From: Deltaproteobacteria bacterium
Lineage (GTDB): Bacteria > Desulfobacterota > Desulfovibrionia > Desulfovibrionales > Desulfomicrobiaceae
Length of the DNA: 33,345 nt
Assembly: GCA_009929795.1 (NCBI GenBank)
Contig: RZZR01000013.1
Coordinates: 1-33,345, forward strand
Direction: 5' to 3'
Shown here: positions 1 through 33,345 of the stretch, piece after piece
Position numbering within the stretch: position 1 is the stretch's first letter
Layout: every line of letters begins with the position of its first letter
Position numbers and translations under genes: made by a program
The notes under the pieces: generated by a model
Databases searched by the model: none
Told to the model about the DNA's origin: nothing
What the model saw: only the letters and a program-made list of their open reading frames with translations

Positions 1-824
1 GTTATGAAATTGCCCAGGGACTAGGACATCTTCTCGGAATTGACCTGAACGAAACCATTGTGAACCCAGAACCGGACGAACTCGCCGCCAAAAGCGGCCT
101 CGCTCTGGGCCCGTTCGTTCTCGTGGTGGGGAAAGGACAGATCCTGACCGCCGCCGTGGATGTCAAATGGCAGGCCAAGATATTTTTCACTCATGGCCGA
201 GCACTCCAGATGCCACCCAGGCCGGCCCTGTCCCCATGGGCTTTCCCAAACGGGCTCGCCCGGCTTGGCCGACTTCCAGAGGGCGAAATCCAGGGGGTCC
301 TCCTTGTCTTCGCCGGGCTGAATCCTGGCTCCGGACTGGAGTTCCTCCACGTTGCGGCCCGAAAGCGCACCATACGGACCATAGGAACGAACCCGAAAAT
401 ACACGTCGCCATCCGGCGTCGCATAGGCGTGGCCCTTGTCCAGCAGGCGCTCGACAACGGCGATCATCTCCTGGATATGTTCGGTGGCCTTGGGCTCGAC
501 CTCGGGCCGGGCAATGCCCAAACGGTCCATGTCCTCGTAGAAGGCCTGAATGAAACGCTCCGAGATCTGGCTCTCGCTGGTCCCTTCGGCCTTGGCCTTG
601 TTGATGATCTTGTCGTCCACGTCGGTGAAGTTGCGGACAAAGACCATGCCGTATCCGAGGTGACAGAGGTACCGGTACAAAACGTCGAAGACCACGGCCG
701 ACCTGGCATGGCCGATGTGACAAAAATCGTAGGCCGTTATCCCGCAGACATACATGCGCACTGTGTTGTCGAGCATGGGGCGGAATTCCTGTTTTTCTCG
801 AGCTATGGAGTTGTAAAGCTGCAT
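1..824 (-). CDS. cysS: Cysteinyl-tRNA synthetase, incomplete at window edge and interrupted by an in-frame TAG
   Basis: This encodes the class I enzyme that charges tRNA-Cys with cysteine in the cytoplasm. From ATG 824 the reading frame shows the family N-terminus with Cys27, the HIGH motif at residues 36-39 (CHIGHAR), the TDVDDKI segment, [13 protein letters not shown] with a zinc-type Cys, and [11 protein letters not shown]. It reaches the catalytic loop as EKMS (residues 264-267). Codon 268, expected to be Lys of KMSKS, is TAG (bases 23-21). The same frame then continues SLGNFIT up to the window edge, so the downstream coding sequence is intact as far as visible. The start overlaps the end of ispDF by 22 bases, with a weak AAGGTG about 12 bases upstream. 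Family identity is certain. Whether the stop is real, suppressed or a sequence error cannot be told here. Confidence 0.93.
21..23 (-). other. In-frame amber codon replacing Lys of the cysS KMSKS motif
   Basis: Read on the minus strand, bases 32-6 give AAG ATG TCC TAG TCC CTG GGC AAT TTC, i.e. K-M-S-stop-S-L-G-N-F. The family has K-M-S-K-S-L-G-N-F. A single A-to-T change (AAG to TAG) explains it, with no frame change. Other genes in the window (zinc-ribbon protein, proS, xseA, the vWA gene) end in TAG, so TAG acts as an ordinary stop elsewhere here. Confidence 0.9.
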
Positions 825-2101
825 GATTCGGTGTCACCTTCGGGTAGAGGTTGCAAGGACGTCCCCGGGGCAATGACCGGCGCAGTTCCGGTGACCACGA
901 CCAAGGCCTTGATCCCCTGCTTGGCGCCGGTGAAGCCGAGGCCTTCCTCGGTTGTGGCTTTGATGTTCACCCGGGTTCTGGGCAGTCCGAGCAGATTGGC
1001 CACGTTTGCTCTGATGGTTTCGGCGTGGGGGGCAATTTTGGGCACCTGGGTCACGACCGTGCAGTCGGCGTGGGTCAGGACCAGACCGGCCCTCCGGGCC
1101 ATGACCATGACCCGATCCAGGAACACGGCACTGGACATGCCAGCCAGAGCCGGGTCCGAATCGGGGAAATGGGTGCCAATGTCTCCAGCGCCCAAGCATC
1201 CGAGGATGGCGTCGGTCAGGGCGTGCAAAAGGACGTCGCCGTCGGAGTGAGCGAAGACCCGATGATCGCCGGGGATGGGTACTCCACCCAAAACCAAAGG
1301 TCTGTCGCCCCCGAAACGGTGAACGTCGTAACCAAGCCCTGTACAGGGAGTGCGGGTAGGAGGCGGATCTTCGGCCTTGAGCATAAGCAGGTCCTCGGGA
1401 TGCGTGAGCTTGCGGTTTGCGGCCTCGCCGGGGACCACGACCACATCAAGGCCCAAGGCCTCGATCATGGCCGCGTCGTCCGTCACGGTCTGTTCCGGAT
1501 TCCGGTCATGGGCGTCTTGAAGTTCCTTCCGACGAAAGGCCTGGGGGGTCTGAACCAGAACCAGGGAGTCCCGGTCCAGGGTTCTGGATACCACTCCGGA
1601 TCCGACCTCCTTGACCGTGTCCGACGGAACCAGCCCGGGGATGGCCGCCACGGACCCATGGTCGATGGCTTCGAGGAGGGCGGCCGTCAGGATCGGGGTA
1701 AAAAATGGGCGGGCTGCATCGTGGACGATCACGACCTCGCAAATCCCGGGGAGGGCATTAAGACCGTGGCTAACCGAATCCTGACGCCGAGAGCCTCCGG
1801 GAACGATGCGAATCTCCAGACCAAGCCGCTCGGCAGCATGAAGGTCCAAGGTTTTTTTCCGCCAGGCCTCGAGCCCTTCCGCAGGAAAAACCAGAACCAC
1901 GCCCTCCATCCTGGCCGTCCGGGAAAAAGTCCGGACGCTATGCCAGAAGAGCGGAACGCCTTGGTGATCAAGGAACTGCTTGGGTCCGACTGAGGGCTGT
2001 CCCATCCTGGTCCCGGCTCCGGCCGCAAGGACCAATGCCCAGACATGGCGGATCAACGGAAGTTCCGTTCGGCTACTGTCGTTGTGGTCGAGCGTCATCA
2101 T
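803..2101 (-). CDS. ispDF: Bifunctional IspD-IspF, isoprenoid precursor synthesis (MEP pathway)
   Basis: One 432-residue chain carries two non-consecutive MEP-pathway enzymes. The N-terminal half is 2-C-methyl-D-erythritol 4-phosphate cytidylyltransferase: the nucleotide-binding loop AAGAGTRMG is at 26-34, Lys41 follows, and HDAARPF is at 128-134. The C-terminal half, from about residue 252, is 2-C-methyl-D-erythritol 2,4-cyclodiphosphate synthase. Its metal ligands are Asp259 and His261 (GYDVHRF) and His293 ([16 protein letters not shown]). Such fusions are known in several proteobacterial groups. The start is uncertain: tandem ATGs at 2101 and 2098 lie only 10 bases after the RNase P RNA, and its 3' end provides no clear Shine-Dalgarno sequence. 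The stop overlaps the cysS start. ispG of the same pathway lies in this window but far away (29.3-30.4 kb). Confidence 0.96.
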
Positions 2102-2110
2102 GACAAAAAA

Positions 2111-2468
2111 CGGGAGGCGGACGATAAGCCGGGTTCTGTTCCCGTTGCCGGGCGGCTGTCATTCATCTGGGACGGACATTGCTGCCCGCCTCGAGCGACC
2201 TACCCGAGGGCATTGGCCGGGCCGGCCGTGGCACCCTCCTATTTGGTCTTGCTCCGGACGGGGTTTGCCGAGCTTGCCGCGTCGCCGCGGCAACTGGTGG
2301 GCTCTTACCCCACCGTTTCACCCTTACCCCGGACGAACCGGGGCGGTTTGCTTTCTGTGGCACTTTCCCAGGGTCACCCCTGCTGGGCGTTACCCAGCGC
2401 CCTGCCCTCTGGAGCCCGGACTTTCCTCCACCGGACCAGCCGGCAGCGACAAGCCTGTCCTCCTCCCG
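2111..2468 (-). ncRNA. rnpB: RNase P RNA, bacterial type A
   Basis: This is the catalytic RNA of RNase P, which matures tRNA 5' ends. On the minus strand it has the near-universal GAGGAAAGTCCGGGCTCC block (2428-2411), the GGTGAAACGG...GGTAAGAGCCCACC core (about 2330-2300), and the closing ACAGAACCCGGCTTATC (2139-2123). The ends were set by the P1 helix. The 5' strand at 2468-2458 (cgggaggagga) pairs with the 3' strand at 2121-2111 (tccgcctcccg) with one mismatch, and six T residues follow (2110-2105). Length is about 358 nt. It sits between the stop of the zinc-ribbon gene (20 bases upstream) and the ispDF start (10 bases downstream), so it is probably processed from, or transcribed within, the operon. 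I see no convincing separate promoter. Confidence 0.95.
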
Positions 2469-2487
2469 TTCTCTCCAAATGGATTCG

Positions 2488-3267
2488 CTAGTCGGCCTCT
2501 TCAACGGCGGCCCGGGGCCGGCCGTCTTGATCACCGTCTTTGGAAGCCCTGAAATGATTATCCCAGTAGATGATTCGCTGGCAATTGGGACAGCTCAGAA
2601 TCTGCTCGCCCTTCTGGATCTCGATAAATATCTGGGGGGGAATACGAATGTGGCACCCGTTGCAGATGGCATCGGTCACCGAAACGACGATTGGATTGTC
2701 GAGTCGGCCTCGAATGAACTCGAAACGGTCCATGATCGGATCGGGAATGCATTCGCAGGCCTTGGCCTTCTGCTTCCGGAGCTCGGCGAGACGTTTCTCC
2801 TTGGCCGCCATGTCGGCCTTAAGTCCGTCTTCCTGGGCATCGATCTCCGAACGAAGCTCAGCGATCCGCTCCGCCAGACCGGCGGCCTGCTCGTTCTGTT
2901 CGGCCAGTTCCTCCAGGAGACTGACCCGCTCCTCCTCCCTGATGCGATTCATCTTCTCCAAGGTGTCCATCTCGCGCATCATGGCGTGATATTCCTTGGT
3001 GTTCTCGACCATCATGAGCTTGTTCTTGCTCCGCTTAACCTTGGCCGAGTCCTCCTCGATCTCGTGTTCGATGCGGGATTTCTGCTCCTCGAGGAGGTTG
3101 ATCCGCTCCCGAACCTGCCCCATTTGCCGCTCGAGCCCAACAAACTTGCCCTTGAGGCCTGCCAACTGCTCAGGCATGTCCCGCAGACTCTTTTCCAGCT
3201 CCTGCGCTTCGGTGTCCAGACGCTGCAGAAGGACCAACTGTTCGATCTGTTCGATGTAGAGACTCAA
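2488..3267 (-). CDS. Coiled-coil zinc-ribbon protein (DUF164 / C4-type zinc ribbon family)
   Basis: The 259-residue protein has a long charged coiled coil (about residues 10-170) with the family-typical NTKEY stretch at 89-93. A C-terminal zinc ribbon follows, with Cys202, Cys205, Cys226 and Cys229 (CNGC...CPNC). Members of this family are cytoplasmic and proposed to bind nucleic acid or act around translation; the exact role is not settled. A longer frame runs upstream to 3462, but the sensible start is TTG at 3267. It is preceded by GGAGGT at about 7 bases and overlaps the NIF3 stop codon (shared bases 3264-3267), and residues before it are simply the NIF3 gene read in another frame. The stop is TAG. 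The NIF3 / zinc-ribbon pair next to rnpB is a familiar arrangement in Desulfovibrio-like genomes. Confidence 0.9.
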   Translation of the reverse strand: MSLYIEQIEQLVLLQRLDTEAQELEKSLRDMPEQLAGLKGKFVGLERQMGQVRERINLLEEQKSRIEHEIEEDSAKVKRSKNKLMMVENTKEYHAMMREMDTLEKMNRIREEERVSLLEELAEQNEQAAGLAERIAELRSEIDAQEDGLKADMAAKEKRLAELRKQKAKACECIPDPIMDRFEFIRGRLDNPIVVSVTDAICNGCHIRIPPQIFIEIQKGEQILSCPNCQRIIYWDNHFRASKDGDQDGRPRAAVEEAD

Positions 3268-4106
3268 TCCTCCACCTCCGTGCTGATTGGCGTCGTGCCG
3301 GTACTCCCGGCCAAGGCTTCCCGGCCGACAAAACGTAAAGGGTCGCTGCTGGGGATGAAAAAGACCCCAACTCCCCGGGCGGACAAACTTCCTGCCAAGT
3401 GTTCGCTCCAGACCCGCATCATGTGTTCCTCCACGGCATGATGCCCCAGATCGACGACCCACATGTCGGCCTCCATGGCTTGGTGATACTTGACGTCACC
3501 GGTCAGGAAAACATCCGCACCTGCCCTGCGGGCCAGTCCGATCATCGACCCTCCGGAACCAGGACAGCAGGCCACCCGGACGACCCTAATAGGCTCGGGA
3601 CCGGCCTCGATCCATTCGTGACGGCCGAAGACTTGGGCCACCCGCTCCCGAAACGTTTCGGGGGACGACGTATCGGGCAGCGTGCCGACGAATCCGAAAC
3701 CGTATTCCCGTCCCCGGTCCTCACCGGCCGGCTCCAGGACCTGAACTTCGGTCAGCCCAAAAGCGGTCGCTGGCCAACGCGCCGGTCCATCGGGACTGGC
3801 ATCCAGGGACGTATGGGCGGCATAGAGCCAGAGTTCGGCCTTCAGACAGAGCGAAAGCACCCGGTGGTACTCATCGATTTTGTCCGGGAGACGGGGCTGC
3901 AAGGTCAATGGATGATGACACAGGAGCAGATCCGCCCCTCCGGCCAAGGCCTTGCTCACCGTTTTCGGACTCGGGTCCAAAGCTACGGCCAGGGACGAAA
4001 TCTCCTGTCGGGGAGAGGCCACCTGCACCCCGCTTCGGTCCCATCCTGCCGCGTAGGCGGGGGGAGCCGTCTGTTCGATGGTCTTCAACAGCGAGGAGAC
4101 AATCAT
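3264..4106 (-). CDS. NIF3-family dinuclear metal centre protein
   Basis: The 280-residue protein belongs to the NIF3 / YbgI / YqfO family, toroidal hexamers with a two-metal site whose physiological substrate is unsettled (older annotation: GTP cyclohydrolase I type 2 homolog). Visible metal-site motifs are LLLCHHPLTLQP near the N-terminus, AAHTSLDASPDG, and the C-terminal TGDVKYHQAMEA...DLGHHAVEE. The chosen ATG at 4106 has AAGGAAA 5 bases upstream. The longer frame to 4229 is rejected because it would begin inside the tRNA gene and run through its terminator. The stop overlaps the TTG start of the following zinc-ribbon gene by 4 bases, implying translational coupling. Confidence 0.93.
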   Translation of the reverse strand: MIVSSLLKTIEQTAPPAYAAGWDRSGVQVASPRQEISSLAVALDPSPKTVSKALAGGADLLLCHHPLTLQPRLPDKIDEYHRVLSLCLKAELWLYAAHTSLDASPDGPARWPATAFGLTEVQVLEPAGEDRGREYGFGFVGTLPDTSSPETFRERVAQVFGRHEWIEAGPEPIRVVRVACCPGSGGSMIGLARRAGADVFLTGDVKYHQAMEADMWVVDLGHHAVEEHMMRVWSEHLAGSLSARGVGVFFIPSSDPLRFVGREALAGSTGTTPISTEVED

Positions 4107-4131
4107 CGTTTTCCTTGATTTGACTGTCGAT

Positions 4132-4170
4132 AAAAAAAGGCGTTCCCTCACCTCACGAGCAGAGAACGCC
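4132..4170 (-). terminator. Rho-independent terminator after the tRNA gene
   Basis: On the minus strand an 8-bp stem (GGCGTTCT with GGAACGCC, one G-U pair; 4170-4163 and 4146-4139) is followed directly by seven T residues (4138-4132). It lies between the tRNA and the NIF3 start, so it separates the tRNA transcript from the downstream operon. Confidence 0.85.
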
Positions 4171-4218
4171 ATTACCGAGCCGTCTAGGCGAACCCGGACG
4201 TCCGGGACCATCGGTTTC

Positions 4219-4294
4219 TGGTGGGCCAACGAGGATTCGAACCTCGGACCATCCGGTTATGAGCCGGGGGCTCTACCAACTGAGCTATTGGCCC
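4219..4294 (-). tRNA. tRNA with CAT anticodon (elongator Met, or Ile2 if modified to lysidine)
   Basis: A 76-nt cloverleaf with encoded CCA. The acceptor stem GGGCCAA/TTGGCCC is perfect, the D arm is GCTC...GAGC, and the anticodon loop is CTCATAA (anticodon CAT). The anticodon stem is CCCGG/CCGGA with a terminal C-A mismatch, and the T arm is CGAGG-TTCGAAT-CCTCG. It is not the initiator: position 1 pairs with 72 and the anticodon stem lacks the three consecutive G-C pairs next to the loop. Sequence alone does not separate elongator Met from tRNA-Ile2; I favour Met. Confidence 0.93.
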
Positions 4295-4310
4295 GTGAAG
4301 CAAGAGGGGA

Positions 4311-4340
4311 AGAATAGAGGCAGGAACTCGGTTCTGTCAA
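4311..4340 (-). promoter_or_regulatory. Sigma-70-type promoter of the tRNA gene
   Basis: On the minus strand, TTGACA (4340-4335) and TATTCT (4316-4311) are separated by 18 bases. The -10 ends about 16 bases before the mature tRNA 5' end. The match to consensus is strong and the placement fits a tRNA promoter. Confidence 0.75.
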
Positions 4341-4377
4341 CGGCAAGGCCGACCATGAAATCCACCAGAGAAAGCAC

Positions 4378-4584
4378 CTATCCCTCGGCCGAGATCAGTC
4401 GCCCGGTGTGTTGCTCCACCACCATCGACGGATCGAAATCCTGGAGGTCGTAGATGCTCGGAACCCCGTTGGCGGTCACCCGCTCAATGGCATGCTTGAT
4501 CTCCCGTTGCGAGGTCGAAGTCATGGACCGGCTGATCTTCGCCAACTGAACGATCGCATCCCACATCTGCATCCTGTCGACCAT
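4378..4584 (-). CDS. Small hypothetical protein, 68 residues
   Basis: I do not recognise this family. The ATG at 4584 has GGAGGT six bases upstream, which favours it over the upstream in-frame ATG at 4641, which has no ribosome site. The sequence is soluble, mostly helical in character (VDRMQMWDAIVQLAKISRSM, then an acidic C-terminal half with SIYDLQDFDPSMVVEQ). It has no signal peptide, membrane segment or Cys pair. The start lies inside the 3' end of the GIY-YIG reading frame (101 bases shared, different frame). The strong ribosome site suggests it is real. Confidence 0.6.
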   Translation of the reverse strand: MVDRMQMWDAIVQLAKISRSMTSTSQREIKHAIERVTANGVPSIYDLQDFDPSMVVEQHTGRLISAEG

Positions 4585-4984
4585 CTTCCACCTCCGGACT
4601 GCTCCTTCCAAGATTCCCTTGTTGAATTTGATTTCTAACATCGATCGTTTCCGAATTCAATCTCCGGATCTTTGAAAAATCCTTTGAATCTCGGGAAAGA
4701 GGAGATGAAAGGCCCTCAAAAAAACTGTGCCCGCCGCCGACCAGACGCTCCTTGTCCGCCTTGGGCAGGGCCTTGATCCTGGCCTCCATGCGCAGGGCCT
4801 CGGATCGCCCGAACGCTGCGAACCGGGCTACCACCTTGATCGGCCTTCGGCTCCGAAAGAATCTGGCCCCGCCCGGAAGCTCTCCCCGGTGCTGGGCCAG
4901 ACGGCGATCGACATTGGTGGTGATCCCCGTGTACAGACTGCCGTCAGAGCACAGGATCATGTACACGGTCCAGGCATCGCTCAT
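4484..4984 (-). CDS. GIY-YIG nuclease-fold protein (UPF0213/YhbQ-like) with an anomalous C-terminal run-on
   Basis: Residues 5-82 are a single GIY-YIG domain (VYMILCSDGSLYTGITTNVDRRLAQH, then the conserved Arg and Glu in SEALRMEARIK) like small UPF0213 proteins of 80-100 residues. Their function is unclear; a DNA-nicking or repair role is inferred for some. Here the frame runs to 166 residues, and the last 35 overlap the next gene and look like non-coding composition (many D, G, Q). The extension begins at a T7 run (minus strand 4724-4718, T-TTT-TTT in frame). One extra T, or a -1 slip, would hit TGA at 4718-4716 and give an 89-residue protein of normal size. The start ATG overlaps the upstream TGA by 4 bases. 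Confidence 0.85.
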   Translation of the reverse strand: MSDAWTVYMILCSDGSLYTGITTNVDRRLAQHRGELPGGARFFRSRRPIKVVARFAAFGRSEALRMEARIKALPKADKERLVGGGHSFFEGLSSPLSRDSKDFSKIRRLNSETIDVRNQIQQGNLGRSSPEVEDGRQDADVGCDRSVGEDQPVHDFDLATGDQACH

Positions 4985-5298
4985 AGGCCTTCACCCGGTC
5001 TGATCGACGAGCCGTCCTTCCAATTCCACCACTTGAGGAGTTCCGGATCATGCTCTCGAGCCTCGGCGAAATACACGGCGCACCGAAAGGCATACAGAAC
5101 GCAGCGGTCCATGTAGAGGCCCCGCAAGGCGATCAGGTCACGGTACATGGCTTCTGGATTGCCGCCTTTCAAGGCCTCCACGCTCTCGAAACCCAAGTCG
5201 ATGAGGTCTCGGGCCATGGATGGCCCTATCCCCGGAATGCGCTGTAAATCCCGCATCATCTCGCTCCCGGCCGGATGCTTCCCCCTTGGCCGGGCCAT
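4981..5298 (-). CDS. Helix-hairpin-helix protein, Cdd1 ('pathogenicity locus') family
   Basis: The 105-residue protein begins at ATG 5298. It overlaps the TGA of the upstream gene (TGATG), with GGGAG about 10 bases before it. Residues 14-80 match the Cdd1-like HhH fold: LQRIPGIGPSMARDLIDLGF, then a spacer, and the characteristic RGLYMDRCVLYAFRCAVYFA. HhH domains bind DNA backbone without sequence specificity; a DNA-related role is inferred, and no catalytic residues are evident. A longer frame to 5487 is out-of-frame reading of the membrane-protein gene and is rejected. The downstream GIY-YIG gene overlaps by ATGA, so two DNA-associated folds appear translationally coupled. Confidence 0.85.
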   Translation of the reverse strand: MARPRGKHPAGSEMMRDLQRIPGIGPSMARDLIDLGFESVEALKGGNPEAMYRDLIALRGLYMDRCVLYAFRCAVYFAEAREHDPELLKWWNWKDGSSIRPGEGL

Positions 5299-5654
5299 CA
5301 GGCGTACATCTCCCGGCCGTCCATAAGCCGCAGCCATCCGCGAATGACCCGGTAGAGCATCCAGATGAAATTGATGAACAGGATCAGATACCCGATCAGG
5401 AGGAACCAGGTCACGGCCCCGATCACTCCCCAGAGCAGACCGAACCAGAAAGTTCGCAGCTGCCAGCGATAGTGGGATTCGAGCCATGTTCCCCGGACGT
5501 CACCGAGTTTCACATAATTGATGATCGCTCCGATGATCATTGGAATGCCGAAAAAGAACCAACCGGCCTGAAGAATGTAGACCACCAGGGATGCCGTGTA
5601 CCCCGACCTCATCAACCCCGGCTCAAGACCGGAATCCTTTCCCTTCATGCCCAT
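5298..5654 (-). CDS. Small integral membrane protein (DUF4870-like)
   Basis: The 118-residue protein starts at ATG 5654, with GGGAGGG four bases upstream. Hydrophobic spans are visible at about residues 19-45 (ASLVVYILQAGWFFFGIPMIIGA in part) and 70-100 (FWFGLLWGVIGAVTWFLLIG and following). They are joined by a polar segment with the WLESHYRWQLRTFW motif typical of DUF4870-like membrane proteins. Function is unknown. It is followed immediately by the HhH gene (overlapping stop and start). The gap to the end of pldA is only about 27 bases, so it is probably the distal part of the same transcript. Confidence 0.8.
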   Translation of the reverse strand: MGMKGKDSGLEPGLMRSGYTASLVVYILQAGWFFFGIPMIIGAIINYVKLGDVRGTWLESHYRWQLRTFWFGLLWGVIGAVTWFLLIGYLILFINFIWMLYRVIRGWLRLMDGREMYA

Positions 5655-5681
5655 GATGCCCTCCCGTATCGCTTTGCCTGA

Positions 5682-6761
5682 TCATCTCCATTCAGACAGG
5701 ATGAAGCCCACCCCAATCCTGTTCACCGGGACGTTGTAGTCGATCAGGCTTTCCCCGTACCCGTTGAAATACTGGACGTAGCCCTTGAATTCTTCGTAAA
5801 TGGGAAAAATCCAACCCAGCTCCACCCCGCCCTTGTTTCCATCCACCCGCAGATTGTTCCTCAGCATCAGGCTCAGGCCATGTCCCCGCCACCCGTAGTG
5901 GGCCTTGAGTTCCCCGTAGCCGAAGTACTTTTCCATATTTGGGTTGTCATCCCCCCGAGGATCGTCCGGAGAAGACTTCTCCCGCTCCGGAATCCGATAC
6001 CAGGGCCGAAGGCTGATCCAGAAATCCTCCCGTTCGAAAACGAGTTCAGCGAAGATTCGATTCCAGCTCCGGGAAAGATCCTGGGCCCGACCGTTGGACT
6101 CGTGATTGATGCCGAAGGACACCGTGGAGAGCCGAAAGCCGGCCACGCGGCGGTCCGTGTCGAAACTCAGCCAGGCCTCCGGTTCGTGATTGGTCTCCCG
6201 GAAAGGGCTGGAGGCGTCCTTGTTGTAGGCCTGCCACCAGGATTCGTTTGTATAGGCGAGATAGATGTCCCCGTTGTCCCCGAACACGTCTCGGACCAGT
6301 CGGTACTTGAGACTGATCTGAAATTTGACCTCGGTCTTGTCGAAATCTTCCGATTCGACTCCGTAAGGCCTGTAATTGGGACTCGAGTTGTAGGCAAACG
6401 GAAGAATGTAGTTGGCCCTATGCGGTGTGAGCTGTGAACCCAAACTTTCGGTAAACCGCTCCAGCCAGGTGGTACTGACCACGATTGTCGAGTTGACCGG
6501 CAGATCGCGGACTGCAGCGAGGCCATCCTCGATCCCCTTGTCCGGTTCGAGGACCGCAGCAGGGGCCTCCTCCCCGAAGTCCAGACAAGCCAGGCATTGG
6601 GCCCGGATCTCGGCCACCGTGGCGTTGTCCGGGGCCGTCAGAACCTGCTCACGCATGCACTCTTCCAGGGACATGGACCACCCGCTTCCAAAGCCCAGCA
6701 TGCCCAAGGCCAGGACGGCCATTATCAGGCAGAAAGGAATCGGCACCCGCGGTTGGCTCAC
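5682..6761 (-). CDS. pldA: Outer-membrane phospholipase A (OMPLA)
   Basis: This is an outer-membrane beta-barrel that hydrolyses phospholipid acyl chains on the outer leaflet. Catalytic His220, Ser222 and Asn234 (GINHESNGRAQDLSRSWNR) have the same spacing as His142/Ser144/Asn156 of the E. coli enzyme. The SSPFRETNHEPE and SWWQAYN segments also match. An N-terminal hydrophobic signal segment (residues 8-28) is followed by about 90 extra residues with Cys35, Cys56 and Cys59, giving 359 residues against about 290 in enterics. The chain ends GVGFILSEWR, a barrel-type aromatic end. The start is GTG at 6761, overlapping the TGA of the CheB-CheR gene (GTGA). The nearest GGAG is rather far, so coupled translation is likely. 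Confidence 0.94.
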   Translation of the reverse strand: MSQPRVPIPFCLIMAVLALGMLGFGSGWSMSLEECMREQVLTAPDNATVAEIRAQCLACLDFGEEAPAAVLEPDKGIEDGLAAVRDLPVNSTIVVSTTWLERFTESLGSQLTPHRANYILPFAYNSSPNYRPYGVESEDFDKTEVKFQISLKYRLVRDVFGDNGDIYLAYTNESWWQAYNKDASSPFRETNHEPEAWLSFDTDRRVAGFRLSTVSFGINHESNGRAQDLSRSWNRIFAELVFEREDFWISLRPWYRIPEREKSSPDDPRGDDNPNMEKYFGYGELKAHYGWRGHGLSLMLRNNLRVDGNKGGVELGWIFPIYEEFKGYVQYFNGYGESLIDYNVPVNRIGVGFILSEWR

Positions 6762-9730
6762 CTTGGATTCGCCGCTCCTCGATTCCTTTTCCAGCCATCC
6801 GAACAGGTTTCGATCTTGAAGACCGCCCCCTCGATGTCCTGGTTGGGGCCAAACATCGGGTTGCCGACGATATCGAGGCAGATGCCATGGCCATCACGGT
6901 CGGAAATCCAATGTCGGTACTCCACGGAACGCTTTTCCCGGAAAATGATGGAAAAGGGAAGGTCCTCCGTGGAAATGGGTCGGCCCTCGTCGTCACAAAT
7001 GCTGAACCGCTTGTCGTCAAACCGAAAACGGCCTGCCTCATCCCGCTCCAGATCAAGCAATACCCGGGCGGCTTCGTTGGCGAAGACGATTTCTCCCTTG
7101 GCGTCGACCATGGTGGTGGCCACCGGAGAATTGCCAAAAACCCTGAGCAGAAGCTCATGCTCGCGCTTGAACGCCTCTTCGGCCTCCATGATTCTGGTGA
7201 TATCCGTTAGGGTGACAACCACCCCCTTGTCGGCATTCAAACTCGAGACATAAGGATAGACACCGATAAGGACCCAAGAACCGTCCGCACACCGGACCTC
7301 AAGTTGTTCCTCCTTGCGGATCGACACGACCCGGCGAAGCAAGGCATCAAGATCCAAATCCTTGAGTCGGTGAGAGAGATGGGTCAGGGGACGGCCAACG
7401 TCACTTCGGATGATGCTGAAATACCTGCCCACAGGGGCCGTGAATTTGCGGATCCGAAATTCGTCGTCCAAGAAAACAGTCCCACTGCTGGCCGTAGACA
7501 TGAGATTTTCCATATCGTCGTTCAGCAGGGTCAATTCCTGAATCTTAAGCTGATACTCGGAATTGACCGTCAAAAGCTCCTCGTTCACCGACTGCAATTC
7601 CTCGTTGGTGCTCTGCAATTCCTCGTTGGAGGCTAGAAGTTCCTCGTTGGTGGCCTGAAGCTCCTCGTTGGAAGTTTCCAGTTCCTCGATAGTCGCCTGG
7701 AGATTCTCCCTGGTATACTGAAGGTCGCGTTCCAAATCTTCGATCCGGACCCGGACGGCCTCGTCCAGCTTGAGCTTGCCCACCCCGGGTTTGGAGTCCA
7801 CCCTGCCAGGTTCGAAGCGGACCACGAAATATTGCTCTCCAGACCGGGTCCGAATGGGAAATACGGCAAAGGACACGGTGTCATCGGGTGAATCATCGCT
7901 GACGACGATGTTTTCTATTCTCGCCGGGACCTGTTCCTTGGCCGCCTTGTGCAGCGTCGAAGCCAGCATGGTGCCGACGCCTCCGCGAACCAGCTTGGAC
8001 ACGTCCAGGTTGATCCGTCCCGACGCCAGCTTGAGGTACCGATCCACGTCCCCAAAGACGTGGACCACCCTTCGTTCTCCATTTAGAAGAACCGCCGGCT
8101 GCATACCAATCTCCGTGGCCTGCTCGTAGGCGTCATCCAGGTCGTCGGAAAACGGCCTGGACTTGCTCGCGGCAATAATCGGCTCCGGCAGCCTGTTTGT
8201 TTTCTCCACGCTCCGAGGGTCAACCACGAAACGGCGAGAGGCCCCAGGATTTGACTGGCCGCCGCGGTAGCGAAAAATCTTGAGCTTGTGGCCCAGAGGG
8301 GTGAAGAACGACCCGTACTCGCCCACAGACTCGCTCGATCCCAGAAACAAATGGCCCCCGGGAGTCAAAGAAAAAAGGAAATTGGACAGGATCTGCTTCT
8401 GGAGAACCGGCTGGAGATAAATGAGCATATTGCGGCAGCTGATCAGATCGATCTTGGGAAAAGGCGGATTCTTGACGATGTTGTGGTAGGCAAAAATGAC
8501 CTTCTTTCTAATCTGTGGCTGCACCTGGTAACTATCCCCCTTCTTGTAAAAAAATCGACCGAGACGCCTCATGGAGGCATCGGCCACGATGCTTAGAGGA
8601 TAGATTCCTGTCGAGGCCGTGGACAGGGCCTCCCGGTCGATATCCGTTGCGAAGATCTTAATCTCATTCAAGAATCCGTGCTCTTCGCAGAATTCGTGAA
8701 AGAGGATTGCCAGGCTGTAGGCCTCCTCGCCCGTGGAGCATCCGGCCGACCAGACCCGAATGGACTCGTTGGAATTCTTGGCGTTGAAAATTTCAGGCAA
8801 CACCGAGGTCTTGATGAGTTCATAGGCATCGGGGTCACGAAAGAATCGGGTCACCCCGATGAGTACCTCCCGGTATAGGATAGAAATCTCCTCGGGATGG
8901 CCCTCGAGATGACGGGCATACTCGTCCATGGTCTCGGACTGGATGATGCCCATTCGCCGCTCGATCCGGCGAAGAATGGTGTTCTCCTTGTAAAAGGAAA
9001 AATCCATGCCCGTCTTAACCTTCACCAGAGCCAAAATCTTGGCCAAACTTTCTGCGGGCCGTTCCGGCCTGTCCCGTCTGCTCTCATAAATCCGTTGATT
9101 ACCACTGATGTACTGCTCCAGGGCCGCAGGCATGTCCTTGGGCGGCATGATGAAATCCACGATACCCGTGGCGATGGCATTCTTGGGCATGCCGTCAAAC
9201 CCAGCCGAGGCCTCGTCCTGGACCATGACCATGCCTCCGTGTTCCTTGATGGCCCGCACGCCCCGGGTGCCGTCGCTGCCGGTCCCGGACAGGACGATTC
9301 CCACGGCCCGCTCCTGCTGGTCCTCGGCCAGGGAGCAGAAGAAGATGTCGATGGGCAGGTTGAAGGGCGTCTCCTGTGGGGCCAGGAACAGACGGCCGTG
9401 AAAGATGGTCAGGTTGTTCTTGGGTGGAAGCAGATACACGTGGCCTGGAATCAGTGCCACTCCGTCCTCGATGTGCACCACAGGCATCACCGTGTGTCTG
9501 GCCAGAAGCTCGGGCATCAGGCTTTTGTAATCAGGCGACAAATGCTGAACGACCACAAAGGCTGCCGCATCCGCCGGCCGGGTATGTTCGAAGAACTCGC
9601 GCAGGGCCTCCAGACCACCGGCCGATGCCCCGATCCCGACCACGAAGAAGGACCTCCCTTCCTTGTGCTCCCGGGCTGACTGTTCCGTCCCGTCCTCCGC
9701 CAACGCCGTCGCCCTCTCGTCGGCCATCAT
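6758..9730 (-). CDS. CheB-CheR-PAS fusion protein (methylesterase / methyltransferase hybrid)
   Basis: The 990-residue cytoplasmic protein has domains in this order. The CheB methylesterase (about 25-210) has Ser36 in GIGASAGG, His63 in VVQHLSPD and Asp153 in SGTGSDG, so it looks active but lacks a receiver domain. The CheR methyltransferase (about 226-490) has VWSAGCSTGEEAYSLA for SAM binding and SCRNMLIYL. A linker is followed by a coiled coil (660-742) of repeated xNEELxxT/S heptads. Two PAS domains occupy about 733-850 and 866-975. There is no kinase domain; the adjacent histidine kinase may supply it. These hybrids are known in many proteobacteria, with signalling roles usually outside classical chemotaxis. 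GGAGA precedes the first of two tandem ATGs. The stop of the upstream kinase overlaps its start, and its own stop overlaps pldA. Confidence 0.95.
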   Translation of the reverse strand: MMADERATALAEDGTEQSAREHKEGRSFFVVGIGASAGGLEALREFFEHTRPADAAAFVVVQHLSPDYKSLMPELLARHTVMPVVHIEDGVALIPGHVYLLPPKNNLTIFHGRLFLAPQETPFNLPIDIFFCSLAEDQQERAVGIVLSGTGSDGTRGVRAIKEHGGMVMVQDEASAGFDGMPKNAIATGIVDFIMPPKDMPAALEQYISGNQRIYESRRDRPERPAESLAKILALVKVKTGMDFSFYKENTILRRIERRMGIIQSETMDEYARHLEGHPEEISILYREVLIGVTRFFRDPDAYELIKTSVLPEIFNAKNSNESIRVWSAGCSTGEEAYSLAILFHEFCEEHGFLNEIKIFATDIDREALSTASTGIYPLSIVADASMRRLGRFFYKKGDSYQVQPQIRKKVIFAYHNIVKNPPFPKIDLISCRNMLIYLQPVLQKQILSNFLFSLTPGGHLFLGSSESVGEYGSFFTPLGHKLKIFRYRGGQSNPGASRRFVVDPRSVEKTNRLPEPIIAASKSRPFSDDLDDAYEQATEIGMQPAVLLNGERRVVHVFGDVDRYLKLASGRINLDVSKLVRGGVGTMLASTLHKAAKEQVPARIENIVVSDDSPDDTVSFAVFPIRTRSGEQYFVVRFEPGRVDSKPGVGKLKLDEAVRVRIEDLERDLQYTRENLQATIEELETSNEELQATNEELLASNEELQSTNEELQSVNEELLTVNSEYQLKIQELTLLNDDMENLMSTASSGTVFLDDEFRIRKFTAPVGRYFSIIRSDVGRPLTHLSHRLKDLDLDALLRRVVSIRKEEQLEVRCADGSWVLIGVYPYVSSLNADKGVVVTLTDITRIMEAEEAFKREHELLLRVFGNSPVATTMVDAKGEIVFANEAARVLLDLERDEAGRFRFDDKRFSICDDEGRPISTEDLPFSIIFREKRSVEYRHWISDRDGHGICLDIVGNPMFGPNQDIEGAVFKIETCSDGWKRNRGAANPR
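7555..7690 (-). repeat. Tandem heptad-coding repeat in the CheB-CheR-PAS coiled coil
   Basis: A unit of about 21 bases encoding NEELxx(T/S) recurs with variation (SNEELQA, TNEELLA, SNEELQS, TNEELQS, VNEELLT). This is protein-level heptad periodicity in the linker before the PAS domains, not an independent DNA element. Confidence 0.8.
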
Positions 9731-11352
9731 GATTGCCGTTCTCCGTCTTCCACCGCCGCAGGAAGACAGACCTCGACGTGGGTTCTGCCGGACACAGCCG
9801 CCCCGAGGGCTATGGCCCCGCCATGGGTCTGGGTTGCCAGCCGGGCCATGTAGGTCCCGAGCCCGATGCCCTTGGCTTTTCCCTCGGTGACGTACTTGTC
9901 GAAAAATCTGGACCGGACCGAAGCGGGCACTTCACCGGCGTTGTCGACGATGACCACCAGCCCGCTTTCCTCTCCGTTCTTCAGACGGACAAGGACGTCC
10001 CCCTTGGCCAAGACGGCAGCCTCGGCTGCGTTCAGCATCAGATTATAAAAAAGAGACCGGCACAGAAGCTCCTCGCCCATGATCCGGCCGGACACGTCCG
10101 GGCCGGGCTCCTCGACGACCATTGACAGATTCCGCAGGGCCGGACGGGCCAGAATCTCATCCCGAATCCCGGCAAGAAGAGGCATGATGGACAGAGGCTT
10201 CGGCTGAAAGTCGTACACTCCCTGCTCAATCTTATAAAGGTCAAAACTGAAGTTGATCATGTGCAGCATGTTCATGGCCGCATTCTTGATCATCTTCAGA
10301 TACTTGAGCTGGGTATCGTTCAACGGGCCTTCATCGGCCACGAAGTCCGGAAGGTGGATGAGGCCCTGCAAGGGAGAACGCAAATCGTGACGCATCATTC
10401 TGTCAACGTCATCCTTGAGGCGCTCGGCCTCTTTCCGAAGGGTGATGTCTGTGACAAACGTGGCCTTCTTGGGCCGCCCGTCCAGACCCTCGATCCGGGC
10501 CGCGTCGGCCTGGATATAAAACTCCCTGCCGCTCCGATCCTTGACCGGCCACTCTCCCTGGACCTCTTTCTCACCGGCGATGAACCTGTCGTGCAGGCTC
10601 TGCATTTCCGTCTTATGGGCCTCGGGCACGACCATGGTAAAGGATCTGCCCAGGAAATCTTTGGGCTCGTACCCGTAGATCCGGCAATACGAGGCGTTAA
10701 CGAATTCAAAAATCCCGAACTCGTCGGTGATGCAGATACCCGAATGGGACCCTTCTACAATATCCCGGAGCATGTTTTCGTTTCTTTTTAACCTGATCAA
10801 AGCCTCCCGCCAGGCGGTCACGTCCGCCACGGCCACCTGACACCGGGATGATTCGCCTTCGCCACCGGGAAGGGGCTTGCCTGTCAGTTCGGCACGGAAC
10901 CGTCCTTTGGTATTAAAAAATTCGACCTCCTCCTTTCTTGTTGAGCTTTCGGAAAAAAGCTCTCCGAGCCAAGCGAAAAAACGGCCATGATGGCTCGAAA
11001 CCAGATAGATGATCAAAGGCTTGCCCGTCAGGTAGCGCTTGTCTCGTCCCAGGAAACTGGAAAACGCGTCGTTACATTCGACGATGACCCCATGAGCATC
11101 AAGGGTCACAAAACCCACCGGCGACAGCTCGTAAAGATTCTGGTATTTGCGGTAGGCCCGCTCCAGATCTTTGTGGGTCGCGGCCAGCTCCTCGTTCTGG
11201 GATCTGAGTTCCTCCTGATGAACGTTGAGATTGCCGGTCACCGACTGCATCTCGGCCTCGAGTTGACGCCAGCGCAGCTCGCGATCGCGAAGCAGGGCGT
11301 TTTCAGCCCGCAACAATTCGAGTTCCTCGATGATTTTGTCGTCCTGGTTCAT
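9727..11352 (-). CDS. PAS-PAS sensor histidine kinase
   Basis: The 541-residue kinase has no predicted membrane segment, so it probably senses a cytoplasmic signal. An N-terminal coiled coil (5-70, HQEELRSQNEELAATHKDLERAY) is followed by PAS 1 (about 71-180) and PAS 2 (about 192-305, ending ATFVTDITLRKEAE). The HisKA helix has the phospho-acceptor His322 in MMRHDLRSPLQG, and the ATP domain has an N box (NLMLNAAEAA), VIVDNAGE and GIGLGTYMA. The start ATG 11352 has AAGGAGGT four bases upstream; the upstream ATG at 11373 is not favoured. No response-regulator gene lies nearby. The 4-base overlap with the CheB-CheR-PAS gene suggests the two act together. Confidence 0.93.
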   Translation of the reverse strand: MNQDDKIIEELELLRAENALLRDRELRWRQLEAEMQSVTGNLNVHQEELRSQNEELAATHKDLERAYRKYQNLYELSPVGFVTLDAHGVIVECNDAFSSFLGRDKRYLTGKPLIIYLVSSHHGRFFAWLGELFSESSTRKEEVEFFNTKGRFRAELTGKPLPGGEGESSRCQVAVADVTAWREALIRLKRNENMLRDIVEGSHSGICITDEFGIFEFVNASYCRIYGYEPKDFLGRSFTMVVPEAHKTEMQSLHDRFIAGEKEVQGEWPVKDRSGREFYIQADAARIEGLDGRPKKATFVTDITLRKEAERLKDDVDRMMRHDLRSPLQGLIHLPDFVADEGPLNDTQLKYLKMIKNAAMNMLHMINFSFDLYKIEQGVYDFQPKPLSIMPLLAGIRDEILARPALRNLSMVVEEPGPDVSGRIMGEELLCRSLFYNLMLNAAEAAVLAKGDVLVRLKNGEESGLVVIVDNAGEVPASVRSRFFDKYVTEGKAKGIGLGTYMARLATQTHGGAIALGAAVSGRTHVEVCLPAAVEDGERQS

Positions 11353-11467
11353 GCCGACCTCCTTGATCATCACCTAAGCCCCTGTCCTATTTCAGGCATG
11401 AAGAATCGGTCATTTCAATTAAAAAAGCAAGGAGTTGCCCGCTTCGCTTCCACCCGGAATCCAGCCG

Positions 11468-11500
11468 AAAAACAAACGGCGAACCCGAGAGCCCGCCGTT
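11468..11500 (-). terminator. Terminator downstream of trpB2
   Basis: The minus-strand stem AACGGCG / CGCCGTT (11500-11494 with 11481-11475) is followed by TGTTTTT. It lies 25 bases after the trpB2 stop and separates trpB2 from the histidine-kinase operon. Confidence 0.75.
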
Positions 11501-11524
11501 GTAGAAAAAACGGTCACCGGAAGA

Positions 11525-12865
11525 TCAAATCTTGGGACACCCCTTGAGTGCCTCCTGGATGCATTCATCCGGCAGCTCAAAATTGGTCAGCCTGCCGGAC
11601 AAAAAGGCATCGTAGGAGGACAGGTCCAAAAGTCCGTGGCCCGAGTAGAGGAACACGATATTCGATCCGGGCTCGGCCTCTTTGGCCACCTCCATGGCCG
11701 CCTTAATGGCGTGGGAGGTCTCAGGGGCCGGCAGAAACCCTTCGGTCTGCAGGAAGAGCTTGGCCGCCTCAAAGCATTCTGTCTGGAAATAGGCCCGGGC
11801 CTGGATCAGGCCTTCGGCCATCAAATTACAGACAATGGGCGCGTCTCCATGGTAGCGTAGCCCTCCTGCGTGGATCGGGGCCGGCATGAAATCGTGCCCC
11901 AGGGTGTGCATCTTGAGCAGCGGGGTCAGCTTGGCCACGTCGCCGTAATCGTAGCGGTAGCTACCCTTGGTCAGGGTCGGACAGGCCTTTGGCTCGGCGG
12001 CCACGAAGGTGATTTTTTCCCCGGCCAGCTTCCGGGGCATGAACGGGGCCACGAACCCTCCGAAATTGCTCCCCCCCCCGACACAGCCGACCAGATAATC
12101 GGGATGCTCACCGATCTTCTTCATCTGCATCTGGGTTTCCAGGCCAGTGATGGTCTGGTGGAGTATGACATGGTTGAGGACACTGCCCAGGGCGTATTTG
12201 GTGTCATCATGGGTGGCCGCATCCTCCACGGCCTCGGAGATGGCCAGACCGAGGCTTCCCTTGCACTCGGGATCGCGCTCCAGCATGGCCCGGCCGGTTC
12301 TAGTCTCCGGTGACGGGGATGGAAAAATCTGCCCACCGTAGGCGTTGATCAGGATCTTCCGGTAGGGCTTCATGTCGTAGCTGACCCGCACCATGTACAC
12401 CGTGCACTGCAACCCGAACATGGCCGTAGCGAACGACAGAGCCGTTCCCCATTGCCCGGCCCCAGTCTCCGTAGCCAGCCGCTTCACTCCGTCCAACTTG
12501 TTGTAATAGGCTTGGGGGACGGCCGTGTTCGGCTTGTGGGACCCGGCCGGAGACACGGATTCGTTCTTGTAGAAGATCCGGCACTTGGTCCCGATGGCCT
12601 TTTCGAGATTTCTGGCCCGAACCAAAGGCGTGGGCCGATAGAGACGATAGACGTCCAGGACCGGCTGAGGAATGTCGATGTGACGCTCCGGGCTCATCTC
12701 CTGCTCGATAACCCCCGAGGGAAAGATGACCGACAATTGCTCCGGGGTCACCGGCTTCTTGGTCTCCGGGTCCAGGGGTGGGGCCATGGGCGTGGGCAGG
12801 TCAGGCAGAATGTTGTACCAGGCTCTGGGCATTTCCGACTGGGAAAGATCTATGCGATCGTCCAC
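11525..12865 (-). CDS. trpB2: TrpB2-type tryptophan synthase beta-like protein
   Basis: A 446-residue PLP enzyme of the TrpB2 branch, which condenses indole (and possibly other nucleophiles) with serine to make tryptophan, often without a TrpA partner. The PLP Lys111 lies in [19 protein letters not shown] (136-143) and the phosphate loop GCVGGGSN (260-267) follow. The long N-terminal region ([20 protein letters not shown]) and [10 protein letters not shown] are TrpB2 signatures. Start: GTG 12865, with AAGGAGGT six bases upstream; the frame continues to 13033, but that part is the regulatory leader. No trpA or other trp gene is nearby. A Trp-rich leader peptide and terminator precede it, which supports a real tryptophan role. 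Confidence 0.94.
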
Positions 12866-12881
12866 GACAATACCTCCTTGC

Positions 12882-12918
12882 AAAAAAGTTGGGGGCTCAG
12901 GCTTTCGGCCCGGCCCCC
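12882..12918 (-). terminator. Attenuator terminator in the trpB2 leader
   Basis: The minus-strand stem GGGGGC (12918-12913) pairs perfectly with GCCCCC (12896-12891), with an inner GGGC/GCCT stem and a CGAAA loop. AAC and six T residues follow (12887-12882). The trpB2 ribosome site AAGGAGGT starts two bases after the T run. A terminator placed inside the 5' leader, just before the gene it precedes, is the hallmark of transcription attenuation. Confidence 0.85.
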
Positions 12919-12948
12919 ATCGCCCCGGAATGAAATCCCGGAAACAAA

Positions 12949-13020
12949 CGGACCGCGACCAAAGCCGCGGCCCGTTGTTCAGTTCCTTACGCCGGCGGCT
13001 TCGATCTATGCCACCAGCAC
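12949..13020 (-). promoter_or_regulatory. Alternative hairpins of the trpB2 attenuator
   Basis: Segment 1 (13020-13010, covering the last Trp codons) can pair with segment 2 (12999-12989) over 11 positions with several G-U pairs and a 10-base loop. Segment 2 can instead pair through AAGCCGC (13001-12995) with GCGGCTT (12968-12962). Segment 3 (12974-12966, CGGGCCGCG) pairs with segment 4 (12957-12949, CGCGGTCCG). Segment 4 could otherwise pair with CGGGCCG inside the terminator (12912-12906). The pairings are seen by eye; no folding energies were computed. Confidence 0.65.
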
Positions 13021-13049
13021 CACCAATATGCATTCCGTACCGTGTTCAT
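12987..13049 (-). CDS. trpB2 leader peptide, 20 residues, Trp-Trp-Cys-Trp-Trp
   Basis: From ATG 13049 the frame reads M-N-T-V-R-N-A-Y, then W-W-C-W-W (codons TGG TGG TGC TGG TGG, bases 13025-13011), then H-R-S-K-P-P-A and TAA at 12989-12987. Four Trp codons in five is far beyond chance and matches the logic of trp operon leader peptides, where ribosome stalling at Trp codons senses charged tRNA-Trp. The only nearby purine run is AAAAGG about 13 bases upstream of the ATG, so initiation may be weak or leaderless. The frame differs from that of trpB2. Confidence 0.85.
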
Positions 13050-13055
13050 GAAAAA

Positions 13056-13084
13056 AAAATCGACCTTTTCTTCGAACTTGTCAA
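13056..13084 (-). promoter_or_regulatory. Possible promoter of the trpB2 leader
   Basis: TTGACA (13084-13079) is a perfect -35. At 17 bases the candidate -10 is only GATTTT (13061-13056), a poor match. If used, transcription would start at or next to the leader-peptide ATG, giving a leaderless message. The placement is tentative. Confidence 0.4.
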
Positions 13085-13150
13085 GAACGCGGCCGACAAA
13101 AAATTGGCTATGACTTCCTCCACAAAACGCATAAAATCCGAATTCTGCAG

Positions 13151-14419
13151 CTACTTAAACTGCAAGGTCTCATTTTCTTTGAGCGTGAAGGGAATTTTCT
13201 TCGATCGAATATCCAGGAGATAGTCACCAGGAGGCAAGGGCATATAGCTCCGGGTTGCGCTGATGTCGCCAACTTTCTTTCCCTGAAGGTCCAAAATTTT
13301 ATAGCCTCTGATGTCGAGGCCTGAGGCCTGGATGACGCCGGGATTGAGAATCAGTGTTTCTCCCTCCTCAAGATCTACCGGCCAGACAGCCTCGCCAAAA
13401 AGGACATGATAGCGCCCAGGCAAGATCGCCACTTTTGAGGTACTGGAACTGATTGAAGCGTGGACCTCACCTGTCTCCGGGTCGATGACCTTGTGACCGT
13501 TTACAATGGAGTTGGTCACACCCAGATGTGCAGGGCGTAAGATCGTAGTTTCGCCGGAAACGACTTCAATAGAACTCCAGACATTCTTGCCGAAGGTCGC
13601 GCTGTAGATGCCCGCAGGCAGTTGAAGCGAAGATGTGACGGGACTGATACTTCCGACGATCTCGCCACTTTCGGCGTTCGTGACCTTGTGCCCCTTCAAA
13701 TCAGGGCCTTCAATGACCAGCCGGCCAAGAACTTTTTGCGGAAGTTCAACGATCGTTGTCGCTGTCGGAGGCAATTGTGCCACGGCCCTGGTTAGAACTG
13801 TCACCAGTTCCGAGGCCGTGTTCGCCGAAAAATATATGCCCCCGGTTACCCTCGCTATGCACTGCAACTGAGATCTTCCGAACGCGTCAATATCGAACCC
13901 GACCGTGTGGATGACGAGGCTCGCATCGTTATCCTTCAAAGCTTTGGCCAACGCGCAGGGGTCGGCCTGGCAATTCTCTCCCCCGTCGCTTATCAGTATA
14001 ATAACCCGTTCCCCTGGCGCCCTTCCAAAAAAATCTTCCGCGCTTCGTGTCAAGGAAAAGCTAATAGGCGTGTATCCCCTCGGGGTGATGTCTCGCGCTG
14101 AAGAAACTATGGTATCCCGATTCTCCGGTGCCTTTCCAAATGGAACAAGCAGTTGACTGTCCTGGCAATCCCGTTTTTTGGTTTCAGATTTTGCCCCGAA
14201 AACACGAAAGGCCAAGGAAACATCTTGTGGCAAGCTGGATACAACACTTTCCAGGGCATTCTTGGCGGCCTCAATCCTGGTTTGACCATCCGGAAGAGCT
14301 CCCCACATGCTTCCTGAACAGTCCAATACAATCTGGACATCTCTGGCAATAACGTTTTGAATAGTCGCAAAAACAAACATAGTCATGAAAAATAATAACC
14401 TAAATCGAAAATCTTTCAT
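13151..14419 (-). CDS. Exported von Willebrand factor A protein with three C-terminal repeats
   Basis: The 422-residue protein has a signal peptide (residues 1-25, KDFRFRLLFFMTMFVFATIQ, likely cut near ARD). The vWA domain (about 28-215) has a complete metal-binding MIDAS: Asp33-x-Ser35-x-Ser37 (DCSGSMWG), Thr117 and Asp145. Cys84/Cys88 and Cys150/Cys155 could form disulfides. The C-terminal third is three related beta-type repeats at about 233-296, 300-360 and 363-422, each with GHKV/GYKI, an ETGEV-like strand, SIS..TS, LPxGxY and GETxxL. vWA domains bind protein ligands through a divalent metal; the partner here is unknown. Start ATG 14419 has AAGGAGG five bases upstream. It lies 72 bases after the kinase gene. 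Confidence 0.9.
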   Translation of the reverse strand: MKDFRFRLLFFMTMFVFATIQNVIARDVQIVLDCSGSMWGALPDGQTRIEAAKNALESVVSSLPQDVSLAFRVFGAKSETKKRDCQDSQLLVPFGKAPENRDTIVSSARDITPRGYTPISFSLTRSAEDFFGRAPGERVIILISDGGENCQADPCALAKALKDNDASLVIHTVGFDIDAFGRSQLQCIARVTGGIYFSANTASELVTVLTRAVAQLPPTATTIVELPQKVLGRLVIEGPDLKGHKVTNAESGEIVGSISPVTSSLQLPAGIYSATFGKNVWSSIEVVSGETTILRPAHLGVTNSIVNGHKVIDPETGEVHASISSSTSKVAILPGRYHVLFGEAVWPVDLEEGETLILNPGVIQASGLDIRGYKILDLQGKKVGDISATRSYMPLPPGDYLLDIRSKKIPFTLKENETLQFK

Positions 14420-14491
14420 CGCATCCTCCTTGGCATACTTGAGGCCGATTCTATGTGCACCGCCGAGTTTTCCGGAAAGGAGAAACAATAT

Positions 14492-15817
14492 TCAGCGTTT
14501 GATCCTTCTAACCGGAAGAATTGTGATTCTGGCCATGGGTTCAAGCGGAAAGACCGCGCCGTTTCGAACGTCGGCCACCCAGTGATGCCTGTGGCTCCTC
14601 CTATCCGACGTCCAGACCCACGGGGCCGCATGGGGCAGCCAGTCCGGAACGCAGGAGGTTCGAGGAAAGACCGGGGTCTGAAGGATTGTGGCCATCTCGT
14701 CCACCGTGGGCAACCGCCAGGCTCTTCCGCCGTCTTTGGGTAGCCCGGCCAGAACCTCGGCGGCCTCGGCCATGTTCATCGGATACCCCGGGCCGTGAAG
14801 GCTCCACTCCAGACCGGTGCGCGCGTCGAGCATGCCGTGTTCCGTGGACTGAAAAACGCTCGATCCGGAATTTGTCGCCCGCAAGAGATCGTCCAGGCCG
14901 ATAAAATTCGGAAGATTCCGGACGCCGGTCCGTATCGGATCGCTCCTTGGCCGAATAACCCGAATCGGCTTGATTTCAGCCTCGTCCAGACGGCAAACAG
15001 CCTCGTGTTCCTTCAACCATCGCTTGAACAAATCATCCAAGGCCCCGGTCATTTCCTTGGCCGAAGCAAAACGACGGCCGGGAATCGGGTTCATCGCCCG
15101 CTTGAAAAACGCCGTCCATTTGGCATCCCAGCCGGCTTGTTCGTCAACGCGACCCGGCTCCGGGGGAAGATGGCCGCTCAAGAGCCGGTACAGGACCACG
15201 CCCACGGCGTAGAGATCGGCTGACGGGTTCACTCCGTTGGGATCCTCTTCCTGCTCCGGGGCCGCGTAATAGGCCGAACCCACCCGCATGGCCCGATGGG
15301 GGATCCATTCCCGGCCCCGGACCAAAGCCAGCCCCAAATCGATGAGTTTTACCCGGCCCGTGCCGGTGAGCATGAGATTGTGGGGTTTGACGTCGCGATG
15401 CACCATGCCGGCCCGGTGCATGCGGTCGAGCCCGGCCAGGGCCTGTCTGACGAAATCCATGGCCAGCCCGGGCTCCATGGGCCTGGTGGCCTCTTCCACT
15501 CTCCGGACCTCGCCAATGATCAGGCCCAAATTCACACTGCAATACTCCATGACCATGTAGGGGGTCCCCCTGTCATGACCAAGATCCCAGACCGAGGCGA
15601 TGTTCTCGTGCTCCAATGAAGCCATGAGCCGGGCCTCATCCCTGAACCGCTCATTCAGAACATCCAGGCCAACAAGGGCCTCGTTCAGCTCACTGGGACG
15701 CAGCAATTTCAAGGCCATGACTTTGCCCAAAGCCTCGTGCTCCACGGTCAAAACCGTGGCCATGCCGCCTTGCCCCAACCGGCCCAGGACCCGATAGGGG
15801 CCGATGCGCACACTCAT
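14492..15817 (-). CDS. Ser/Thr protein kinase (Hanks type) with C-terminal DUF1566/Lcl domain
   Basis: The 441-residue protein phosphorylates Ser/Thr residues of unknown targets. Kinase features are a glycine loop (GRLGQGGMATV, 12-22), Lys37, Glu61, the catalytic loop HRDVKPHN (140-147) with Asp142, DLG (160-162) in place of DFG, and YYAAPEQ. The domain ends near 270. After a linker, residues 328-438 form a DUF1566-type domain (GMLDARTGLEWSL, WRLPTVDEM, VWTSD). This domain is common in surface or exported proteins but here is fused to a kinase with no membrane segment. The start ATG 15817 lies 13 bases after the phosphoesterase stop, with GGAAG upstream; the longer frame to 16063 reads through that gene and is rejected. 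No FHA or PP2C gene is adjacent. Confidence 0.92.
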   Translation of the reverse strand: MSVRIGPYRVLGRLGQGGMATVLTVEHEALGKVMALKLLRPSELNEALVGLDVLNERFRDEARLMASLEHENIASVWDLGHDRGTPYMVMEYCSVNLGLIIGEVRRVEEATRPMEPGLAMDFVRQALAGLDRMHRAGMVHRDVKPHNLMLTGTGRVKLIDLGLALVRGREWIPHRAMRVGSAYYAAPEQEEDPNGVNPSADLYAVGVVLYRLLSGHLPPEPGRVDEQAGWDAKWTAFFKRAMNPIPGRRFASAKEMTGALDDLFKRWLKEHEAVCRLDEAEIKPIRVIRPRSDPIRTGVRNLPNFIGLDDLLRATNSGSSVFQSTEHGMLDARTGLEWSLHGPGYPMNMAEAAEVLAGLPKDGGRAWRLPTVDEMATILQTPVFPRTSCVPDWLPHAAPWVWTSDRRSHRHHWVADVRNGAVFPLEPMARITILPVRRIKR

Positions 15818-15830
15818 CGTGTCGCTTCCA

Positions 15831-16553
15831 TCAATACAGCCTCTTGGCCGAAATCTCCGGAAATCCCTGCTCCCGAATGCGGGCCACGGTCCGCTCGATG
15901 TCGTAGGGCACGCAGCGGACTTCAACAGTCCGCCGTGTGTCGTCCCAGAGCACGTACTTGGCCCGGGGATCGCCGTCCCGGGGCTGGCCCACGCTGCCCA
16001 CGTTGCAGACAAAAGCCTGCTCACCCACGGGATAAATCCCTTCCTGCACGGGCCGGCGGGCAACCACTCGGCCGTCCCAGGTCACCAGCTCAAGTTCGTG
16101 GGTATGGCCGACGAAATTGGCCTTTTCGTTCATCTTTGGGAATCGGCTGGCCAATTCGTCCGCATCCAGGGCGAAAAGATAGGTGCGGATCTCGTCAGGG
16201 GGAAAGCCATGGACCACCCGGCACCCATCCTGAACCAGAAACCGGGGCAATCCGGAGATATATTCCAGGGACGAGGCCGAGATGAGTTTTGCCGTCAGAT
16301 CCACGGCCTTGCGGCTCTGGGGGTTGAACCAGCTCCGGGTCATGGGAAAGGCCACGCCCTGCTCATGGTTGCCCATGACGCAGGGGATGTCCCGCTCCCG
16401 GACGAGATTCAGGCACTCCTCGGGCTCGGGCCCGTACCCGACCACGTCCCCGGCGCAGAGGACATGATCCGGCACCTGAGCGTCGATGTCGGCCAACACG
16501 GCCTCCAGGGCGGCCAGATTGCCGTGGATGTCGGAGATGACGGCCAGGCGCAT
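15831..16553 (-). CDS. Calcineurin-like metallophosphoesterase
   Basis: The 240-residue protein has the full set of family metal motifs: DIHGN (8-12), GDVVGYGPEPEEC, GNHE, VVHGF and VGHTH. The GDVVGYGP form resembles the YfcE/protein-phosphatase-like branch (DUF2156-free, single domain), which acts on phosphoesters; the substrate is not predictable. The position directly before the Ser/Thr kinase (13-base gap) and 5 bases after the YbgA-type gene suggests it could be the opposing phosphatase, but this is inference. Confidence 0.9.
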   Translation of the reverse strand: MRLAVISDIHGNLAALEAVLADIDAQVPDHVLCAGDVVGYGPEPEECLNLVRERDIPCVMGNHEQGVAFPMTRSWFNPQSRKAVDLTAKLISASSLEYISGLPRFLVQDGCRVVHGFPPDEIRTYLFALDADELASRFPKMNEKANFVGHTHELELVTWDGRVVARRPVQEGIYPVGEQAFVCNVGSVGQPRDGDPRAKYVLWDDTRRTVEVRCVPYDIERTVARIREQGFPEISAKRLY

Positions 16554-16558
16554 GGCAT

Positions 16559-17515
16559 TTACACGTGGTTCATGAGGCCCAACTCAACGGGATGGGGCCG
16601 CAGATAGTATTGCTCGGACAGGTATTCCTGGCCGTACTTGCGCACATAGTGGTTGACCAGGGTCACGGGGACGATGAGGGGCTGAAGCCCCCGGGCGTAG
16701 AGGCTGACGATCTCGAGCATCTCCTGCTTCTCGTCGGCAGTGAGGATCTTTTTGAAATAGCCAAGGATATGCATGAGCACGTTCTGGTGCTTCCTGCGGG
16801 TTGTCTTGAAGCTCAGGGCCTTGAGAAGAAGGGGCAGATAGGCCTGTTCCAGATCGGCGACCGACAGGGAACCTGCCCGGGCCACGAGGCGACCCATTTC
16901 CCGGTAGGTGGGCTCGTGGTGGGCCATGATCAGGAGCTTGTGCCGGGTGTGGAAACGGACCAAACCGGCCGGGCCAAGATCGGAGGACAGCAAGTCCCTG
17001 AAGCGCTTGAGCACGAAGACTCGGGTGATGAAATTCTCCCGCAAGGCCGGATCGTTCAGGCGGCCCTCCTCCTCGGCCGGCACAAGCGGAAAGCGGTCCA
17101 TGAACATGCGGGCCCAGATGCCCACGCCCTTCATGCTTGGAATGCCTTTCTCGCTGTAGACCTTGACCCGCTCCATGCCCGAGCTCGGCGATTTGCTCTT
17201 GAAAATGTACCCGCACAGACACAAAGGCGTGAGCTCTTCCAGACGGCCCTGTCCCCAGGCCTGCATGCGATCGGTGTGGTCCTCCCGGGTCTTGATGGTC
17301 CGCAGGCGGGGATGCTCCGGATCCCCTTCCAGACGCATGGCTTCCCGAGGCACGGGCAGGCCGCATTCCACCTCCGGGCACACGCCCACATAGTCGAAAA
17401 ACTGACCCAGAGTGTCCCGCACGAAGCGGTCCAGCTTGTGGCCGCCGTCGTACCGAACGTTTTCGCCCAGCAGACAACGGCTGACTCCCATGGGAATTTT
17501 TTCCGTTCCGTCCAT
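16559..17515 (-). CDS. ybgA: YbgA-type protein (DUF523 + DUF1722)
   Basis: The 318-residue protein has an N-terminal DUF523 domain with conserved cysteines in SRCLLGENVRYDG (Cys14), CPEVECGLPVPRE and CLCGYIFKSKSPSSG. The C-terminal DUF1722 domain (about 180-310) has RFHTRHKLLIMAHHEPTYREMGRLVA and FKTTRRKHQNVLMHILGYFKK. Members commonly sit beside photolyase genes, as here. Recent work on DUF523/DUF1722 proteins points to Fe-S / tRNA-thiolation-like chemistry, but I treat the function as unassigned. The start ATG 17515 has AAGGAG six bases upstream; a 12-base gap follows the photolyase. Confidence 0.93.
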   Translation of the reverse strand: MDGTEKIPMGVSRCLLGENVRYDGGHKLDRFVRDTLGQFFDYVGVCPEVECGLPVPREAMRLEGDPEHPRLRTIKTREDHTDRMQAWGQGRLEELTPLCLCGYIFKSKSPSSGMERVKVYSEKGIPSMKGVGIWARMFMDRFPLVPAEEEGRLNDPALRENFITRVFVLKRFRDLLSSDLGPAGLVRFHTRHKLLIMAHHEPTYREMGRLVARAGSLSVADLEQAYLPLLLKALSFKTTRRKHQNVLMHILGYFKKILTADEKQEMLEIVSLYARGLQPLIVPVTLVNHYVRKYGQEYLSEQYYLRPHPVELGLMNHV

Positions 17516-17527
17516 GCCTTTCTCCTT

Positions 17528-18874
17528 TCAGCCGCCGAAACGGCGAATATACGCATCCACGTCGAATTTTCGCCGACACCCGGCCTGACTCATATAGCGG
17601 ACCGTACCGAAAATGGACCGCTCCTTCCATGGCCGATCGTGTAATCCGCCCATGGACCAGAGAACGCCCACGTACCCGTTGGGATCCCGGCCGTCGAGCT
17701 CAAAGCGATCGTTCAGGTCCACGGCCGTCTTCACGGCCTCTTCGGGCGTGGCCGTCCATTCCAGGATCTTCTTGGCCCAGTACATGCGAAGATAGCCGTG
17801 CATGACCCCGGTCTGGACCATCTGGCGCTGGGCCGCGTTCCACAGGGGGTCGTGGGTGACCGCCCGCTCCAGCTCGTCCCGGGAATAGAGGTACGGACGG
17901 GGGTCTCGCCGGTGCTTGTCCAAAGTGGCCCGGCCCCAGTCGGGTAGGCCAACCAAAGAGTCGTAGTCCCGGCAATGAAGGCAGAAATTGTCGCTCAGTT
18001 CCCGGCGGACAATGAGTTCCTCCAGAAAGGCCTCCCGGTCGGCGGACGGCACTCCCTTGCGCTCTGTAACCCGGCGGGCCACCTCCTGGGCCGAGATCTG
18101 GCCGAAATGGAGGAAGGGCGAAAGCCTGGATTGGCCATCCTTGTTGGGATCGTTCCGGTTCCGGTCGTACCCGGCCAGCCCCCGGGCCAGAAACTCCTCC
18201 AGACGCTCGGACCCGGAACCCGGACCGGGCCGGATCCCGGAAACAGGCTCCACTTCTCGCTCGCAGTCCAGACCGGCCAGCACGGCCTCGGCCGAAAAGG
18301 GATCTCCGGCCTCCATCGAGGCCTGAGTCTCGAGATTCGGAAACGGGGTCAGGAACTCGGCCGCCCGGCGATGAATCTTGGGCCTGATGGTCCGGGCCGC
18401 GTATTCTCGCTTGTCCGAGACCGCCCAGCACGGGATCACGTTGTGAGCGTCCACGCAAAAAACGGGGCTGGAAACCTGGCTCGTGACCTCGGCCTGCCAG
18501 GCCCGCTTCAGGCGAAGGGGATCGAAATCCGTGACCAGGGCCCCTGCTTGAACCCGGGTTACAAAGGCCGAGACCTCGGCTCCCGGTTCTCCACGCAAGA
18601 AGAAAAAAGGAATGTTCCGCTTGTCCAGAAGCTTGGCCGTCTCCTCCAGGCCCCTGAGCATGAAGTCGTAGGCCCTGAGCGTGGCCCGGGGAAAGGCCGA
18701 TACCAGACAAAAGACCACAAATATTGGAGCCCCGGTCTTACGGGCCAGGTCCTGGGCCTGGATGAGAGCCCAATTGTGCTCGGCCCGCTGGTCCCGGCTC
18801 ATCCAATAGACCACCGGCCCCGGGCCCTGGGCCGCCTCACGCAGAATTTGAATCCGTTCCGGGTGCACCCTCAT
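17528..18874 (-). CDS. phr: Class II deoxyribodipyrimidine photolyase
   Basis: The 448-residue FAD enzyme splits UV-induced cyclobutane pyrimidine dimers using blue light. Class II signatures are VVYWMSRDQRAEHNWAL at the N-terminus, the ELIVRRELSDNFC segment, WNAAQRQMVQTGVMHGYLRMYWAKKILEWT, and DLNDRFELDGRDPNGYVGVLWSMGG, with the C-terminal FGTVRYMS. The start ATG 18874 overlaps the stop of the PPOX-like gene (ATGA). The YbgA-type gene follows. A photolyase implies the organism meets light, unusual to note for a presumed anaerobe but known in sulfate reducers. Confidence 0.95.
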   Translation of the reverse strand: MRVHPERIQILREAAQGPGPVVYWMSRDQRAEHNWALIQAQDLARKTGAPIFVVFCLVSAFPRATLRAYDFMLRGLEETAKLLDKRNIPFFFLRGEPGAEVSAFVTRVQAGALVTDFDPLRLKRAWQAEVTSQVSSPVFCVDAHNVIPCWAVSDKREYAARTIRPKIHRRAAEFLTPFPNLETQASMEAGDPFSAEAVLAGLDCEREVEPVSGIRPGPGSGSERLEEFLARGLAGYDRNRNDPNKDGQSRLSPFLHFGQISAQEVARRVTERKGVPSADREAFLEELIVRRELSDNFCLHCRDYDSLVGLPDWGRATLDKHRRDPRPYLYSRDELERAVTHDPLWNAAQRQMVQTGVMHGYLRMYWAKKILEWTATPEEAVKTAVDLNDRFELDGRDPNGYVGVLWSMGGLHDRPWKERSIFGTVRYMSQAGCRRKFDVDAYIRRFGG

Positions 18875-19365
18875 GGGGCCTCAAGGACGATCTCGGTCAC
18901 GGCCTGGAAACGTTCCACGAGCCGGATGGACTCCACGTCGAGACGCATGAGGGCCGTGGAGGCCAGGGCGATGAACTCGGCCAGCTCCGGATGTCGGTCA
19001 ACGAACAAACGGCCAAGTTCAATACGCTCTTGCCCATCCTTCACTTCCACGGCCCGGGCCGCGAAGGTCAGGACCGGGGCCGAGAAATCGGGCTCCCGGC
19101 CAGACTTCGAACCGCCAATGAGCAGGGAGACCCACGGATTCTCGGCCATGTTCCGGTACTTGGTCGTCTCTCGAGGTGTGGCCAGAACGATGGTTTTCAG
19201 GTCGGCCGTGCAGGCAAAGGCCATGATATTGGTCAGGGGCCGGTCCCGGCCGCAGGTGGCCAGAACCCCGCTCCGTTCATTCTTCAGAATGGTTTCCAGA
19301 CGTCGGAGCAATTCCTGATCCAGAACCCGTTTCTCCCTGGTGACCGTCAATTGCGGAGCGTGCAT
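18871..19365 (-). CDS. Pyridoxamine 5'-phosphate oxidase-like FMN-binding protein
   Basis: The 164-residue split-barrel protein has NERSGVLATCGRDRPLTNIMAFA, TIVLATPRETTKYRNMAENPWVSLLIG and the VLTFAARAVEV strand, which fit the PPOX-like flavin-binding fold. The true substrate of such paralogs is usually unknown (flavin, F420 or haem binding are options). The start ATG 19365 has AAAGGAG five bases upstream; the frame to 19902 is antisense-like read-through of the SDR gene and is rejected. It overlaps the SDR gene by 19 bases and the photolyase by 4. Confidence 0.88.
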   Translation of the reverse strand: MHAPQLTVTREKRVLDQELLRRLETILKNERSGVLATCGRDRPLTNIMAFACTADLKTIVLATPRETTKYRNMAENPWVSLLIGGSKSGREPDFSAPVLTFAARAVEVKDGQERIELGRLFVDRHPELAEFIALASTALMRLDVESIRLVERFQAVTEIVLEAP

Positions 19366-20882
19366 GTGGTCTCCTTTTGTTGGAACCGGACCGGGCCCTG
19401 CACGATCTTTGCCCCGGCCCGGCGGGCCAGACCGGTGAGCAGACCACGGAACAGGATCACGTGGACCGGGTGCAGGGAACGCCAGTAGATAATGCCCCAA
19501 AGCCCCCGGGGCAGGAACCGGGCCGAGAGCACGACCCGGGTCTGACGGGCCAAGACCGGTTCGAGCCGGAAATCGAGGATGGCCTCCCCGGGGAGGCGCA
19601 TCTCGGCCAGAAGCTGAAGTCGCTGGTCTACATCGACGACGAGTACCCGCCAGAAATCCAGGGCGTCGCCCACTTGGACCTTGTCCGGGTGTCGTCGGCC
19701 TCGGCGCAGACCGATACCGCCGAGCATCCGATCGGCCAGGCCGCGCAGATTCCAGAGCCAGTCGGCAAAGTACCAGCCGTGCTCCCCACCGATGCCGGCC
19801 ACGGCCGGCCAGACCTCGGCCGCGGGACGATCGAGCACGGCCGTGAAGGCCATCTCGAGTACCGTGCCCCCGGCGTAGGATACATCCCCGCAATCGACCC
19901 ATTCCGGAGGTCGCAGATCCCCGGCGTCACTCCAGCAGGTTTCCACGGTCTGCTGGCGGACCCGGTCCAAAGCCCAGGCAATGGCTTCGGCCACGGTGAC
20001 CAGAGGTGCGGGCACGGCCTCCCGGATGCGGTTGTCTTGGCAGACGACCTCGTTGCCAAGCCCCTGGGCCAAAGGTTTGGCTAGAGCCGCCGGAATCGGG
20101 GTGACCAGATGGATCCAATAGGAACTCAAGGTCGGAGTGAGCACGGGGACCGGGATGATCAGCCGTGGTTTGAGCCCGGCCGCCCGGGCGTAGATATCGA
20201 ACATCTCTTTATAGGTGAGGATGTCAGGCCCGCCGATGTCATAGGTCTCCCCGGCCGTAGCCTCGTTCTCCAGGCAACCCGCCAAATAATCCAGAACATT
20301 GGAGATGGCTATGGGCTGGCATCTGGTATGGACCCAGATCGGGGTGATCATGACGGGCAGTCGGTCCACCAGATAGCGCATGATCTCGAAGGAAGCGCTC
20401 CCGGCTCCGAGGATCATGGCCGCCCGCAGCCAAGTCAGGGGAACCGGCCCTGAGCCCAAGATTTCGCCCACTTCCGTTCGTGACCGGAGGTGTTTGGACA
20501 ATCCCTGGCCGACCGCACCCAGTCCGCCCAGATAGATGATCCGTTTGACCCCGGCTTGTTCGGCAGCGGCCCGGGCGTTTTCGGCCGCTTTTCGGTCCCG
20601 TTCGGCGTAATCGTGCCCACCCGGAGCCATAGAGTGGACAAGATAGAACACCGCGTCCATGTCGGCCATGGCCCGGTCCAGAGATTCTCGGTTTAGGGCG
20701 TCGGCAGCCGCGATTTCACACTCTTGATGCCCGGCCCAGGGTCGACAACCCAGCTTGGCCCTACTCCGGGCCGCGGCCCGCACGGTCCACCCGGCATCCA
20801 GAAGACGGGGAACAAGCCGACCACCCACGTACCCCGTGGCCCCCAGGACCAGGACACGGCCGCGAGAAAAAATATCGCTCAT
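19347..20882 (-). CDS. SDR-family NAD(P)-binding protein with C-terminal DUF2867 domain
   Basis: In this 511-residue protein, residues 1-290 are an atypical short-chain dehydrogenase/epimerase: GATGYVGGRL near 13-22 binds the dinucleotide, followed by VFYLVHSMAPGG, RIIYLGGLG and TWLRAAMILG. Residues about 330-490 are a DUF2867 / polyketide-cyclase-like domain (AVLDRPAAEVWPAVAGIGGEHGWYFADWLW, DFWRVLVVD). The two-domain form recurs in genomes next to photolyase-type genes; the reaction is unknown. The start ATG 20882 has AAGGAG ten bases upstream. It heads the minus-strand run down to the vWA gene and is divergent from crcB. Confidence 0.9.
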   Translation of the reverse strand: MSDIFSRGRVLVLGATGYVGGRLVPRLLDAGWTVRAAARSRAKLGCRPWAGHQECEIAAADALNRESLDRAMADMDAVFYLVHSMAPGGHDYAERDRKAAENARAAAEQAGVKRIIYLGGLGAVGQGLSKHLRSRTEVGEILGSGPVPLTWLRAAMILGAGSASFEIMRYLVDRLPVMITPIWVHTRCQPIAISNVLDYLAGCLENEATAGETYDIGGPDILTYKEMFDIYARAAGLKPRLIIPVPVLTPTLSSYWIHLVTPIPAALAKPLAQGLGNEVVCQDNRIREAVPAPLVTVAEAIAWALDRVRQQTVETCWSDAGDLRPPEWVDCGDVSYAGGTVLEMAFTAVLDRPAAEVWPAVAGIGGEHGWYFADWLWNLRGLADRMLGGIGLRRGRRHPDKVQVGDALDFWRVLVVDVDQRLQLLAEMRLPGEAILDFRLEPVLARQTRVVLSARFLPRGLWGIIYWRSLHPVHVILFRGLLTGLARRAGAKIVQGPVRFQQKETTCTLRN

Positions 20883-20974
20883 GATCGTTGATCTCCTTGG
20901 AATGATTCTACCGATGCAATGATGAATGCACAAGGCCACGCAGTCAGTCTCGTTGATCAATTCAAATCGGATGG

Positions 20975-20988
20975 GCCAAAGCTTTGGC
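20975..20988. promoter_or_regulatory. 14-bp perfect palindrome between the SDR and crcB genes
   Basis: GCCAAAGCTTTGGC is a perfect inverted repeat in the 157-base divergent intergenic region. It could be an operator for either gene or a hairpin in the crcB leader. No T run follows it, so it is not a terminator. Confidence 0.45.
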
Positions 20989-21039
20989 TAGACGCGTTGT
21001 CGAACCTGGACTAGCCTGCTTGCCAAGGATCAAATTCTG

Positions 21040-21417
21040 ATGCTTTCCAAAATTCTCCTCATTGCCTTGGCCGGAGCGGGCGGAACCCTGGCCCGCTACT
21101 GGCTCTCAGGCTTGGTTTATTCTGTTTTGGGCCGGGGTTTCCCGTGGGGAACGGCCGTGGTCAATGTTTTCGGCTCCTTTCTTTTCGGGCTCATCTGGAT
21201 CCTGGCCGAAAACCGCATGGCCATCAACGCCGAAACGAGGACCATTCTCCTGGTCGGCTTCATGGGGGCGTTCACCACGTTCTCGACCTTCATCTTCGAA
21301 TCCTCGGCTCTGATGACCGATCTTCAATGGGCCAGGCTGGCGGTCAACGTTGTCGGCCAGGTCCTGGTCGGCCTGGTGGCCCTGAGGCTTGGATTTTTTT
21401 TTGGCAGGATTCTGTAA
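21040..21417 (+). CDS. crcB: CrcB/Fluc fluoride channel
   Basis: The 125-residue membrane protein has four hydrophobic helices and works as a dual-topology dimer that exports fluoride. The family motifs are all present: GAGGTLARYWLSG near the N-terminus, WGTAVVNVFGSFLFG with the key Asn, and GFMGAFTTFSTFIFES with the phenylalanine-box region. The start ATG 21040 has AAGGA ten bases upstream. I searched the leader for a fluoride-riboswitch pattern and did not see one. The DUF190 gene follows directly, a common pairing. Confidence 0.95.
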   Translation: MLSKILLIALAGAGGTLARYWLSGLVYSVLGRGFPWGTAVVNVFGSFLFGLIWILAENRMAINAETRTILLVGFMGAFTTFSTFIFESSALMTDLQWARLAVNVVGQVLVGLVALRLGFFFGRIL

Positions 21418-21429
21418 ATGGAGGGTTCC

Positions 21430-21750
21430 ATGATCGACATCGAGACCATCCGCATCTTTGTCGGCGAAACCGCCAGGCACCAAGGCCTTCCGGTCTATGA
21501 ACTCATTATCCGGGAGGCCCGTAAAAGAGGACTGGCTGGAGCAACGGTCTATCGCGGCGTCATGGGCTTTGGAGCCAACAGCCAAATCCATACGTCCAAA
21601 ATCCTTCGCCTTTCCGAAGACCTGCCAATCGTTATCGAAATTGTTGATACCCCCGAACGGATTCAGGCTTTTTTGCCCCATCTCGAATCGATCCAGATCA
21701 AAGGAGCCTATTCAATCACTCCCGGAAAAGGCATGCTCCATCTCAAATGA
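21430..21750 (+). CDS. DUF190 protein, CrcB-associated
   Basis: The 106-residue PII-like-fold family member contains IRIFVGETARHQGLPVYELIIREARKRGLAGATVYRGVMGFG and DLPIVIEIVDTPERIQAFLP. Genes of this family often sit beside crcB and are presumed to take part in fluoride or ion homeostasis, probably as a regulatory partner. Two starts are possible. ATG 21418 lies one base after the crcB stop. ATG 21430 has GGAGGG four bases upstream and is preferred. Confidence 0.88.
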   Translation: MIDIETIRIFVGETARHQGLPVYELIIREARKRGLAGATVYRGVMGFGANSQIHTSKILRLSEDLPIVIEIVDTPERIQAFLPHLESIQIKGAYSITPGKGMLHLK

Positions 21751-21885
21751 GAATCGAGGCCGGAGCCGACTGTCTGACTCGATAGACTCTTGCCTTTTGT
21801 GGTCTTCAAGGGCAGAACCCGCCTCGTTCGACCAAAAACGCCTCTTTCCCGTGTCCAGAACCCCGCAACCCGACGAGGAATTTCC

Positions 21886-22986
21886 ATGGCCTTGAGCATC
21901 GGCATCGTCGGACTGCCCAACGTGGGCAAGTCCACCCTCTTCAACGCCTTGACCCAGGCCCAGAACGCGGCCAGCGCCAACTATCCCTTCTGCACCATCG
22001 AGCCCAATCTGGCCGTGGTGCCCGTTCCGGACCACCGACTGGAGGCCCTGGCCAAGCTCGTCGATCCGGCCAAGATCACCCCGGCCACCGTGGATTTCAT
22101 CGACATCGCCGGCCTGGTCAAAGGGGCCAGCCAGGGTGAGGGCTTGGGCAACAAGTTCCTGGCCAACATCCGCGACACCCAGGCCATTCTCCATGTGGTC
22201 CGGTGTTTCGACGATCCCGACGTCATTCATGTGGACGGCTCCGTGAACCCCATCCGGGACATCGAGGTCGTTGAGACCGAACTCATCCTGGCCGACGCCC
22301 AGACCCTGGAACGCCGCGTCGAGCGTATGGGCAAGCAGATCAAAGGGGACAAGTCCCTGCAGCCGATGCTCGATCTCGCCTCGGCCCTACTCGCCCGTCT
22401 CATGACCGGACAACCGGCCAGGGGCTTTTCGGATCTCGAAACCGACCACGGCCGGGCCTTTGTTGCCGAGACATCCCTTCTCACCCTCAAGCCGGTCATC
22501 TACTGCGCCAACGTGGACGATGCGTCCCTGGGCCAAGGCAATCAATACGTCGATCAGGTCCGCGAATTCGCGGCCTCCCGCGGCGAGGCCGTGGTCACCA
22601 TCTCGGCCCGCATGGAAGAGGAATTGGTGGGGCTCGACCCCTCGGAACGGGCCGATTTTCTCGAATCCTTCGGCGTATCCGAAAGCGGCCTGGCCCAGAT
22701 CATCCACACCGGCTACGCCACCCTGGGCCTTATCAGCTACTTTACGGCCGGGCCCAAGGAAGTTCGGGCCTGGACCATCCGCCGCGGCTGGAAGGCCCCC
22801 AAGGCGGCATCGGTCATTCATACCGATTTTGAAAAGGGATTCATTCGGGCTGAAATCGTCGGGTTCGACGACTACGTGGCCCAGGGCTCGGAATCGGCCT
22901 GCCGGGCGGCAGGCCTGCTTCGATCGGAAGGCAAGGAGTACGTGGTCAGGGACGGGGACGTCGTCCACTTTCTGTTCAACGTTTAG
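21886..22986 (+). CDS. ychF: Ribosome-binding ATPase YchF
   Basis: The 366-residue Obg-related P-loop protein prefers ATP over GTP and binds ribosomes. The P loop is GLPNVGKST (near residue 8). [10 protein letters not shown], the switch region [10 protein letters not shown] and NVDD in place of NKxD (the ATP-specifying change) are visible. The C-terminal TGS domain has [36 protein letters not shown]. The start ATG 21886 has GAGGAA upstream; the frame from 21790 has no support. Its end overlaps the convergent ybeY by 11 bases. Confidence 0.96.
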
Positions 22987-23410
22987 CCTCCCTTTTCCGG
23001 AACAATTCCTCGAGGATCGCCTCGGTCGCGGAATCCATGACAGGCCCATGCTCCATGCCCGTCAAGTGAAGGATGGCGTGGACCATGAGCCTGACCAGAT
23101 GCTTATCGGGGTCCTGTCCATAAAGGACAGCCTCACGGCCCAGTGTTTCCACGCTCAGAACGATCTGACCCAGAGCGTCGTCTCCGTCTCCGGCCGGAAA
23201 GCTCAGGACGTTAGTCGGTCCGGGGCAGCCCATGAACTTCCAGTTGTATTCGGCCATCTCGGCATCGTCCACGCAGACCAGTTCCAATCCGGCCTCATAA
23301 AGACCCATGACGGCCATGATATCTCTTGTCACGCAACGCAATTCGTTTCTGGAAACCGGCAGCGACGGATCGATACGCGCCCCGCCTCGAACCACCGACA
23401 GGCCCGTCAT
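22976..23410 (-). CDS. ybeY: Endoribonuclease YbeY, rRNA maturation and quality control
   Basis: This 144-residue metal-dependent RNase acts in 16S rRNA 3'-end processing. TNVLSFP (66-72) and the zinc site His111, His115, His121 (HAILHLTGMEH) are present. The consensus HGxLHLxGYDH is altered at the second, ninth and tenth positions, but the three metal histidines are kept. The start ATG 23410 overlaps the phoH stop (ATGA). The phoH-ybeY pair is a classic conserved neighbourhood. The 3' end overlaps ychF on the opposite strand with no visible terminator. Confidence 0.94.
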   Translation of the reverse strand: MTGLSVVRGGARIDPSLPVSRNELRCVTRDIMAVMGLYEAGLELVCVDDAEMAEYNWKFMGCPGPTNVLSFPAGDGDDALGQIVLSVETLGREAVLYGQDPDKHLVRLMVHAILHLTGMEHGPVMDSATEAILEELFRKREAKR

Positions 23411-24411
23411 TTTCCCCTCTCCCGCCGGGCCTGATCCCTGGCGGTCTCCCAACGATCGTAGGCCTGGACGATGCGGCCAACCAAAGGATGGCGGATAACG
23501 TCTTCGTCGCCGAACAAGGTCATGCCAATGCCCGGCACCCCGACCAGCACCTCCCGGGCCTGGATGAGGCCGGAATCGGTCCGCCCGGGAAGATCGATCT
23601 GGGTCACGTCGCCCGTGACCACGGCCCGGGAACCGAAACCCAGTCGGGTCAAAAACATCTTCATTTGCTCGGGGGTCGTGTTCTGGGCTTCATCCAGGAT
23701 GATGAAAGCGTTGTTCAGCGTTCTTCCTCGCATGAAGGCCAGAGGAGCGATCTCAATGATGCCCGTGTCTCGCATTTCCTGGACCCTGGCGAAGTCCAGC
23801 ATGTCATGCAGGGCATCGTACAGGGGGCGCAGGTAGGGGTTGACCTTCTCCACCAGATCCCCCGGCAAAAAGCCCAGTTTTTCCCCGGCCTCCACAGCCG
23901 GCCTGGTTAGGATGATCCGCTTGACCTGATGGGAGGTCAGGGCCGAAACGGCCAGGGCCACGGCCAGATATGTCTTGCCTGTGCCCGCCGGTCCGATGCC
24001 GAAGGTCAGGTCGTTGTGACGGATGGAATGAAGATATTCCCGCTGGTTCAAGGTCTTGGGAACGATGGTCTTGCGTGGCGACACCACAAAGACGTTGTTC
24101 CGGAAAAAGGCCTTGAGATTGGTGTTGGGTTCCCTGGACAGGATGCGCACTGCGCTGTCCACGTCCAGTTCGTGGACCCTGTATCCGGATTCGGCCAACT
24201 CGTAGAGTTGCTCGAGACATTTTTTTGCCAGGACCAGTCGTTCCTCCTCGGGGGACCGAAGGTAAAATTCGTTCCCTCGATGGTCGATGACCACGCCGGT
24301 CTTCTGAGAAAGCTGGCCGAGATTCTTGCCGTCCGGTCCAGACAAATCCTGAACCATGGTGCTGTCCTCGAACGTGACCGTGCATTCGACAACCTCGTGA
24401 TGTTCGATCAA
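23407..24411 (-). CDS. phoH: PhoH-family ATPase (PhoL-like)
   Basis: The 334-residue cytoplasmic ATPase is linked to RNA metabolism and is usually paired with ybeY, as here. An N-terminal KH-like segment (1-110) precedes Walker A GPAGTGKT (140-147) and Walker B FIILDEAQN (about 236-244). The sensor region is GDVTQIDLP. Start: TTG at 24411, with GGGGGAG six bases upstream; the alternative TTG at 24438 lacks a ribosome site. It diverges from the MoaD-like gene. Confidence 0.95.
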   Translation of the reverse strand: MIEHHEVVECTVTFEDSTMVQDLSGPDGKNLGQLSQKTGVVIDHRGNEFYLRSPEEERLVLAKKCLEQLYELAESGYRVHELDVDSAVRILSREPNTNLKAFFRNNVFVVSPRKTIVPKTLNQREYLHSIRHNDLTFGIGPAGTGKTYLAVALAVSALTSHQVKRIILTRPAVEAGEKLGFLPGDLVEKVNPYLRPLYDALHDMLDFARVQEMRDTGIIEIAPLAFMRGRTLNNAFIILDEAQNTTPEQMKMFLTRLGFGSRAVVTGDVTQIDLPGRTDSGLIQAREVLVGVPGIGMTLFGDEDVIRHPLVGRIVQAYDRWETARDQARRERGK

Positions 24412-24554
24412 AGTCTGTCTCCCCCTTTGCAGATCCAAGCGGACCGTGCCGACGGTCCGAAGGACCCGGACTTGATTTCCCGATGCCCGGCTGGCAATAT
24501 CCTCTTTTGCACGCCGGCCATGCCGGCATTCCAGGAACGAACAGAGAGCATCCC

Positions 24555-24866
24555 ATGGCCACCGTCGTTGTCAGCGCCTTTTCCTTTCTCCAATCGACTT
24601 TTGCCAGCAAGGGGCTTTCCCCTTACGAAACCAGGGTGGACATTACCCCCGGCCAGAACTTGCAAGGTCTCATCAAATCGCTGGGCCTTTCCGACGACGA
24701 GGTCGAAGGGGCCTTTGTCAACGGCAAGGTTCACACCATGGATACGGTCCTGAACGATGGCGACAAAATCGCCCTGGTCCCCCCGGGTACCCCGGGACCC
24801 TACCGGGTGCTTCTCGGCATCCGCAGGGTCCGAGACAATGACATTCCAACGGAGAACCATTCATGA
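24555..24866 (+). CDS. MoaD/ThiS-like ubiquitin-fold protein lacking a terminal GG
   Basis: The 103-residue protein resembles the beta-grasp sulfur carriers MoaD/ThiS. Residues 27-82 (VDITPGQNLQGLIKSLGLSDDEVEGAFVNGK, then LNDGDKIALVPP) match the family, but the chain ends PGPYRVLLGIRR plus about 12 residues rather than the Gly-Gly needed for thiocarboxylation. It therefore probably does not act as a conventional sulfur carrier. The start ATG 24555 follows only a weak AGAGAG site. Its TGA overlaps the ATG of the lipoprotein gene. Confidence 0.75.
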   Translation: MATVVVSAFSFLQSTFASKGLSPYETRVDITPGQNLQGLIKSLGLSDDEVEGAFVNGKVHTMDTVLNDGDKIALVPPGTPGPYRVLLGIRRVRDNDIPTENHS

Positions 24867-25270
24867 ACCGTGTCACATACAATACGTCCATCTTGATTGT
24901 CCTGATTGCCTGCGTCATGCTTGCCGGATGCGCTGCCAAAAACACAAAGGTCAAACAAGCCGAGCCGACAGCCAACGCCACTGTCTGGCTGACGTCGGAC
25001 GAATACAACGAGGCCCTCGGATTGGAGCGGGAAATCACCTACGATGCCCGGAGCAAGGATACCCAAAACCCTTGGCAAGGCCGTATCACCGGCATCGAGA
25101 TCAAGGACCGTAAGCCAACGGGAAAACTTCGCATATCCCTTTCCCCCGAGATTGTTGTCACCAAGGACATCTCCGAAGTCGACGTATTCACCCACAAGCG
25201 GCCGCTCCTCTATTCGGACGAGGAACTGCCAGACTTTCAGCTTTCTCTGATTGAATTCTTCTTTCAGTGA
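24863..25270 (+). CDS. Small predicted lipoprotein
   Basis: The 135-residue protein has a signal peptide ending in the lipobox LAGC (Cys22; cleavage before it would give a lipidated N-terminus), followed by a lysine-rich stretch. The mature domain (about 40-135: ATVWLTSDEYNEALGL, GRITGIEIKDRKPTGKLRISLSP, SEVDVFTHKRP) looks like a small beta domain; I do not recognise the family. CGGAGAA lies six bases before the ATG, which overlaps the stop of the MoaD-like gene. It converges on the M23 peptidase gene 15 bases away. Confidence 0.82.
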   Translation: MNRVTYNTSILIVLIACVMLAGCAAKNTKVKQAEPTANATVWLTSDEYNEALGLEREITYDARSKDTQNPWQGRITGIEIKDRKPTGKLRISLSPEIVVTKDISEVDVFTHKRPLLYSDEELPDFQLSLIEFFFQ

Positions 25271-25285
25271 CCAGCCGACCCGGAC

Positions 25286-26161
25286 TCAATCCCGGCCCTT
25301 AAGCAGCGGAACTGGATCCACGCTACGTCCCAGAACGCTTAGCCCGAAGTGAAGATGGGGCCCAGTGGCCCGTCCCGTCTTGCCCACGGATCCGACGACC
25401 TCCCCTTTTCGAACCACTTGACCGGAGCGGACCGAAATATCGGAAAGATGGGCGTACAGGCTGATCACGCCAAGACCGTGATCCAGGTACACCGATCGAC
25501 CTGAAAAGTAGTGGTCTCCAGTCAAAACCACCACTCCGTCGGCGCAGGCCGCCACCGGCGTGCCCTCTGCACCGCGCAAATCGATCCCCTTGTGCGGGGA
25601 CCGGGGTTGCCCGTTGAGGACCCGTCTCAGACCGAAGGAACTGGAAATACTCCCCGGAACAGGCCAGGCCAGGGGAAGATCCCAGTATCTGGCTGCTGTC
25701 ACGGACCCTAGGATGGCCTTGATCTCCTTTTGCTCCGCCCAATGCCGCTCCAAACTTTCCGGTTTGGGATCAACCATGGCCTTGGGCAGCGCGAGCCGTT
25801 GCTCCTCGAACTCTCTGGACCGGATAGAAACCTCGGACCTGGCGATCTCTCGACGATCAGACGAGATCACGATCGGCCGTCTGCCGACCTCCTGATCCAA
25901 AGAAGCCGAAATCAGGGCTTCAGCCCGGAACGATCCATCCTCCTGTCCCCAAAAAATTAGGGGCACCCGAAACTCCTCCCAGACAAGAACCATGGATTCG
26001 GTCGACGCGAACGGGCTCCAGACCGTGCAGACGGCGGCCTCGCCCACGGCGAGGTGCTCTGGAGCTTCAAATCTCAAGGCCCGGGCCTCGAGCGGCGATA
26101 CGACTGTGCCAAGCCATACGGCCAAAATCAGAAGAAACTTTCGGGACACGGTTCTAACCAT
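25286..26161 (-). CDS. Exported M23 peptidase (LytM/murein endopeptidase family)
   Basis: The 291-residue protein has a signal peptide (MVRTVSRKFLLILAVWLGTVV...EARA), an Ig-like N-terminal domain, then a zinc metallopeptidase domain with His/Asp ligands in SPHKGIDLRG and HLHFG, plus ASFGL-type SSSFGLRR and GHYFSGRSVYLDHG. It probably cuts cell-wall peptide cross-links, or acts as an activator. The start ATG 26161 has AAGGAG six bases upstream and overlaps the xseA stop by 8 bases. xseB would be expected nearby in this gene order but is not in the window. Confidence 0.9.
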   Translation of the reverse strand: MVRTVSRKFLLILAVWLGTVVSPLEARALRFEAPEHLAVGEAAVCTVWSPFASTESMVLVWEEFRVPLIFWGQEDGSFRAEALISASLDQEVGRRPIVISSDRREIARSEVSIRSREFEEQRLALPKAMVDPKPESLERHWAEQKEIKAILGSVTAARYWDLPLAWPVPGSISSSFGLRRVLNGQPRSPHKGIDLRGAEGTPVAACADGVVVLTGDHYFSGRSVYLDHGLGVISLYAHLSDISVRSGQVVRKGEVVGSVGKTGRATGPHLHFGLSVLGRSVDPVPLLKGRD

Positions 26162-27566
26162 GACCATCTCCTTCGGCATCGGATGGCTCCAAGACCCTTA
26201 CAGGGATTTGTCCATCGTGGAAGCCGATGTCCAGACGCTCACCGGAGTGGACCTGAGCGGAGCTGACGACGAGTTCACCACCCATCCCCCTCACCAAGGC
26301 GTACCCTCGCCCCAGGGGACGCAAAGGGTCGAGCCCCTCTAGTCTGGACCAGGCCAGCTCCAGAGCGGCCTCGGACTGGCGGACCAATGCCTTGACCGAG
26401 GATTCAAAACGGTTAAAAAAAATGGAGAGCTGCTCCATCCGGCGTTCCCAGAATTCCAGCCGACGGCAGGATGTCAGAGCCTCGACCCGTGTCTCCACTC
26501 GCTGGCCCAAACCATCTAACCAGAACGTCATTGCACGAGCCAGATCTGCCTCAATCTTGCCAATCTCCTTTGCCGAGCGCTCCAGGCTTGCGACAGGAGA
26601 AAGCAGGCTCAATTCCCTCTCAAGGACCCGGATCGCATCCACCTTGGATCGTTCGTGCGAATTCCACGCCCGCGCCAATCCGGCTCCAGCCTCGTCGAGC
26701 CGCTGAAACAGGGATTCCCGATCCGTCCACAGTAATTGAGCCGCATGGCTCGGAGTTGCCGCCCGGATATCGACCACAAGATCGGCAATGGTCACATCCA
26801 CTTCATGACCCACGCCGGTGATGACCGGGATAGGGGAAGAGGCCAGGGCCAAGGCCAATTCTTTACTGTTGAAGGCCCACAGATCCTCCAGAGAGCCGCC
26901 TCCCCGAACGAGGACCAACACTTCGGCCCAGCCGTCCCGCCCGCATCGCTCCACGGCCCGAGCCAATTGCTCCGGGGCCTGGGATCCTTGGACAAGAGAG
27001 GGGTACATTCGAATCTCCCCTCCTGTTCCTCGGCAGGCGCCGATCTCGAGAAAATCCTGAATCGCCGCTCCAGTGGGCGCGGCAATGACCGCCACCCGCT
27101 TCGGATTGACGGGCAGAGATCGTTTTCGGGACTGGTCGAAAAATCCAAGACCGGCCAATTCCTGTTTCAAAGCTTCGAATTGAATATGCAGGTTTCCGAC
27201 CCCGTCTTCCTGGACCAATTCGGCCACGAGCTGATAAACTCCCCGTGGGGCATACACGGCCAGCCGTCCGGCGCACAAAACCGAGGAGCCTTCACTAGGC
27301 AGCCAGTCGAGTGGGTCGGCCTCGAAGACCTCCCCGGTCAGTGGATCGATGCGCTCCCCGGTCTGAACAAAATGCCGGGACCTACTGGATTTGAACCAAA
27401 CCACGGCCAAAACTGCGGCTTCATCCTTGAGATTGAAATAGACATGACCGGATCCGGCCCGAGTCAGATTTCCAATCTGCCCCCGAACCCGAACGAATGG
27501 GAATTCCCCTTCGACCACGGTCTTGACGGCCTCGGTCAGATCCCGAACGCTGAATATTTGTCCCAT
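26154..27566 (-). CDS. xseA: Exonuclease VII large subunit
   Basis: The 470-residue large subunit of a single-strand DNA exonuclease needs XseB for normal activity. An N-terminal OB fold (RVRGQIGNLTRAGSGHVYFNLKDEAA) is followed by the catalytic core (PKRVAVIAAPTGAAIQDFLEI, VLVRGGGSLEDLWAFNSKELALALA, PVITGVGHEVDVTIADLVVDIRAATPSHAA) and a coiled-coil C-terminus ending in the PLRPLGRGYALVR motif. The OB region has about 20 extra residues (GERIDPLTGEVFEADPLDW). The start ATG 27566 has GAGGG close by. The stop is TAG, 17 bases after proS at the 5' side. Confidence 0.95.
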   Translation of the reverse strand: MGQIFSVRDLTEAVKTVVEGEFPFVRVRGQIGNLTRAGSGHVYFNLKDEAAVLAVVWFKSSRSRHFVQTGERIDPLTGEVFEADPLDWLPSEGSSVLCAGRLAVYAPRGVYQLVAELVQEDGVGNLHIQFEALKQELAGLGFFDQSRKRSLPVNPKRVAVIAAPTGAAIQDFLEIGACRGTGGEIRMYPSLVQGSQAPEQLARAVERCGRDGWAEVLVLVRGGGSLEDLWAFNSKELALALASSPIPVITGVGHEVDVTIADLVVDIRAATPSHAAQLLWTDRESLFQRLDEAGAGLARAWNSHERSKVDAIRVLERELSLLSPVASLERSAKEIGKIEADLARAMTFWLDGLGQRVETRVEALTSCRRLEFWERRMEQLSIFFNRFESSVKALVRQSEAALELAWSRLEGLDPLRPLGRGYALVRGMGGELVVSSAQVHSGERLDIGFHDGQIPVRVLEPSDAEGDGHG

Positions 27567-27583
27567 GGCCCTCGGATCATTCC

Positions 27584-29317
27584 CTAGCTTGCCGCCAAAT
27601 TCCATCCCCGGTGAACGGATCTTCTCCAGTCGTTGAAATCGGCTTCAAAAGCATCAAGACGCAACTCGGTCTTCTCCCCGGTTCTCCTGTCCTTGGCTTC
27701 CAGAATTCCTTTGACCAGACCCTTCTCGCCCAGAACGAGCTGCATGGGACAACCGACGAGATCCGCGTCGTTGAATTTGATTCCCGGCCGTTCGTCTCGA
27801 TCGTCCAGAAGGACCTCGACCCCCATGGCCTGAAGCTGTCCATAGATCTTTTCCGCCTTGGCCGTCACCTCTTGTGAACGGGCCGCAAGGGGGATGAGCA
27901 CGGCTTCGAACGGCGCAATGGGCGGAGGGAAAATCATGCCCTTTTCGTCATGGTTCTGTTCGATGCAGGCCGCCACCACCCGACTGACGCCGATACCGTA
28001 GCAACCCATGATCATGATCCGCTCCCTACCCTGCTCGTCGAGAAAAACGGCGTTCATGGCCCGGCTGTACTTGGTCCCCAACTTGAATACATGACCGACC
28101 TCGATGCCCTTGGGGAGACTGACTTTCCCGCTACATTCCGGACAAGAATCGGTTTCGGTCACGTTGCGAAGATCGGCATACTCGGCCATCAGAACATCAC
28201 GTTCAAGGCTGACATGGACAAGATGGAAATCGGCCTTGTTGGCTCCGACCACCCAGTCGGTCCCCTGGGCCAGTTCCTGATCAGCCAGGATCCGACACGA
28301 GGCCAGTCCGACCGGGCCGGCGAAACCCACTGGAGCACCAGACCACTCCCGGACCTGATCGGGGGTGGCCAAGGAGCAGGCCTCGGCTCCGAGACGATTC
28401 TTGAGCTTGATCTCGTTCAGTTCCCGGTCTCCCCGTATGAGAACGGCCACGGCCGAGCCATCGACATCATAGAGAAGGGTCTTGATGATTCGCTCCGGAC
28501 CAAGGCCGAAAAAATCGGCCACTTCGGACACGGTATGTTTTCCGGGCGTGGCGACCTCGGTCAAGGACGGGCATGGTCCAAAAACGGCTCCTTCGTCCAA
28601 CTTGACCCGGGCTTTCTCCAGATTGGCGGCATACTGGCATGACTCGCAAACAACCAGGGTATCCTCGCCGGTGTCGGCCAGGACCATGAACTCGTGGGAA
28701 AAGCTGCCTCCTATTGAGCCCGAATCGGCCTCCACGGCACGGAAACGCAGTCCGAGTCGGCCGAAGACCAGCTTATAGGCCTCATACATCGCCCAGTAAC
28801 TCCGTTCGGCCCCTTCCTCGTCCCTGTCGAAGGAATACGCATCCTTCATGACGAATTCCCGTCCACGCATAAGCCCGAATCTCGGCCGAATCTCGTCCCG
28901 GAACTTGGTCTGAATTTGATAGAGATTCAGAGGCAGTTGACGATAAGAACGCACTTCTCCTCGGATCAGATCGGTGACAACCTCCTCGTGGGTCGGCCCC
29001 AGACAGGACTCCCGGTCGTGGCGATCCAAGAAGCGCAACAACTCGCGACCATAGGCGTTCCACCTCCCGGACTCCTTCCAGAGGTCGGCCGGCTGCACCG
29101 TGGGCATAAGAATTTCCAGGCTACCGGCCCGATTCATCTCCTCTCGAACGATGGCCGACACCTTGTTCAGCGCCCTCAGCCCAAGGGGCAGATAGGTATA
29201 GACCCCTGCCGTGAGTTTACGAATCATGCCCGCCCGCAAAAGAAGCTTGTGGCTGATCACCTCGGCCTCGGCCGGATCTTCCTTCAAAGTCGGAATGTAA
29301 TAATTTGAATAGCGCAT
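27584..29317 (-). CDS. proS: Prolyl-tRNA synthetase, bacterial long form with editing domain
   Basis: This 577-residue class II enzyme charges tRNA-Pro. Motif 1 region ([23 protein letters not shown]), motif 2 with [49 protein letters not shown], and the C-terminal motif 3 [29 protein letters not shown] are seen. Between them (about 220-380) lies the INS editing domain ([34 protein letters not shown]). The anticodon-binding C-terminus ([21 protein letters not shown]) is intact. The stop is TAG. The start ATG 29317 lies 3 bases after the ispG stop. Confidence 0.96.
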
Positions 29318-29320
29318 CGT

Positions 29321-30424
29321 TTATGAGCCTGCCTGTTCGTTGTGGTTGATGATGACATGGCGTTCCCGAATGAACTCCTCAAGCTCTTCGAGAAATGCGG
29401 GTAAAAGTCGATCGTGTCCGAGAACCGTCTGGACAACCCGGCCCTTGCGAAAAATGATCCCCTTGTCCCGTCCACCGGCAATGCCGATGTCGGCCTCGCG
29501 GGCCTCGCCTGGACCGTTGACCACACATCCCATGACAGCCACTGTGAAAATGTCTTGAACCGACATGAGGCGATCTTCAACAGCCTCGGCCAAACCCTGA
29601 AGATCAATTTCAGTCCGTCCGCAGGTCGGACAGGAAATGATCTCCGGCCCACGGTGTCTGAGCCCCAGCGATCGGAGAATTCCCCAAGCCACCGGAAGCT
29701 CGGCAGCAGGAGAACCGGTCAGCGACACCCTCAACGTGTCACCCAGTCCGAGGTAAAGGAGTATCCCCAAGCCGACTCCGGACTTGACCGCACCTCTGGC
29801 CGGAGTTCCAGCCTCGGTTATGCCGATGTGGAAGGGGTAGTCCACCCGTTCGGCCAAAAGTCGATAGGCCTCCACGGTATTGGTCACGGACGAAGATTTC
29901 AGCGAGACCTTGATCAGGTCGAAATTCAGATTTTCAAGAATCCGGATATGCCCCATTGCGCTTTCAACCATGGCCTCCGGCGTCGGGCCACCATATCGGG
30001 ACAACACGTCCTTTTCCAGTGATCCGCCATTGACCCCAATTCGGATCGGGACGTTGCCGGCCTTGGCGGCATCCACCACCCGTCGAATCTTAGTTGGTCC
30101 GCCGATGTTCCCAGGATTGATCCTGAGTCCGTCGATACCGGCCTCAACAGCGGCCACGGCTAAACGAGAATCAAAATGAATGTCCGCTACCAGGGAAACA
30201 CCCGTTTTGACTCTGATTTGGCCCAGGGCCTTGGCGGCGGCCATGTCCGGAACGGCCAACCGCACGATTTCGCACCCACCGTAGGCCAACCCCTCGATTT
30301 GCTCCAGCGTGGCCTCAATGTTTCGAGTATCGGTATTGGCCATGGACTGAACCCTGATCGGCTCGTGTCCTCCGATGGCCACCTTGCCAATCCGGACCAC
30401 TTTCGATTCACGCCGTTGAATCAT
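29321..30424 (-). CDS. ispG: 4-hydroxy-3-methylbut-2-enyl diphosphate synthase (flavodoxin/ferredoxin)
   Basis: The 367-residue Fe-S enzyme carries out the penultimate MEP-pathway step, converting the cyclodiphosphate made by IspF to HMBPP. The N-terminal TIM barrel has VQSMANTDTRN, DIHFDSRLA, RINPGNIG and IGVNGGSLE. The 4Fe-4S ligands lie in CPTCGR and GCVVNGPGEA. The start ATG 30424 has GAGGAG a few bases upstream. It precedes proS by 3 bases, so MEP-pathway and tRNA-charging genes share a transcript, as ispDF and cysS do elsewhere. Confidence 0.96.
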   Translation of the reverse strand: MIQRRESKVVRIGKVAIGGHEPIRVQSMANTDTRNIEATLEQIEGLAYGGCEIVRLAVPDMAAAKALGQIRVKTGVSLVADIHFDSRLAVAAVEAGIDGLRINPGNIGGPTKIRRVVDAAKAGNVPIRIGVNGGSLEKDVLSRYGGPTPEAMVESAMGHIRILENLNFDLIKVSLKSSSVTNTVEAYRLLAERVDYPFHIGITEAGTPARGAVKSGVGLGILLYLGLGDTLRVSLTGSPAAELPVAWGILRSLGLRHRGPEIISCPTCGRTEIDLQGLAEAVEDRLMSVQDIFTVAVMGCVVNGPGEAREADIGIAGGRDKGIIFRKGRVVQTVLGHDRLLPAFLEELEEFIRERHVIINHNEQAGS

Positions 30425-30567
30425 CCTGTCTCTCCTCGGGAAAAGACTACGGGACCTCGTATTGGACGGTCAACATCGGAAAACGCATCTTGGTCCAAAC
30501 CGGTGCGGCAATGGATCCTCCCGATAATGGTTTTTCACAGGACTTCCTGTCATATGTGAAAGCCATA

Positions 30568-30595
30568 TTGACTTTCAGAAGCTAGAGCATAATTT
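30568..30595 (+). promoter_or_regulatory. Candidate promoter of hsp20
   Basis: TTGACT (30568-30573) and TAATTT (30590-30595) are separated by 16 bases, about 55 bases before the ATG. It resembles a housekeeping sigma-70 promoter. I see no CIRCE element and no clear heat-shock sigma-32 pattern in the 225-base region between ispG and hsp20. Confidence 0.5.
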
Positions 30596-30649
30596 TTAAC
30601 AAATTATTTTTCTGCCTCACATTCATGTAGCAAGCAGGAGGTATGTGTT

Positions 30650-31099
30650 ATGTTCAGAAAATTTTTGCCGGAATTACAGAAAAATTCCCTGAAAACACAG
30701 CGCCCGACCAGCATGGCCGACCTTTTGGAAGACTTCTGGAAGAGTCCGTTTGATTTCATGTCCTTCCGGGACCTTGGATACCCGGCCGTTGACATTTCCG
30801 AAAACGACAAGCAAATATCGATCAAGGCCGAACTGCCGGGCATGGAACCCACTGACATCGACCTTCAGATCGAGGGAAACGCTCTGATCATCAAGGGTGA
30901 AAAAAAATTCGAGGAAAAAGAAATAAAAGACAACTTCCACCGTCTGGAAAGAAGCTACGGAAGCTTTAGCCGAACCATCCCACTTCCTGGGCCAGTGAAC
31001 CAAAAAAACGTCATGGCAAGATTCGACAAGGGTATTTTGACAATAATTTTTGAAAAGGCACCGGAAAAATCAGGGACGAAAATTCAAATCCAATCATGA
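30650..31099 (+). CDS. Small heat-shock protein, Hsp20 / alpha-crystallin family
   Basis: The 149-residue ATP-independent chaperone holds unfolding proteins. The alpha-crystallin domain spans about 43-145: PAVDISENDKQISIKAELPGMEPTDIDLQIEGNALIIKGEK and SYGSFSRTIPLP, ending with DKGILTIIFEK. The N-terminus has a short phenylalanine-rich arm (FWKSPFDFMSFRD). The start ATG 30650 has GGAGG eight bases upstream. Acylphosphatase follows 28 bases later and shares the terminator at 31415. Confidence 0.94.
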   Translation: MFRKFLPELQKNSLKTQRPTSMADLLEDFWKSPFDFMSFRDLGYPAVDISENDKQISIKAELPGMEPTDIDLQIEGNALIIKGEKKFEEKEIKDNFHRLERSYGSFSRTIPLPGPVNQKNVMARFDKGILTIIFEKAPEKSGTKIQIQS

Positions 31100-31127
31100 C
31101 CGAGAACCTTTAGCCAAAGGAATGCCA

Positions 31128-31400
31128 ATGACCAAGTCAATGCAATTCATCGTATCCGGAAAGGTCCAGGGCGTCGGCTTCAGAGCCTGGGTCAGAGAAC
31201 AGGCCGAAGCCCTTGGCCTCACAGGCTGGGTTAGAAATCTCCGAGATAGCGAAGTGGAAATTCTAGCCCAGGGACCCGAAGAAAAAATGAACGAATTGAG
31301 AACGAGGCTAGTACAGGGTTCCACGTTCAGTCACGTCAAAGATGTCAAGGGGCAGTGGATCGAATACGACAAAGGCTACGAGCACTTCTCCGTCAGATAG
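31128..31400 (+). CDS. acyP: Acylphosphatase
   Basis: The 90-residue small enzyme hydrolyses carboxyl phosphates such as acetyl or acyl phosphate. GKVQGVGFRAWVREQA (active-site Arg in GFR) and GWVRNLRDSEVEILAQG (catalytic Asn in RNL) match the family signature. The start ATG 31128 has AAAGGA six bases upstream. The frame to 31050 is hsp20 in another frame and is rejected. Confidence 0.94.
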   Translation: MTKSMQFIVSGKVQGVGFRAWVREQAEALGLTGWVRNLRDSEVEILAQGPEEKMNELRTRLVQGSTFSHVKDVKGQWIEYDKGYEHFSVR

Positions 31401-31414
31401 CGCTCACATTGGAG

Positions 31415-31442
31415 GGGGGAGGGATTGAACTCCCCCTTTTTT
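31415..31442 (+). terminator. Rho-independent terminator after acyP
   Basis: GGGGGAG (31415-31421) pairs with CTCCCCC (31430-31436) around an 8-base loop, followed by six T residues. It ends the hsp20-acyP transcript. Confidence 0.9.
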
Positions 31443-31587
31443 GCTCCATCAATGACCTCGTAGCCAATACGTCTCCCAATTTTTCAAACTCTGTATTTCT
31501 TTAACAGTTCAAGATTATTTAGTTTTCAAACTTGATGACGACTGAAACTTGAACTTGGCTGTGCGGAATTCGAAAGGAGGTTCGTTA

Positions 31588-31803
31588 ATGGTCCGCAAGG
31601 GCAGGGTGAAGTGGTTCGACGAAGAAAAGGGTTTTGGGTATATCGAAACCGAAGCCGATGATGAAGATGTATTTGTCCATTACGCCGACATTCAGATGAC
31701 TGGCTTCAAGACCTTGAAAAAAGGAACCTTGGTTTCTTTTGTCGTCGGCCAAAGCGAATATGGACTCAAGGCCGAACAAGTCGTGCCCATTTCCAATGAC
31801 TGA
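31588..31803 (+). CDS. Cold-shock domain protein (CspA family)
   Basis: The 71-residue single-stranded nucleic-acid-binding protein has RNP1 KGFGYIE and RNP2 VFVHYADI in the expected places. GRVKWFDEEKGFGYIETEADDEDVFVHYADI matches the domain, with an acidic insert (EADDED) more usual in non-cold-inducible types. The start ATG 31588 has GGAGG seven bases upstream. About 145 bases of AT-rich sequence lie between the acyP terminator and this gene; I see no certain promoter there. The stop overlaps the nth start. Confidence 0.93.
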   Translation: MVRKGRVKWFDEEKGFGYIETEADDEDVFVHYADIQMTGFKTLKKGTLVSFVVGQSEYGLKAEQVVPISND

Positions 31804-32467
31804 AGCGTCGGCTTTGGAAAATTCCCAAGCAACTGGCCCTGAGCGTCACGACCTAGCACGCGCTGTTTTTGACCGACTTGCCCGCCGGTACCCGCGCCCA
31901 TCGACCCAATTGAATTGGAAAAATCCATGGGAACTCCTAGTAGCCACGATTCTCTCGGCCCAATGCACTGACGTCCGGGTCAATAAAATCACCCCGGACT
32001 TCTTCTCCCGATGGCCCGAGCCAATCGACCTGCTCAATGCCGATCTGAAAGAAATTGAAAAAATTATCTATTCGGCGGGGTTCTACCGGAACAAGGCCAA
32101 AAACCTACAGGAGACCGCCCGTCTGCTAGTGGAAAAACACCAAGGTTTTATCCCGTCATCAATGGACGAATTGGTTACTCTTCCGGGAGTAGCGCGAAAA
32201 ACGGCCAATGTGGTTCTCTCGAACGCTTTTGGAATTCAGGAAGGCATCGCCGTGGACACTCATGTGGCCAGGATCTCACAGAGGTTGGGCCTGACCGATT
32301 TTAGCAATCCGACGAAAATCGAAAAAGAATTGATGGAAGTTTTTCCTCAAAAAGAATGGGGAAACATGAACCACCGCCTCGTTCTCTTTGGCCGTGACGT
32401 GTGTCGGGCCAAAAATCCACAATGCGAACGCTGCGAATTGGCTCAATTCTGTTCATTTTACTTTTAA
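31796..32467 (+). CDS. nth: Endonuclease III, base-excision DNA repair
   Basis: This 223-residue DNA glycosylase/AP lyase removes oxidised pyrimidines. The helix-hairpin-helix LPGVARKTANVV contains catalytic Lys135, Asp154 lies in VDTHVARIS, and the 4Fe-4S cluster ligands are Cys203, Cys210, Cys213 and Cys219 (C-x6-C-x2-C-x5-C). The likely start ATG 31796 overlaps the end of the cold-shock gene by 8 bases and has no clear ribosome site of its own, so coupling is probable; the exact start is not certain. Confidence 0.94.
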   Translation: MTEASALENSQATGPERHDLARAVFDRLARRYPRPSTQLNWKNPWELLVATILSAQCTDVRVNKITPDFFSRWPEPIDLLNADLKEIEKIIYSAGFYRNKAKNLQETARLLVEKHQGFIPSSMDELVTLPGVARKTANVVLSNAFGIQEGIAVDTHVARISQRLGLTDFSNPTKIEKELMEVFPQKEWGNMNHRLVLFGRDVCRAKNPQCERCELAQFCSFYF

Positions 32468-32484
32468 AATTTATTAAATATCAA

Positions 32485-32670
32485 TCACTTATCCTTGGAC
32501 TTATCAACTAACCCTTTGGTCAATCCGGCCAGGACCCCACCAATGACGCCGAGGAAAAAAGCCCGCTGAAGAGGCATGCCCATCCAGCTGGCGATAAATC
32601 CTACGGATCCGCCAAGAAGAATTCCCCGCCCAAGTGCCGATAGTATCGAAGACCGCCTTTTTTCGTTCAT
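32485..32670 (-). CDS. Small glycine-rich membrane protein, 61 residues
   Basis: I do not recognise this. A basic N-terminus (NEKRRSS) is followed by two short hydrophobic glycine-rich segments (about 12-30 and 37-53) and a lysine-rich tail (KGLVDKSKDK), suggesting a small inner-membrane hairpin. GTGAG directly precedes the ATG, with GGGAC further upstream. It lies just downstream of the 5S gene on the same strand. Confidence 0.55.
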   Translation of the reverse strand: MNEKRRSSILSALGRGILLGGSVGFIASWMGMPLQRAFFLGVIGGVLAGLTKGLVDKSKDK

Positions 32671-32722
32671 CTCACGTCCCGCATCGAAATTTCATATCAT
32701 CTACAAAACCAAATAAAAAAAA

Positions 32723-32840
32723 GTCCTGGCGACGACCTACTTTCCCACACTTAAAAGCGCAGTATCATCGGCGATGGAGGGCTTAACTTCCGAGTTCGGA
32801 ATGGTATCGGGTGTGTCCCCTCCTCCTTGGTCACCAGGAC
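32723..32840 (-). rRNA. rrf: 5S ribosomal RNA
   Basis: The minus-strand sequence has the 5S core with CCCGATACCATTCCGAACTC, GAAGTTAAG and a closing terminal stem (GTCCTGG / CCAGGAC). Seven T residues follow at 32720-32714, which fits termination of the rRNA operon. About 118 nt. Confidence 0.93.
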
Positions 32841-32875
32841 TCAATATATGAGCAAAATGGGTGATGGAAGTTGTT

Positions 32876-33345
<470 letters not shown>

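Follow-up and report, generated by a model that had tools for sequence, protein, structure and literature searches.

Upstream of a trpB2 gene without trp neighbours, a deltaproteobacterium of the order Desulfovibrionales carries a short open reading frame (ORF) rich in tryptophan codons. Is this ORF the leader of a trp attenuator and, if so, what would it tell us about the enzyme? The function of orphan TrpB2 is disputed, the proposals being indole salvage for tryptophan, serine deamination or an unidentified function. We analysed the locus in the window (the whole stretch of 33,345 nucleotides) and compared it with trpB2 loci from related and distant genomes.

The lone trpB2 gene and its leader ORF

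The gene and the upstream elements discussed in this section are the following:
11525..12865, minus strand: trpB2, GTG start, 446 aa, NF009057 / TIGR01415
12873..12879, minus strand: trpB2 ribosome-binding site AAGGAGG, read in the sequence
13049-12987, minus strand: leader ORF of 20 codons, kept in 13 relatives
13025-13011, minus strand: TGG TGG TGC TGG TGG (Trp-Trp-Cys-Trp-Trp), within the leader ORF
13056..13084, minus strand: candidate promoter TTGACA-17-GATTTT, read in the sequence just 5' of the leader ATG, with a weak -10 box

The encoded protein exceeds the curated cut-offs of NF009057 and TIGR01415 (697.9 bits vs 366 and 646.3 vs 518.85, respectively), and its nearest solved chains (4qys, 6hte and 6hul, 435-438 bits) are named tryptophan synthase beta chain 1 or 2. 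Directly upstream, on the same strand, lies the gene of a VWA-domain protein (14488-13151), and directly downstream that of a sensor kinase. The other named genes of the window encode a Ser/Thr kinase, CheB/CheR, PhoH, a class II tRNA synthetase with an editing domain, GcpE, IspD/F, RNase P RNA and rRNA. TrpB2 had been described as stand-alone, and indeed the window ORFs that were scanned included no other recognisable trp gene. The genome has its trpB1 adjacent to trpA on contig C1 (L164:9707-11733, minus), directly behind a GntR/UTRA regulator. With trpB2 outside a trp operon and trpB1 adjoining trpA, the gene falls into the orphan subtype, TrpB2_o. The rRNA at the window end leaves the nearest family within the order unsettled, so some chance of a misbinned contig persists.

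The leader ORF reads ATG AAC ACG GTA CGG AAT GCA TAT TGG TGG TGC TGG TGG CAT AGA TCG AAG CCG CCG GCG TAA. Its 20 codons, four of five being Trp at 13025-13011, are present just as originally predicted, and its stop codon lies 121 bases (rather than the 122 first given) from the GTG start of trpB2 at 12865. In relatives, a GGAG-type site occupies the position of the ribosome-binding site. As a control for chance, we shuffled the 350 bases 5' of trpB2 preserving dinucleotides, and none of 5,000 shuffles yielded a short ORF with at least four Trp in five codons. Across the order, 16 of 96 trpB2 upstream regions contain a short ORF with three or more Trp in six codons (0.46 expected); thirteen, plus that of L194, correspond to the conserved leader, while those of L020, L038 and L085 look like chance. 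The candidate promoter is absent from the promoter-scan output for the window. Relatives have TTGAC(A/T), followed by a TA-containing box, at the equivalent position, immediately 5' of the leader, which argues that the hairpins described below are part of the leader transcript.

Leader RNA structure and proposed mechanism

Between the Trp codons and trpB2, the RNA contains these elements:
13010..13018, minus strand: segment 1, GCTGGTGGC, over the second Trp pair; partner 12999-12991
12991..13005, minus strand: segment 2, ATCGAAGCCGCCGGC, pairing with segment 1 or segment 3
12958..12971, minus strand: segment 3, GCCGCGGCTTTGGT, pairing with segment 2 (antiterminator) or segment 4
12942..12979, minus strand: terminator 1 (3:4 hairpin), CGGGCCGCGGC-TTTG-GTCGCGGTCCG, then TTTGTTT
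12925..12941, minus strand: small hairpin separating the two terminators, from folding
12882..12918, minus strand: terminator-like hairpin 2, GGGGGCCGGGC...GCCTGAGCCCCC, AAC, TTTTTT, after the attenuator and before the trpB2 ribosome-binding site

The leader fold is 5 s.d. more stable than dinucleotide shuffles. The terminator that had been claimed for the leader is the hairpin at 12979-12942; its U-run is imperfect in this genome (TTTGTTT), and a simple terminator scan of the window reported no terminator. Helix 1:2 pairs GCTGGTGGC with GCCGCCGGC and includes Trp codons. The 2:3 antiterminator comprises 14 bp here, with an energy of -23.6 kcal/mol that 0.6% of shuffles equal. When folded only as far as segment 3, the RNA adopts 2:3, and with the whole T-run included it adopts 3:4; likewise, all seven leaders folded form 2:3 if truncated after segment 3, and 3:4 prevails once segment 4 is complete.

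To assess whether the pairings are retained, we aligned 14 leaders (this genome and 13 relatives) from the Trp run through the T-run. Helices 1:2 and 3:4 were jointly 95.6% paired and 2:3 was 93.6% paired, with 94.4% of cells paired for 1:2 by itself, and sliding the partners by 1-3 bases lowered the pairing to 25-62%. In 13 of the 14 sequences only 0.1-6.1% of shuffles produced a 2:3 duplex as good, the weakest case being L003 (8.4%). In genus g33, segment 2 has become GTGAGCC and segment 3 GGGCTCA or GGTTCAC, and the best pairing partner of this segment 2 is the g33 segment 3. The check proposed with the original prediction also looked for compensatory changes in the hairpins: pairing is kept in the relatives and the g33 changes agree, but two-sided covariation is modest. 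Helix variation is mainly G-C to G-U, and strictly two-sided changes amount to two pairs in 3:4, one in 2:3 and none in 1:2, and several of the shuffle controls reached at least the same level. With so few two-sided changes, the case rests on the simultaneous retention of three mutually exclusive pairings, not on covariation alone.

The well-known trpL attenuator of E. coli combines tandem Trp codons, alternating 1:2, 2:3 and 3:4 helices and a U-run terminator. The leader studied here shares with it the tandem Trp codons, a stop that would let the terminating ribosome cover segment 2, the alternating 1:2/2:3/3:4 helices, the U-run terminator and a Trp enzyme downstream. It differs in its number of Trp codons (four, against two in trpL), in an additional terminator-like hairpin, in having no match to the Rfam trp leader, and in its target, a single orphan trpB2, whereas trpL controls trpEDCBA. 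The Rfam trp operon leader had no match in the window at the gathering score, nor at E<=2 in eight loci, and the window gave no covariance-model match to the T-box (RF00230); Rfam families that did appear near the leader, such as HgcF and MIR1846, were discarded as chance matches.

Considering the Trp-codon run near the end of a short ORF, helix 1:2 over the Trp codons, the exclusive 2:3 helix and 3:4 with its U-run, we are highly confident that, as predicted, the stand-alone trpB2 has a Trp transcription attenuator of its own, of the classical ribosome-mediated type. The gene would very probably be switched on only under tryptophan shortage. When Trp-tRNA is plentiful, the leader ribosome would pass WWCWW and reach the stop codon, covering segment 2, so that terminator 1 would form and transcription would stop before trpB2. 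When Trp-tRNA is scarce, the ribosome would stall at the Trp codons and cover segment 1, allowing 2:3 to pair, blocking the terminator and letting trpB2 be transcribed. A leader left untranslated would form 1:2 and terminate. In this genome the leader's stop codon comes just after segment 2, and most relatives have it immediately ahead of that segment or at its start; from the ribosome footprint, the terminating ribosome would be expected to cover segment 2 in either case. The locus had been put forward as direct evidence of regulation by charged tRNA-Trp: its anatomy and conservation agree with such regulation, but the wording is too strong, as ribosome stalling and the response to tryptophan are features that we infer.

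One could also imagine a two-lock attenuator, in which segment 4, freed by 2:3, would pair with the 5' arm of terminator 2 (4:5) and one stalled ribosome would open both terminators in cascade. A second hairpin with a T-run follows terminator 1 in this genome and in three g33 relatives (L011, L035 and L165), and two consecutive terminators are also found after the Trp leaders of trpB2 in L098, L100 and L101. The 4:5 pairing is equalled by 0.1-0.7% of shuffles in g33 and by 8.9% in this genome, and the complementarity would come free if hairpin 2 were a copy of hairpin 1. We regard this second lock as a tentative and rather doubtful extension of the attenuator.

Conservation of the leader within the order

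TrpB2 of 55-79% identity is encoded in about 95 of 247 genomes of the order. The leader was found in eight of those, including this one, and in six more through genus-wide searches: seven from genus g8, three from g23 and three from g33, in addition to this genome. Hence, tandem TGG codons and hairpins, which the prediction proposed to look for in relatives, do recur, since the leader and its three helices are present in 13 relatives from three other genera. Their peptides read GYWWRWRQRN/D, GLWWRRQQHS, FWWCWRHSK/RT/TT, GWWRWWQSY, CWWRWWQMG, NWRSWWQRK, SWRGWWQRD, GWWRRWQSS, GWWRWWHRD and CWWRWWHRQ, at a similar position, with the stop codon about 119-165 bases 5' of trpB2 across carriers. A covariance model built from the 14 leaders and run on 257 genomes of the order gave eight matches at E<=1e-15 (2e-15 to 1e-26), every one of them upstream of trpB2, and the next match was about 1e8-fold weaker. 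The weak matches (38 bits and less) were a mixture of trpE leaders, phenylalanine-rich leaders and plain terminators, and were therefore left uncounted.

The leader is absent from six of 13 g8 genomes with trpB2 and from most other TrpB2-bearing genera of the order, which indicates that the regulation is dispensable; in L171, a leader-less g8 genome, scattered Trp codons still occupy the leader position. In the protein tree, all leader-bearing TrpB2s fall into one 48-row clade together with those of genus g22, and the TrpB2 of this genome sits at its base (support 85). A single origin of the leader plus later losses is thus sufficient. In g22, 21 of 21 genomes (L036-L049, L051, L053-L058) have a one-Trp leader, typically MNTPISYTYFCGRGWRNVKRPDS*, ending 158-192 bases 5' of trpB2 and followed by a terminator; its amino-acid sequence is kept and the changes are synonymous. 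The leader of L092, a sister to g22, is intermediate (HWRGWRHIR). Possibly, the multi-Trp leader gave rise to an arrest peptide in g22.

Lone trpB2 in other phyla, TrpB2 function and competing readings

A further sample comprised 72 trpB2 loci, mostly from other phyla. The available flanks contained none of trpA, C, D, E, F and G, so all 72 genes look stand-alone. Among the 71 upstream regions scored, eight presented a leader of three Trp in six codons (expected 0.29): NNWWWG in Zixibacteria (two), NWWWQLL in Syntrophorhabdaceae, AWWWQM and SWWWCS in Flavobacteriales, and FWWFWFRF (twice) and YWWCW in Oscillospiraceae or Clostridia. L154 has a ninth, weaker leader (SWWRLPLR), and a hairpin with a T-run separates leader and trpB2 in all nine loci. 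Another 39 lone trpB2 genes (Clostridia and Chloroflexi; L099-L162) are preceded by a T-box motif, 14 of them with a GAA-UGG-A specifier context. Two loci reached the Rfam T-box gathering score, with UGG as specifier in both alignments, and at a looser threshold 11 of 11 loci tested matched (E 3e-4 to 2e-18). With unrelated Trp leaders and T-boxes before the same gene, orphan trpB2 appears to have been placed under tRNA-Trp control repeatedly, and such control would thus be a recurrent property of these genes, achieved via unrelated devices.

A T-box on a trpB-like gene has been described in Dehalococcoides (PMC2494555), in two Chloroflexi strains, and it is the sole report of tRNA-Trp control of a trpB-like orphan in the literature that we searched, from which subscription journals and the main trp reviews were largely missing. 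There the tRNA-Trp sensor is a T-box, unlike the translated leader found here, and our sample extends T-boxes on lone trpB2 to many Clostridia. T-boxes and leader peptides are reported to interchange before the same gene, hisS among others (PMC2965389); that paper likewise places different tRNA-charging sensors before orthologous genes, without dealing with trpB or tryptophan. Nothing relevant was found on trp attenuation in Desulfovibrio, and tryptophan is absent from a paper on delta-proteobacterial regulons (PMC545781). As far as the literature searched goes, the mechanism is of a known kind, that of E. coli trpL, and what is new is the target, the conservation on an orphan trpB2 and the recurrence across phyla.

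That tRNA-Trp-sensing leaders or T-boxes precede lone trpB2 in several phyla suggests that the enzyme makes tryptophan from indole, and we infer, with moderate confidence, that its physiological role is indole salvage. TrpB2 would condense indole and serine to Trp, probably as an indole scavenger. The gene content of this genome (96% complete) bears on this role. With E. coli TrpE, TrpGD, TrpCF and TrpA as queries, trpC, D, E and F went undetected; the search returned trpA, one TrpE-like ORF and two weak amidotransferase-like matches. The TrpE-like ORF, the only one in the genome, reads as a PabB-PabC-type fusion and was rejected as TrpE. The IGPS (TrpC) model had no match in this genome, and matches in 16 of 22 family members and 14 of 14 control genomes; TrpC is also missing from some near-complete relatives (G048 and G039). 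TyrA, a neighbour of trpE in relatives, is likewise missing here, so one unassembled region could account for all the absences. The absence of trpC, D, E and F hence fits indole use, with a missing contig as the alternative cause; if the loss is real, TrpB2 would act on scavenged indole. In the other three leader-bearing genera the trpEGDCFBA operon was present wherever the region was read, and TrpB2 would there be an addition to the pathway.

One could argue that the leader couples trpB2 to the Trp supply while the job of TrpB2 differs from Trp synthesis. PMC1854888, where the function of TrpB2_o is called not yet identified, quotes a serine-deaminase proposal and otherwise leaves orphan TrpB2 function open, but it also reports poor activity of this kind for TrpB2_o enzymes. 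These proteins (chains 4qys, 6hte and 6hul) belong to the same family, with a stand-alone gene and trpB1 elsewhere in the genome; unlike here, that paper does not deal with how the orphan gene is regulated. A Bacteroides TrpB2 aided an E. coli trpA mutant cross-fed by wild type, which its authors read as indole uptake (PMC11535334), and control by Trp recurs across several phyla through unrelated devices. We consider a job other than Trp synthesis improbable. With a dedicated attenuator here and unrelated leaders and T-boxes elsewhere, cells seem to link TrpB2 to Trp-tRNA shortage; this offers a cheap test of its role, and the leaders let annotators spot trpB2 genes that are probably under Trp control.

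A TnaC-like arrest peptide, sensing free Trp or indole instead of uncharged tRNA-Trp, would be compatible with the g22 leaders, whose one-Trp end (RGWRNVKRP.S) is kept at the amino-acid level beyond what codon counting needs. In this genome and the 13 relatives, however, the Trp run stays in place amid variable neighbouring residues, the pattern of a codon-counting leader, and the helices agree with attenuation; an arrest peptide is quite improbable here. Still more remote is the possibility that the ORF is a chance TGG-rich open stretch followed by ordinary terminators of the upstream gene. The region is GC-rich, several unrelated upstream regions have chance two-Trp ORFs, and the same-strand VWA-domain gene needs a terminator; against this stand the shuffles, the recurrence of the ORF, with its position and its three helices, in 13 relatives, and the TTGACA-like box directly before the leader there. 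Finally, a trpB2 start at 13033, with the GGT repeats encoding a glycine-rich N-terminal extension (MHIGGAGG...), can practically be dismissed: this genome keeps the frame open as far as 13033, but in 11 of 12 relatives tested an in-frame stop interrupts it after the Trp run, 12 to 138 bases ahead of the trpB2 start, and homology begins at the GTG at 12865 with its AAGGAGG site.

Apart from trpB2, the order contains other leader-like sequences. Genus g28 (L238, L241, L246 and L248) has leader peptides in which WW follows a stretch of phenylalanines (e.g. MNTRKTYFFFFFFNFTSPVVWWCSLA); they precede a terminator, and perhaps sense Phe and Trp together. A tyrA-like gene (prephenate dehydrogenase domain) lies directly 5' of trpE at 35 loci, including L198:4308-4403 (+), L199, L200, L201:3061-3156 (+), L202, L205 and L252-L281, and in its last 20 or so residues each of the 35 genes encodes a WWWR tail (WW in one case); at most of these loci, trpE is preceded by a hairpin and T-run. 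WW is also present in L203, without an attenuator. The tail of this structural gene seems to serve the main trp operon as a Trp-sensing leader.
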